NCBI GenBank assembly: GCA_021818685.1
Contig: JAKATP010000005.1
Coordinates: 1 to 54,188 of the forward strand
Reading direction: 5' to 3'
Length of the DNA: 54,188 nt
From: Bacillota bacterium
GTDB taxonomy: Bacteria > Bacillota > Sulfobacillia > Sulfobacillales > JAIMBI01
Below the pieces are notes generated by a model that had not been told where the DNA came from, made no database searches, and was given only the letters and a program-made list of their open reading frames with translations. The position numbers and the translations under genes are program-made. Shown here in pieces: positions 1-54,188 of the stretch. Numbering within the stretch: position 1 is the stretch's first letter; every line of letters begins with the position of its first letter.

Positions 1-225
1 CGTCATCGCCCCGATGCGGATGCCGTCCGCGATCTCCGTGATCCCCTGGAGCTCCTCCACCCGTCCGAGGTCGATGAGGCGCTCCGGTGTCGCGAGTTCC
101 ATCTTCATGAGGGGCAGGAGACTCATGCCCCCGGCCAGTACCCGGGCTTCCGGGTACTCGGCCAGGTCGTGGAGCGCGTCGGCAAGCGCCGTCGGACGCG
201 CGTACTCAAACCGCGTCATGGTCAT
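1..225 (-). CDS. FAD-binding subunit of a xanthine dehydrogenase/CO dehydrogenase-type molybdenum hydroxylase (CoxM-like), 3' part beyond the window
   Basis: Only the first 75 codons are present; the rest lies off the left edge. The visible start (MTMTRFEYARPT) followed by an LAGGMSLLP stretch is the N-terminal FAD-binding pattern of CoxM/XdhB medium subunits, which pass electrons from the Fe-S subunit to FAD and then to the acceptor. The ATG at 225 is chosen because a GGAGG lies 8 bases upstream (234-238); a second ATG two codons in is possible. It overlaps the end of the large-subunit gene by 20 bases, so the three subunits are a coupled operon in the order 2Fe-2S, molybdopterin, FAD. Family assignment is secure from context and motif; the substrate is unknown. 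Confidence 0.85.
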   Translation of the reverse strand, partial: MTMTRFEYARPTALADALHDLAEYPEARVLAGGMSLLPLMKMELATPERLIDLGRVEELQGITEIADGIRIGAMT

Positions 226-2581
226 GGTTTCTGCCTCCGACTCCTTTCTCCGCGTCGCGAATGGCGCGCCACACCCGCTCGGGCGTGAACGGCATAGACA
301 GATCGGAGATCCCGAGCGGTGAGAGCGCGTCCAGCACCGCGTTCACCACCGTGGGGGTGGCCGCGATGGTGCCCGTCTCGCCCACGCCCTTCACACCGAG
401 TGGATTGTGCGGGGACGGCGTCTCCGTATGCAGCACTTCGATGGGCGGCAGGAAGCGCGCCTTTGGCAAGGCGTAGTCCATGAGGGAGGCGGAGAGAAGC
501 TGGCCCGTCTCGTCGTACACGGCCCCCTCCCACAGTGCCTGCCCGATTCCCTGCACGATGCCGCCGCGCACTTGTCCCTCCACGATCATAGGATTGATGA
601 GCGGTCCGCAGTCATCGACGGCGATGTAGCGCAGGACCCGCACCTCACCCGTCTCCCGGGCCACCTCCACCACGGCGGCATGGGTTCCGAAGGGATAGGT
701 GAAGTTGGCGGGATCATAGGATGCCTGGGCTTCGAGCCCCGGCTCTACCCCTGCCGGCAGGCTCCAGGCAAGGTGCGCCTTCAGCGCCACCTCCGCGAAA
801 CTCACGGAACGGTCGGGCGCGCCCCGCACGGAAAAACGGCCCCCGTCGAACGTGATGTCGGCCACGTCGGCTTCCAGTGTATGCGCGGCGATGCGACCCG
901 CCTTGTCGATGACGCGGTCGAGCGCCATCGCCAGGGCCCCGCCGCCGACGGCGGTCGAGCGGGACCCGTAGGTGCCCCAGCCCATCGAGACCTGATCCGT
1001 GTCACCGTGCATGATCTCGATATCTTCCAGCGGACACCCGAGGCGATCCGAGACGACTTGCGCAAACGTCGTCTCCTCGCCCTGTCCGTGCGGCGAGATG
1101 CCGGTCATGACCATGACCTTGCCGGTGGGAAGAATCCGCACCAGGGCGTGCTCCCAGAGTCCGCCCTGAAATCCCACCGCGCCGGCCACCTCGGAGGGGC
1201 CCAGTCCGCACATCTCCACGTAGGTGGTCACGCCAAGGCCCAGAAGACGCCCCTCCCGCCGGGCGGCTGTTTGCTCTTCGCGAAAGCGAGGTAGGTCGAG
1301 GGCCTGCAGCGCCAGGTCCAGCGCCGCCTGATATCGTCCCGAGTCGTACGTGATGGAAAACGCATTGGTATACGGGAACTGCTCGTCACGTATGAGATTC
1401 TTTCGGCGCACCGCGATGGGGTCCATTCCAATCTCGCGGGCAAAGGCGTCCACGAGGCGCTCGATGAGGAAGGTCGCCTCGGGACGTCCCGCACCGCGGT
1501 ACGCGTCGACCGGCGTCGTGTTGGTATAGACACCCATCACCTCTACCGACGCGCGCGGGATATCGTAGGCCCCCGTGACGATGAGACCGAACAGGATGGT
1601 CGGCACACCGGGAGCGGCCGTCGATAGGTAGGCGCCGAGATTGGCGAGCGCCTTGACCCGCACGGCGGTGATGGTGCCATCACGACGTCCGGCCAGTTCC
1701 ACCTCCTCGACATGGTCGCGTCCGTGGGTCGTGGCAACGAAGTGCTCCTGCCGTTCTTCGACCCACTTCACTGGCCGACGGAGCTCGCGAGCCGCGAACG
1801 AGACCAGGACCTCGTCTGGATAGCAGGCGATCTTGCTGCCGAATCCGCCGCCCACATCCTGGGCGATGACGCGCACGCGGTGCTCAGGCATGTTCAGTAC
1901 GCTCGACACCAGGAGCCGGTGAATGTGCGGATTCTGACTCGTGGCCCAGAGGGTCAGCGACTCCTGGCCAGGGTCGTATTCGGCCACCGCAGCCCGCGGC
2001 TCCATCGGATTCGGGATGAGGCGCTGCTGTACGATAGTGCGCCGGACCGTCACCTCAGCCGTCCGGAAGGCGTCGCTCACGTCTACCCCCGCCCGCCAGT
2101 GGAGCGCGAGGTTGGTCGGCAGGCTGTCGTGAACGCGCGGGGCATTCTCGCGGAGGGCGTCAGTGACTGACACCACCGCCGGCAGCACGTCGTAATCGAC
2201 CTCGATGAGATTCCGCGCCTCCCGTGCCGCCTCCAGCGAGTCGGCCACCACCATGGCGACGGCATCGCCGACGTAGCGCACCGTGTCTAAAGCCAGCGCC
2301 GGGTGTTCCGTCACGGCCAGATCGGAGCCCGGCGGGAGCCAGGCGGTGGGAATGGGTGCGATCCGTCCGACGAGGTCGCGGCCGGTGTAGATGGCGTGGA
2401 CGCCAGGGTAGGCTCGCGCCCGCTCCGTCGTCAGGGAGCGGATGCGGGCATGAGCGTGCGGGCTTCGCAGCATGATGGCATAGAGCTGTCCCGGGCGGAC
2501 CATATCCGCCGTGTAGCGGCCACGGCCGGTCATGAGGCGGACGTCCTCTCGCCGCGGCACCGATTGTCCTAGGACGGCCAT
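206..2581 (-). CDS. Molybdopterin-binding large subunit, xanthine dehydrogenase family (form II CoxL-like)
   Basis: 791 residues, the usual length for the Mo-cofactor catalytic subunit of aerobic hydroxylases. Visible family motifs are an N-terminal RYTADM region, GGGFGSK around the cofactor site, AYRGAGR, a GISPHGQG loop and GVGETG near the C-terminus, whose Glu is the catalytic base in this family. The AYRGAGR loop is the form II version; genuine CO dehydrogenase (form I) has AYxCSFR with a copper-binding Cys, which is absent. Expected reaction: hydroxylation of an aldehyde, purine or other aromatic/heterocyclic substrate with water as oxygen source; the exact substrate cannot be told. ATG 2581 follows AGGAGGTG and overlaps the preceding 2Fe-2S gene by 13 bases. 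No maturation genes (coxD/E/F, xdhC) are visible. Confidence 0.93.
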   Translation of the reverse strand: MAVLGQSVPRREDVRLMTGRGRYTADMVRPGQLYAIMLRSPHAHARIRSLTTERARAYPGVHAIYTGRDLVGRIAPIPTAWLPPGSDLAVTEHPALALDTVRYVGDAVAMVVADSLEAAREARNLIEVDYDVLPAVVSVTDALRENAPRVHDSLPTNLALHWRAGVDVSDAFRTAEVTVRRTIVQQRLIPNPMEPRAAVAEYDPGQESLTLWATSQNPHIHRLLVSSVLNMPEHRVRVIAQDVGGGFGSKIACYPDEVLVSFAARELRRPVKWVEERQEHFVATTHGRDHVEEVELAGRRDGTITAVRVKALANLGAYLSTAAPGVPTILFGLIVTGAYDIPRASVEVMGVYTNTTPVDAYRGAGRPEATFLIERLVDAFAREIGMDPIAVRRKNLIRDEQFPYTNAFSITYDSGRYQAALDLALQALDLPRFREEQTAARREGRLLGLGVTTYVEMCGLGPSEVAGAVGFQGGLWEHALVRILPTGKVMVMTGISPHGQGEETTFAQVVSDRLGCPLEDIEIMHGDTDQVSMGWGTYGSRSTAVGGGALAMALDRVIDKAGRIAAHTLEADVADITFDGGRFSVRGAPDRSVSFAEVALKAHLAWSLPAGVEPGLEAQASYDPANFTYPFGTHAAVVEVARETGEVRVLRYIAVDDCGPLINPMIVEGQVRGGIVQGIGQALWEGAVYDETGQLLSASLMDYALPKARFLPPIEVLHTETPSPHNPLGVKGVGETGTIAATPTVVNAVLDALSPLGISDLSMPFTPERVWRAIRDAEKGVGGRNHDHDAV

Positions 2582-3084
2582 ATCGCATCACCTCCTGCCG
2601 CGGCCTGGATGGACTCGGCCGCTTCCGAGATAGCCGCCACGATATTCTCGTAACCCGTGCAGCGGCAGAGAACACCATCTAGACCCGCACGGATTTCCGA
2701 TGGGGAGGGCCGGGGGGTCTCGCGGAGAAGTCCCGCGGCCGTCATCAGAACCCCGGGGGTGCAAAAGCCGCATTGGAGAGCATGGCGTGCCTGAAAGGCG
2801 GCTTGAAGGGGGTGGAGACCCTCGGGCCGCGCCAGCCCCTCGACCGTGACGACGCGGCTTTTATCGAGCGACACGGCCAAGACGGTGCAGGCCTTGACCG
2901 ACAGTCCGTCGACGAGGACGGTACAGGCCCCGCACTGGCTCGTGTCACAGCCGACGTGGGTGCCGGTAAGACGGAGGTGCTCCCGCAGGTATTCGCTGAG
3001 GAGCAGGTTGGCGGGCAGCGATTCGACGCGCGTTTCACCATTGACGGTCAGGGTTACGGCAGTCGGGGAAACCGGGTCTGGCAT
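2569..3084 (-). CDS. 2Fe-2S subunit of the molybdenum hydroxylase (CoxS-like)
   Basis: 171 residues from the chosen start. The N-terminal plant-ferredoxin-like domain carries GCDTSQCGACTV and a later ACTVL Cys; the C-terminal helical domain carries CGFCTPG and CRCTGY. Together these give the eight cysteines for the two [2Fe-2S] clusters that relay electrons from molybdenum to FAD. An ATG at 3132 is in frame, but the ATG at 3084 has AGGAGGT at a good distance and matches the family start, so the longer version is rejected. First gene of the operon; a palindrome and direct repeats lie just upstream (3109-3151). A decayed second copy of this gene lies at about 4010-4432. Confidence 0.93.
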   Translation of the reverse strand: MPDPVSPTAVTLTVNGETRVESLPANLLLSEYLREHLRLTGTHVGCDTSQCGACTVLVDGLSVKACTVLAVSLDKSRVVTVEGLARPEGLHPLQAAFQARHALQCGFCTPGVLMTAAGLLRETPRPSPSEIRAGLDGVLCRCTGYENIVAAISEAAESIQAAAGGDAIWPS

Positions 3085-3108
3085 GGAGAATACCTCCTTG
3101 CACGGTGT

Positions 3109-3151
3109 GGCACTAAGTGGAAGTGCCTTCAAGCAGTGGCGTCAAGCAGTG
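3109..3151 (-). promoter_or_regulatory. Possible operator region of the molybdenum hydroxylase operon
   Basis: A perfect 6-bp inverted repeat, GGCACT-7-AGTGCC, covers 3109-3127, 25 bases upstream of the start of the 2Fe-2S gene. It is followed by two exact direct repeats of TCAAGCAGTG (3129-3138 and 3142-3151) with a 13-base period. The arrangement resembles a regulator binding region. No convincing -35/-10 pair could be placed, and no regulator gene is adjacent. The binding role is inference. Confidence 0.35.
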
Positions 3152-3300
3152 CTGTCACTATGTTGTCATGCCTCCTGGCGAGGCCGTCGAGACAGCGAAC
3201 CAAAGACCCCGGGGACGTTTGTCGCGCCCACGATGAGCAGGGACGGGAGCTTGGCTCCAGATTACCATATATGGCCACTTTTGGAGTTTCCGGTCCACGG

Positions 3301-3519
3301 TTAACGCATCAATTTGCGCAGGGTGCCGTCTCGGAGATGAAGGCTGTAAAGGTTGGCCCTCACAACTTCGGCGTCGTCACCCAGCCGAGTCAAAACGACC
3401 GTCAGGATTGGCGGCCGACCATCTAGGCACTGCGGCAAGCCGACGAGGAGGATCCCGATAGAACTCGACTCGGGAGCTGACCGGCCTACGGCCCGATTCC
3501 GCGCGGCGATAACAAACGG
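3301..3519 (-). pseudogene. C-terminal fragment of an unidentified gene upstream of the molybdenum hydroxylase operon
   Basis: Reading the minus strand, 72 codons run from just after an in-frame TGA (3520-3522) to a TAA at 3301-3303. The translation contains ILLVGLPQCLDGRPPILTVV and VVRANLYSLHLRDGTLRKL, which looks protein-like (alternating hydrophobics, normal composition) but has no plausible start codon with a ribosome binding site. It is most simply the 3' remnant of a lost gene. A diverged match to its last part, on the same strand, precedes the broken 2Fe-2S copy near 4580-4660, so this stretch was part of the same duplication. I do not recognise the family. Confidence 0.35.
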
Positions 3520-4009
3520 TCACATCTTCGGGAGGTCGGAGTTATGTTCACCGGTTGGATCCGGCAAGCCATATCCATCGATGTAAGGCTCGCGCTACCC
3601 TTCCCTTCCCGCGGGGGGTGGCGGAGGCGGGGACGCCGAGGGGTCCGGTTCATGGCGGATCCGACCGAGAGGGGTCACGCCCAAGCCCGCACTCCTCTCC
3701 GTGCGACCCGTCTTTCCGTCAAACCCGTCGGACCGAGCCTCCTGGCCAGCTTTCCCGTGCTCGTCATCTATGGACGGTCTGACAATCGCGAGAGGACGGT
3801 GGTCGCCCCACTGCCTTCCAGAATGTTCTCCCCCATCGTTTACGCAGGACGGCGACATGGACTTCTTCTCGTCGGAGGACGAGGAGCGTCGTGTCGGATG
3901 CGTCGACCAAGGCGGTGCCGGCTTGGCCGGACCCGTCAGCAACCGGAGAGTATGCGAGCAACAATGTCAGCGCCCGCGAGGGCGAACACTTCGAGGGCAA
4001 GCCCGATTA
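3520..4009. other. About 490 bases without a recognisable gene
   Basis: Only overlapping open frames with arginine/serine/proline-rich, non-protein-like translations occur here on both strands. Given the pseudogene on one side and the gene fragment on the other, this is probably decayed coding sequence, perhaps from a lost second large subunit, but I see no alignable motif and make no claim. Confidence 0.5.
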
Positions 4010-4432
4010 GGAATAGACGCCTCCCAGTCTGGATACTGTTTCGGTGCACCCGAGAAAGACGAGACGGTGCCGGCCAGCCCGTGCGCGCGGTCTCGCGGAG
4101 GAGCCCCGTCATCAGGCGCCGGGGTGAAAAAGCCGCATAGGACGGCCTGGCGCGCCTGGGAAGCGGCGTGAACGGGGAGCGGAGCCCCTCGGGCTCGGGA
4201 GCTCCTCGATGGCGGCGACCCGGCCAAGACAGTGCAAGCCTGGCGCGACCGGCCGTTTGGAAAGGACGGTGCAGTCCCCGTCCTGGCACGGCTCGCAGCC
4301 GATGTGCGTATCGGTGAGACGGAGACGCTCCCGCCGGTATTCGCGAAGGAGCAACATGGCGGAGAGTGATAGGACGCACGTTTCACCATTGACGGTCAGG
4401 GTCATCCCGTCGCGAAAATCGAGTTTCGCAGG
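4010..4432 (-). pseudogene. Decayed duplicate of the 2Fe-2S subunit gene (CoxS-like)
   Basis: The minus strand encodes TLTVNGETCVLSLSAMLLL and LRLTDTHIGC, clearly parallel to TLTVNGETRVESLPANLLL and LRLTGTHVGC in the intact gene at 2569-3084. The alignment then changes frame: QACTVLAG and VLCGFFTPAPDD continue in another frame, matching the ACTVL and QCGFCTPG regions. Cluster cysteines are lost (GCEPCQDGDC instead of GCDTSQCGAC; CGFF instead of CGFC) and the end, corresponding to CRCTGYENI, is barely alignable. The upstream DNA also matches the intact copy (shared GCGAGGCCGT and TCAAAGACC words near 3178 and 4500). A non-functional, old duplication is the best reading; boundaries are approximate. 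Confidence 0.75.
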
Positions 4433-4671
4433 GAGCGTGTTTCCCGGCCCGGTTTGACACGGTCAGGGAGTGCCTGTCAACGCGTTGCAAGGCCCACGGG
4501 CGAGGCCGTACGCGACGGCGGGTCAAAGACCGATGCGACGCTTGCGTACCCCGGTTAAGGCCGATTTCGGGGTCTTCGGTCCGGGCGGGACGCGTCCAGT
4601 GCGCATGGTGCGCGTCTTGGCGATGAAAGCTAGAGCAGGCGCGACCAAGCCAACCAGATGGAGGAAAAGCC

Positions 4672-4872
4672 ATGCGTGTCCGAGTGCACGGGGGAATCGA
4701 TCCCGAGGTACCACGGCGGTTTCACGAATATCTGAAGCACAGCGACGCACGGTACGAAGGGTGGGTCACACCGGAAATCCCGGAATTCTACCAGGTCAGC
4801 GTGGACTATCTGGATCCGTTTCGGGAGCTGGCGGCGACTTTTGGCCTTGACGTGGAACCGCACCAGAGTTGA
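4672..4872 (+). CDS. Small hypothetical protein (66 aa)
   Basis: A 66-codon frame starting MRVRVHGGIDPEVPRR. The ATG has a clean GGAGG seven bases upstream, and the composition (charged, aromatic, WVTPEIPEFYQVSVDYLDP) looks like a real small soluble protein with no signal or membrane segment. No family recognised. Its last 77 bases overlap, tail to tail, the end of the DUF2103-like gene on the other strand, so at least one of the two C-termini may be misjudged. Confidence 0.5.
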   Translation: MRVRVHGGIDPEVPRRFHEYLKHSDARYEGWVTPEIPEFYQVSVDYLDPFRELAATFGLDVEPHQS

Positions 4873-5158
4873 TCCGGGGCACCAGCTCGGATTCCAGGGC
4901 GAAACGCATCACGGCGGCGGGGTCAGCGGACACGACGAACACTTCCTGTACAGCGGATGGCGAGCGGGCCAGGAGTTTCACCCCTGTCGTCGTTTCATAT
5001 TGCACCGACCATCCCGTGGTGCCTCCCCGCTTGCGACGGATAGGACCGGGAATCACGGAGTTCACAAACTCGCATCCGGCCAACAGGGTGAGCCCGGCCT
5101 CGATGGCCGGGAGCACGGCGTGTTCCCGCTTTACCTTGTGATGGCGGAATTTTGCCAT
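4796..5158 (-). CDS. DUF2103-like predicted metal-binding protein
   Basis: 120 residues beginning MAKFRHHKVKREHAVLP, followed by an SVIPGPI segment and GVKLLARSPSAVQEVFVV. The KREH start, VIPGxI and LLA(R/K)S..AVQEVF pattern resembles the DUF2103 family of small predicted metal-binding proteins; this is from memory of the family, so moderate. The ATG at 5158 overlaps the TGA of the Nudix gene (TGATG), which argues for translational coupling; a GTG one codon earlier is also possible. The roughly 25-residue tail (PRQGQKSPPAPETDP) is low complexity and overlaps the opposing small ORF. Third gene of a cyanophycinase-Nudix-DUF2103 run. Confidence 0.6.
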   Translation of the reverse strand: MAKFRHHKVKREHAVLPAIEAGLTLLAGCEFVNSVIPGPIRRKRGGTTGWSVQYETTTGVKLLARSPSAVQEVFVVSADPAAVMRFALESELVPRINSGAVPRQGQKSPPAPETDPDSPR

Positions 5159-5688
5159 CACGGGGCCACCCTGCGGGCGAAGTAGGCGCGGAGGGCGTCC
5201 CGGGTGCTCCCGAAGGCGATTTGATCCCAGGGAATGTCGGACTCGACAAAGGCCCGGATTTCAAAACACTCGTCGCTCTCGGAAAGAAGCGTGCCCCCGG
5301 CCGGACGGGCGAGGTACACGACGACCGCCACCGCAGACGGCCGGTAAGCGTACACGTCCAGGACCCCCTCCAGAGCCACCGACAGACCGGTTTCTTCGCG
5401 GGTTTCCCGGCGGGCGGCATCGGCGACTGTCTCGCCCCGCTCGGCATAGCCGCCTGGCAGCACCCAGTGACCAAAACCGGGGTTAATCGACCGCCGGGTG
5501 AGCAGCACGGCGTCCTGCCCCATGTCGACGAGCACGCTTGCGCCCACGCGGAGGTTCTGGTACATCACGTAACCGCAATGCGGACAGATGAGTCGTGCGT
5601 GGCCCAGGACTGACCTGCGTTGGAGGCGGCCGCCGCAGGCTTCGCAGAACCGTGCTTCGAAACCGGGTGGGCGTATGCCGAGGCTCAC
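5158..5688 (-). CDS. Nudix hydrolase with N-terminal zinc ribbon
   Basis: 176 residues. A zinc ribbon at about residues 14-45 (FCEACGG ... CPHCGY) is followed by a Nudix fold with the box GGYAERGETVADAARRE then TREETGL, matching G-x5-E-x7-REUxEExGU, which binds Mg2+ and hydrolyses a nucleoside diphosphate linked to another moiety. The ribbon-plus-Nudix architecture resembles NADH pyrophosphatase (NudC) but the protein is shorter and lacks the NudC N-terminal domain; ADP-ribose, NADH or a related dinucleotide are possible substrates. The gene overlaps the cyanophycinase end by 4 bases (ATGA) and its own stop overlaps the next ATG, so the three genes are probably one operon. Confidence 0.9.
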   Translation of the reverse strand: MSLGIRPPGFEARFCEACGGRLQRRSVLGHARLICPHCGYVMYQNLRVGASVLVDMGQDAVLLTRRSINPGFGHWVLPGGYAERGETVADAARRETREETGLSVALEGVLDVYAYRPSAVAVVVYLARPAGGTLLSESDECFEIRAFVESDIPWDQIAFGSTRDALRAYFARRVAP

Positions 5689-6428
5689 GACGCCGCCTCC
5701 CCCATGTGCAAGCCCAAGCGTTCGCCGGCCGTCAGCACGTGAACGACGATGGGGGAGCGGCCGGAGCGCGCGCCCGCTCCGCGTGCGTCCACGACGGTCA
5801 CAGTTCCAGAACCCAAAACTTCAAGCTCTTGGGATTCCGGGTACCAGCAAGCGGCCGTATTTTCATCGAGACCGACCCCAACCCGGTCCGGATGCGCAAT
5901 GACGGCGGTCAGGAGGCGGGGGAGGCGACGCCGCTCTGAGAAATGTTGATCGACGATGGCGTCGGGCCAGAAGCCGAGCCCTTCCGCAAACTGAAGGCCC
6001 GCGGGATCGAGAGGAGAGCGTGCCGATCCACCCGCGAGCATCACCCGCGACAGGGCGGCGGCGCCAGCGCTGGATCCGGCCACGGGCGCGCCGCCAGCCC
6101 AGCAAGCAAGGATCCGGGGAAGAAGCGGGCTGATGCCGGCCACGAGGCGCGCCTGGTCGCCGCCGCTAAAAAAGATACCGGTAATCTCGGGCCACCAGTC
6201 GGCGACGGGGCCCGACCCGTCCGGGTCGTCGGCCCAGTGGACCTGGCGGGCGCCGAGCCGCCGGAAGGTATCGGCGTAACGGCCATAAGCGTGGGCGGCG
6301 TCCAACGAGGCGCCGGCGATGACGGCAATGACCGGATCCCGGCCCGTCAGATTCAAAAACGTGCGCAGTACGGCGGGATCCCCTTCGTGCGACTCCGCTC
6401 CGCCGATGGCCAGCACCATGCCCGGCAT
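5685..6428 (-). CDS. cphB: Cyanophycinase-type peptidase (family S51)
   Basis: 247 residues, normal for cyanophycinase, an intracellular serine exopeptidase that releases beta-Asp-Arg dipeptides from the storage polymer cyanophycin. Motifs: MVLAIGGAES at the start, FFSGGDQ, the nucleophile elbow GSSAGAAAL, an IVDQHFSERRR stretch and GLDENTA, all typical of the family. The ATG at 6428 has a GGGGTGAG ahead of it. No cyanophycin synthetase (cphA) is within the window, so the polymer may be made elsewhere, or the enzyme may act on related dipeptides or polymers. It leads the small operon with the Nudix and DUF2103-like genes. Confidence 0.88.
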   Translation of the reverse strand: MPGMVLAIGGAESHEGDPAVLRTFLNLTGRDPVIAVIAGASLDAAHAYGRYADTFRRLGARQVHWADDPDGSGPVADWWPEITGIFFSGGDQARLVAGISPLLPRILACWAGGAPVAGSSAGAAALSRVMLAGGSARSPLDPAGLQFAEGLGFWPDAIVDQHFSERRRLPRLLTAVIAHPDRVGVGLDENTAACWYPESQELEVLGSGTVTVVDARGAGARSGRSPIVVHVLTAGERLGLHMGEAAS

Positions 6429-6522
6429 GACTCACCCCCCGGATTGCGGTTCGCGCCTACGGCACCTGATCCCTGTATGCTCCGGCACGCCCAATATTGC
6501 CAGAGATGGGAAGCGTGGACGG

Positions 6523-7155
6523 CTAGTCGGCCTGGGAGCGGTGATCTCCGGGCTCGGGAAGATTGGTCCAGGGGGTGACGATCATTTGACCATGCTCGAC
6601 CCGGGCCACTTCGGCCCGGGGGGCCGACTCGCCCGGGGGAATCGCCCATATGCTGCCGATGCGTATCTGACTCGGTTCGAACCGCAGGGCGTAGATCGCG
6701 GCGCTTTCACGGTCAGGCTGCCCGGCCATGACCAGGCCGCGCAGGCGCCCGAGTACAAACACGTCGCCTCCGGAAATAACCCGCGCCCCGGGGTTTACGT
6801 CGCCTGCGACGACAATGTCGGCGGCGTGCTCCACGACCTGTCCGGATCGCAGTGTCATGCGCACGATGAGGGCCCCTTCGGGTGCAACCGCCGGCACCGC
6901 CTTCGGCGCGGCTTTCTGACCCTCTTGTACGACTCCGGCCAGCTTCAACGCCGGAAATGCATCGAAGTGGTGGGCGACGCCGCCTAACAGACGCTCGGAG
7001 AGGGGGAGGCCTGAAACCTCCACCACCAGCTCCGAACGCCCGAAAAACTGATGGTGACGCTCCAGCGTGCGCTGAAGGTCTTCCAGCAGCTCTTCTTCAC
7101 CCGAGAAACCGTGGGCTAGGATGCGAAGCCCGCGGCGATCGCCCTTGATATCCAA
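6523..7155 (-). CDS. minC: Septum site-determining protein MinC
   Basis: 210 residues from a TTG start. The C-terminal beta-helical domain is unmistakable: TLRSGQVVEHAADIVVAGDV, then GARVISGGDVFVLGRLRG and AGQPDRESAAIYALRF. The N-terminal domain begins DIKGDRRGLRI, which matches where other MinC proteins begin. TTG 7155 has GGAGG five bases upstream. The frame stays open for another 132 codons, and an in-frame ATG (residue 81 of the long frame) with a weaker site would add 52 residues; the arginine-rich translation there argues against it. MinC inhibits FtsZ polymerisation with MinD; no minD is adjacent, unlike the usual minCD pair. Confidence 0.9.
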   Translation of the reverse strand: MDIKGDRRGLRILAHGFSGEEELLEDLQRTLERHHQFFGRSELVVEVSGLPLSERLLGGVAHHFDAFPALKLAGVVQEGQKAAPKAVPAVAPEGALIVRMTLRSGQVVEHAADIVVAGDVNPGARVISGGDVFVLGRLRGLVMAGQPDRESAAIYALRFEPSQIRIGSIWAIPPGESAPRAEVARVEHGQMIVTPWTNLPEPGDHRSQAD

Positions 7156-7586
7156 AAGATCCTCCAAAAGTCTGTCTAGCCCTATCGTTCCACGCCTAAG
7201 CGCGGAGATCCTGCCGGCACGCGTCGAAGTGGTCGGACACGTCGAAAGGCGAGGGCGGGCGAAGGGTGCGTCGGAGGTGCGGTTCGCCTGCGAAATTTGT
7301 TGGATTCTCATAGGCGGCCCTCTGGTACCGGGGGGTCCCGAAGCCCGAAGACGTTCATCGGGAAGAGGAGCGGCTTTCGTGCCGGGGAGAAGAACGGCCT
7401 TGAGCCGGACTTTCGTCCTGCGGACGCGGACCGGACCTGCCTTGAGGCTGCTTGTTGTCGAACTGGGCTGTCGATAGTCTCGAGTGCGCCCTCTAAGGCT
7501 CTCTGGCCGGCGGGGCGAAGCCGCGGCGCGGTCCGCTCGCCATCGGGGCACCCGTCGCCTTTGTCACGGGATGGCCTTTGACCTCG
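7156..7586. other. About 430 bases between minC and the phosphoesterase, no gene seen
   Basis: The minC frame is open through part of this stretch but the translation is arginine/proline-rich and unlike the family. No strong promoter pair, terminator or riboswitch was recognised. It most likely holds the minC promoter. Confidence 0.5.
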
Positions 7587-8651
7587 CTAGGACGCGCGCT
7601 CGATAAGCGGAGTCAGCAGAGGCACACTCGGGCTCCCGGCATGGCCGAGATAAGGAAGATGCCAGGCGGCCTCGATGGTCTTCAGGATGCTGTAGTGATC
7701 CGCCCAGAGGGCGATACGTTTGTGCCGTGGGCCATCGCGGGCGATGACGATGAGGGGAACGTTGCCTCCTCCCAGTCGGCCAAGCACGGGCAGGCCCGCC
7801 AGGAGCAGCGGGGCTTCGGGACCCGGCGCCATGTACGCGCGCAGCGCCCCCGGCTGAAGCGTCGGCGCGCCGCCGCCTTCGTCCCAGACCACGAATACCA
7901 CCGCGTTGCCGTGCCAGGCGGGCGAATGGAGGATGCGGGGAATCCAGGCGGCCAAAAAGCTGTTGCCGTCGCGAATCAGGCGGCTCTTCTGGCTTTCGGG
8001 GCAGGCGGGATGGCGGCCGCCCGCCTGGCCATGCATGTCGTTACAGAGATTCGGCGTCAGAAACACGAAGCGGGGAACCGCGCCGGATGTGAGTTCGGCG
8101 GCCAAGACCGAGAGCGGCACCACATGCTGGCGGTCGTGCGCCCGCAGGTTTCGAAACAGCATGAACGGATCGTGCTTCTCCGCATAGAGCGTGGGGGCCG
8201 CCTCACTCGCTCCCGGCGACCAGGCGCCCGCGAAGCCGGTGTGCGGGAGACTTTCCATCACGGCTTGCCAGGAGATGCCTGCCTGATTGAGCTCGCTGGC
8301 CAGCGTCGGGCCTGAAAAACGCTGCGCGGGCGAGTCGCTGTGACTGCCGAATGTTCGCCCCGCGATGAGGGCTACGTAATTCGGGAGACTCGGGTGCGTG
8401 ACGCCGTAGTACGCGCTGTCATACGCGTACTGGCGGGCCAGGGAGCGGATGTAAGACGCACGCGGGTTTGCAAGGAGGGTGTCGGCACTTTGGTTCTCCA
8501 TCACGATAACGAATACGTGCGAAAAGGGCCTGGGGGCGCCGGCGGTCGGAGGCGCCGGATGGGTCTGCGGCCGCAGGACAATGGCCAAGTAGACCGCCAA
8601 CGCCAGTCCCAACACCGCGACGGCGATGAGAATCGTCCAGACCCGCCTCAC
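7587..8651 (-). CDS. Membrane-anchored phosphoesterase (acid phosphatase/phospholipase C-like family)
   Basis: 354 residues. The N-terminus is a short basic stretch and one hydrophobic segment (WTILIAVAVLGLALAVYLAI, residues 5-24), so the enzyme should sit outside the membrane. The rest has the phosphoesterase-family pattern: VFVIVMENQSAD, THPSLPNYVALIAG, TPNLCNDMHG, VVFVVWDEGG and HYSILKTIEAAW, with the Glu, Asn, Asp and His residues that hold metals and phosphate in this family. GTG 8651 has GGAGG six bases upstream. Likely hydrolyses phosphomonoesters or phospholipids; substrate not predictable. Same strand as, and downstream of, the beta-lactamase-like gene (144-base gap). Confidence 0.82.
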   Translation of the reverse strand: MRRVWTILIAVAVLGLALAVYLAIVLRPQTHPAPPTAGAPRPFSHVFVIVMENQSADTLLANPRASYIRSLARQYAYDSAYYGVTHPSLPNYVALIAGRTFGSHSDSPAQRFSGPTLASELNQAGISWQAVMESLPHTGFAGAWSPGASEAAPTLYAEKHDPFMLFRNLRAHDRQHVVPLSVLAAELTSGAVPRFVFLTPNLCNDMHGQAGGRHPACPESQKSRLIRDGNSFLAAWIPRILHSPAWHGNAVVFVVWDEGGGAPTLQPGALRAYMAPGPEAPLLLAGLPVLGRLGGGNVPLIVIARDGPRHKRIALWADHYSILKTIEAAWHLPYLGHAGSPSVPLLTPLIERAS

Positions 8652-8795
8652 CGCTCACCTCCCCCGACCGATTCCAAGATATCATTGACCGTCATGCACG
8701 CGCGTCCGCGCCCACGTCGGCCGCCTGGGATACCTGCCGCGGCGAACCTCGGGGCTGAAGCCGACGCGCCCGGCTTCACCCTGAAGCGGGGATTC

Positions 8796-10301
8796 TCAGG
8801 ATCCAATCCCCATGTGGCTCCAGATTATCTGACTGAGAGTGTCTAGAGTTTGGATGCCGTACGCTTGGGAGGGATTGCCCGACGACAGGATCGCCACCAC
8901 ATAGTTCCGGCCACTGCCTGCGACATGTCCGATGCTGTTGATTTCCCAGCCTCCGGGGACGGAAAGCCAGCCGTTTTTGAGCGCTACCGTGGCTCCACCC
9001 GTCGCTCCGGTCGACACTCCCCAGGCCTCCCATCCGACGACATGGGTCATCAGCTGGGCCTCGTACTGCTGGGACGCGGCCGTCAGTACGGGATTCGGAT
9101 AGCTCAATAGGCGGAGCAGTTCGACCTGGTCGACGGCTGACGTCTTGGTGAGGCCCCAGTAACCGCCTCGGGCGGGCGTGGTGTCAACCATGCCGGCCAC
9201 CTTGAGAAACTGAGCGATGCCGGCGCTGCTCCCGGCATCGAACCAGAGTGCGGTGGCTGCCGAGTTGCTGCTCGACTCAATCATGGGGACGGCCAGCTGC
9301 TGCTCCGCCGGGGTCAGCGGATGTCCAGACATCTGCGACTGCCAAAGGAGGGTCGCAAGGATCGTCGTTTTCACGATGCTGGCGGTGTCGAAGTCGTCGA
9401 GGGTGGGGTTAAACGTGTAGGTGACTCCGTCTTGAGCATCGTACACGGCGGCGGACACGGTTCCGGCACGACCGGCCAGGTAGTCCCGAAACGCCGTGCC
9501 GAAGGGGTTGGGTCCGGGCGCGGCCAGCGTTTGCCAGGCCGCAGTCAGCTCGGCCACCATTGCCTGGTGAGCGTGGAGCTGCTGGTCCGGGGTCCGGGTC
9601 AGATAACTCCCGGCCGATCGCACGGCCGCTTGGGCCTCGGTCCACCCGGTCCAGTTGGAGTTAGCTCCGGACAGTTTCTCGCGGAGCTTCTGCAGCAGGG
9701 CCAGCACATCTTGCGGTTCTCCACCGACGAGGCCTCCGCTGGCCCGCGACAGCTCGTTGGCGGCACGGGTCCAGGCGGCCGCCGCCTCGGTCCAGTCTGC
9801 GGCCAGGCGCAACAACGCGTCGGGTGTGTGGGCCGCGCCCAGATCCCGCTTCAGCTGGAGGGACGAGAGGGTGGAGCGGCTGCCCTCGAGGTGACGGAGC
9901 GCCGTGAAAGCATTAAGGGCTCGCTGGCGCGCCATCCGTGTGACGTGCGTCACCACTGCGGCTGTGTCCTGCCTGAGGTGAGTGAGCTCGGACGCCCCTC
10001 CCCCGAACCAAACACGGGGGAGGGGGTTAAAGGGGTTTTGGGCTTGCCATTGAGCGAGGGATGCGTGCAAAGGTGCCAGGGCCCGGGCCGGCACGCCTTC
10101 GCGGCGGTCGCTTTGCCATTCCACCGCGAGCCGCGCTGCGTTTTGATCGAAGGACCGGGCCCGGGCGGCCGCGAACAATGTGCCTCCGACGCCCAGCGCT
10201 GTCGCGGCGCTGACTGCCATGATGAGCGGCCACCGTATGCGGGATCGAGGATGGAGGTGCCGTCTGGCGGGATGGGTCTCGGGCCAGGACAGGGGTGGCA
10301 C
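8796..10301 (-). CDS. Exported class A beta-lactamase-like serine hydrolase
   Basis: 501 residues. A basic N-terminus and one transmembrane segment (about residues 25-48) are followed by a roughly 200-residue helical, alanine/glutamine-rich region and then a C-terminal beta-lactamase/transpeptidase fold. The fold has the active-site set SIVK (S-x-x-K, within DTASIVKTT), SSN (in SSSNSAATAL) and KNG in place of KTG near HVAGSG. Such proteins are often cell-wall-associated D,D-peptidase or beta-lactamase relatives; resistance cannot be inferred. The Lys-Asn-Gly variant and the large N-terminal region set it apart from secreted beta-lactamases of about 290 residues. GTG start, with AAGGGAG rather far upstream, so the start is less certain. 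Confidence 0.8.
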   Translation of the reverse strand: MPPLSWPETHPARRHLHPRSRIRWPLIMAVSAATALGVGGTLFAAARARSFDQNAARLAVEWQSDRREGVPARALAPLHASLAQWQAQNPFNPLPRVWFGGGASELTHLRQDTAAVVTHVTRMARQRALNAFTALRHLEGSRSTLSSLQLKRDLGAAHTPDALLRLAADWTEAAAAWTRAANELSRASGGLVGGEPQDVLALLQKLREKLSGANSNWTGWTEAQAAVRSAGSYLTRTPDQQLHAHQAMVAELTAAWQTLAAPGPNPFGTAFRDYLAGRAGTVSAAVYDAQDGVTYTFNPTLDDFDTASIVKTTILATLLWQSQMSGHPLTPAEQQLAVPMIESSSNSAATALWFDAGSSAGIAQFLKVAGMVDTTPARGGYWGLTKTSAVDQVELLRLLSYPNPVLTAASQQYEAQLMTHVVGWEAWGVSTGATGGATVALKNGWLSVPGGWEINSIGHVAGSGRNYVVAILSSGNPSQAYGIQTLDTLSQIIWSHMGIGS

Positions 10302-10471
10302 GAGGGTGGGGGCTCCCTTCAGGTATTGGTAATCACAACGCTATAGACGCCTTCTAAGTCACAGACGGCGCATTAGACGGACAAGTCCGGGAGGCCCGCA
10401 ATCGGGTATGGGCCGGAGAAAGAACTCCGGATCCGGGCGACCGGTATGACCGCGCCTCGCCGCTTTGCTAA

Positions 10472-10503
10472 TTGCCCACCCCCCGGGGGGAGGGGAGTAT
10501 ACT
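10472..10503 (+). promoter_or_regulatory. csoR-copA promoter with overlapping CsoR-type operator
   Basis: A near-perfect dyad is centred between 10484 and 10485: CCC-A-CCCCCC on the left (10475-10484) and GGGGGG-A-GGG on the right (10485-10494). TATACT at 10498-10503 is a good -10 element, and TTGCCC at 10472-10477 a possible -35 with a long 20-base spacer that contains the dyad. Known CsoR operators are GC-rich palindromes overlapping the promoter, and the gene downstream encodes a CsoR protein, so autoregulated copper-inducible control is a strong inference. Confidence 0.65.
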
Positions 10504-10551
10504 GTTGAGAACAGAGTCGAACGAGGGCGGGGGATGAAGGGAGGAGCGGAT

Positions 10552-10854
10552 ATGCTGCCCGAGTATAAGGCCGATGCCAGCCACCGTCTGAAGGGTGCAG
10601 TCGGACATTTGAGGGCGGTCGAGCGCATGGTCGCGGAAGAACGCTACTGTGTGGACATCATGAAGCAGCTGGCCGCCGTGCAGGCGAGCCTCGAAGGTGT
10701 GCAGCAGGTGCTCTTGAAGAATCATCTGTCGACCTGCGTGACCGACGCGATCCTGGCAGGCTCAGGAGATTCGCTCATTCACGAATTGGTGCAGGCGCTG
10801 CGCTACAGCAAAGGGATTCCGCCGGCCGAAGCGCTGACGGTGACATCGGGCTGA
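10552..10854 (+). CDS. csoR: CsoR-family copper-sensing transcriptional repressor
   Basis: 100 residues, all-helical DUF156/CsoR fold: RLKGAVGHLRAVERM, then YCVDIMKQLAAVQASLEGV and LKNHLSTCV. The Cu(I) ligands Cys33, His58 and Cys62 match the Cys-His-Cys set that separates copper sensors from RcnR or FrmR relatives. The ATG at 10552 is preceded by GGGAGGAG at ideal distance; an ATG 18 bases earlier and the longer open frame are rejected. It lies 28 bases upstream of copA and just downstream of a GC-rich palindrome, so the expected role is repression of csoR-copA until Cu(I) binds. Confidence 0.93.
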   Translation: MLPEYKADASHRLKGAVGHLRAVERMVAEERYCVDIMKQLAAVQASLEGVQQVLLKNHLSTCVTDAILAGSGDSLIHELVQALRYSKGIPPAEALTVTSG

Positions 10855-10882
10855 CCGCACGTAACGGGAAAGGGAGAAGGCG

Positions 10883-13800
10883 TTGGCACTCGGAAAGACG
10901 GCACCACCGGACACAGCCGCGGAAACGTCCGTGCAGATCGGCATCGTGGGCATGACGTGTGCGAGCTGTGCTCTGCGCATCGAGAAGGGACTGTCCCGTC
11001 TGGAAGGCGTGGATGGCGTCCGGGTGAATTTCGGCACGGAGAAAGCTACGGTGCGTTTTGATGCGAAGGCCGTGGATCCGTCGCGGATTGTGGCCAAGAT
11101 CCAGGATGTGGGCTACAAGGCCATCACCAGCACCATGCGGCTCCGAGCGGTGGAACCATGGTCGGAAGCTAAGGCGGCCGAGGCACAGTCGATCATAGCG
11201 GCGATGCCCGGCATCGTGACGGTCCGGTTTGAAGCAACATCGGACCTTTTGGTGGCCCAGTACCTGCCCGACACGGTGGGTTCGGCAGACGTGCGGCGGG
11301 CGCTGAAGGACCACGGCCTGACGACCGAGGACGTGGGTCAGGAGAAAGATGCACTGCACGAAGCACGCGCGCACGAAATTCGGGGCTGGCTCCGGCGCTT
11401 TATGGTGGGCGCGGTGGTCTCGCTGCCACTGGCCATTGGGCTTGTAAGCCGGATAGCTGGCCATCCCATCCTGATGAACCCATGGCTGCAATGGGGGTTG
11501 GCCACCATCGTGCAGGCTTACGTCGGCGGGTTCTACTACGTGGATTCCTTCCACAACCTGAAGAACCGGAACGCCAATATGTCCGTGCTGGTGGCTCTCG
11601 GGACTTCGGCCGCGTACGTGCTGAGCGCGGGTCTCACGCTGGCCGGGTCCCGCCATGTGCTGTACTTCGATGACGCGGCCTTGGTGCTGACGCTCGTGAG
11701 CCTCGGAAAATACATCGAGGCGCGGGCCAAGGGTGCATCCTCAAGCGCCATGAAAGAACTCATGGGCCTATCTCCCAAAGAGGCCCATGTGGTGGTGGAT
11801 GGGGTGGAGACGTCCATGGCCGTCGACGACATCGAGCCGGGTATGGAATTGGTGGTGAGGCCGGGCGAGAAGATTCCGATCGACGCCGTCGTTACGGGGG
11901 GGCGAAGCCGGGTCGACGAGTCGATGCTGACCGGTGAGCCGGTACCGGTCTCGAAGGCGGTCGGGGATGAGGTCGTGGGTGCGACCTTGAACCAGACCGG
12001 GATGCTGCGGATCAAAGCGCTCAAAGTCGGCCGGGACACCGCCCTTGCGCAGATCGTGGCGTCGGTGGAGAGCGCGCAGGCCCAAAAAGCCCCCGTGGAG
12101 GGCCTGGCCGACCGCATCGCGGGCATCTTCGTCCCCGTGGTGCTGGTCATTGCCGTCGTGACGTTTGCGGTGTGGGCACTCGTGACGGGCAACGTCATCC
12201 ACGCCATCCTGCCGGCCGTGACCGTCCTCGTGGTGGCGTGTCCGTGCGCCCTCGGGCTGGCGACCCCGACGGCCGTGACAGCCGGGGTCGGCGTGGGGGC
12301 ACGGCGCGGCATCCTGATTCGGGGGGGCGAGTATCTCGAAGCCGCGGCCGGGATTAATGCCGTCGTCTTTGACAAGACCGGGACCATCACGCGCGGAAGG
12401 CCGAGTGTATCCGAAGTGCGGGCGGTCGGCGGCGGCGAGGGGGACGGGTCCCGCGTGCTGCAATGGGCAGCGGCGGTGGAGCGGTTCTCCGAGCACCCGT
12501 TCGGGCAGGCACTGGTGGAAGCGGCCCGGGACCGCGGACTCCCGGTGCCGGAGGCGTCAGACTTCGATGCGACCGTCGGCCGCGGGGTGTCAGGACTGGT
12601 GGACGGTCATCGGATTCAGGTCGGGAATGTCCGCGCCTTGGCCGATGACGGCGTCGTTAGCGAGGCGCTGGAAGAGACCGCGCGGGCATGGGAAGCCGAC
12701 GGGCAATCCGTCGTGTACGTAGCGGTGGATGGCCAAGTTGTGGGTGCGGCGGCCATTTCCGACGCGATCAAGGACACGGCCGCAGAAGCCGTACGGGCGC
12801 TCCAGCACGACGGCCTCGCTGTATATCTCCTGACGGGTGACAATCGGCGGGTGGCGGAAGCCGTCGCCCGCCGGGTCGGCATTCCGGACGGGCATGTGCG
12901 CGCGGAGGTGTTGCCGGAGGCCAAGGGCGCGGCCGTCGCCGCGCTCCGGGCCGGGGGGCTTCGGGTGGCTATGGTCGGGGACGGGATCAACGACGCCCCC
13001 GCCCTGGCCACGGCCGACCTCGGGATCGCCATCGGCACCGGTACTGACGTCGCCATTGCCGCCGCCGGCATTACGCTTATGAGCGGTGATGTCCGCGGCG
13101 TGGCGGGCGGGCTGCGGCTGGCGCGCAAGACGCTTGGAAAGATTCGGCAGAACCTCTTCTGGGCGTTTATCTACAACGTCATCCTGATCCCGGTGGCCGC
13201 TGTCGGCTGGCTGGCACCCGTGTTCTCGGGCGCCGCCATGGCGATGTCGTCTATCCTGGTGACCAGCAATTCGGCCCTGTTGAACCGGGTCAATCCGTAC
13301 GCGGGCTTGACGGAGACGGAGGCCCGGTGGGCCGCCACCGACGGAGCGGACGCCGACGGAGCGGACGCCGACGCGTCGGCGACCGCGAGCGATCCGGTCT
13401 GCGGGATGACGGTGCGCGTGGGAGACGCCGCGGGCCGATTCACCTATCAGGGGGAGACGTACTACTTCTGTGCGAAGTCGTGTCTGGAGGAGTTTCGTGA
13501 AGACCCGGAACGATTCTTGAAAGGGGAGCGGATAGAGATGGCAGAGGCTGAAGCGGGAACGGCCGTCGATCCCGTGTGTGGGATGACCGTGAAGATTGGA
13601 CAGGAGGCCGCGCGCCATACCCACGAGGGCATCACCTATTACTTCTGCGCGCGGTCCTGCCACGAAGAGTTCCAAGCCGACCCCGAGCGATTCTTGAAGC
13701 GATCCGGGGGCGATACCGAAGCGATTCGGACAGCCGTGGACCCGGTTTGCGGGATGACCGTCATGCGGGAGTCGGCGGCGGCGCGCCTCGACTGGGAGGG

Positions 13801-13888
13801 CACCACCTATCTCTTCTGCGGGTCGGGCTGTTTGAAAGCCTTCGTGGCGGACCCAGACGCTTACACCAAGACCGGTACGGACGCCTGA
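10883..13888 (+). CDS. copA: Copper-exporting P1B-type ATPase CopA with three C-terminal YHS domains
   Basis: 1001 residues, some 200 longer than a typical CopA. Order: heavy-metal-associated domain with GMTCASC (Cys26 and Cys29); a second ferredoxin-like domain (about 80-145) that has lost its CxxC; membrane segments; actuator TGEP; CPC at 453-455 in the membrane ion path; phosphorylation site DKTGT (Asp497); the HP motif (SEHPFGQAL); GDGINDAP; final helices. After a short acidic linker come three YHS domains starting near residues 837, 896 and 953, each with DPVCGMTV and a YYFC/YLFC pair of metal-binding type. TTG start with GGGAG six bases upstream. It should pump Cu(I) outwards; the YHS domains may hold or hand over metal. 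Confidence 0.93.
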
Positions 13889-13961
13889 GGAAGGACGGTG
13901 TGCTCCGGCTCTCGGGCGCAGGCCAAGATTCCGGATCGGGGGGACACCTGCAGGGCGGCTC

Positions 13962-14765
13962 TCAGCGGATGCGATCCCGTCTGCCGCGCCATCGGACGGC
14001 GGCACGCTTCTTCGAAGGCGTTCCCGTGTGCCACACATCGTATCCGGCCCGACGCTCCACGCCTGCCGGTCTGCCGGTGCGGATGAGCTCCGCAAAGAAT
14101 CGGGCAGGAGGCACGGGGACGCCATTCACCGCAAACGCACGGTCGCGCTCCGCGGGCGCATCAGGGCGAGAGGCGGTCTTCTGCGCTGCCGTGCTGGCGT
14201 TGTTGATAAAGGCCAGCACGGCCTCGGCGGTGAGCGCGGTGGCCGGCATAACAAGGGCGCTCACCCCCGCCTCTTGAGCCCACGCCTCGACGCGCCGCGC
14301 CCGGTCCGCGTCGGGTACCGCGACGACCATGCGGCCGCCATGGGCTTGCAGGAACCGCGCGAGCTTGTCATTCCACGCGCCCCGACGTTCGGTGCCTCGA
14401 TCGGCTTCGAGCGCGATCCGATCATGGCGCCCCTCGGTGGACACCAGCCAGCCGTCGGGGCGGTAGCTCGCGTCGCTCCCGTAAGAGGCCGGTTCGAACC
14501 GCCATGGCGGGGCCAGCGGGGCGAGTCGCACGTACATCTCGGCGACCATCTCGCGGTGGCGGGAGCCGCGCCGGGGGCAGCGCGGATGCCAGTAGGCTCC
14601 CGCATAGGCCAGCGCCTCGCCATCCTCTACGAGGCGCCGCAGGCGCAGGCCCGCCGCCTGCGGCGTCGACCCGCTGAGTACGGCTGCCTGGCCCGCGGTC
14701 AGACGGCCCACGGCCGTAAGCGCTCTTTGGAGCGTCTCAAGTTCCAGGCCGGCTCGCGGACTCAC
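13962..14765 (-). CDS. Replication-relaxation family protein (winged helix plus nuclease-like domain)
   Basis: 267 residues. The N-terminal 55 residues look like a winged helix (LTAGQAAVLSGSTPQAAGLR then LRRLVEDGEA). The middle has RPDGWLV followed by ALEADRGTERRGAWNDKL, the PD...E-x-DRGTE signature seen in replication-relaxation proteins of Gram-positive plasmids and integrative elements, a fold suggestive of the PD-(D/E)xK group. The C-terminal 80 residues are basic and low-complexity. The start overlaps the stop of the TraG-like gene by 4 bases (ATGA), so the two are co-translated. Function is not well established for the family; DNA binding at a mobile-element origin is the usual guess. 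Confidence 0.7.
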   Translation of the reverse strand: MSPRAGLELETLQRALTAVGRLTAGQAAVLSGSTPQAAGLRLRRLVEDGEALAYAGAYWHPRCPRRGSRHREMVAEMYVRLAPLAPPWRFEPASYGSDASYRPDGWLVSTEGRHDRIALEADRGTERRGAWNDKLARFLQAHGGRMVVAVPDADRARRVEAWAQEAGVSALVMPATALTAEAVLAFINNASTAAQKTASRPDAPAERDRAFAVNGVPVPPARFFAELIRTGRPAGVERRAGYDVWHTGTPSKKRAAVRWRGRRDRIR

Positions 14766-16213
14766 AGTCCGGAAGTCCTGGGCGGAAACAGGCGAACGAG
14801 GCGGGGAGGGCGCTGCCGTCCGCGAACCGTCGGAATCAGCACGGCCCGCCCTCGGGGAAGATAGCGGGCTTCCGGAAATGAAGACGGCAACGCCTCCCCC
14901 TCGAGTCGGCGAAGGTCTCCCGCGGCTGTCCCGCCTAACACGAGCCGGGTGCGGGCATTGGCGAGGACCGCCTCCTGAAGCTCGGGGGAGAGCTGTCCCA
15001 AATCCTGGTGCGCCAACACGATACTCACGCCGTAGCCGCGGATCATGGCCAGCACGTCGGCCAAGTCAGGTGATACCCACTGATGAAATTCATCCAGGTA
15101 AAGAACGTGCCGAAGACCCCCGTGGGGCCCTGCCCGATACGCGGCCTGGACGAAGAGATGCCACATCAGTACGCCCAGGCCGCGGGCTCCGAGACCCAAT
15201 TCCGCCGGGCTCAGGGTGGCAAGCAGCACGAGGTCCGAAGCGAGCACGTCGTCGAAATCAAAGTCAAAGGGTGGGGAGAGGGCGGCGGCGGCGCCCGGAT
15301 GCATCCGGAGGCTTTGGAGGCGGTTTAGGAGGCCAATCTCCAGATCGAGCTGCCGTCCCGGCGGAAGGGCCCCGAATTCGTGCTCGAAGAACCGATCGAT
15401 GCCGGGGTCCTGAACCTCGCGACGAAGACGGTTTCGATAGGGCGCGTCGTGCACGATGCGTTCGACAGCGTCCAGATCCGCCCGGTCGGCCAGCGCCGCC
15501 TTCGCCAGTTGGACCGCGTGGACCAGCACCACGCGCCCGAGGGTGCGGTAGAAGGGATGGGCCCCCGGTTCCATCTGGTCCAGGGCGACCGCCAGTGCCT
15601 CGCCGGCGGCCGCACTCGCGCCGGCCAAAAGATTCAGATGGGGGCAGGCGGGATCTGTTGGGTCAAACGGCACGACCACCCGTCCGGCCGCCAGCGCCCG
15701 GCGTCTGGCCGCGTCCGCGAGGTCGCCCTTCGGCTCCATCACGGTCACGCCGACGCCGCGCTGCAAATCCTGGTCAATCCAGGGTTCAAGCGCCGTCGTA
15801 GATTTACCGGAGCCGGTGGGTCCGAGGACATGGACATGAAGGAGCCGGTCGGGGTCCCGAGCCGTCAGGGGATAGCCGAAAACGCTCCGTGCGAGGACCA
15901 GCCGGTGGCCGGTGCGGGGGCCGATGCGCGCGACGACGGCGGCGACGACGGCGGCGACGAAAAGGGCTGCCGACAATGGCAGGGGGAGGAGAGAGGCGGC
16001 GGCCGCGGCGCCCGGCAGCCAGGTCAGATGCCGGCGGGATCCGGCTATGACGACGCCAAGGAGGAGAGCTGCGGACGGGCCCAGGACGGCGGGTTGCGGC
16101 AGGGAGAAGAGGTGCGAGGCACGGAGACTCACGAGAATGAGTGCGGAGACAAAAACGGTAACACATCCCGTCCACTGCAGGACGGGATGTCCCAGAAACT
16201 CTCTTAGGCGCAT
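14762..16213 (-). CDS. TraG/VirD4-like DNA-translocation ATPase
   Basis: 483 residues. Three or four hydrophobic segments fill about residues 10-95, followed by a RecA-like ATPase: Walker A GPTGSGKSTT, the TraG-like MEPKGDLADAARRR, Walker B HVLYLDEFHQW, and a C-terminal LANARTRLVLGG region. This is the layout of type IV coupling proteins, which pump DNA through a membrane channel during conjugation. It pairs with a replication-relaxation protein, a combination found in Gram-positive mobile elements, but no relaxase, type IV secretion genes, integrase or repeats are seen nearby. ATG start with only a weak GAAGG ribosome site. Confidence 0.78.
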   Translation of the reverse strand: MRLREFLGHPVLQWTGCVTVFVSALILVSLRASHLFSLPQPAVLGPSAALLLGVVIAGSRRHLTWLPGAAAAASLLPLPLSAALFVAAVVAAVVARIGPRTGHRLVLARSVFGYPLTARDPDRLLHVHVLGPTGSGKSTTALEPWIDQDLQRGVGVTVMEPKGDLADAARRRALAAGRVVVPFDPTDPACPHLNLLAGASAAAGEALAVALDQMEPGAHPFYRTLGRVVLVHAVQLAKAALADRADLDAVERIVHDAPYRNRLRREVQDPGIDRFFEHEFGALPPGRQLDLEIGLLNRLQSLRMHPGAAAALSPPFDFDFDDVLASDLVLLATLSPAELGLGARGLGVLMWHLFVQAAYRAGPHGGLRHVLYLDEFHQWVSPDLADVLAMIRGYGVSIVLAHQDLGQLSPELQEAVLANARTRLVLGGTAAGDLRRLEGEALPSSFPEARYLPRGRAVLIPTVRGRQRPPRLVRLFPPRTSGL

Positions 16214-16312
16214 GGCAGCCGGCCTTCATTTCATTAAGTCATAAAGGGGATCGCCGGCCCTCATGGTGTCAGGGCTGCCGGGCCCTCCGCAGACCGCGAA
16301 CTCCCTATTATT

Positions 16313-16336
16313 GGCGGCCTTTCTTGGACGGCCGCC
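16313..16336. terminator. Hairpin downstream of the phosphomannomutase gene
   Basis: Perfect 7-bp stem GGCGGCC (16313-16319) and GGCCGCC (16330-16336) with a 10-base loop, in the gap between the phosphomannomutase stop and the TraG-like gene. The minus-strand side lacks a T run, so an intrinsic terminator is only possible; a Rho-aided or mRNA-end hairpin is equally likely. Confidence 0.4.
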
Positions 16337-16387
16337 CGATTCCTCTTTGTGACGTCCCCCAAAACAGCCGAGAAGCTCGGTACGGCG

Positions 16388-17797
16388 CTACTCTCCTTCC
16401 CAGTCCACGGTCCCGACGGAGGGAAAGCCCGCGAGTGCTTTTTCCAAATCGTTCTTAATCTGGCTGAGATGCTCGTCCGTATCGGCCTCGGCGCGGAGGA
16501 CGAGGGCGGGCTGGGTGTTGGAGGCACGCACGAGCCCCCATCCGTAGGGATAGTTGACTCGCATCCCGTCGACGTCGATCACCGGGTAGCGTGCCTGAAA
16601 CTGACCTCGGAGCGCCGTCACCACCCCGAACTTCTCTTCGTCGGGACAGGTGACCCGCACCTCCGGGGTGCTGGGTAGACGCGGTACGTCGGCCAGGAGC
16701 GCGGAGAGCGGGAGATCGCTCTGCGAGAGAATCCGCAGGAGACGCCCGGCCGCGTAGAGCGCGTCGTCAAATCCGTAGTACTCGTCGGCAAAAAACATGT
16801 GGCCGGACATCTCGCCTGTGAAGACCGCGCCCACCTCCCGCATCCGGGCCTTGATGAGTGAGTGGCCGGTCTTGAAGAATTCCGGCTCGCCGCCGAGCCG
16901 GATCACCTCGTCCACCAGGGTCTTGGAACACTTGACCTCGATAATGGCGCGTGCACCGGGATATCGAGCCAGAATCTCCCGCCAGTAGAGGATCATAAGT
17001 TGATCGCCCCACAAGATCTGGCCCCGGTCGTCCACGACCCCGATCCGATCTCCGTCGCCGTCAAACGCGATCCCGACGTCGGCGCCGGTCGCTTTCACTT
17101 CATCGATCAGATCCGCCAGATTCTTCGCGACGACCGGGTCTGGATGGTGGTTCGGAAACGTGGGGTCCGGCGTACAGAAGAGGGGCACCACTGACTGCAC
17201 CCCATAGGCGCGCATGACGGACTCCGCAAACAGGGCGGCGGTGCCGTTTCCCGCATCCACCACGACTTTGAGCGGGCGGGGACCGAGTGTAATCTTCTCG
17301 GCCAGCATGGCGATGTAGTCCGGAACCGGGTTCCGGTGCTCGACACTGCCCCTCTCGATGGAACGGTCATCGGCCTGCGCGGCCGAGTGCTTGTCCACCT
17401 CCCGCTCCATGAGCCGGCGCACGTCCTGAATCTGCTCGCCGTAGATGGTGGCGGGACCGAGCGCCAGTTTAAAGCCATTGAACTCGGCCGGGTTGTGGCT
17501 GGCCGTGATCATGACTCCGCCATCCACGCCGTAGTGAACGCGCGCCCAATAGAAGATGGGCGTGACGACGGTACCGATGTCAATCACGTGTCGGCCGACG
17601 GCCGTGAGCCCTTCCACCAGCGCATTCCGGAAAGCCGGGGACGACGCTCGCGTATCGTAGCCGACTAACACGTCACGGACGCCCCGCCGCTCCAGATAGG
17701 TGCCCCACGTGCGACCGAGCCGCTCCACGTCAGCCTCTACAATATCGGTCCCCACCACGCCGCGGATGTCGTATTCCCGAAAAACACTGGGATTCAT
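16388..17797 (-). CDS. manB: Phosphomannomutase/phosphoglucomutase
   Basis: 469 residues from ATG 17797 (MNPSVFREYDIRG), which has GGGGGGCGG upstream and matches the family start; an upstream in-frame ATG at 17854 is rejected. Motifs of the alpha-D-phosphohexomutase superfamily appear in order: REYDIRG, catalytic serine loop TASHNP, Mg2+ loop DGDGDRIG, sugar-binding GEMSGHMFF and a C-terminal phosphate-binding RASNTQPAL. The enzyme interconverts mannose- or glucose-1- and 6-phosphates for cell-surface sugars and glycogen precursors; the bifunctional PMM/PGM type is likely. Divergent from the NCS1 transporter gene. Confidence 0.92.
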   Translation of the reverse strand: MNPSVFREYDIRGVVGTDIVEADVERLGRTWGTYLERRGVRDVLVGYDTRASSPAFRNALVEGLTAVGRHVIDIGTVVTPIFYWARVHYGVDGGVMITASHNPAEFNGFKLALGPATIYGEQIQDVRRLMEREVDKHSAAQADDRSIERGSVEHRNPVPDYIAMLAEKITLGPRPLKVVVDAGNGTAALFAESVMRAYGVQSVVPLFCTPDPTFPNHHPDPVVAKNLADLIDEVKATGADVGIAFDGDGDRIGVVDDRGQILWGDQLMILYWREILARYPGARAIIEVKCSKTLVDEVIRLGGEPEFFKTGHSLIKARMREVGAVFTGEMSGHMFFADEYYGFDDALYAAGRLLRILSQSDLPLSALLADVPRLPSTPEVRVTCPDEEKFGVVTALRGQFQARYPVIDVDGMRVNYPYGWGLVRASNTQPALVLRAEADTDEHLSQIKNDLEKALAGFPSVGTVDWEGE

Positions 17798-17922
17798 GGC
17801 CGCCCCCCGCCTTGCTTTTGTCCTGAGGATAGCCGCGACACCGAGGTGGGGCAAGACGACCCCTTCCGATTATCGGGTTGTCCGTGGGGACGGGGAGCCA
17901 GACTGACCGTAGACGACAGCGA

Positions 17923-17969
17923 TTGACACGCACGCGAACAATTGATTACGATTCGATTGGTATTGTTCG
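17923..17969 (+). promoter_or_regulatory. Promoter and inverted repeat ahead of the NCS1 transporter
   Basis: TTGACA (17923-17928), an 18-base spacer and TACGAT (17947-17952) form a good sigma-A-type promoter. An exact 8-bp inverted repeat, CGAACAAT (17935-17942) and ATTGTTCG (17962-17969), brackets the -10 element with a 19-base gap. The position suggests an operator for a dimeric repressor controlling the nucleobase transporter; no regulator gene is adjacent. Confidence 0.6.
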
Positions 17970-18005
17970 GAACCCAATCGTCCCATCATCCCAGGGGGGA
18001 ACTCC

Positions 18006-19400
18006 ATGGCAGTCGGCGACGCGCCTGAAGCGGCTTCGGCCGTACAATATCGAGACGAAATCGTCCGCATCGAACCGAAGGGCATCGAGCACGTGACCGA
18101 ATCCGAACGGCACGGCCGGCCCAGTTCCGTCTTCAGCCTTTGGTGGGGGGCCAATGTGGAGCTCGCCACCCTGTCCACGGGTGTAGCAGCGGTGGCACTC
18201 TTTGGCGTGAACTTCAAAGAGGCCGCCATCGGCATTCTCATCGGGAACGTCATCGGTGCGCTCATTCTCGCCGGGCTCTCGACGTTCGGGCCCCGTCTCG
18301 GAGTGCCCCAGCTGGTCCAGTCGCGCGCCGCGTTCGGCTTTTTCGGCAACTTCGCGCCGGGCATCTTAAATATGATTGCGGGCGTCATGTGGTTTGGCGT
18401 CAACACCGTGCTGGGCGTGTTTGCGCTCACGGCGCTCACGGGTATGAACTTCCTGGTCGGGCTCATCATTATGGCCGGCATCCAGGTCCTGGTGGCGGTC
18501 TACGGCTACAATCTCATCCACGCTTTCGAACGCGTCATGGCGATCGTACTCACCCTGGTGTTCATCGGCGTGTCCGTGTTCGCGTTCGGGCACGCACACT
18601 ACAATCTGCCCTTCGACGCCAAGGCTCCGGTGGCTTTCGGCGGGGTATCGGGTGGGATTATCGAATCCATGGCCCTGGCGCTCTCGTATCTGTTTGGCTG
18701 GACGGCGTTTGCCTCCGACTACACCCGCTACCTGCCGACCAAAACCCGGCCGGCTTCGGTGTTTGGCAGTGCGGGGTGGTCGAGCTTCATCTCCTGTCTT
18801 TGGCTGGAACTGGTGGGGGTGGCGCTGGCGACGGTGTTTCCGGCTGCCGCCGCCGGCACTAACCCGGTGGCCGTGCTGACGGCGATTCCTGGCCACTGGC
18901 TCGTGGCGCTGGCGTTGATTGCCGTCTGCATTGGCACCGTCACGGCAAACGTCCTCAACATCTACTCCGGCTCCCTGTCGGCGCTGGTTGTGAACATTCC
19001 GCTGAAGCGTTGGACGGCCGCGATCGTGGTGGGAGTGGTAGGGGCGGTCGTGGCATACATCGGCCACACCAACTACTATGTGGAGTACGAGAACTTCCTC
19101 TTCCTCCTGGCCTACTGGATAGCCCCATGGGCGGCCATCGTGCTGGTGGACTACTTCATGTACCGCAAGGGGCAGTTCGAGACGGTGCTGTTCTACAACG
19201 CGCGGCGCGTGCTGCGGCCAGGACTGTGGGCGTGGGCGATAGGCGTCGTCGTGTCGATCCCGTTCTTCAACCAGTCGATGTACGCGGGTCCGGTGGCGAC
19301 CCACCTGCCTCAGATCGGGGACGTCTCCTACTTCGTCAGCTTCATCGTGGCCGGCGGCGTGTACTGGCTGTGGACGCGGGGACGCCCTGTCACCGCGTGA
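18006..19400 (+). CDS. NCS1-family nucleobase/hydantoin transporter
   Basis: 464 residues with about 12 hydrophobic segments. The N-terminal GIEHVTESERHGRPSSVFSL, then FSLWWGANVELATLSTG and the TRYLP loop after YLFGWTAFASDY, are typical of the NCS1 (cytosine/purine/uracil/thiamine/allantoin) cation symporters, most similar to the bacterial cytosine-purine permease branch. The substrate is probably a purine, cytosine or hydantoin, but cannot be fixed. ATG 18006 follows a CAGGGGGGAA ribosome site. The neighbouring molybdenum hydroxylase could suggest purine use, but that operon is 15 kb away and not clearly linked. Confidence 0.88.
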   Translation: MAVGDAPEAASAVQYRDEIVRIEPKGIEHVTESERHGRPSSVFSLWWGANVELATLSTGVAAVALFGVNFKEAAIGILIGNVIGALILAGLSTFGPRLGVPQLVQSRAAFGFFGNFAPGILNMIAGVMWFGVNTVLGVFALTALTGMNFLVGLIIMAGIQVLVAVYGYNLIHAFERVMAIVLTLVFIGVSVFAFGHAHYNLPFDAKAPVAFGGVSGGIIESMALALSYLFGWTAFASDYTRYLPTKTRPASVFGSAGWSSFISCLWLELVGVALATVFPAAAAGTNPVAVLTAIPGHWLVALALIAVCIGTVTANVLNIYSGSLSALVVNIPLKRWTAAIVVGVVGAVVAYIGHTNYYVEYENFLFLLAYWIAPWAAIVLVDYFMYRKGQFETVLFYNARRVLRPGLWAWAIGVVVSIPFFNQSMYAGPVATHLPQIGDVSYFVSFIVAGGVYWLWTRGRPVTA

Positions 19401-19415
19401 GACGGAGACGATGAC

Positions 19416-19441
19416 GGGCCGCTCCGATGCCGGAGCGGCCC
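19416..19441. terminator. GC-rich hairpin between convergent transporter and paa genes
   Basis: Perfect 10-bp stem GGGCCGCTCC (19416-19425) and GGAGCGGCCC (19432-19441) with a 6-base loop, 15 bases after the transporter stop and 15 bases before the paaD stop on the other strand. No T run on either side, so it would be a bidirectional hairpin terminator of the non-canonical kind. Confidence 0.6.
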
Positions 19442-19456
19442 GTGGCGTCTACCGGC

Positions 19457-19957
19457 TCAACTCAGGCGCTTTAAGCCCTCGAAGGGATTGCGGCATGCCC
19501 GGCAATAATAGATGGATCGGCAGGCGGCGGGGCCGAAGAGACTCTCCGCCACCACGTCGGACGACCCGCACCAGGGGCAGTGCGGGAGCGCATCTGGCGG
19601 CGGCGGGGGAGCAATCCCGCGGCTTCGAAGGGCCGCATGGCAGGCGGGCCGGATGCGGTCGCTGGTCCACCCGGTGCGGCTCGTGAACACCACACGGATC
19701 GCGGTCGCGCGATCCGACAGGGCGGCCACAAGCCGTCGGAAGGCATCTTCGCGCATGATTTCAAGGGCGGGACAGCCGACGAAGGTCGGAATGAGCGTCA
19801 CCTGGATCCCGTCCGGCGTCACCGATACCGCATCCACCATGCCGAGATCCACGACACTCACACCCGGCATCTCGGGGTCGGATACCAAAGACAGCACCCG
19901 GTAGACGTCGTCTTCGGTAACCGGGGCGGATTTGGCGACCTGTGTTCCCTTCACCAT
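19457..19957 (-). CDS. paaD: 1,2-phenylacetyl-CoA epoxidase assembly subunit PaaD
   Basis: 166 residues. The N-terminal part is a MIP18/DUF59-like domain (SDPEMPGVSVVDLGMV, then TFVGCPALEIM with its conserved Cys). The C-terminus is a zinc ribbon, CPWCGS ... YYCRACRNPFEGLK. PaaD is required for phenylacetyl-CoA epoxidase activity, probably in Fe-S or di-iron maturation. ATG 19957 overlaps the end of paaC by 7 bases, a coupled pair; GTG 19954 is an alternative. Last gene of the paaABCD run. Confidence 0.93.
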   Translation of the reverse strand: MVKGTQVAKSAPVTEDDVYRVLSLVSDPEMPGVSVVDLGMVDAVSVTPDGIQVTLIPTFVGCPALEIMREDAFRRLVAALSDRATAIRVVFTSRTGWTSDRIRPACHAALRSRGIAPPPPPDALPHCPWCGSSDVVAESLFGPAACRSIYYCRACRNPFEGLKRLS

Positions 19958-20751
19958 GATGCGCCCGGATCCATCCGCACGACTTCCGATGCGTCGGCCA
20001 AGAGCGCGTCCAGCTCCGGCGTGTGCTGACCAAGCCGTCCATTCCGGAACAGGGCCGCGCCCGGTACGTCAAGTCCGAGGGCGAGAAGCCGCCGACTCAC
20101 GCGGTCGAGCCACTCCTGCCCGAGACTGTCGGCATCCGGGAGAAGTCCTGTCCGGCGCCATCCCGACTGCCAGGGGGCGGAATACGCGAGGTCACCGGCG
20201 TCCGCGAACGCGCGCTCAAAACCATGTTGGAGCCGCCGGCGCGCGTCGCCGTCGGTTCCTTTCCCCGCTTCGAAGGCGCGCAACCACGCCTCGTGATGAA
20301 GAAGGTGGTAATGCTCCTCGCGCCGGATGCTGCGGGCACTCTCGGCGAGCGGCGCATAGCTCGACTGGACGGCGCGATCGAGACGAAGGCTCTCGAAAGT
20401 GTCGTAGAGGTAGTGGCGGCCGAGTGCATAGGCCCAGTCAAAATGCGGCAGCTCCCGATAGGAGCCGGGACCATTCTGCCGCTCGACCAGCACGCTGTTG
20501 CGCCGTGCACTCGCCGGACGCAGGTGGGCGAGACTGTCCCGCGCTCCGGCGCCGAGGTCGGCTAGCAGCCCGTAATAGGTGGCGGCATGTCCCATCTCAT
20601 CCTGGGCGATGGAGGAGAAGGCCACGTCTTCTTCAAAGTGCGGAGCGACGCCGAGCCACTCCGACGCGCGAAGCGCCACCACGAAGTCATCGTCCGCCAT
20701 TTGCCACAGCAGTTCGACCAATAGGCTTTGGGCTTCCGGCTGCAGGATCAT
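19951..20751 (-). CDS. paaC: 1,2-phenylacetyl-CoA epoxidase structural subunit PaaC
   Basis: 266 residues. A ferritin-like helical protein resembling PaaA but used for structure: LLWQMADDDFVVALRASEWL, IAQDEMGHAATYYGLL, and REEHYHLLHHEAWL. In the known complex PaaA and PaaC form the heterodimer that positions the di-iron catalytic site of PaaA. ATG 20751 is preceded by GGGAGG at six bases. Gap of 37 bases after paaB. Confidence 0.94.
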   Translation of the reverse strand: MILQPEAQSLLVELLWQMADDDFVVALRASEWLGVAPHFEEDVAFSSIAQDEMGHAATYYGLLADLGAGARDSLAHLRPASARRNSVLVERQNGPGSYRELPHFDWAYALGRHYLYDTFESLRLDRAVQSSYAPLAESARSIRREEHYHLLHHEAWLRAFEAGKGTDGDARRRLQHGFERAFADAGDLAYSAPWQSGWRRTGLLPDADSLGQEWLDRVSRRLLALGLDVPGAALFRNGRLGQHTPELDALLADASEVVRMDPGASW

Positions 20752-20788
20752 GGATTGCCTCCCTCGAGACGGTTCGATCGCCCCGGCG

Positions 20789-21130
20789 TTACGCCATCGT
20801 ATCTGGTGTCATTGCGTGCTGGTGGTATCGACGCCACTTATGAACCAGGTATTGATAGTCCGCCGTTTCCCGATAGGACTTGTCCCCGCGAAACAGGCCA
20901 TCGCCATTTTCAAGCATGAAAATGGCCTCACGGGGAATGACCCACAGGCCGTAGAGGGGTCCGCGGCGCAGAAAGTTCTCACGGGCGAGCATGATGGCCA
21001 TCTCGGGCGAGCCGGCGACGAAGCTTCCCCGCTGCACATAGGCCCCGTGCGGCTCCAGGCGCGCGAACACCTCGTACACGACGCCGTCGGCGTCCCGTCC
21101 GGTGACTGGATGCTCTTCGTGCTCCGACAT
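20789..21130 (-). CDS. paaB: 1,2-phenylacetyl-CoA epoxidase subunit PaaB
   Basis: 113 residues from the ATG at 21130, whose A is the last base of the paaA TGA (TGATG). The small PaaB family pattern is visible: YEVFARLEPHGAYVQRGSF, APEMA-like SPEMAIMLARENFLRR and LWVIPREAIF. PaaB bridges PaaAC dimers in the epoxidase complex. A longer open frame reaches back inside paaA to 21289 but is a shadow. Confidence 0.94.
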   Translation of the reverse strand: MSEHEEHPVTGRDADGVVYEVFARLEPHGAYVQRGSFVAGSPEMAIMLARENFLRRGPLYGLWVIPREAIFMLENGDGLFRGDKSYRETADYQYLVHKWRRYHQHAMTPDTMA

Positions 21131-22071
21131 CAGGAAGCCGCCCCCTTCCCGGCGTCCGTGAGGAGGCGGCGGACCCAGGCCCCCTCTTCGTACGACGTCT
21201 GGCGCAGGCGGAGACGTGCGCCGGACCGCGGGCCGCGGTTGTTGATGACAGCGCGCCACAACTCCCAGTCGGGCGGGGTGTAGGTCCACTGACGGCTCTG
21301 GGGGTCCTGATGGAGGCTCGGGTCGGGAATCGTAAACCCGAGCGCCCGGATGCGGGGAACGTACTTGGACAGGTAGCGCTGCCGGAGTTCCTCATTGCTA
21401 CGGCTGCGGATCCGAAATCGGAGGGCAGCCGCCTGGTGCGAGGTCGGCGACCCCACATCCGGGGGGCCGAAAAACATCATGAGAGACGGCCACCACCGAT
21501 GCAGCGCGTCTTGGAAGAGGGCTCGCTGGGCGGGCGTTCCCTCGGCGAGTGCCATGCAGATGCTCTCGCCATGCTGGATGTGAAAGCCCTCTTCCTCGAC
21601 GATACGCCGGAGCGCCCGGGTATAGGGGGCATAGGATCCGCCGAGGAGCATGCCCTGGGTAATGATAGCCGCACCGTCTACGAGCCAGCCGATAAGGCCG
21701 GCGTCGGCCCAGGTCGGAACCTCCAGGTGAAACACGTTGTGAAACTTCTGCCGGCCGGAAAATAGGTCGGCCATAATGTGTTCGCGGTTTCTTCCAAGCG
21801 GTGCCATCAGGTCCTCGACGACCCGGATCAGGATCTGTCCGTGGCCGGCCTCATCCTGCACCTTCGCCATCAGGGCGAGCTTGCGATAGAGGGTCGGTGC
21901 ACGGGGCACCCACTCCTTTTCAGGCAGGGTGCCCATGATCTCACTCACGCCGTGCAGGGTGATGAGACGGATGAGCTCGGACCGGTACGCGTCGGGCATA
22001 AAGTCTCCGGCTTCAATCTTGTCGCCCGCATCCAGGCGGGCCATGAAGTCCAGGGTGCGATCATCGTCCAT
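21130..22071 (-). CDS. paaA: 1,2-phenylacetyl-CoA epoxidase catalytic subunit PaaA
   Basis: 313 residues, normal length. Di-iron carboxylate ligands are visible as two E-x-x-H sets: KVQDEAGHGQ and EEEGFHIQHGE, with the long helices typical of bacterial multicomponent monooxygenases. PaaA epoxidises the aromatic ring of phenylacetyl-CoA, using O2 and electrons that normally come from the PaaE reductase. First gene of paaABCD; ATG 22071 follows GGGAGGG. paaE, paaK and the rest of the pathway (paaG, paaZ, paaJ) are absent here. Confidence 0.95.
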   Translation of the reverse strand: MDDDRTLDFMARLDAGDKIEAGDFMPDAYRSELIRLITLHGVSEIMGTLPEKEWVPRAPTLYRKLALMAKVQDEAGHGQILIRVVEDLMAPLGRNREHIMADLFSGRQKFHNVFHLEVPTWADAGLIGWLVDGAAIITQGMLLGGSYAPYTRALRRIVEEEGFHIQHGESICMALAEGTPAQRALFQDALHRWWPSLMMFFGPPDVGSPTSHQAAALRFRIRSRSNEELRQRYLSKYVPRIRALGFTIPDPSLHQDPQSRQWTYTPPDWELWRAVINNRGPRSGARLRLRQTSYEEGAWVRRLLTDAGKGAAS

Positions 22072-22157
22072 CAGGCGCCCTCCCGTCGCTCAGGCGCGGG
22101 TCATGTGCCAACCGACTCCAGCGAACACGAAAGACGACCGGTAAGGGAGGGCCGAAC

Positions 22158-22176
22158 GGCCCCGCTTGGAGGGGCC
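22158..22176. other. Hairpin in the paaA / GNAT divergent region
   Basis: GGCCCC (22158-22163) and GGGGCC (22171-22176) form a 6-bp stem with a 7-base loop, followed at once by GGGTGACCC, another small dyad. It lies 87-105 bases upstream of paaA. Possible leader structure or operator; nothing specific recognised. Confidence 0.3.
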
Positions 22177-22227
22177 GGGTGACCCTGGAGGCCCCAAAAA
22201 CGGGGACCAGAGCGGCTCCCGGGGCCT

Positions 22228-22236
22228 TGGTACAAT
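22228..22236 (+). promoter_or_regulatory. Extended -10 promoter for the GNAT gene
   Basis: TGG followed by TACAAT (22231-22236) is an extended -10 element, 37 bases upstream of the GNAT start. No -35 match is present at 17 bases, which extended -10 promoters can tolerate. Confidence 0.45.
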
Positions 22237-22272
22237 AGGAGCACACGGCGCTTGTCGCTCGGAGGCGGTCAG

Positions 22273-22731
22273 ATGGCGGAGACGAGAGTCCGGCCTTACC
22301 GGGCTAGCACGGATTTCAGAGCGGTGCTGGACGCGCAGTGCGACCTCTACGCCCTGAACTTTCCCCGCTTTGTCTGCACTCCCCAGTTCGTGGCCGAGCA
22401 GGGAGCCCGGCTCCGGCAGGCAGCGCGCCGCCCGTACGAACACCAGCTCTTCGTACTGGACGACGGCGGTCAGGTGGTCGGCTTTATCTGGACGGTCATC
22501 CGCATGGATCTGCAGGGCGCCTTCGGATCCGTGGACCAGATCTACCTGCAGCCACCGTACCGGGGCCGGCACCTGGGGGAGCTTCTGCTTGATGCCGCCC
22601 ATCATCATCTGCGCACGGCCGGTGTCAATTACGTGCGCCTGTTTGTGACCGATAGCAATGCGGGTGCGGTGCAGCTCTACCGCCGGACCGGCTACGAAAT
22701 TATCCGCCTCGAAATGGAGCGGCCGCTTTAG
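22273..22731 (+). CDS. GNAT-family N-acetyltransferase
   Basis: 152 residues from ATG 22273, which has GGAGG seven bases upstream; an in-frame TTG at 22252 is rejected. The acetyl-CoA site is seen as VDQIYLQPPYRGRHLGELLL, the (R/Q)-x-x-G-x-(G/A) loop region, and the C-terminal YRRTGYEII is the usual last-strand motif. Substrate unknown. Convergent with murJ: the two stop codons overlap by three to four bases. Confidence 0.88.
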   Translation: MAETRVRPYRASTDFRAVLDAQCDLYALNFPRFVCTPQFVAEQGARLRQAARRPYEHQLFVLDDGGQVVGFIWTVIRMDLQGAFGSVDQIYLQPPYRGRHLGELLLDAAHHHLRTAGVNYVRLFVTDSNAGAVQLYRRTGYEIIRLEMERPL

Positions 22732-24302
22732 CGGGCGCGCCGGGAAAACACGCGCGAGACGATAAGGTCGTATTCTTCCACGTGAAAGCGGCGCGCCGCC
22801 AACAAGAAGAGGGCCGTGCCGATCACCATCATCAAGACGAGGGCCGCCGCCCGCACGGCAAAGTGCGCCGAGTCCACCCAGGCCAGCACCAGGTAGCGGG
22901 TCATGGCGACTCCGATCGCCATGACGAGAGCTGCCAGCAGGGTGCGAAGCCCGGTCCGCAGCATGCGGGTGGCGCCGATAGGCCCGAAGCGTCGCCGCAT
23001 CATGTGCATCAGCAGCAAGAGATTGGTCCACCCGGTCATCGCATACGCCAGCGCCAGCCCCGCCTGCTGCAGGGGTCCCATCAAGAGGACACTGGCCACA
23101 AACCCGACCCCAATGGCCACCACGCCCACCGCGACCGGCGTGCGCGTGTCCTGATAGGCGTAGAACCCGCGCGCGATAACCTCCATGGCCCCGTACGGCA
23201 GAATGCCGAGCACATAGAAGCCGAGCGCGCCGGCCGTGACGGTGACGTCGTGGGCGGTGAAGCGACCATGCTGGAACATCACGGCCACGAGCGGGACGCG
23301 CAGGAGCCAAAAGCCGACGGTCGCCGGGACCGACACGAAGATGATCACCCGCATGGCGCCTGACAGGTACCGGTAGAAAGTGTCGCGATCTCCGGCCGAC
23401 GCCACCTCCGCCAGATTGGGCAGAATCGCGATGGCCAGCGCCGCGGCCAGGCTGACCGGCACCATCATGATGCGGCTCGCGAGATTCAAGGCGTTGATGC
23501 TGCCGGCTGGGAGCAGCGACCCGAAAAAGGTCTGGTTGACAATCAAATTGATCTGGCCGAGCCCGACCCCGAACATGATGGGCAGCATGAGTCGCCCCAC
23601 GGTGCGGAGGCCGGTATGGCCCGGGTCCCAGACCACGGCGTAGTGAAACCCCAGGCGCGAAACGGCGTATACTTCCAGCAGGAAGTTCACGAAGGCGCCC
23701 ACGAGGACGCCCCAGGCAAAGGCCTGGATGCCCCAGAGATGGCCGAACAGGAAGCCGAGCGCGATGATCCCGATGTTATATAAGAGCGGCCCGACGGCGG
23801 TGGCCCAAAAGCTCTTGCGGGCATACTGCGCTCCCACCAGCACCCCGTTCAGTCCATGGAACAGGACGGCGATGAGCATGATGCGCGTGAGGTAGGCGGT
23901 GGCCCGGATGGCCTCGGGATTTCCGTTGAAGCCGACGGCCACCACCCGCACCACCAGCGGAGCCAGGATCTCCGCGACCGCGAGGACCGGCAGGAGTCCC
24001 GCCACAATGATGGTGAGCGACGCGTTCAGGACCCGTTCCGCCTCGCGATGTTCCCCACGGTTCAGGTAACCCGCCATGACGGGCACAAACGCTGAGCTGA
24101 TGGCACCGCCGATGAGGAGCAGATACAGGGTGTCGGGCAGGACGTAGGCAGCGTTGTAGTGGTCGACCGTCGCGGTCTGCCCGAAGAAGTCGGCAATCAG
24201 GGAGGCACGGACGAATCCCAAGAGACGAGAGGCGATAGTAGCGGCGGTGATGAGGGTCGCGGCCCACATGATGTGTCTGACCTGGCCCTCGTCGCGGGAC
24301 AT
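22728..24302 (-). CDS. murJ: Lipid II flippase MurJ (MviN)
   Basis: 524 residues with about 14 hydrophobic segments. Family marks: ASRLLGFVRASLIADFFG, DTLYLLLIGGAISSAFVPV, GINA-like SINALNLASRIMMVPVSL and QHGRFTAHDV. MurJ carries lipid-linked peptidoglycan precursors across the membrane; it belongs to the MOP superfamily. ATG 24302 with GGGAGG six bases upstream is chosen over in-frame ATGs at 24317 and 24398. Confidence 0.93.
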   Translation of the reverse strand: MSRDEGQVRHIMWAATLITAATIASRLLGFVRASLIADFFGQTATVDHYNAAYVLPDTLYLLLIGGAISSAFVPVMAGYLNRGEHREAERVLNASLTIIVAGLLPVLAVAEILAPLVVRVVAVGFNGNPEAIRATAYLTRIMLIAVLFHGLNGVLVGAQYARKSFWATAVGPLLYNIGIIALGFLFGHLWGIQAFAWGVLVGAFVNFLLEVYAVSRLGFHYAVVWDPGHTGLRTVGRLMLPIMFGVGLGQINLIVNQTFFGSLLPAGSINALNLASRIMMVPVSLAAALAIAILPNLAEVASAGDRDTFYRYLSGAMRVIIFVSVPATVGFWLLRVPLVAVMFQHGRFTAHDVTVTAGALGFYVLGILPYGAMEVIARGFYAYQDTRTPVAVGVVAIGVGFVASVLLMGPLQQAGLALAYAMTGWTNLLLLMHMMRRRFGPIGATRMLRTGLRTLLAALVMAIGVAMTRYLVLAWVDSAHFAVRAAALVLMMVIGTALFLLAARRFHVEEYDLIVSRVFSRRAR

Positions 24303-24792
24303 GTGGTGCCTCCCCATGCCCGCTATTATTTCATAGCCGGATTTGCGGCGAGAACGGGGGAAGTCCCGGCAAAAAGCATTGAGAACTGCTGGTGGCATGG
24401 AGTACCATGGCAGTGATGAGCCCTCTGGATTCGGCGCACCTGGTCGCGGTGCACAACCCGGGCCGATTTGACGGATGATGTCCTGAACTGCGAGCGCGGG
24501 ACGGACGCTGACCGGGTGGGGGTGCCGCGATACCGCCTAATTTGTGGTCCGGCGTTTCGACGGCTAACACGTGTGGTGATGACGCACCAGCGAAGAGCGC
24601 GCCTTCTTCTCCGACCTGACGGGTCGGGCCCCGATCACAACCTGAAGACCACGGGTCAGGACCGCTGCGGGGTGGGCACGACGCGCAGCCCGGCACCCGC
24701 CAGGAATGGAACCGCCTTTGGAACCCGAACACGTATGGCAGGATCTGCCGCTCCCTCCCAAAGGGGTGCGGAAGTCGGGAGGAGCATGACGG
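24303..24792. other. 490-base divergent intergenic region between murJ and glpX
   Basis: No convincing gene. The longest plus frame (24468-24800) has an arginine/glycine-rich translation and no ribosome site, and the minus frame is antisense to glpX. A GGGAGGAG ribosome site for glpX sits at 24778-24785. Several GC-rich dyads occur but none with a T run. Many Bacillota carry a murA gene at about this place; I see no murA remnant. Confidence 0.5.
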
Positions 24793-25782
24793 GTGGATAG
24801 AGAGCTGGCGCTCGAAATGGTGCGGGTCACGGAGGCCGCTGCCATCGCCGCCGCCCGGGTGATGGGACGCGGCGACAAGATCGCAGCCGATCAGGCGGCG
24901 GTGGACGCCATGCGGAGCGCCCTCAGGACGGTGGCGATTCAGGGGCGGGTCGTAATTGGCGAAGGCGAGCTGGATGAGGCCCCCATGCTGTTCATTGGAG
25001 AGCAGGTGGGCAACGGCGACGGCGATCCGGTCGACGTGGCCGTCGACCCGCTCGAGGGCACCAATCTGGTCGCGAAGGGCATGAACGGAGCCATCGCCGT
25101 CATGGCCATCGGTCCCGCCGGGAGCCTCCTGCATGCTCCCGACATGTACATGGACAAATTAGTGACGGGATCCGCCGGGCGAGGTGTGATGGATCTGGAT
25201 GCCCCGATCGGCGACAATCTGCGGGCACTGGCACACGCAAGCGGACGCCCGGTGAACGATCTGACAGTGGTCGTGCTGGACCGGGACCGGCATCGTGAAC
25301 TCATCGCGGGCATCCGTGACGCGGGCGCCCGGATCAAGCTCATCAGCGATGGCGATGTCACCCCGGCGGTGGCGGCATGCCTCGAGGGTTCGGGGGTTGA
25401 CATGCTGGCCGGGAGCGGCGGTGCGCCCGAAGGTGTGCTGGCGGCGGCGGCGGTGAAGTGCCTGGAAGGCGAAATGGTGGCGCGGCTCCTCCCCGAAGAT
25501 GACATCCAGCGTGAACGTGCGGAGGCCATGGGCGTCCGGCCGATTGACCGGATCCTGCGTCTTGATGACTTAATCCGCGGAGACGACGTCTTGTTTGTGG
25601 CGACTGCCATCACCGATGGAGATTTTCTGCATGGGGTCCGGTACACGAAGGACGCAACGCGCACCGAAAGTGTCGTCATGCGCTCTCTGACGGGAACCGT
25701 GCGATTTGTCGAAGCCGAGCACCGGCTCGAAAAGAAGCGGCGTTTCGGGCGAACCCCGGACGCGGGAAGGATGCGTGCTTAA
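24793..25782 (+). CDS. glpX: Class II fructose-1,6-bisphosphatase
   Basis: 329 residues. The GlpX pattern is complete: VTEAAAIAAARVMGRGDK near the start, GEGELDEAPML, DPLEGTNLVAKG (metal and phosphate site), APDMYMDKL, ISDGDVTPA and GSGGAPEGVLAAAA. It removes the 1-phosphate of fructose-1,6-bisphosphate in gluconeogenesis, Mg2+/Mn2+-dependent. GTG 24793 is used, after a GGAGGAG; an ATG at 24786 is out of frame and stops at once. The TAA overlaps the rho ATG (TAATG), the conserved glpX-rho link of Bacillota. Confidence 0.95.
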   Translation: MDRELALEMVRVTEAAAIAAARVMGRGDKIAADQAAVDAMRSALRTVAIQGRVVIGEGELDEAPMLFIGEQVGNGDGDPVDVAVDPLEGTNLVAKGMNGAIAVMAIGPAGSLLHAPDMYMDKLVTGSAGRGVMDLDAPIGDNLRALAHASGRPVNDLTVVVLDRDRHRELIAGIRDAGARIKLISDGDVTPAVAACLEGSGVDMLAGSGGAPEGVLAAAAVKCLEGEMVARLLPEDDIQRERAEAMGVRPIDRILRLDDLIRGDDVLFVATAITDGDFLHGVRYTKDATRTESVVMRSLTGTVRFVEAEHRLEKKRRFGRTPDAGRMRA

Positions 25783-27728
25783 TGGCGAATGACCCGACCG
25801 AGGAGGTCAAGAAGCCGACGCGTCGACGTCGGACCCAGACCGAGGCATCGCCGGAGTTAGAGAGCGTCGAAGTAGCAGCCACGCCCGCGGCGGAAACCGT
25901 CGCAGCGGCCGAATCTGCCCCCAAGCGGCGGGGGCGTCCTCGCAAGAGCCCTGTCGAATCGGCCCCGGATCCGGCTCCTGAGACGGCAGCCGTTCCGAAG
26001 ACTCGGCGGAGAAGGACTTCCACCCGCGGCGCGGCCGCGGCTTCGGAGGCGACGGTTCCGCAGATGACACCGGAGATGGCGCCCGATCGAGCTCCCGTTA
26101 CGACGGCACCCGCCGCGCCGGTGGCTCCTGCTCCCTCTCCAGATCCCGTGGCCGTCATTCCCGAGGCGCCGGTGACGGGTGACTCGGAGGCCGCGATCGC
26201 TCCGCCGAAATCCCCCGAGTCGGTTCCGCAGGCGGTGAACGGGCAGTCTCGTGTCCCGAGACCCTCCGTGCGGCCCGTGCCCCCAATGGGACCGCGCGGG
26301 CAGCGAGGCGGACGCAACGACCGGTTTCGCGACCGGCAGCGGGGCCCGGCCCCCAATGGCCGCCGTGATGACCGCAGAGGCGTCCCGCGCGAGAATCGGG
26401 AGCCGCGCGAAATGCGGGAATTTCGCGAGCCCCGGGAGGCGCGCGACACGCGCGAACCCCGGGAGCCGCAGCTTACGATTACGCAGCTCGAGGAAATGCC
26501 GCTCCTCGACCTCTACAAGATGGCCAAGGCCCTTGATATCGCGGATTACCGGTCGGTCACCAAGTCTGACCTCATGTGGGAGATTCTCCGCGCTCGGACT
26601 CATCGGGACGGTCTCATCTTTGCCCAGGGTCTTTTGGATGTCGTCGGCGACTTCGGCTTCCTCCGGCCGGCGGACTTTGCCCGCAGCCGCGAGGACGTCT
26701 ACGTGTCGGGATCTCAGATCCGCCGGTTCGATCTGCGTCCCGGGGACCTCGTGTCCGGTCAGGCGCGGCCGCCCAAAGAGGGAGAGCGCTACTTTGCTCT
26801 CCTGCGCGTGGAGGGTGTGAACGGTCTCTCCCCCGAGAAGGCGGCCGAACGCATCGATTTTGACGCGCTCACGCCTGTCTTCCCCGACCAGCGTTATCGG
26901 CTCGAAGTGACACGGGACGAGTTAGCCACACGCTTGGTCGACATCATCGCCCCCATCGGGATGGGTCAGCGTGGCCTGTTGGTGGCGCCCCCCAAGGCCG
27001 GCAAGACCGTACTCCTGAAGAAGATCGCCAACGCCATCGTGCACAACCATCCGGAGGTTCACCTCATCGTCCTCTTGATTGACGAGCGCCCGGAAGAGGT
27101 CACGGACATGCAGCGCTCCGTGCGTGGCGAGGTGGCCAGTTCGACCTTCGACGAACCACCGGAGGATCACATCCGCGTGGCCGAGATGGTGTTAGAGCGT
27201 GCGAAACGGCTGGTGGAGACGGGACGCGACGTGGTCATCATGCTCGACTCCATCACGCGCCTGGCCCGCGCGTACAATCTGACGATCCCGCCATCGGGCC
27301 GCACTTTGTCAGGGGGCATGGACCCCGCGGCGCTGCACAAACCCAAGCGTTTCTTCGGTGCGGCCCGCAATCTGGAGCAAGGCGGAAGTCTCACCATCCT
27401 GGCCACCGCGCTGGTGGAAACCGGCTCGCGGATGGACGACCTCATCTATGAGGAGTTCAAGGGCACCGGCAACATGGAACTGCATCTCGACCGGCGTCTG
27501 GCCGAGCGCCGCATCTTCCCGGCTATCGACATCAAGCGGTCCGGCACTCGCAAGGAGGAACTCTTGCTGTCGGCCGAGGAGCTCGAAGCCATGTGGGCGA
27601 TCCGAAAGGCGATTCACAAGCTTGATACCCCGGAGGCGACGGAGCTTCTCATGAGCAACCTGAAGCGCACCCGAGCCAACGCCGACTTCTTCCGGGCCTT
27701 TGCGGCCATGGCGGAAAACGGCGGTTAG
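25782..27728 (+). CDS. rho: Transcription termination factor Rho with long disordered N-terminal extension
   Basis: 648 residues against about 420 for ordinary Rho. The first ~230 residues are low complexity: basic patches ([19 protein letters not shown], an AT-hook-like core), an alanine/proline stretch and an RE-P repeat block ([17 protein letters not shown]). Then comes the Rho N-terminal helical domain ([18 protein letters not shown]), the OB-fold RNA-binding domain, and the RecA-like motor with Walker A PPKAGKT near residue 405 and Walker [11 protein letters not shown]. The hexameric helicase unwinds RNA to end transcription. Extensions like this are known in Actinobacteria and some other high-G+C lineages. 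Confidence 0.95.
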
Positions 27729-27742
27729 CCAAGGAAGCCGGA

Positions 27743-27771
27743 TTGCCGGCCGGCCGCACTTCTGGTAACAT
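27743..27771 (+). promoter_or_regulatory. Possible rpmE promoter
   Basis: TTGCCG (27743-27748), 17-base spacer, TAACAT (27766-27771): four of six matches in each box, about 45 bases upstream of the rpmE start. Confidence 0.4.
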
Positions 27772-27817
27772 GGATCAGCTTTCAGAGGCGTCAACTTTAC
27801 GTCGGGGAGGGATAACC

Positions 27818-28021
27818 ATGCGCGACGAGATTCATCCCCGATACGCCCGCACTACGGTCACATGCTCCTGCGGCGCCACCTATACGGTTGGATCGACCCG
27901 GGAGAACATGCATGTGGAGGTCTGCGGTCGATGCCATCCCGTCTATACAGGCGGCGGTCAGCGGCTCGTGGACACGGGCGGCCGGGTGGAACGATTCAAG
28001 CGCAAGTACGGCTTGAAATAA
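27818..28021 (+). CDS. rpmE: Ribosomal protein L31, zinc-binding type
   Basis: 67 residues starting MRDEIHPRY, the standard L31 start, with GGGGAGGG upstream; the longer open frame from 27743 is rejected. The C+ zinc-binding form is shown by CSCG and CGRCHP cysteine pairs and the HPVYTGGG turn. L31 sits on the 50S central protuberance bridging to the 30S. A strong intrinsic terminator follows directly. Confidence 0.96.
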   Translation: MRDEIHPRYARTTVTCSCGATYTVGSTRENMHVEVCGRCHPVYTGGGQRLVDTGGRVERFKRKYGLK

Positions 28022-28025
28022 CAGG

Positions 28026-28054
28026 ACAGAGCCGTACGGCTCTGTTTTTGTTTT
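28026..28054 (+). terminator. Intrinsic terminator after rpmE
   Basis: ACAGAGCC (28026-28033) pairs with GGCTCTGT (28038-28045) around a GTAC loop, followed by TTTTTGTTTT. Textbook Rho-independent terminator, five bases after the rpmE stop. Confidence 0.93.
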
Positions 28055-28090
28055 GGTCTCGAACCCTGGACGGAAAAGAGGCAGCCCACG

Positions 28091-29182
28091 ATGGATGCGC
28101 GGATGCTGAGCCGCTTGAACGACATGGACCAGGATCGCCAGGCGTTGGAAGAACGCATGGCCGACCCGGCCGTGATAGGCGACCCCGCTGAGTCACGGCG
28201 CCTCGGCCGCCGACTCCGCCACCTGACCCCCATCCTGAACCGTTATCAGGAATGGCGGCGCATCGAGCGGGAAACCGCGGAGCTGAAAAGGATGGTGCGT
28301 GAGGAGTCGGACGAGGATCTGCGGGCGTTCGCGGAGGAGGAACTCGACAGGCTCCGGGTGCGGCTCGCGGAGCTGGAGGCCGACCTTCAGCTCGACCTCA
28401 TCCCGCGCGATCCCGACGACGACAAGAATGTGCTCGTGGAAATCCGAGCCGGCGCTGGTGGCGAAGAGGCGGCGCTGTTTGCGGCTGAACTCATGCGCAT
28501 GTACCTCCGATACGCAGAGCGTCACGGATGGCGCAGCGAGTTTCTCTCCGAAAACCCCACGGATATCGGCGGCATGAAGGAGGTCGTCTTATTAATTGAA
28601 GGCGACGGCGCGTTCAGTCGCCTCAAATACGAGCGCGGGGTGCATCGCGTGCAGCGCATCCCGTCTACGGAGTCCGGCGGGCGCATCCACACTTCGACCG
28701 CCACCGTGGCCGTGCTGCCCGAGGTGGAGGAAGTCGAACTCGAGATCAATCCCGACGATCTGAAGGTGGAAACCATGCGGTCCGGGGGCGCCGGCGGGCA
28801 GCACGTCAACAAGACCGAGTCCGCCGTCCGCATCACGCATCTCCCAACCGGCATCTCCGTGCACAGCCAGGACGAGCGTTCGCAGCATAAAAATCGGGAC
28901 CGGGCCATGCACATCCTGCGCGCTCGCCTCAAAGAACGCTTCGAGGACGAGCAGGCGTCGGAGGTGGCAAAAAACCGCCGATCCCAGGTGGGGACCGGCG
29001 ATCGGTCCGAGCGCGTCCGCACCTATAATTTCCCTCAGGGGCGTGTCACCGACCACCGCGTGGGTCTTACGCTGCACCGGCTCGAAAGCGTCCTCGACGG
29101 AGACCTCGATGAGCTTATCACGGCGCTTAACCACCAGGCCGAGCAAGAGCGCCTGCAGATGGGCATGGAGAGTCTCGGATGA
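28091..29182 (+). CDS. prfA: Peptide chain release factor 1
   Basis: 363 residues, standard for RF1. The stop-codon recognition element is IPSTES (P-x-T type, reads UAG and UAA), and the peptidyl-tRNA hydrolysis loop is [10 protein letters not shown] with the conserved GGQ near residue 237. The frame after it ([10 protein letters not shown]) also matches. First gene of a tight run prfA-prmC-rhodanese-transporter-tsaC. Ribosome site AGAGG about ten bases ahead of the ATG. Confidence 0.96.
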
Positions 29183-29198
29183 TCGGGACCAGATCGTG

Positions 29199-30026
29199 AT
29201 GAGGGCAGACCCCGATCTGCGCGAGGCTGTCACCGCGCTCGCCCGCGCGGGCATCCCCGACCCCGAACGCGAGGTCATCCTGCTCTTGCTGGCCGCGACG
29301 GGACAGGATCGCGAATCGTTGTACCGGGACGGTCCGGCGATGAGTCCGGGATCGCGGGCGAAATTTCGCGAGCTTTTTCGCCGCCGCGCCATGCGGGAGC
29401 CGTTGCCGTATCTGACGGGCCGGCGGGAATTCTACGGACTTGACCTGGCCGTGTCACCGAAGGTGCTGATTCCTCGCCCCGAGACCGAGACACTGGTCGA
29501 TAGAGCTCTCAGCGTGATACCTCCCCGCCCGGGCCGGGTGGTGGACGTGGGGACCGGATCGGGGGCCGTCGCCTTGGCCATCGCCTCGGCGGGACATGCC
29601 GGCTGGTCAGTGGAGGCCGTTGATCTCGACCTCAGCGCCCTATCCGTGGCTCGGGCTAACCGTGCCAGGCTCGGCCTGCCCATCAAGATTTATCCCTCGG
29701 ATCTCCTGAGCCAGGTCGAGCCGGGACTCCTCGCCGTGGTGGCGAACCTGCCCTATGTGGGTCTGGACGACCCGGTCGATCCCGAAGTCCGTTTTGAGCC
29801 CCGGCAGGCCGTCTTTGCGCTTGAGGGTGGTGTACAGCTCATCGAGCGGCTCGTCCATCAGGCTCCCATGAAGCTCGTCGCCGACGGGGTCCTCCTGGTG
29901 GAGGTGGGAGCCGGACAGGCAGGGCCGGTGGCGAGGTCGATGCGGGGCGCGGGATTTGACGTGGGACCGCCGGCCGTAGACTTAGGCGGCCAGGAACGCG
30001 TGGTCTGGGGGGTGTGGAAGACGTGA
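29199..30026 (+). CDS. prmC: Release factor glutamine N5-methyltransferase PrmC
   Basis: 275 residues from ATG 29199 (MRADPDLREAVT). Class I SAM methyltransferase with motif I VVDVGTGSGAVALAIA, the linker YLTGRREFYGLDL and RPETETLVD, and NLPY in place of the more common NPPY active-site motif that holds the glutamine amide. It methylates the Gln of the GGQ loop of release factors and is the expected partner of the upstream prfA. The 150-residue-earlier frame start lies inside prfA and is rejected; a GTG one codon upstream is possible. Confidence 0.92.
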   Translation: MRADPDLREAVTALARAGIPDPEREVILLLLAATGQDRESLYRDGPAMSPGSRAKFRELFRRRAMREPLPYLTGRREFYGLDLAVSPKVLIPRPETETLVDRALSVIPPRPGRVVDVGTGSGAVALAIASAGHAGWSVEAVDLDLSALSVARANRARLGLPIKIYPSDLLSQVEPGLLAVVANLPYVGLDDPVDPEVRFEPRQAVFALEGGVQLIERLVHQAPMKLVADGVLLVEVGAGQAGPVARSMRGAGFDVGPPAVDLGGQERVVWGVWKT

Positions 30027-30334
30027 TGAACGACGCCGACGACGTCATCTCCGTGGGCGATCTGAAGGCACGGTTGCAGACCGGCGCCCCTACGGTTTTG
30101 ATAGATGTCCGTCTGGCCAAGGTGGGCACCATTCCGGGGGCTCTGCAGATTCCCGTGACGGATCTGGAGGACGAGCCGCGCGAGTACCCCGCGGACGCGC
30201 TGTTGGTCGTGTTCTGCCAGCATGGCCATGGCGCGAGCGAATACGCCCAGGAAGTGCTGAGAGAGCAGGGCTACGCGAACGTGGCCCGCCTCGTGGGTGG
30301 GGTGGATGCCTGGATCCGGGCCGAAGGGCCCTGA
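30026..30334 (+). CDS. Rhodanese-like sulfurtransferase domain protein
   Basis: 102 residues, a single rhodanese domain. VLIDVR and PGALQIP are the CH2A-like landmarks, and the active-site loop is FCQHGHGASEYA with the persulfide-forming Cys. The ATG overlaps the prmC TGA (TGATG). Small single-domain rhodaneses carry sulfur to various acceptors; partner unknown here. Not usually found in the prfA-prmC-tsaC neighbourhood. Confidence 0.88.
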   Translation: MNDADDVISVGDLKARLQTGAPTVLIDVRLAKVGTIPGALQIPVTDLEDEPREYPADALLVVFCQHGHGASEYAQEVLREQGYANVARLVGGVDAWIRAEGP

Positions 30335-30336
30335 GC

Positions 30337-31593
30337 ATGGCAATCTCGGCAGGCGGGTGGCTGTCGGTCGGGGTGTTCTTAGGTCTTTACGTGGTGCTGG
30401 TCACCGAATGGGTGCATCGGGCGGTGGCAGCGCTGATGGGTGCGGTGGCGGTGGTGGGCCTGGGGCTCCTGTCGCCGGGGGCGGCGGCGCGGGCGCTCAA
30501 TCTGAACACGCTGGTGCTCCTGTTGGCCATGATGCTGATGGTGGTCATCCTGGAGCAGGAGGGTCTCTTCGTGTGGCTCGCGGAGCGGGCCGAAAGGTGG
30601 GGCGCCGGCAGTCCCCGGCGCGTGCTCTTTTTCTTCATGCTGATGACAGCGGCCGCGTCGGCGTTTCTACCGAACGTGACGGTGGTCCTGATGGTGGGTC
30701 CTGCCCTCATCTCGCTGGCCGAAGGCTTCGGACTCCACCCGCCGCCCATCCTGATTCTGAGCGTGGTGGTATCGAATCTGGGCGGCATGGCCACCCTCAT
30801 CGGCGACCCGCCGAACCTCCTCATCGGCACGGCCTCGTCCATGACTTTCCTCGACTTCCTCCGCTACCTCGGCCCATTGGCCGTGGTGCTGACGATGCTG
30901 ACGGTATTTTGGCTGCTCGGGAAGAGATCCCCGCGCGTACACAACGCCTCCGATCGCGAGCCCATCTTTCTTCATCAGCCATCGCACCACGTCCGCATGC
31001 TCCTCATCCTCTTTGGCGTGATGGCGGCCTCGTTCGTCCTGCAGCCCCAAATCGGCCTGCCCATCGGATTGCTGGCCCTTTTGGGGGCGCTCCTGGCGGT
31101 GATGGTGGTGGGTTCGGACTTCGATCAGCTTGTGGCCCGCGTCGACTGGTCGACCCTCATCTTCTTTGGCGGGCTGTTTGTGGTGGTGGCGGCCATGGTG
31201 CAGCAGGGCGTCGTGGCATCCCTGGCCACGTTCATCCTGGATCGGCACCTCGGTCTGGGGCTTCCCGTAGTGGTGCTCCTGGGCGCAGCCGTGCTCTCCG
31301 CCATCCTGGACAGTCTGCCCATCGTGGCCGCCATGATCCCGCTCGTGGACCGCTTGACGGCGGGACACGCCGGATATTTTCCCGGGATCTGGGTGGCATT
31401 GGCCGTCGGGGCTGCGGTCGGCGGCAACGCGACTCTGTACGGGGCAGCGGCCAATGTGGTAGCCGGCAGCCTCGCCAAGGCGCGCGGCTACCGGTTAAGC
31501 TTTAGGGACTGGATCCGGGTGGCAGGACCTTTGACGGCCGGCCTGGTGGTGGTGTCTGTGGCATGGATATGGGTCGGAGGCTTCCTGAAGTGA
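30337..31593 (+). CDS. ArsB/NhaD-superfamily ion transporter (membrane anion permease)
   Basis: 418 residues, about 11-12 hydrophobic segments. Family pattern: FLPNVTVVLMVGPALISLAE, NLGGMATLIGDPPNLLIG in the first half, and the repeat SAILDSLPIVAAMIPLVD and AVGGNATLYGAAANVVAG in the second half. This duplicated NxxGxxT..GDPPN and GGNxTxxGA layout is that of the ion transporter superfamily (ArsB, NhaD, P protein, YfiZ-like). Substrate (arsenite, Na+/H+, dicarboxylate) cannot be decided. Starts two bases after the rhodanese stop. Confidence 0.85.
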   Translation: MAISAGGWLSVGVFLGLYVVLVTEWVHRAVAALMGAVAVVGLGLLSPGAAARALNLNTLVLLLAMMLMVVILEQEGLFVWLAERAERWGAGSPRRVLFFFMLMTAAASAFLPNVTVVLMVGPALISLAEGFGLHPPPILILSVVVSNLGGMATLIGDPPNLLIGTASSMTFLDFLRYLGPLAVVLTMLTVFWLLGKRSPRVHNASDREPIFLHQPSHHVRMLLILFGVMAASFVLQPQIGLPIGLLALLGALLAVMVVGSDFDQLVARVDWSTLIFFGGLFVVVAAMVQQGVVASLATFILDRHLGLGLPVVVLLGAAVLSAILDSLPIVAAMIPLVDRLTAGHAGYFPGIWVALAVGAAVGGNATLYGAAANVVAGSLAKARGYRLSFRDWIRVAGPLTAGLVVVSVAWIWVGGFLK

Positions 31594-32579
31594 GACGCGT
31601 GGTGGGTGAGGACGGAATCCGGGAGGCGGCGGCGCTACTCTGCGCGGGGGGCATCGTGGCCTTTCCGACCGAAACTGTATACGGTCTCGGCGCGGATGCA
31701 CTCTCCGACACCGCCGTGCGGCGCATCTTCGCCGCCAAGGGCCGGCCCTCCGACAATCCGCTCATCGTGCATGTGGCCGACCAGGAGGGCGCACGGCGGC
31801 TCGCCCGCCGCTGGTCCGATCTGGCGGAGCGTCTCGCTGCCCGCTTCTGGCCGGGACCTCTCACCCTGGTGGTGCCCGCGCGACCGGAGGTCGCTTCTGC
31901 CGCTCGCGCGGGCCTCGACACCGTGGGCGTACGCTGCCCGAATCACCCCTTGGCACTCCGGCTGCTGCGAGCGGCCGCGCTTCCGCTGGCGGCACCATCG
32001 GCGAACCGGTCGGGTCGTCCGAGCCCAACCACCGCCGAGGCGGTGCTGGAGGATCTCGCCGGAGCGGACGGACTGGTGTTGGACGGCGGCCCGAGCGGCA
32101 TCGGGGTTGAGTCGACGGTCGTCGACGTGTCCACGGGCATGCCGGTGCTGCTGCGACCGGGGGGGCTCGGCCGGGAGGAGCTGGAGGCGGTGGCCGGGCC
32201 TCTTTTGAGCGTCGGGGACGGCGCCGGGGCACCGCGGGCGCCCGGCATGAAGTACCGGCACTATGCGCCCACCCTTCCCGTCCGGCTCCTCCGCTTGCAG
32301 CCTGAGGCTGCCATCGAGATGATCCGCACGCACTTTGACCCCGCCGATACCGCGGTTTTGGCCGCGACGGCGGTCCGGCAAGCCCTGACGGCCTACCGGG
32401 GGGTGGATCTGGGTCCGGACGCCGACAGCGCGGCGGCAGGCCTCTTTGAAGGCTTGCGCCGGCTGGAGCGGGAGCCGGGCCTCGTGCGTATTGTCGCCGT
32501 CTGGTCCGAGACGCGCGGCCGCGGACTGGCGGTGATGAATCGCCTGGAGAAGGCGGCCGGGGAGGGGCACCATGTCTGA
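31590..32579 (+). CDS. tsaC: Threonylcarbamoyl-AMP synthase (TsaC/Sua5 type, with C-terminal Sua5 domain)
   Basis: 329 residues. The YrdC fold is at residues 10-195: GGIVAFPTETVYGLGADA, KGRPSDNPLIVHV, PGPLTLVV, PSANRSGRPSPT, and GVESTVVDV. The C-terminal 120 residues form the Sua5 extension after the linker PGMKYRHYAP. The enzyme makes threonylcarbamoyl-AMP for the t6A37 modification of tRNAs reading ANN codons. GTG 31590 is preferred: it has GGAGG nine bases upstream and overlaps the transporter stop as GTGA; in-frame ATGs at 31563 and 31569 are inside the upstream gene. Confidence 0.93.
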   Translation: MRRVVGEDGIREAAALLCAGGIVAFPTETVYGLGADALSDTAVRRIFAAKGRPSDNPLIVHVADQEGARRLARRWSDLAERLAARFWPGPLTLVVPARPEVASAARAGLDTVGVRCPNHPLALRLLRAAALPLAAPSANRSGRPSPTTAEAVLEDLAGADGLVLDGGPSGIGVESTVVDVSTGMPVLLRPGGLGREELEAVAGPLLSVGDGAGAPRAPGMKYRHYAPTLPVRLLRLQPEAAIEMIRTHFDPADTAVLAATAVRQALTAYRGVDLGPDADSAAAGLFEGLRRLEREPGLVRIVAVWSETRGRGLAVMNRLEKAAGEGHHV

Positions 32580-33000
32580 AGGGGGCACGGTCCTATTTGT
32601 CTGCACGGGCAATACGTGCCGGAGCCCGTTGGCCCAGGGATTGTGGACAGCGCTTCATCCCGGGGCCCGGGCATCGTCCGCCGGGGTCGGGGCGTGGCCG
32701 GGATCCCCGGCGGCGGCCGCGGCCCAGCGGGTGGCGCTCGAATACGGGGTGGATCTGTCCGGGCACCGCTCTCGCCACGTGCGTGACGTCGTGGAGCCGG
32801 TCCGGCGCGTGTTCGTGATGACGCGTGAGCAGGCGGAGGAGGTGGTGCGGATGCGGCCGGAGTGGGAGTCGCGCGTGGAGCTCCTGACCGAGGCGGCGGG
32901 CGAAAGGGGTGACATTCCAGACCCGCTCGGAGCAGGCCTCGAAGTCTATCGCGGCCTGGCGGAGCGGCTTTTGGGGTTGATGCGGCGGATTCAGGAGTGA
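32572..33000 (+). CDS. ywlE: Low-molecular-weight phosphatase, YwlE-like protein-arginine phosphatase
   Basis: 142 residues. The P-loop VCTGNTCRSPLAQ carries Cys and Arg of CX5R; the Thr in GNTCRS is the residue that in Bacillus YwlE replaces the Ile/Val of tyrosine phosphatases and gives selectivity for phospho-arginine. The general-acid Asp is in IPDPLG. Role: reversal of McsB-type arginine phosphorylation in protein quality control; mcsB is not in the window. Overlaps tsaC by 8 bases. Classification as YwlE rather than tyrosine phosphatase is inferred from the Thr and gene order. Confidence 0.8.
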   Translation: MSEGGTVLFVCTGNTCRSPLAQGLWTALHPGARASSAGVGAWPGSPAAAAAQRVALEYGVDLSGHRSRHVRDVVEPVRRVFVMTREQAEEVVRMRPEWESRVELLTEAAGERGDIPDPLGAGLEVYRGLAERLLGLMRRIQE

Positions 33001-33054
33001 CGTGCGGAGACAGTCAGGCAGACATTGCTTGAAGGACGAAGGAGGCAACCACCG

Positions 33055-33498
33055 GTGCGAATTGCCATTGGCGCTGACCACGCGGGCTTTCCCTTGAAGG
33101 AGCCCACGGTCCGCTGGCTCATGGAGCGGGGCTACGATGTGCACGATGTAGGTACGTTCGACGAGGGGGTGTCAGTTGACTACCCCGACTTTGCCGCCAG
33201 GGTGACCGAGTCGGTTGCGGCCGGGGAGGCCACCTTTGGCGTTCTCTTCTGCGGAACCGGGCTCGGCATGGCCATCGCCGCCAATAAGGCGCGGGGCATT
33301 CGGGCGGTGACCTGCCACGATGTGCTCTCGGCGCGGTTGGCGCGGCAGCACAACGATGCCAACGTGCTCACGATGGGTGGTCGGATTGCCGCGCCAGCGC
33401 TCGCCCAGGAGGTATTGGCGACGTTCTTGGAGACACGGTTTGACGGGGGCCGGCACCAGCGTCGGGTGGAGGAGATTGCCGGATTGGAGCGAAGCTAA
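33055..33498 (+). CDS. rpiB: Ribose 5-phosphate isomerase B
   Basis: 147 residues from GTG 33055 (VRIAIGADHAGFPLK), with GGAGG nine bases upstream; the earlier in-frame start at 33025 is out of keeping with the family. Motifs: GADHAGFPLK, DYPDFAARV, LFCGTGLGMAIAANK and HNDANVLTMGGR. It interconverts ribose-5-phosphate and ribulose-5-phosphate; the Cys in FCGTG acts as base. Lies in the Bacillus-like ywlE-rpiB-upp order; the glyA gene usually between them is absent. Confidence 0.93.
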   Translation: MRIAIGADHAGFPLKEPTVRWLMERGYDVHDVGTFDEGVSVDYPDFAARVTESVAAGEATFGVLFCGTGLGMAIAANKARGIRAVTCHDVLSARLARQHNDANVLTMGGRIAAPALAQEVLATFLETRFDGGRHQRRVEEIAGLERS

Positions 33499-33527
33499 CG
33501 ACCGACCGGTAGCAGGCCGCGAGTTGC

Positions 33528-34169
33528 ATGGAGGTGGATGGTCGGTTGTTGAAGGTGCTGGAGCACCCCCTCTTGGCGGTGCACGTGTCTCGACTTCGGG
33601 CAGAAGAGACGGAAGCGGACGCGTTCCGCCGCCACCTCACGGCCATCGCACGGCTCATGGCCTATCCGGTGCTGGTGGATCTGCCGGTGGAGGGATATGA
33701 GCTCAGAACACCTCTCGGCAGCGCCACCGGCCACCGGCTGGTCCAGGTCCCGGTGCTGGTTCCCGTGCTGAGGGCGGGCCTCGGCATGGTGGAGGCTTTT
33801 TTGGACCTAGTGCCGGATGCGGTGGTGTCGCACCTGGGCCTTTATCGAGACCATGTCACCAAGGAGCCCGTGCGCTACTACACGAATTTCCCGCGGGGGT
33901 TGATGGCCCATCCCGTCCTGTTGCTGGATCCGATGCTGGCAACCGGCGGATCGGCCGTGGACGCCTTAACGCTCCTCAAGCAGGAGGGGGCGCGTGACCT
34001 GCGGCTCGTAAATGTCATCGCGGCGCCGGAGGGCATCCGCCGGGTTAGTGCCGAGCATCCGGATGTGTCCATCTACGCGGCGGCCGTCGATGAGCGGTTG
34101 AACGATCAGGCATACATCGTTCCGGGGCTGGGAGACGCCGGCGACCGGCAGTTCGGCACCCTGCCCTAG
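33528..34169 (+). CDS. upp: Uracil phosphoribosyltransferase
   Basis: 213 residues. PRPP-binding loop LLLDPMLATGGSAVDAL and the C-terminal uracil-binding YIVPGLGDAGDRQFGT are the family hallmarks, with VPVLRAGLGM near the middle. It salvages uracil to UMP. The ATG at 33528 has no obvious ribosome site; a GGAGGT inside the first codons followed by TTG at 33546 would give a start (LKVLEHPLL) closer to other UPRTases, so the true start may be six codons later. It precedes the ATP synthase operon, as in Bacillus. Confidence 0.94.
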   Translation: MEVDGRLLKVLEHPLLAVHVSRLRAEETEADAFRRHLTAIARLMAYPVLVDLPVEGYELRTPLGSATGHRLVQVPVLVPVLRAGLGMVEAFLDLVPDAVVSHLGLYRDHVTKEPVRYYTNFPRGLMAHPVLLLDPMLATGGSAVDALTLLKQEGARDLRLVNVIAAPEGIRRVSAEHPDVSIYAAAVDERLNDQAYIVPGLGDAGDRQFGTLP

Positions 34170-34215
34170 ACGGTTCCCGGGTCCGGTGACTTTGTGCCTT
34201 GTTTCACTTATAGAC

Positions 34216-34244
34216 TTGTTGGCCCCGCAGGCGTCCGTTATAAT
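34216..34244 (+). promoter_or_regulatory. Promoter of the ATP synthase operon
   Basis: A perfect TATAAT (34239-34244) with TTGTTG (34216-34221) at a 17-base spacing. This predicts a start site near 34251 and a leader of about 118 bases before atpZ. The -10 is the best in the window; the -35 is weak. Confidence 0.7.
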
Positions 34245-34329
34245 TCAGGCGGTGTTCTTGGAGTCGCATCCGGAACCGACACGGCCCGCCGCGTGTTGAC
34301 ATAGCCCACCGCCGTCCTTGGAGTGCAGG

Positions 34330-34347
34330 ACCCCGATGGGGTTTTTT
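34330..34347 (+). terminator. Terminator-like hairpin in the ATP synthase leader
   Basis: ACCCC-GAT-GGGGT (34330-34342) followed by an uninterrupted run of six T. It lies after the promoter and 21 bases before atpZ, so it is inside the leader, not at the end of upp. The 5-bp stem with 3-base loop is short, so it could be leaky; attenuation or a pause is possible. Confidence 0.5.
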
Positions 34348-34368
34348 GTGTAAACGCGGAGGCGGAAC

Positions 34369-34581
34369 ATGGACCGAGACCCGCGCACGCGAATGCTGGT
34401 GCGGGGTGCGGCCGCCGGCGGCGAGATGGTGTTCTGGTTTCTGTTGGGGTTCTTCGCGGGACGATGGCTCGACGGGGTCTTGCACACGACCCCCTGGCTG
34501 ACCGTGGTGGGTATCCTCCTCGGCTTCGCCGGCGGCATTTGGGCCATGTACCGGGTGTTAACCACCAAGGGCAGGGACTAG
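34369..34581 (+). CDS. atpZ: AtpZ/AtpI-family ATP synthase assembly protein
   Basis: 70 residues with two predicted transmembrane segments (MVFWFLLGFFAGRWLDGVL and TVVGILLGFAGGIWAMYRVL). Small two-helix protein of the AtpZ group that precedes atpI in many Bacillota; proposed to help c-ring assembly or metal supply. ATG with GGAGG at six bases. First gene of the operon. Confidence 0.82.
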   Translation: MDRDPRTRMLVRGAAAGGEMVFWFLLGFFAGRWLDGVLHTTPWLTVVGILLGFAGGIWAMYRVLTTKGRD

Positions 34582-34585
34582 GCAC

Positions 34586-34996
34586 ATGCGGTATGACAGG
34601 GCTTTGGCCCTCACGCATCGGGGATTCTGGGTACTGGCGGGACTCGGCGTGGCGGCCTACCTGACGCCTTCGGTAAAGGGTTTGGGCCTATCGTTTCTGG
34701 TCGGGTTGCTGATGGGGCTCCTGAACGTGCGGATGCTGTCGTCGTCGTTTCGGCGCGGGTTGAAAATCCCTTCGCGGGCGGCGAGTTCGGCGCTGTCGAT
34801 GGCGGGAATCCTGCGTCTGGTGCTGGTAATGGGTGTCATGGCCTGGCTTTTGACGACCCGGCCCGATGTCAAGCCGTGGCCGCTCGTCGGCGGATTCTTC
34901 ATGCCGGAGGTTCTGTTCGCAGCGGCGCTCCTTTTTTTGAAGGGCCCGTACGACCCGAAACCCGGACACGAGGAGGATGTAGCGCGTGACTTTTAG
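34586..34996 (+). CDS. atpI: ATP synthase subunit I
   Basis: 136 residues, four hydrophobic segments (GFWVLAGLGVAAYL, GLSFLVGLLMGLLNV, ILRLVLVMGVMAWLL, GFFMPEVLFAAALLFLK). Position between atpZ and atpB and the topology fit AtpI, a non-essential factor for c-ring assembly. Its last 11 bases overlap atpB. The ribosome site is weak, which suggests coupling to atpZ, four bases upstream. Confidence 0.82.
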   Translation: MRYDRALALTHRGFWVLAGLGVAAYLTPSVKGLGLSFLVGLLMGLLNVRMLSSSFRRGLKIPSRAASSALSMAGILRLVLVMGVMAWLLTTRPDVKPWPLVGGFFMPEVLFAAALLFLKGPYDPKPGHEEDVARDF

Positions 34997-35648
34997 CCTC
35001 ACCGGGTTTGATTGGCATCTGGCCATCTATGTCTGGGTCAGTGTGGTGCTGACCGCGCTCTTCGCGTGGCTCATGACCCGCAAGGCGACGGCCGGGGTGC
35101 CGGGGCTCGCCCAAAGCCTGATGGAATTTGTCTTCGACTTCATCGGCGATCTGGCGCGGAGCTCGCTCGACCTGGAGCGCGACCCGGTGTTTCTGGAACT
35201 GCTGGTGATGATTTTCCTGTTCCTGGCGGTCGCCAATTTCCAGGGCATGATCCCGCTCCTGCACTCGCCCACAGCCAACCTGAACGTAACGGCCATGCTG
35301 GCGATTTCGGTTTTCATCCTCATGTGGTACTACGGATTTCGCGCCCATGGACTCGGCTATTTCCGTCACTGGACGCATCCCGAAGGGCCCATCGGGAAGG
35401 TGATGCTGCCGATCAACATCATCGAGGACTTTTCGAAACCGCTCACGCTGGCCTTCCGACTTTTCGGGAACATTCTGGTCGGCGAGATTTTCATGGAGAT
35501 CATCGCTGGCTTCGGCCTTTACTACTACACGGGCGGGTTTGTCGCGGGATTCGTCTGGTGGGCCTTCACGGCGTTTGTGAACGTGGTGCAGGCCTTCATC
35601 TTCATGATCTTGACCCTCTCATACGTCGCCCAGTCGCAATCGCATTAA
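34986..35648 (+). CDS. atpB: F1Fo ATP synthase subunit a
   Basis: 220 residues, five to six membrane helices. The essential arginine is in [18 protein letters not shown], and the second-helix VANFQGMIP is also conserved. Subunit a forms the two proton half-channels against the c-ring. GTG 34986 follows GGAGG by nine bases and lies within the end of atpI. Confidence 0.95.
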
Positions 35649-35662
35649 CGGAGGTGCCTCCC

Positions 35663-35902
35663 ATGGCAGTGCTGGTGAATATCGCCTCGGCTCGCGCAAT
35701 CGGAGATGCAATCGGGTTCGGTGTCGCGGTGGCCGGAGGCGCCATCGGTGACGGCCTCGTGTTCAGCCGTCTGGTGGAGGGTGTGGCACGCCAGCCGGAG
35801 GCCCAGGGCCGCCTGATGGCGCTCGCGTTCATCGGCGTCGGGATCGTGGAGGCCCTGCCGATCATTAGCCTGGTGCTATTCCTCATCCACCTGATTGGAT
35901 AA
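35663..35902 (+). CDS. atpE: F1Fo ATP synthase subunit c
   Basis: 79 residues, two transmembrane helices with the glycine-rich first helix [14 protein letters not shown], the polar loop [10 protein letters not shown], and the ion-binding glutamate in GIVEALPI. The lack of the Gln and Ser/Thr sodium ligands around it argues for proton use. ATG 35663 has GGAGGTG upstream. The longer open frame starting at 35012 is antisense/shadow to atpB. Confidence 0.95.
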
Positions 35903-35926
35903 GCCCGGCGGGGAAGGGGTGTAGCC

Positions 35927-36421
35927 ATGGCCTATCACATCAACATCCACCCGCTGGACATGCTGAACACCCTGATTGCGGTGTTGCTGCTGTTCTTTGT
36001 CTTGCGGCGGGTGGCGTTCCCCCCGCTTTTGAAGGCGATTCGGGACCGTCAGGCGCGCATCGAGAGCGACATCAAGGCGGCGGAGGATATCCGGCTGCAG
36101 GCGGAGGACTTGAAGAGCCAGCTTGACCAGCAGCTGAAGGACGTGCGGCAGCGGGCCGAAGCCGCGATGAACCGGGCGCTCCGCGATGCGGAGGCTGAGT
36201 CCGCCAAAATTCTGGACCGGGCGCGACAGGAATCGCGCCGGCTTGTCGAAGAGGCGCACACGGAGATTCAGGCCGAGCGCGACCAGGTATTGTCGACGGT
36301 CCGGACACAGGCGGTGGAGCTGGCAGTAGCGGTCGCCACCAAGGTGCTGGGGCAGGGGCTCACGGATGCCCAGAGTGAGAAGCTCCTGGAGCAGTTCCAG
36401 ACCGAGGCGGAGCGGTCATGA
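35927..36421 (+). CDS. atpF: F1Fo ATP synthase subunit b
   Basis: 164 residues: one N-terminal transmembrane helix (LNTLIAVLLLFFVLRRVAF) then a long, charged, alanine-rich right-handed coiled coil, ending in VATKVLGQGLTDAQSEKLL. It forms the peripheral stalk with delta. AAGGGGTG ribosome site. Its end overlaps atpH by 4 bases. Confidence 0.94.
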   Translation: MAYHINIHPLDMLNTLIAVLLLFFVLRRVAFPPLLKAIRDRQARIESDIKAAEDIRLQAEDLKSQLDQQLKDVRQRAEAAMNRALRDAEAESAKILDRARQESRRLVEEAHTEIQAERDQVLSTVRTQAVELAVAVATKVLGQGLTDAQSEKLLEQFQTEAERS

Positions 36422-36948
36422 AATATGGGGCCGCCGCGCGGCGGTATGCGCTGGCGCTCTGGCAAAGCCTTCCCGAGGCCGAGCGGGTCCCGGCGGGCGA
36501 CGTCCTCGGGACGGCCGCCCGGGTTCTCACGGGCGGCCCCGCCTGGCAGATCCTGAAGAACCCGCTCGTGACTCCGCGCGCCAAGCAGCAAGTGGTGGGC
36601 GAACTGGTTGATCCCGCCCACCCCGTGTATCGGCTGTTGGCTATCGTCCTGCAAAACCGGCGGGAGGCGCTTATCGCCGACATTGCACAGGAGTACGACA
36701 CCGAGATCATGCGGCGGCAGGGCCGGGTGCGGGCGGTCGTGCGCACGGCCGAGCCATTGCCGCCGGCCTGGATGAAGCGACTGCAAGAGACCCTGTCGCT
36801 GCGGCTCGGACAGGACGTGGTGTCCACCTACGAAGTCGATCCGACCCTTATCGGCGGCGTCGAGGTCAGGCTCCCCGGTCGGGTTCTTGATGGAACCATT
36901 CGCGGACGTCTGGCACGGCTCAAGGCCCAGTTGAAACGTGAGGTGTGA
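36418..36948 (+). CDS. atpH: F1Fo ATP synthase subunit delta
   Basis: 176 residues. N-terminal helical bundle (GAAARRYALALWQS), then LLAIVLQNRREALIADIAQE and the C-terminal GGVEVRLPGRVLDGTIRGRL, all delta/OSCP landmarks. It links subunit b to the top of F1. ATG at 36418 overlaps the atpF stop. Confidence 0.94.
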   Translation: MKYGAAARRYALALWQSLPEAERVPAGDVLGTAARVLTGGPAWQILKNPLVTPRAKQQVVGELVDPAHPVYRLLAIVLQNRREALIADIAQEYDTEIMRRQGRVRAVVRTAEPLPPAWMKRLQETLSLRLGQDVVSTYEVDPTLIGGVEVRLPGRVLDGTIRGRLARLKAQLKREV

Positions 36949-38459
36949 GTGGTGAAGCTTAAACCCGACGAGATTACGGACATCCTGAAGCGCCAGATCG
37001 AGCACTTTAACGAGCACCTCGCACTGGAAGAGGTGGGCACGGTGCTGACGGTCGGCGACGGCATTGCCATGGTCTACGGGCTCGAGCGCGCCATGGCGGG
37101 CGAGATGCTGACGTTTGAGAACGGCACGGCGGGCATGGTGCTCTCCCTCACGGAGGACAGCGTGGGCGTTGTGCTGATGGGCGAGGAAACGGGCATCAAC
37201 GAGGGCGACCGCGTGCAGCGCACCGGCCGCGTGGTGGACGTACCGGTGGGTGAGGCGCTTGTAGGCCGGGTCGTCAATGCCATCGGGCAGCCGATCGACG
37301 GCAAGGGCGCCATCGAGGCGGCGGACCGCTGGCCGGTGGAGCGGCCCGCGCCGGGCATCATCGTCCGTCAGCCCGTCGACACACCCCTGCAGACAGGGCT
37401 TAAGGCTGTTGACTCCATGATCCCCATCGGCCGCGGTCAGCGCGAGCTCATCATCGGCGATCGGTCCACCGGCAAGACGGCGCTGGCCATCGACACCATC
37501 CTGAACCAGCAGGGTCAGGGCGTGACCTGTGTGTATGTGGCCATCGGTCAGAAGCAGTCGACCGTGGCTCGTATCGTGCGGACACTGGAAGACGCGGGCG
37601 CGATGGCGTATACGATCGTGGTTTCGGCCGCGGCCTCAGAGCCGGCGCCGCTGCAGTTCCTGGCGCCGTACGCCGGTTGCACCATGGGGGAGTATTTCCG
37701 CGACCGCGGCGAGGACGTGCTCGTGGTTTACGATGACCTCTCCAAGCATGCGGTCGCTTACCGCGCCATGAGCCTGCTGCTTCGGCGCCCGCCCGGGCGG
37801 GAGGCGTACCCCGGCGACGTGTTCTATCTGCACTCGCGCCTCCTAGAACGGGCGGCCCGATTGGCGGATGAGCACGGTGGTGGGAGCCTCACGGCCCTGC
37901 CCGTCATTGAGACCCAGGCGGGCGACATTTCCGCCTACATACCGACCAACGTCATCTCCATCACCGACGGGCAGATCTTCCTGGAGACCGACCTGTTCTT
38001 CGCGGGCTTCCGGCCGGCGGTCAACGTCGGCAATTCGGTGTCGCGCGTGGGCGGGGCAGCCCAGATTCGCGCGATGCGCCAGGTGGCGGGACGCCTTCGG
38101 CTGGACTTGGCCCAGTACCGTGAACTGGCGGCATTCACGCAGTTCGGGTCGGATCTGGACCGGGCCACGCAGGAGCGGCTGAACCGGGGCCAACGTCTCA
38201 TGGAGGTTCTGAAGCAGCCTCAGTATCAGCCGATGCCCGTGGAGGAGCAGGTGGTGGTGCTGTATTCGGCCACCAACGGCTACCTGGACGACCTGCCGCT
38301 CACGGCGGTGCGGGAATTTGAGCGGGGCCTGCTTCGGCTCCTGCGCGAGGAGCATCCCGCCGTTCTTGATGCCATCCGCAGCGAGAAGGCGGTGTCGGAC
38401 GCGACCGCCGAACAGTTGAAGGCGGCCATTGAATCCTTTAAGGGAACGATGGTGGTCTA

Positions 38460-38460
<1 letters not shown>
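36949..38460 (+). CDS. atpA: F1 ATP synthase subunit alpha
   Basis: 503 residues. P-loop [14 protein letters not shown], the alpha-specific [14 protein letters not shown] and the signature [14 protein letters not shown]. Non-catalytic nucleotide-binding subunit of F1. Starts GTG GTG (36949 or 36952) directly after the atpH stop, with AGGTG upstream. Stop overlaps the atpG ATG (TAATG). Confidence 0.96.
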
Positions 38461-40804
<2,344 letters not shown>

Positions 40805-40815
40805 GGAGATCCACG

Positions 40816-41220
40816 ATGGCAGACTACCCGCTTACGGTCGTCACGCCGGAAGGTGTGGTGTATGAGGGACCGGTCACGGAAATCATCCTGCGGGGCAGCG
40901 AGGGGGATCTTGGCGTCCTGGCCCATCACATGCCACTCGTGACAGCGGTTCTTCCCTGCGTGCTACACGTCGTCGAGACCGATGGCACAAGACGCCGCTT
41001 CGCCCTCGGCGGTGGTTTTCTGGAAGTGGGCCGCGAGGAGACGGTGGTGCTGGCCGATACGGCCGAGCCGTCCGAGCAGATAAACCGGAGCCGTGCGGAG
41101 GACGCGAGGCGCCGGGCTCAGGAGCGCATCGATCGCGGTGGGGTCGATCTCGACCTGGCGCGGGCGAGGGCCGCCCTGGCCCGCGCGGAGGCGAGGCTCG
41201 GCGCACTCGACGGCGAGTAA
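40816..41220 (+). CDS. atpC: F1 ATP synthase subunit epsilon
   Basis: 134 residues: N-terminal beta-sandwich (VVTPEGVVYEGPVTEIILRG, GDLGVLAHHMPLV, FALGGGFLEV) and the C-terminal helical pair (RAEDARRRAQERIDRG). Connects gamma to the c-ring and acts as a brake on hydrolysis. TAAGGAG ribosome site. Last gene of the ATP synthase set. Confidence 0.95.
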   Translation: MADYPLTVVTPEGVVYEGPVTEIILRGSEGDLGVLAHHMPLVTAVLPCVLHVVETDGTRRRFALGGGFLEVGREETVVLADTAEPSEQINRSRAEDARRRAQERIDRGGVDLDLARARAALARAEARLGALDGE

Positions 41221-42183
41221 ATGGCCGTCCCATCGCGCGACCAGGAGCGGGGGAAGCCCGCAGGCCTGTTCGGGCTTCCCCGCGCGGGGTTATTCCACCT
41301 GTTGGTTGTCTATCTCGTCTGGGGCAGCACCTATCTGGGCATCCGCCTGGCCGTGGAAGGCCCCCATGGCTTTCCACCGTTTTACCTAGGGGCCGTCCGG
41401 ATGCTGCTCGGTGGTGGAGGGCTTCTGGCCTACGCCGTTATCCGGGGCCGGCCGGTGCGTTTTAGTACGCGGAGCTTGGCGGTGGCCGCTCTCTCGGGCG
41501 TCTTCTTATGGGTGGGTGGCAACGGGCTCGTGATGGTGGCCGAGCGGCATCTGCCCTCCGGTTACTCGGCCCTCGTGATGGGCGGCCTCCCAATCTGGGT
41601 CACCATCATCGGACTCTTTTCCGGACAGCGCCTACGACCGATCTTGGTCGCCGGCATGCTCATCGGCCTCGGGGGGCTTTACTTTCTGACCCGCACAAGT
41701 CTTCACCTCGCCACGGGCCATCAGATCTTGATTCTCCTGCTCGTCGCCGCCAGCTGGTGCTGGGCGCTCGGCATGTCGTTTCAACGCTGGTGGCTCACAA
41801 CCACGGACGCCCAGGTGAGTTCGGCCTGGCAACAGCTGTTCGCCGGCGGGGTATTCGTCTTTTTGGCGCTCGTGACCCATGAACCCCTGCCCCATCCCGG
41901 TAGCACGGCCCTCATCGGCGCCGCGTACCTGGTGGTACTCGGGTCCTGGCTCGCGTTTACCTCGTTCATTTTGGCGACCCGCCTGCTGCCGATGACGGTG
42001 GTGACCACCTACTCCTACGTGAATCCGCTCGTGGCGGTCGTGCTCGGCGCTCTGGTGCTGGGGGAGCGGGTGACGTCCATGATGGCGGTGGGCGGATTCC
42101 TCCTCCTGCTGGGAGTAGGCGCCGTCATCCAGAGTCAGCGGACGCCGGCCCCGGTGCGGATGTCCGAGGCGACTCAGGGTTGA
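41221..42183 (+). CDS. EamA/DMT-family transporter
   Basis: 320 residues with ten predicted helices in two EamA repeats: YLVWGSTYLGIRLAVEG and ALVMGGLPIWVTIIGL in the first; the second holds TVVTTYSYVNPLVAVVLG and LGERVTSMMAVGG. Typical drug/metabolite exporter; substrate unknown. The ATG directly follows the atpC stop but has no good ribosome site, and a strong hairpin covers codons 10-20, so the real start may be downstream, close to the first helix. Confidence 0.85.
   Translation: MAVPSRDQERGKPAGLFGLPRAGLFHLLVVYLVWGSTYLGIRLAVEGPHGFPPFYLGAVRMLLGGGGLLAYAVIRGRPVRFSTRSLAVAALSGVFLWVGGNGLVMVAERHLPSGYSALVMGGLPIWVTIIGLFSGQRLRPILVAGMLIGLGGLYFLTRTSLHLATGHQILILLLVAASWCWALGMSFQRWWLTTTDAQVSSAWQQLFAGGVFVFLALVTHEPLPHPGSTALIGAAYLVVLGSWLAFTSFILATRLLPMTVVTTYSYVNPLVAVVLGALVLGERVTSMMAVGGFLLLLGVGAVIQSQRTPAPVRMSEATQG
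41250..41281 (+). terminator. Strong hairpin at the end of the ATP synthase operon, inside the next reading frame
   Basis: Perfect 11-bp stem GGGGAAGCCCG (41250-41260) and CGGGCTTCCCC (41271-41281) with a 10-base loop, 30 bases after the atpC stop. No T run follows. It lies within the first 20 codons of the annotated DMT transporter frame, so either it is an atp operon end signal and the transporter starts later, or it is part of a coding leader. Confidence 0.5.
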
Positions 42184-42262
42184 GCTGGATTCCCATGCGA
42201 ACCTGAGGCATCAACCGCGACAGGTGGGACTCGTTGGCCTTGCCTGTCCCGGTTCTCTACCT

Positions 42263-42772
42263 CTACTCGGGAATGGTCCATGCCCAGTCGAGCATGTGGT
42301 CCTGTTCTGCTGCCCGTTGCATGCCCAGTTTCTCCATCACCCTGATGGAGGCCAGGTTGTCTGACAGGCACTCCGCGGTGATGGGTCTTACGGATGGCTG
42401 TTGCCACGCCCCATGGACGAAGGCACGGCCCATCTCCGTGGCATATCCCTGCCCCTGGTAGTTCGGCACGATGTCGTATCCGATTTCGACCGCGCCATCG
42501 TCGTCAGGCGGCGCTTTAAAGCCCATCGAGCCGATAACGACGCGGTCTCCGGTATGAACGATCATGCCGTTCCACCAGCCATAGCCAGGATGGCATCGTA
42601 CGCGGGCCAAGGTGGTGGGCAACACCAAGTTACGGACGGGGTGGTTCGGGAACCCGGGAGCAAGCGTTGCCCCCACGATGGTTTCCAACGGTGAGGAATC
42701 ATGCAGAACCGCGTCAATCAGCTCGGCGGTCCAGGACACCATTGGCAGCCGTTGGGTGCGCACGTCGGCCAA
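42263..42772 (-). CDS. GNAT-family acetyltransferase (RimJ/RimL-like)
   Basis: 169 residues. RimJ/L pattern: TQRLPM near the start, GSMGFKAPPDDDGAVEIGYD, VPNYQGQGYATEMGRAF (acetyl-CoA loop QGQGYA) and LASIRVMEKLGM. Acetylates an amine on a protein or small molecule; target unknown. TTG 42772 preceded by AGGGG about ten bases upstream. Convergent with the DMT gene. Confidence 0.85.
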   Translation of the reverse strand: MADVRTQRLPMVSWTAELIDAVLHDSSPLETIVGATLAPGFPNHPVRNLVLPTTLARVRCHPGYGWWNGMIVHTGDRVVIGSMGFKAPPDDDGAVEIGYDIVPNYQGQGYATEMGRAFVHGAWQQPSVRPITAECLSDNLASIRVMEKLGMQRAAEQDHMLDWAWTIPE

Positions 42773-42881
42773 TACGGTTCGTCCCCTGATTGTGTCACGG
42801 GGGACGTTTCGTCCGCCCTCCGTGACGAAGATGATGGTCGGCGCTCCGGTCGCCGTGGGGCTTGATCGACACGGGGAGGCG

Positions 42882-44402
42882 TCATCCCCCGGGATCCCTG
42901 TCGGGGGGGCGGCGGCCGGTGTGCGAGCCTCGCCCGCAGCCTGGCGGCGGGAGGGGACCCGTACTCGTGGTGGAACCTTCCTCGTTGTCCGTCCGATCCG
43001 GCTCGGCGCTGGCGCCTTCAGGTACGAAGAGCGGCAGGCGAATAAAGAAATGGGCGCCCCCTTCCGGGTTGTTGTAAGCCCCCACCCGACCCCCGTGGGC
43101 CTGCACGAGGGCCGCTACGATGGCAAGACCGAGGCCGGCGCCGCCGGTGGCACGGGTCCGGGAGGATTCGGCTCGGAAAAAGCGCTCGAAGACGCGTTCC
43201 GCGTCGGCCGGCAGGCCGGGGCCGTCATCGGTGACATCGACCTGAACCTCCGAGTCCACCTGGGCGACAACGAGCCGCGTGCGCGTGCCGGGCGGCGTGT
43301 GTGCGCGCACGTTCGCGAGCAGATTATCGAGTACTTGGCGGAGGCGCGCCGGATCTCCCAGCACCTCGACCGGCCGGCGCGCCTCCACCGTGACTGGCCA
43401 CTCCGGGCCCACGAGTCGCGCCGCCTCGGCCGCGTCAAGGGCCACCTTCACGAGTTCGACCGGCTCGCGAGCGAGCGGCCGGCCTTCGTCAAGCCTCGCG
43501 AGGAGGAGCAGGTCTTCCACCAGACCGCCCATCCGGGCGCTCTCCCGCTCGATGCCGTGGATGACGCGCGCCAGGTCCTCCGGCCGATGTTGGGCGCCGC
43601 GCGAGAACAACTCGGCGTACGCGCGGACGGCTGCCACCGGGGTCCTCAATTCGTGGGAAGCATCAGCCACGAATTGCCGCAGGCGGGCCTCGGTGGCATC
43701 CCGGCGCGCAAAGGCGTCCTCGATGCGGTCGAGCATCAGGTTGAAGGCACGCGCAAGCCGCCCGAGTTCCGTATGGGGCGGGGGTTCTGGCACCCTCCGG
43801 TCGAGCTCGCCGGCGGTAATGGCGGCGGTTGCCGTTTCCATCGCCCGCAGTGGACGTAACCCGGCGTGGACGAGCCACCAGCCAAGCGCCACGGCGGCGG
43901 CCAGGGCGAAGGCCGCCACGGCCAGCTCTACGGCGATGAGGCGGTCGAGCACCCCGTTCACAGCCGTGAGGGGGTCGGCGAGGATGAGGTAGACCCCGTT
44001 CATAAGGGTCGAGACCTGCACGTGAAAGTCAGGCCCGCCGGCGGCCTGCGACGGGCGGTTGAAGTACTCCCATCCGGTGCCGGGATTCTTGATGGCGGCG
44101 GGCAGGGCGGGCCGGTAGGCTTTCCCGGCCAGGTAGGCGGGCGCGAGCTCGAAGATCTTGCCTGAAGCATAAATGCCGATGTACATGCCGGGCGCGTCCT
44201 GGGCGGCTATAGCGGGCGGGAGACCGCGGGCGAGACTCTCGTCCACCAGCACGGAGACGGGAGCGGCTGCGCGCTGCATCTCGGCCTCTACCTGGCGATA
44301 GAGCTCGGCGTGCAACGCCGAGTAGGTCGCGACCCCGAACACGGCCAGCGCCAGAAGCGCCACCAGTGTGGCGGCTGAGAGAAGCCGAGCCCGGAGCGAC
44401 AC
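42882..44402 (-). CDS. Two-component sensor histidine kinase
   Basis: 506 residues. Two transmembrane segments (about 7-29 and 155-180) bracket an extracellular sensor of about 125 residues; HAMP follows (LRPLRAMETATAAI). The phospho-acceptor is in VADASHELRTPVAAV, and the ATPase has N box LRQVLDNLLANVRAH, G1 DDGPGLP and G2 GAGLGLAIV. A 45-residue low-complexity tail (SAEPDRTDNEEGSTTSTG) follows. GTG 44402 begins one base after the response regulator stop, so the pair is co-translated. Signal unknown. Confidence 0.93.
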   Translation of the reverse strand: MSLRARLLSAATLVALLALAVFGVATYSALHAELYRQVEAEMQRAAAPVSVLVDESLARGLPPAIAAQDAPGMYIGIYASGKIFELAPAYLAGKAYRPALPAAIKNPGTGWEYFNRPSQAAGGPDFHVQVSTLMNGVYLILADPLTAVNGVLDRLIAVELAVAAFALAAAVALGWWLVHAGLRPLRAMETATAAITAGELDRRVPEPPPHTELGRLARAFNLMLDRIEDAFARRDATEARLRQFVADASHELRTPVAAVRAYAELFSRGAQHRPEDLARVIHGIERESARMGGLVEDLLLLARLDEGRPLAREPVELVKVALDAAEAARLVGPEWPVTVEARRPVEVLGDPARLRQVLDNLLANVRAHTPPGTRTRLVVAQVDSEVQVDVTDDGPGLPADAERVFERFFRAESSRTRATGGAGLGLAIVAALVQAHGGRVGAYNNPEGGAHFFIRLPLFVPEGASAEPDRTDNEEGSTTSTGPLPPPGCGRGSHTGRRPPDRDPGG

Positions 44403-44403
44403 G

Positions 44404-45114
44404 TCAGATCTCCGGATCCGGTTCGCGGAGTCGGTATCCGACGAGGCGCACGGTCTGAATGAGGGGCGGGCCCAGGCGGTCCAGCTTCTTGCGCAGATAG
44501 CTCACATACGTTTCGACGATGCTCGGATCGCCCCCAAAGTCGTAATGCCATACGTGATCGACAATCTGCGCTTTGGACAGCACCCGGCGTGGGTTTTGCA
44601 AGAAGAACCGCAGAAGCTGAAACTCCGTGGCCGACAGATGAATGGGGGAGCCGGCTCGAAACACCTCGTGCGTGTCCTCGTCCAGCACGACATCCGCAAA
44701 CTCAAGCCGTGAGCGGTTGGTCTCGGCGTCATGCCCGGTCCGCCGCAGAATGGCGCGGACGCGGGCTACCACCTCCGCCAGCGCAAACGGTTTGGTTACA
44801 TAGTCGTCCCCGCCCACGGTGAGGCCCATGACCTTGTCCTCGAGCGCGTCTTTGGCGGTGAGAAACAAGACAGGGCTTCGCACCCCATCCTGGCGAAGCC
44901 GCCGGGTCACTTCCAGGCCGTCGAGGTCAGGCAGCATGATATCCAAGACGATGAGGTCCGGCGGCGCGTCCTGGGCCATCGCCAGGGCGGCCCGGCCGCT
45001 GGCCGCTTCCCGGACCTCAAATCCTTCGTAACGAAGCGTCGTCGATACGGCGTCGACGATGGCCGGTTCGTCGTCCACGACCAACACTGCGGGCCGCTCG
45101 CCTGCCGTTGTCAT
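44404..45114 (-). CDS. OmpR-family response regulator
   Basis: 236 residues from ATG 45114 (GAGGAG five bases upstream; GTG 45120 is the alternative). Receiver domain with VLVVDDEPAIV, phospho-acceptor in LIVLDIMLPDLDG, LFLTAKD and YVTKPF; C-terminal winged helix with LSATEFQLLRFFL and VSYLRKKLD, ending VRLVGYRLRE. Phosphorylated by the downstream kinase and binds DNA direct repeats. Targets not evident; GH18 and HtrA genes nearby are candidates by proximity only. Confidence 0.94.
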   Translation of the reverse strand: MTTAGERPAVLVVDDEPAIVDAVSTTLRYEGFEVREAASGRAALAMAQDAPPDLIVLDIMLPDLDGLEVTRRLRQDGVRSPVLFLTAKDALEDKVMGLTVGGDDYVTKPFALAEVVARVRAILRRTGHDAETNRSRLEFADVVLDEDTHEVFRAGSPIHLSATEFQLLRFFLQNPRRVLSKAQIVDHVWHYDFGGDPSIVETYVSYLRKKLDRLGPPLIQTVRLVGYRLREPDPEI

Positions 45115-45228
45115 GCCCACTCCTCGTTTCGATGCCGAGCTGACACCCGGGCTGTTTTTCCGAGCGTAGCAGACGAAGTGAGAGGCTGCTGGGTCTTCGC
45201 TCAGTTTTCTCTGAGTGCCGCCTGGGAG

Positions 45229-46383
45229 TCAGGGCTGGTAGTTGGCGGCAGCGGTAAAGACGGACCCGGTGCCGGACCCGACAAACCAGTAGAACACCCC
45301 CGGAATGCCGGCCTGGCGGGCGGCTTGAAGTTCGAGGACGAGACTTCTCCGATCGGTGAAGTAGACGGTGTGGCGTGCACGGCGTGGACCGTAGCGAAAG
45401 TACGGCACATCGCCGTGGGCATCCCATCGGATGCGGGCCCGATGCAACCCCGCCAGGCTCTTCACCTGAAGGAGCGTGAGGCCGGATGCGCGCCGTCCGA
45501 CCCAGTCGTACCCGTAAAACGGCAGCCCGAGACGAATCTTGGCCAGTGGAACGGTCGCCTTGGCATAGGTGAGCACCTGGCGGACCCACCAGAGGGGCGC
45601 GATGGGACCGGGGCGACTGCCCGGATATGAATAGTCGTAGGCCATGAGGAGTATGGCGTCCACCCGCCGGCCGAGCGCGCGATAGGAGAAGGCGCTCGAG
45701 CGGGCCCTCTTCGGGGTAAGGGCTGGCACGTCGATGCTGAGAAGTTTCTCGCGTCGGTGGAGAGCGGCCTCCAGCCGTCCGACAAAGGCGGTGAGGGCCC
45801 CGCGCTCACGGCGCGGAACGCCTTCGAAGTCGAGGTTGATGCCGGCATAGGGACCCGAGGTGGCCAAAGACACCAGGGCGGATATGAGTGCGGCCTCACG
45901 CCCCCCCTTGTTCAACAGGCGCACGAGAAGTTTCCGATCCGTACCGGCGTTCGGAGAGACCAGATTTGATACGGTGAGTTCGATAGGCACATGGTGGGCC
46001 GCTAGCTCCGAGACGAGCGACGGCGGCGCACTATCGTAGAGTCCGCCTTGGCTCGTGATGACCGCGGCGTCGAGGTAGACCATCGCGAGCTTAGGAGCCT
46101 GCGCGGCAAACACACGGACGGACGCGGGATCGTACAACACGACGAAACCGCTGTCTCTCGGCGGAGCGGGCGTGCGATTCACCGATGGCCGTTCGAATGC
46201 CGTTAGGGAGACCCCGATGACTGCTGCCAGCATCAGGGCAGCAAACCGGGGAGGGAGGCGGTGGCGAGTGGGCCCTTGGTCTTGCGTCGTGTGTCCCGCC
46301 CCGTTTCGATCGAGGTGCCGCGCCGCCGATGGCTGCCGGGCATCTTCCGGGTTTCTGGCATCGCGGGCGCGTTTCCTGCCCAT
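45229..46383 (-). CDS. Exported GH18-family glycosidase (peptidoglycan/chitinase-like)
   Basis: 384 residues from the ATG at 46383. After a 45-residue N-terminus with a hydrophobic segment (FAALMLAAVIGVSLTAF) comes a GH18 barrel: VPIELTVSNLV, PYAGINLDFEGVPR with the catalytic Glu in the DxxDxDxE position (here partly shortened to N-L-D-F-E), ILLMAYDYSYPGS and LPFYGYDW. Close in style to the YaaH/SleL spore cortex or cell-wall glycosidases. The open frame extends upstream into an 11-bp tandem repeat, so the exact start, and whether the repeat is translated, is uncertain. No clean ribosome site at 46383. Confidence 0.83.
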   Translation of the reverse strand: MGRKRARDARNPEDARQPSAARHLDRNGAGHTTQDQGPTRHRLPPRFAALMLAAVIGVSLTAFERPSVNRTPAPPRDSGFVVLYDPASVRVFAAQAPKLAMVYLDAAVITSQGGLYDSAPPSLVSELAAHHVPIELTVSNLVSPNAGTDRKLLVRLLNKGGREAALISALVSLATSGPYAGINLDFEGVPRRERGALTAFVGRLEAALHRREKLLSIDVPALTPKRARSSAFSYRALGRRVDAILLMAYDYSYPGSRPGPIAPLWWVRQVLTYAKATVPLAKIRLGLPFYGYDWVGRRASGLTLLQVKSLAGLHRARIRWDAHGDVPYFRYGPRRARHTVYFTDRRSLVLELQAARQAGIPGVFYWFVGSGTGSVFTAAANYQP

Positions 46384-46468
46384 CGAACATCCATCGAACA
46401 TCCATCGAACATCCATCGAACATCCATCGAACATCCATCGAACATCCATCGAACATCCATCCAACGTC
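46381..46468. repeat. 11-bp tandem repeat (7 perfect copies plus one degenerate)
   Basis: CATCGAACATC is repeated head to tail seven times exactly (46381-46457) and once with changes (to 46468). It touches the presumed start of the GH18 gene. On the minus strand it reads GATGTTCGATG, giving an ATG every 11 bases; because 11 is not a multiple of 3 the translation cycles through all three frames (MDVRW, MFDGCS) and none of them contains a stop. Confidence 0.95.
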
Positions 46469-46777
46469 CAGCAAGCGTTCGTCAAAGGGCTATCAAACGA
46501 CCCAAACCCAGGACGCGGTCTCACAAGACGCCAATGTCTCTCCGAGTGGGTTCTCAGGAGTCTCCAAGTTTGGGATCTCATCATGGGTGTTGCAGACAGA
46601 CGGGTCGTCAACAGCGCGGCCTGCGCGCCCCACACAACCATGGGGGTCACGGGATGGTTCGGACGTAAACGGGCTCATCGGAAGCGCCGGTCGCAGAGGT
46701 GCTGACAGAGTTCAGGTCCAATTCAGTTCAGGCAGATCAGATCACATCAGATCAGGTCGGAAAGGAAGGGATGGCAA
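46469..46777. other. Divergent intergenic region upstream of htrA
   Basis: No gene is supported. Near its end (46711-46758) there is a run of TTCAG and GATCA words spaced about 5-6 bases apart, just before the HtrA ribosome site (GGAAGGG at 46764-46770). Minus-strand reading frames pass through, but with proline/arginine/serine-rich translations. Confidence 0.5.
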
Positions 46778-48001
46778 ATGTCCTTCGATGATCGACCCGA
46801 GGACGGTGTGGCCCGGCCGGAGCAGTCGGGCGACTCTTACCGCGGGCTCGGCCCCGGCACGCCGCGGCCGCGCTGGCACGCCTTGAGGACCGGAGCGGCG
46901 GTCGCCGCCATCGCCGTGCTGGCCGGGGGCGCCGGGGCCTTCGCCGCGCGCCACTATTTCAGCACGCCGTCCACTTCCATTTCGGTGGCGCCATCGACCG
47001 TCGCGAGTCAGGCCAGCGCTGTCGGCAATACCAACGTCAACGTCGGGAGCATCGCCAAGAAAGTCGAGCCAGCCGTGGTCGACATCAACGTGATCCTCCA
47101 ACAGGGCGAGGGCACGGCGGCCGGCACCGGGATGATTCTCACGTCATCGGGCGAGGTACTGACGAACAATCACGTGGTCGAGGGCTCCATTAGCATTAGG
47201 GTGACCGTACCCGGCCGGGGGACCTACAAGGCGCGCGTCATCGGAGTCGACCCGACGTCCGACGTGGCGCTGCTCCAGATCGAGGGTCTTAAGACCAGCC
47301 TGCCGACCGTCACCCTGGCCGGATCCGCACCGACTGTCGGCGAGCCGGTGGTCGCCATTGGCAATGCGCTCGGGATGAATGGCACCCCGACGGTCACCGA
47401 GGGCACCATCACCGCACTCGGCCGCAACATTACCGCGGGTGACACGCTTGGCAATAGTGAGCGCCTGCACGGGATGCTCCAGACGGACGCGGCCCTGGCC
47501 CCCGGCGACTCCGGTGGTCCGCTGGTGAATACGAACGGACAGGTTGTGGGCATGGACACCGCCGCCTATTCGGGCCAGCAGTCAAGCGCCAGCTTCACCA
47601 ACGTCGGCTTTGCGATTCCCATCGCGAGGGCACTTCACATCGTGCAGCAGATGCAGGCCGGGCAGGCGTCATCTACCGTGATCCTGACCCAGCGGCCCAT
47701 GATCGGCGTGGTGGCCGTGCCCACCAGCCAGGCGAGCCCCTTCTTCCTGAGCCAGCCCGGCATGCCGACCTCAGGTGCCTACGTTGAATACGTGGAACCC
47801 AACAGCCCGGCCGCCCAGGCGGGCATCACCCCGGGGGACGTCATCGTGGCCTTCAACGGGCAGACGGTCACGAGCCCGTCACAGCTGCAGTCGTTGGAGA
47901 AGCCGTTTCACGTGGGCCAACGTGTCAGCGTGGGATTCGTCAACACCGCCGGTCAACAGGAGAGCGCCACCATGACGCTCGTGCCGGCACCGGTCCCCTA
48001 A
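46778..48001 (+). CDS. htrA: HtrA/DegP-family membrane-anchored serine protease with PDZ domain
   Basis: 407 residues. A cytoplasmic N-terminus of ~36 residues, one membrane anchor (AAVAAIAVLAGGAGAFAA), a Ser/Thr-rich linker, a trypsin-like domain with the triad His132 (TNNHVV), Asp162 (TSDVALL) and Ser245 (PGDSGGP), then a PDZ domain (VEYVEPNSPAAQAGITPGDV). Extracytoplasmic protein quality control. GDSGGP instead of the usual GNSGGP is a minor variant. ATG preceded by GGAAGGG. Confidence 0.94.
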   Translation: MSFDDRPEDGVARPEQSGDSYRGLGPGTPRPRWHALRTGAAVAAIAVLAGGAGAFAARHYFSTPSTSISVAPSTVASQASAVGNTNVNVGSIAKKVEPAVVDINVILQQGEGTAAGTGMILTSSGEVLTNNHVVEGSISIRVTVPGRGTYKARVIGVDPTSDVALLQIEGLKTSLPTVTLAGSAPTVGEPVVAIGNALGMNGTPTVTEGTITALGRNITAGDTLGNSERLHGMLQTDAALAPGDSGGPLVNTNGQVVGMDTAAYSGQQSSASFTNVGFAIPIARALHIVQQMQAGQASSTVILTQRPMIGVVAVPTSQASPFFLSQPGMPTSGAYVEYVEPNSPAAQAGITPGDVIVAFNGQTVTSPSQLQSLEKPFHVGQRVSVGFVNTAGQQESATMTLVPAPVP

Positions 48002-48033
48002 GGCCGGACGTTCCTGAACACGAAGGCTCGGGT

Positions 48034-48062
48034 CGCCTCCCGTCACAACCGGACGGGAGGCG
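48034..48062. terminator. Hairpin between convergent htrA and hydrolase genes
   Basis: Perfect 10-bp stem CGCCTCCCGT (48034-48043) and ACGGGAGGCG (48053-48062) with a 9-base loop, 32 bases after the htrA stop. No T run; probably a bidirectional hairpin. Confidence 0.6.
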
Positions 48063-48101
48063 GCCTGCGTTCCGGAGAGCGGCTTCGAGTCTAAAGCGCG
48101 T

Positions 48102-48938
48102 CTACCCTTCGGGTGGCCGCCGGCTCTCCCATAAAAATTCGACGATCGCGTCGTTCACGGCCCGCGGGTTGTCCTGGTGTGCGGCGTGGCCCGCGTTGGC
48201 AATGAGGACGTGCGTAGCCTGGTCCTCCTCACGCGCCCACCGGTCCGCTACCTGCTTGATGTTTCCGGTCGGGTCCTGATCACCGGCCACAATGAGCATG
48301 GGCTTTCCGAAGCGGTAATGGGGATCCGGGTGCAGGCAGCGCGCCGTTTCCAGGAAGACCCGGGTAAAGTCTCGGTGGCCGAGGACGCGGAAGCATTCGG
48401 CCATGTATCGCCGCACCTCGGGCCGCGTAGAGCTGGCGTGGCTGGCGGCGGACACGAGGGCGCCCCACGGATACCAGGCCAGGATGCGGGGAGCCAGCCG
48501 GACTGCGACGCGGTCGCTCCAGCCGAGCGTACCGGTATTGCGGGTGCAGTCGATAAGGACCAGGGCGTCGACGCGGTCCGGCTGCCGCACGGCCACCACC
48601 TGCGCCAGGTTCCCCCCCATCGAGTGTCCGATGAACGTGGCGCTGGCCACCTCTTCACGGTCCATGACGGCCAGCAGGTCATCAGTCAACAGATCAAACG
48701 AGAATCCGGCTCCGATCGGTCGGGAGAGGCCATGGCCACGGGCATCCCAGGCCAGGATGCGGTAGTCACGTCCGAGCGCAGGCAGCTGGGCCGAGAAGCT
48801 TTTGTGATCCGTACCCGCGCCGTGGAGCAGCACCACGGGGGGGTTTTGGGGATCTCCCCCGGACCAATAGTGGAGCGGGCAGCCGTCTTTCTCCAGGACC
48901 CGCGCCGAGAAGCGCTCGAAGCCCTCCGCGCTCGTCAT
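48102..48938 (-). CDS. Alpha/beta-fold hydrolase
   Basis: 278 residues. Catalytic set: oxyanion VLLHGAGTDHKSF, nucleophile elbow GHSMGG, acid in VAGDQDPTG, and His in IANAGHAAHQD. Typical single-domain esterase/lactonase/peptidase scaffold; substrate not predictable. Lies 46 bases downstream of the sdhB stop on the same strand, so it may be co-transcribed with sdhCAB, though its product need not be related. Confidence 0.88.
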   Translation of the reverse strand: MTSAEGFERFSARVLEKDGCPLHYWSGGDPQNPPVVLLHGAGTDHKSFSAQLPALGRDYRILAWDARGHGLSRPIGAGFSFDLLTDDLLAVMDREEVASATFIGHSMGGNLAQVVAVRQPDRVDALVLIDCTRNTGTLGWSDRVAVRLAPRILAWYPWGALVSAASHASSTRPEVRRYMAECFRVLGHRDFTRVFLETARCLHPDPHYRFGKPMLIVAGDQDPTGNIKQVADRWAREEDQATHVLIANAGHAAHQDNPRAVNDAIVEFLWESRRPPEG

Positions 48939-48983
48939 AGTCGCCCTCCCGCCTCAGCATAACCGGGCCGGGGTGGTCGGGGC

Positions 48984-49763
48984 CTACTTCTCCGGGGGTT
49001 CAGGAGCTGGGCGCCGGCTCCGGCCGCGCCAGAAATCGCGGATCGGATCGAAATAGCGGTCCGCCACACGCTCTTTTAACGGAATGATGGCGTTTTCGGT
49101 GATGGCGATCGCTTCCGGACATACGTCTGAACAGCATCGGGTCACGTTGCACCAGTCGACGCCGCCCTCGCGGCGCACGTACGGTGTGCGGTCCCGCGTG
49201 TCGAGAGGGTGCATGTCGAGTTCCGCCAGTTTCAGCATAAAACGCGGCCCCATGTAGTGGTCTAGGCGATGATGATCGCGAAGCACGTGGCACACATCCT
49301 GACACAAGAAACACTCAATGCAGCGGCGAAACTCTTTGAGCCGTTCCACGTCCTCCGGCCACAGCTGAAACGGCGCTGGGTGCGCGGGGGTGAAGGGCGG
49401 AATACGGCGCGCGATTTCGTAGTTCTTTCGGATATCCGGCACCAGGTCACGGATGACGGGAAACGTTTTCATCGGTCCCACATGAACGGCCTCGTTCCGC
49501 CGCATATAATCATCCATCCGCGTCTTGCACAAGAGGCGCGGCCGTCCGTTCACCTCGGCCCCACACGATCCGCAGTGGGCGGCCTTGCAGTTCCAGCGCA
49601 CAGCCAGATCGGGCGCCTCATGCTGCTGGACGTACAAGACGGCGTCCAGCACCACCATCCCGGGGGATAGTTCTACCATGTACTGCCGTTCCTCGCCGCT
49701 CAGGCCGTCCCCGCGAAAGATCCAGATCGGCACCTCGCGGCCCCGGAACCCGTCCTCCGTCAT
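48984..49763 (-). CDS. sdhB: Succinate dehydrogenase/fumarate reductase iron-sulfur subunit
   Basis: 259 residues. The N-terminal 2Fe-2S domain has CKAAHCGSCGAEVNG and a later Cys in RLLCKTRM; the C-terminal domain has CIECFLCQDVC and CNVTRCCSDVCPE for the 4Fe-4S and 3Fe-4S clusters. Electron relay between FAD and the membrane quinone. Overlaps sdhA by 4 bases. The sequence resembles the Sdh1-type enzymes of Actinobacteria. Confidence 0.93.
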   Translation of the reverse strand: MTEDGFRGREVPIWIFRGDGLSGEERQYMVELSPGMVVLDAVLYVQQHEAPDLAVRWNCKAAHCGSCGAEVNGRPRLLCKTRMDDYMRRNEAVHVGPMKTFPVIRDLVPDIRKNYEIARRIPPFTPAHPAPFQLWPEDVERLKEFRRCIECFLCQDVCHVLRDHHRLDHYMGPRFMLKLAELDMHPLDTRDRTPYVRREGGVDWCNVTRCCSDVCPEAIAITENAIIPLKERVADRYFDPIRDFWRGRSRRPAPEPPEK

Positions 49764-51544
49764 GCCCCTTCCGACCCCCTCGCGCGGGAGGCCTCCTCCC
49801 GCTGCCGCTTGACGCCGGGCGACACCGGATCATCAAAGAGTCGGCGGAGATCCGGGGGCATTTCCGGCACCGGCTCGTCCCGGACCTTTATCCGGCCGTC
49901 TGGACCGAGTGTCTGGACAATGTTGCGACGACCCTCTTCGGGGTCCTCGTCCGGGTAGTCGGTGCGCCAGTGGGCACCACGGCTCTCCCGCCGTTCCCGC
50001 GCACCCGTCAGGATGGCGCGGGCCAGGGTGAGCATGTTCTGCACGTCAAACACGAGCCCCCAGCCGGGATTGAAATGCAGGCCCCCGTCGGCCGACATCC
50101 GGTTCGCCCGCTCCGAGAGCCGTTCGAGGTGGCCGAGTCCGTCAGTGAGGCTCGTGCCGGAGCGCATGATGCCGGCATAGGTGGACATGAGCTGCTGAAG
50201 CTGGGCGTGGATCAGGTAGGGGTTTTCGCCGCTCTCGATGGCAAAAGGGGCGAGGACGCGCCGGCGCTCCTCCTCTATGGACGAGTACGACAAGGAAGAC
50301 GTCCCGGGGCGCCTCGCGGCGTAGGCCGCCGCCGCGAGGCCGGCGCGGCGGCCGAACACCAAAAGGTCGCCCAGGCTATTGCCACCGAGACGATTGCCGC
50401 CGTGCAGGCCGGCCGCCGTCTCCCCGCATGCATAGAGACCTTCAATATTGGTGGCGCCGGTCTCCGCTTCCACCCGGAGCCCGCCCATGGTGTAGTGGGT
50501 CGTCGGCGCCACCTCGAATCGCTCCCGGGTGATGTCTAGATCGGCGAGCTTTAAGAACTGCTCATACATGGTTGGAAGCTTCCGCTTGATATAAGCCGGG
50601 CCCTTGTGACTGATGTCGAGCCATGCCCCCCCGTGGGGTGTCCCCCGGCCCGCCTGCACCTCCCGAAAGATGGAGCGCGAGACCACATCGCGCGCGGAGA
50701 GCTCCTTCCGCTCGGGGTCGTAGCGCAACATGAAGCGCTCGTTCTGGCTGTTGAACAGGAGCCCGCCTTCACCGCGGACCCCTTCGGTTACCAGAATGCC
50801 ACGCACGCCCGGCGGCCACACCATACCTGTCGGATGGAACTGGACCATCTCCATGTCCATGAGCTCGGCTCCTGCCCGAAAGGAGATGGCGGCTCCGTCG
50901 CCGGTGGACTCCCACGAGTTCGAGCTCACCTTATAGACTCGGCCCCAACCGCCGCTGGCCATGATGACGGCATGCGCTGAAAAGATGAGAAAGCGGCCAT
51001 CGTCGCGCTGGTAGCAGAATGCACCAGCCGCCCGACCATTGTCGTCGAGGAAGAGGCGGGTCGTGATGACCTCCGGGTACACGTCCACCCGTTTGGTGGC
51101 CAGGATCTTGTACTCCAGCGTGCGGATCAGTTCCTTGCCGGTGCTGTCGCCCACGTGTGCGAGTCGGCGGAACGAGTGGGCGCCGAAGGGACGCTGCATG
51201 ATCCGGCCGTCCTCGGTGCGGTCAAAGACGGCCCCCCAGGTTTCAAGCTCGAGCACCCGGTCCGGCGCCTCCTGGGTATACAGCGAAACCATCCGGTAGT
51301 TGTTCAGGAAGTGGCCGGCCTTCATGGTGTCGTAGAAGTGCGTGTCAAAGCTGTCGTACGGGTCGAGATTCCCGAGCGCGGCCGCGATGCCGCCTTCGGC
51401 CATGACCGTGTGCGCCTTGCCGAGGAGCGACTTGGACAGGACCGCCACTCGGGCGCCCTCCTCAGCCGCGGCTAGCGCCGCACGCAGCCCGGCTCCTCCC
51501 GCTCCCACGATGAGGACGTCATAGTGCAGGGGGTCGATGTTCAT
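49760..51544 (-). CDS. sdhA: Succinate dehydrogenase/fumarate reductase flavoprotein subunit
   Basis: 594 residues from ATG 51544, which overlaps the sdhC stop (ATGA); an earlier in-frame start at 51610 lies inside sdhC. FAD-binding GAGGAGLRAALAAAEEG, the covalent-FAD histidine region KAHTVMAEGGIAAAL, substrate site MVQFHPTGM, catalytic Arg region RYDPERKELSARDVVSR and C-terminal HGGNRLGGNSLGDLLVFGRR. Oxidises succinate to fumarate in the citric acid cycle, feeding quinone. Confidence 0.95.
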   Translation of the reverse strand: MNIDPLHYDVLIVGAGGAGLRAALAAAEEGARVAVLSKSLLGKAHTVMAEGGIAAALGNLDPYDSFDTHFYDTMKAGHFLNNYRMVSLYTQEAPDRVLELETWGAVFDRTEDGRIMQRPFGAHSFRRLAHVGDSTGKELIRTLEYKILATKRVDVYPEVITTRLFLDDNGRAAGAFCYQRDDGRFLIFSAHAVIMASGGWGRVYKVSSNSWESTGDGAAISFRAGAELMDMEMVQFHPTGMVWPPGVRGILVTEGVRGEGGLLFNSQNERFMLRYDPERKELSARDVVSRSIFREVQAGRGTPHGGAWLDISHKGPAYIKRKLPTMYEQFLKLADLDITRERFEVAPTTHYTMGGLRVEAETGATNIEGLYACGETAAGLHGGNRLGGNSLGDLLVFGRRAGLAAAAYAARRPGTSSLSYSSIEEERRRVLAPFAIESGENPYLIHAQLQQLMSTYAGIMRSGTSLTDGLGHLERLSERANRMSADGGLHFNPGWGLVFDVQNMLTLARAILTGARERRESRGAHWRTDYPDEDPEEGRRNIVQTLGPDGRIKVRDEPVPEMPPDLRRLFDDPVSPGVKRQREEASRARGSEGA

Positions 51545-52314
51545 CGGAGGAGCCTCGGATCCCGAATCAGTCCGAGAATCAGGAGCCGGACGTACACGGC
51601 CGTACCCCACACCCAGAACATGGAAATCCAGGCGTAAAGACCGTGATGCTGGTTGAGTCGGCTGATGACCCGCCAGAGGTGGTAGCGGGCGCGGGGACGG
51701 CGCGGCTTACAGCGGTAACAGTTCAGGTTTCCACCTGCCAGGTGTCGGAATGCGTGGCAGGAAAACGTATAGAGGCTTAGGAGCGCGGCGTCGACCAGAA
51801 GCAGGAGGGACCCGAGGCCTATCCCGAACCGACCTCCGAAGTCAAATCCGTGGAGGGCATCGACCCACAGGAAAACGACGACGACCGTACTCAGATAGAA
51901 GAAGAACCGATGAAAATAGGTCCACACCATCGGGGGACGTGTTTCTCCGGTATAGCGGGTGCGACGGTCCGGAACGGCGCAGGCCGGCGGGCTCCCAAAC
52001 CAGGCACGGTAGTACTCCCGCCGATAGTAGTAGCAAGAGGCACGGAACAAGAGCGGCACCCACGCCACCCACAGGGCCGGAAAGACCGGAATCTTAAGCC
52101 AGCGTCCAAGATCAGGCGAAAAGTACGGCGACAGGTAGTTGTGATAGCGGCCATGCACCTGAAAAAAGACTTCCCACAGCGAGTAGAGGACAAACAGGGC
52201 GAGGGCCGCGCCTACCAGGACGGGTTCGATCCAAAAGTACCGTTCCGTCGCCGCCTTCGTCTGGTGGGGCGGTTCCTGATGCGATAGGGACGGGTGGGAA
52301 AGGGAGTCGTGCAC
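51541..52314 (-). CDS. sdhC: Succinate dehydrogenase cytochrome b membrane subunit
   Basis: 257 residues with five to six transmembrane segments; RYFWIEPVLV, LSPYFSPDLG, CYYYRREYYRAW, several membrane histidines (TYFHRFFFYL, FSCHAFRHLAGG). The single large anchor subunit, with no separate sdhD, and its sequence style match the actinobacterial Sdh membrane protein. It holds haem and the quinone site. GTG 52314 has AAGGAG eight bases upstream. First gene of sdhCAB. Confidence 0.87.
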   Translation of the reverse strand: MHDSLSHPSLSHQEPPHQTKAATERYFWIEPVLVGAALALFVLYSLWEVFFQVHGRYHNYLSPYFSPDLGRWLKIPVFPALWVAWVPLLFRASCYYYRREYYRAWFGSPPACAVPDRRTRYTGETRPPMVWTYFHRFFFYLSTVVVVFLWVDALHGFDFGGRFGIGLGSLLLLVDAALLSLYTFSCHAFRHLAGGNLNCYRCKPRRPRARYHLWRVISRLNQHHGLYAWISMFWVWGTAVYVRLLILGLIRDPRLLR

Positions 52315-52399
52315 GCTCTCGTCTCCTTGTAGCGCTCAAGGTACCCCTAGCCTTCCCGTTTTCGCGACGGTGAAGACGGCTAGGTCCTGGCCGCGTCCG

Positions 52400-52428
52400 T
52401 TGACCTTGGCTGGGACCGATGCTATAGT
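52400..52428 (+). promoter_or_regulatory. Sigma-A promoter of the methionine salvage leader
   Basis: TTGACC (52400-52405), 17-base spacer, TATAGT (52423-52428); five of six matches in each box. The predicted start is 52434-52436, just ahead of the SAM-I aptamer. Confidence 0.85.
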
Positions 52429-52452
52429 GGCCGCAACTTCATAGCGCTTCCA

Positions 52453-52580
52453 CCTTTATCAAGACAGGCAGAGGGATCGGCCCGATGATGCCTGGGCAAC
52501 CGGCGCACGATGCGTGCGGTGCCAACTCCGACGGCGCCAGACGCCGACAGATGAGGGAGGAACCGGAGCCCTGCACGCTG
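52453..52580 (+). promoter_or_regulatory. SAM-I (S-box) riboswitch
   Basis: The core is unmistakable: CTTTATCAAGACAGGCAGAG, then GGGATCGGCCCGATGA, CCTGGGCAACC, GGTGCCAACTCC and GACAGATGAGGG. P1 pairs CCTTTATC (52453-52460) with GATGAGGG (52550-52557). The 3' strand of P1 also contains GAGGG, complementary to CCCTC in the terminator stem (52584-52588), giving an antiterminator. SAM binding therefore should stabilise P1 and allow the terminator at 52581-52604, turning off the operon when S-adenosylmethionine is plentiful. Confidence 0.95.
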
Positions 52581-52604
52581 CGGCCCTCCTCGGGCCGTTT
52601 TTTT
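52581..52604 (+). terminator. Riboswitch terminator
   Basis: CGGCCC (52581-52586), five-base loop, GGGCCG (52592-52597), then seven T. Directly downstream of the S-box aptamer and 25 bases upstream of the first gene. Confidence 0.93.
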
Positions 52605-52628
52605 GATGGACGGAAGGACGTGGGGATC

Positions 52629-53810
52629 ATGGAGGACGGATCGGCAGGACGGCCGGGCGAGTTTCAGGTCGTCTACCAGGTGCAGACGGATCCGGTCATC
52701 GGAAGGGCGACTACCGGCGGTACGGAGGCGTGGCGGGCGCGTGGACGCTTTCTTGGAGAGGTTCCGGCCCCGCGCGGCGGACGCGCGTTGGAGGCCACAG
52801 AGAGCGCCGGAGGGCTAGAGGTGCGGGCGGCCCTGTCCTTGCCGGTTCAGGCGTCCCTCGCGGCCATCGTCGACGCCCTCGAGAGTGGGTGGCCGACGGA
52901 TGTTGCCGTTCGCATCGTGCATGTCGAGTTGCCCTCCAGGCTCGAAGAACACCTGCCGGGCCCGCGGTACGGGGTGCCCGAGCTCCGGCGGCGATTCGCA
53001 ACACGGTTCCGTCCCCTCCTTCTGGCGGCGGTAGACGGAGTCTCCGACGATCTCGACGATTGGGGCGCTGCTCTCCGTGTCCAATGGCTGGCCGGCGTCG
53101 ACATCCTCGTCGAGGGGCGGGGTGAAGACACGGCCGATGGGTCGGAGACGATGCGCCGGCTCGAGAGGGCAGGCTTGGAGGCTTCCCGCATCGCGTTGGA
53201 CACTCCCCGGCGGCCGCTCTACGCCGCCCGTCTGTTCCCGTCCGGACGTGATCTCGTGGCGCAGGCCGAGCGTCTTCGGGATGCGGGGGCCGAAGCCCTG
53301 GTTGTGGAATGGACGGTGTCGGACCTCGACGCGCTGGCGGCCGTAGCTCGGCTGCCTGACAGCCCGGTGATCGTAGCGATGGCGAAGCCCCGCGAGGCGC
53401 CAGCGGCGACTCCGGCGGTTCTCGCACCGGCGGTACTGTTCGGTGAGCTGGTGCGGGCGGCGGGAGCGGATGTGTCGGGGTATGATATCGCAGCTCCCGA
53501 GGGGCGTGCGGCACCCCTCGCGGCCACGGATCAGGCGTCGGTGGGCGAAGCCCTCGCCGCGTCGGGATTCCGGCGCGCGGCGTGGCCGGCGCCGTCTTTC
53601 GGCATTCATCCCGGGATCCTGCCGAGTCTGGTCCGGGAGCTCGGTCCGGACATCGTTATCGACGCCTCGGTCGCTATCCATGGCCATCCCGGAGGTCCGC
53701 GGGCGGGGGCAGCCGCCTTCACACAGGCACTGGACCGCCTGTCGGGGTACGCCGGACCCCTACCAGACGAGCTCGCGCAGGCGCTCGCCCGCTGGGGCGG
53801 TGCCGCGTGA
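52629..53810 (+). CDS. Divergent RuBisCO-like protein of the methionine salvage (MtnW-like) type
   Basis: 393 residues, close to the 414 of Bacillus MtnW. The RuBisCO-large-subunit-like order is visible: LPGPRYGV (109-116), RPLLLAAVDGV, LAGVDILVEG, then GIHPGILPSLVREL and AIHGHPGGPRAGAAAF. MtnW (DK-MTP-1-phosphate enolase) has LPGPKFG, FKG, GVDLIKDDE, HPA and NAGGG at these places. Here Lys is replaced by Arg113 and Asp136, the carbamylated-lysine/Asp/Glu metal set K-D-D-E reads V161-E-G-R, HPA reads K253-P-R, and the phosphate loop GGG is SVA. So it lacks what the enolase needs. It lies first after an S-box and overlaps an MtnE-like gene, so its place is that of MtnW; the reaction is unknown. 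Start ATG 52629 chosen after the terminator. Confidence 0.75.
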   Translation: MEDGSAGRPGEFQVVYQVQTDPVIGRATTGGTEAWRARGRFLGEVPAPRGGRALEATESAGGLEVRAALSLPVQASLAAIVDALESGWPTDVAVRIVHVELPSRLEEHLPGPRYGVPELRRRFATRFRPLLLAAVDGVSDDLDDWGAALRVQWLAGVDILVEGRGEDTADGSETMRRLERAGLEASRIALDTPRRPLYAARLFPSGRDLVAQAERLRDAGAEALVVEWTVSDLDALAAVARLPDSPVIVAMAKPREAPAATPAVLAPAVLFGELVRAAGADVSGYDIAAPEGRAAPLAATDQASVGEALAASGFRRAAWPAPSFGIHPGILPSLVRELGPDIVIDASVAIHGHPGGPRAGAAAFTQALDRLSGYAGPLPDELAQALARWGGAA

Positions 53811-54188
53811 GGCGCGCGACGAGACACGGGCAGGGCGCCTCCGCCATCCCCGGGGGACGTCCTCTGGCCGATCGGATGCAGGCCCTGCCGGAACAGTTCT
53901 TTTCGAACCTGGTGGCGAAGACCACGGCACGCATAAAGGCTGGACACGATGTCATCAATCTGGGGCAGGGCAATCCCATCGACGAGACCCCGCCGCATGT
54001 CGTCGACCGCCTCCGGTCCACCGCGGGCGAGCTTCGTTACCAGCGTTACGGGCCGTTCTCCGGGCTTTCTGATTTGAAGGCGGCGGCGGCACGCTGGTAT
54101 GCCGCGCGCTACGGCGTTCATCTCGACCCAGCGCGCGAGATCGCCATCACCATGGGCATGAAGGCAGGGCCACGTCATAGTCGACGAT
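53807..54188 (+). CDS. mtnE: MtnE-like aminotransferase (methionine salvage), 5' part
   Basis: 127 codons before the window ends. LPEQFFSNLVAKTTARIKAG, HDVINLGQGNP and YGPFSGLSDLKAAAARWY match the start of Bacillus MtnE, the fold-type I PLP aminotransferase that converts 2-keto-4-methylthiobutyrate to methionine. GTG 53807 overlaps the RLP stop (GTGA), though ATG 53874 (MQALPEQFF) is nearer the usual start. The last ~25 bases do not follow the family: reading in another frame gives GHVIVDD, which would fit later in the protein, so a deletion or sequence error near the end is possible. Confidence 0.8.
   Translation, partial: MRRATRHGQGASAIPGGRPLADRMQALPEQFFSNLVAKTTARIKAGHDVINLGQGNPIDETPPHVVDRLRSTAGELRYQRYGPFSGLSDLKAAAARWYAARYGVHLDPAREIAITMGMKAGPRHSRR

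Follow-up and report, generated by a model that had tools for sequence, protein, structure and literature searches.

A RuBisCO-like protein at the MtnW position of a Bacillota bacterium, predicted to be catalytically disarmed, with a barrel kept under purifying selection

Results and discussion

The RuBisCO-like protein (RLP) encoded near the end of the window, the 54,188-nucleotide stretch of DNA analysed here, appears from its sequence to be catalytically disarmed, and its barrel was shown to have been under purifying selection after the catalytic loss, as measured on a single MAG pair. The best explanation is a selected pseudoenzyme that was made from MtnW and in which the barrel is still used; this was considered probable, well short of certain.

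The RLP locus

The window genome (G000; 3.09 Mb, 95.8% complete) comes from a bacterium of an acid-loving group. The RLP gene and the elements upstream were located as follows.

52400–52428, + strand: promoter-like site, TTGACC-17-TATAGT, with TG ahead of the second hexamer; counterpart present in the related genome G001
52453–52557, + strand: SAM-I riboswitch aptamer (S box, RF00162), 84.2 bits
52580–52604, + strand: intrinsic terminator, GCGGCCC-loop-GGGCCGT followed by a T run; counterpart present at the G001 ortholog
52629–53810, + strand: RLP (MtnW-derived), 393 amino acids, predicted to be catalytically disarmed; assigned by ORF calling, profile and structure-sequence matches, and alignment

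The terminator is presumed to form the off-state of the S-box switch. The first-pass annotation was right about the open reading frame and its coordinates, the intact frame, the upstream S-box, and the missing catalytic landmarks.

Three genes reading as a succinate dehydrogenase/fumarate reductase set (48984–52314) were located between a hydrolase gene and the S-box; in G001, the S-box directly followed the hydrolase without such a set. A tandem 11-base unit, CCATCGAACAT, was repeated in 8.3 copies with 97% matches at 46380–46470 and was open in several frames.

Family membership and loss of the active site

When the window RLP was compared with MtnW structures (PDB codes 2oek, 2zvi, 4nas, and 3fk4), it was homologous over the barrel, with E values of about 1e-32. 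Both curated MtnW family models were missed, with scores of 144.1 bits against a cut-off of 409 and 124.6 bits against 513.6, and the score for the RuBisCO domain PF00016 (23.2 bits) was below the Pfam cut-off of 30.1 bits. The RLP of the intact relative G004 scored 411.9 bits, above the first MtnW cut-off and below the second.

The roles of the general base K98, the second active-site lysine K147, the KDDE motif, and the phosphate-loop glycines are taken here as established knowledge of the MtnW family. The alignment placed the following residues of the window RLP at these positions, with the sole lysine located by a lysine census.

52887–52889, + strand: Gly87 at the position of the general base K98 of Geobacillus MtnW (2oek); Ser in the G001 ortholog
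53034–53036, + strand: Asp136 at the position of K147 (2oek chain numbering; RuBisCO K175 position); Ala in the ortholog
53109–53120, + strand: VEGR (residues 161–164) at the K173-D174-D175-E176 position, the carbamate/Mg site; VEAG in the ortholog
53385–53387, + strand: Lys253, the sole lysine
53661–53696, + strand: DASVAIHGHPGG at the position of the phosphate loop NAGG(A/G)IHGHPGG, with the glycines lost (SV; TA in the ortholog)

Equivalents of K175, the K201 carbamate, D203, and E204 of the RuBisCO carboxylase were absent from the window RLP in the alignment. The replacements by Asp136 and VEGR had been named in the first-pass annotation and were confirmed. Arg113, which it had listed as a lost catalytic lysine, was not a loss, as the same Arg is found in Geobacillus MtnW (PGPRFG) and relatives carry R, H, A, S, or Y. 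Of the proposed change from HPA to KPR, the loss of His held in every alignment, and the substitution itself was gapless in one alignment and a deletion of HPAF in others. The phosphate loop, for which a change from GGG to SVA had been given, reads NAGG(A/G) in relatives and DASV in the window RLP.

The extent of the loss was evaluated on 105 columns that were unchanged across the 13 intact MtnW proteins of the order. In both the window RLP and its ortholog, 53 of these columns were lost, among them all the catalytic Lys, Asp, and Glu residues, and 40 were kept, mostly Gly, Pro, Arg, and Asp of the barrel. These losses at invariant columns exceed chance.

Known reactions of the RuBisCO superfamily depend on a lysine carbamate and a lysine base. 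Besides the single Lys253 of the window RLP, the G001 ortholog contained three lysines (residues 32, 34, and 42, all in the N-terminal stretch), and none of the positions coincided; the intact G004 RLP had four, of which three were catalytic. Because no lysine was common to the orthologs, a lysine carbamate or base is excluded as a shared mechanism. The same census ruled out a shifted lysine and acidic pair within the active site, which had been raised as a way in which the protein might still be an ordinary enzyme. Judged on these residues, the window RLP is catalytically disarmed.

A disarmed ortholog and the timing of the loss

G001 is the MAG 'Bacillota bacterium TL1-5.bin82' of the same genus (97% complete). 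Its RLP was 61% identical to the window RLP, had the same switch upstream, and was equally disarmed with different residues. The former catalytic positions differed between the window RLP and the ortholog (G87/S, D136/A, EGR/EAG, SV/TA, and HG/QD), and the ortholog had IQDHPGG where MtnW has IHGHPGG. In 28 of the 53 doubly lost columns, the replacement was the same, including K173V and D174E. In addition, an N-terminal deletion was common to the two proteins and took out part of the TVGSWTD loop, which lines the active site of the neighbouring subunit.

The shared replacements and the shared deletion indicate that the disarming predates the split of the two species; on these sequences, the catalytic loss most likely preceded it. 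No disarmed ortholog beyond that of G001 was found by a narrow pattern search in 84,980 species genomes.

Predicted structure

Modelled with AlphaFold2 (pLDDT 83, pTM 0.85), the window RLP had the order of secondary structures of an RLP, with low confidence at residues 22–40. Its best matches in the PDB were MtnW structures, with TM scores of about 0.7 and r.m.s.d. values of 7–9; the intact G004 RLP modelled in the same way gave about 0.9 and 2–3. The model was built from a shallow alignment (18 rows) and is given little weight; it is consistent with a retained barrel and with displacement or poor determination of the N-terminal domain.

Operon layout and methionine salvage genes

In G004 and G006, members of the same family, the S-box was followed by mtnW, mtnX, mtnB, mtnD, and an aminotransferase gene, and the active-site residues were intact. 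In G000 and G001, the S-box was followed by the RLP and aminotransferase genes, with mtnX, mtnB, and mtnD missing between them. Of the other family members, G003 had lost the whole operon, and G002 had the aminotransferase alone without an S-box. Over the whole genomes of G000 and G001, mtnX and mtnD were absent and mtnB had no match above the cut-off. The window genome contained no second RLP, which disposes of an intact mtnW elsewhere that would make this gene a dispensable paralogue, and no mtnC. As the canonical salvage route is gone, little salvage is left for the RLP to regulate, and the earlier suggestion of a regulator of salvage is weakened.

The window genome retained mtnA. In the genus of the window, mtnA overlapped a class II aldolase gene (L086:3030-4864 and L087:5198-6996), an arrangement that was not seen in the other genomes sampled. 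The best models for the aldolase were ribulose-1-phosphate and fuculose-phosphate aldolases, both below the cut-off. The pairing is similar to that of the MtnA-Ald2 (DHAP) shunt reported in PMC5893883, with the aldolase substrate in this genus only predicted.

The aminotransferase gene of the window genome was split by an insertion sequence.

53807–54164, + strand: 5' part of a class-I aminotransferase, MtnE-like by position; possible GTGA overlap with the RLP stop codon; interrupted at 54165
54165–54188, no strand assigned: end of an ISAs1-type insertion sequence, with a CAGGG terminal repeat and the 10-bp target duplication GGCATGAAGG; the contig of the window stops within the element

The window stops 24 bases into the element (aminotransferase site 54155–54188), and the remainder of the gene was on contig C173 (L084, 4116–6066), directly after the ISAs1 transposase region. 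The GGCATGAAGG duplication and matching terminal bases were found at both junctions, and the empty site would be in frame; from these sequences we infer the junction across the element, which was not assembled. If the insertion is fixed, the window RLP would be intact beside a broken aminotransferase neighbour.

Selection on the RLP

The dN/dS values were taken from close pairs only, because dS of more distant pairs was saturated. The RLP pair of the window and G001 gave 0.33 (0.26–0.42) overall at a dS of about 0.9, and the two domains behaved differently.

52629–52904, + strand: N-terminal domain, residues 1–92; TVGSWTD loop lost; low pLDDT at residues 22–40; dN/dS 0.87 (CI 0.54–1.35), near neutral
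52905–53807, + strand: barrel domain, residues 93–393; dN/dS 0.24 (CI 0.17–0.32)

Intact RLP pairs gave 0.06–0.19 in the N-terminal domain and 0.07–0.18 in the barrel, and the aminotransferase and two neighbouring genes of the same species pair gave 0.10–0.14. The four coding indels between the two RLP genes (3, 3, 3, and 9 bases) were each a multiple of three, and identity was 95% in the aptamer and 67% in the RLP coding sequence. The most conserved segments of the RLP were now residues 93–133 and 359–393. The stem branch leading to the pair was 2.75 changes per site in the RLP tree and an ordinary 0.45 in the aminotransferase tree; the long RLP stem is as expected for a burst of change once the function was lost, followed by renewed constraint.

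Real decay was observed in the same family. The mtnW of G005 (L021, G005:C70) is a true pseudogene with a premature stop and two frame breaks, and its motifs FRKLS, IFKSE, VNDDE, HPAF, and NAGGAIHGH were still legible. Frame breaks thus came before the erasure of motifs, so that plain decay in this family is the reverse of the window pattern. At the G005 locus, a damaged mtnB lay beside an intact mtnX, with an intact S-box above. A plain pseudogene is disfavoured for the window RLP by the open frame, the in-frame indels, and the barrel dN/dS. The view in the first-pass annotation of a pseudoenzyme and not decayed DNA is supported by the selection analysis, the disarmed ortholog in a second species, and the contrasting pseudogene of G005.

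The main rival to the pseudoenzyme reading is a slowly dying relic, functionless since the pathway was lost, in which high G+C content and early partial constraint mimic intactness. The near-neutral N-terminal domain agrees with it, as do an RLP protein rate 4–6 times that of the aminotransferase, the broken aminotransferase of G000, and the fate of the operon in G002, G003, and G005, where it was lost or has decayed. A neutral simulation produced 4.7 stops in each lineage and a probability of 0.014 for none, a test weakened by the high G+C content, at which open reading frames stay open more easily (1.4% per lineage). A relic is nevertheless hard to reconcile with a barrel dN/dS whose upper bound is 0.32 over the whole path since the catalytic loss, with indels that are all in frame under a conserved aptamer, and with the different course of decay in G005, and it was considered unlikely, if still to be taken seriously.

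The new chemistry proposed in the first-pass annotation would require a rebuilt, lysine-free site acting on another sugar phosphate, e.g. methylthioribulose-1-phosphate from the retained MtnA. The conserved barrel, with its two most conserved segments, would suit such an enzyme, and RLPs are known to change reaction, as in the Rlp1 isomerase of Rhodospirillum/Rhodopseudomonas (PMC5893883). However, the former active-site positions differ between the orthologs, which is contrary to what a newly conserved site would show; the N-terminal domain lining the active site evolves almost neutrally; and mtnA in this genus is coupled to the class II aldolase instead. New chemistry is thus disfavoured and was held to be rather improbable.

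It is more improbable still that the RLP frame serves as a translated leader, whose read-through couples translation to the aminotransferase so that the frame matters and the protein does not. No gene lies between the switch and the RLP, and the GTGA overlap with the aminotransferase is possible, but coupling puts no constraint on amino acids, in conflict with the barrel dN/dS; full length was retained although internal deletions would be free; and gaps separate the RLP and aminotransferase genes in the other orphan RLPs described below.

A possible origin of the pseudoenzyme

For the preferred reading of a selected pseudoenzyme, the following order of events is proposed. Comparison with relatives shows that the S-box operon lost mtnX, mtnB, and mtnD in the ancestor of the genus. 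The MtnW RLP, left beside the aminotransferase, would then have lost its substrate. Before the two species split, according to the shared derived changes, the general base, the carbamate/Mg site, the phosphate loop, and the N-terminal loop most likely disappeared. Purifying selection continued to hold the barrel, as the dN/dS values show, while the N-terminal domain drifted. The barrel may now have a binding role without catalysis; the simplest candidate for its partner is the co-transcribed aminotransferase, and the protein would be made at low SAM.

Several observations stand against this reading. The N-terminal domain looks neutral, and for the fully disarmed form selection was estimated from one MAG pair. 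The operon was lost in G003, only the aminotransferase was left in G002, and mtnW was broken in G005. With the aminotransferase split by the insertion sequence in the window genome, a role as its partner would already have been disrupted.

Recurrence in the order

The mtnX, mtnB, and mtnD genes were also missing between the RLP and aminotransferase genes in G021, G029, and G036 of the genus g8 (L124, L122, and L121) and in G008 of g5 (L125), with full operons in the sisters G011 (g8) and G027 (g5). Over the whole genomes of these four, mtnX was absent and mtnD had no match above the cut-off (G036 is 71% complete). The operon state required at least three changes on both the RLP and the aminotransferase trees, and at least two further lineages in the order had lost mtnX, mtnB, and mtnD and retained the RLP.

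In the g8 orphan RLPs, K98 was replaced by R, R, and S and the loop glycine by E, D, and E, while K147 and KDDE were kept, with the exception of KDAE in G036. Their frames were intact, and the barrel dN/dS of 0.12–0.14 indicates purifying selection. The G008 RLP was still canonical in sequence. The S-box was degraded in G029 (L122:6855-6944, 23.3 bits) and was undetected upstream of the RLP in G036 (L121); its loss or degradation in these two g8 orphans also counts against the pseudoenzyme reading.

A broader reading may be put forward tentatively, as a possibility less likely than its contrary. The RuBisCO fold would be reused non-catalytically in this order: after the loss of mtnX, mtnB, and mtnD, the RLP would be kept with the aminotransferase and move towards a disarmed form. 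The graded series, canonical in G008, half disarmed in g8, and fully disarmed in the genus of the window (g1), would then record the passage from an enzyme to a pseudoenzyme whose selected second role may already have been present in MtnW.

Comparison with known RLPs

RLPs are usually given a reaction according to their clade. Sulfobacillus RLPs, for instance, have been assumed to act in methionine salvage (PMC4378227). The present case suggests that the MtnW position can be occupied by an RLP without catalytic capacity that remains under selection with its pathway gone. Within one order, the graded series of orphan RLPs allows the transition from enzyme to pseudoenzyme to be tested on a small number of proteins, and it may point to a second, non-catalytic role of MtnW. 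No paper naming an RLP as a pseudoenzyme or as catalytically inactive was found in a literature search that covered few subscription papers.

Among characterised proteins, the MtnW/YkrW-clade RLP, the DK-MTP-1-P enolase, is alike in barrel homology, modelled fold, S-box, place at the head of the operon, and downstream aminotransferase. The window RLP differs from it in that the catalytic and metal residues are lost, the N-terminal domain is remodelled, and mtnX, mtnB, and mtnD are absent. Rlp1 of Rhodospirillum/Rhodopseudomonas (DeepYkr clade) is an MTRu-1-P isomerase (PMC5893883). It is similar in that it is an RLP acting downstream of MtnA and independently of the canonical salvage route, whereas the window RLP has no conserved pocket and no lysine as a base or carbamate.

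The orphan RLPs of g8 and G008 found here share the operon lesion and the intact frame, with purifying selection in g8. The g8 proteins differ from the window RLP in the retained K147 and KDDE (KDAE in G036), having lost K98 and the loop glycine, and that of G008 differs as a canonical protein. With pseudoenzymes in general, the window RLP shares a fold conserved under selection and the loss of the catalytic residues.
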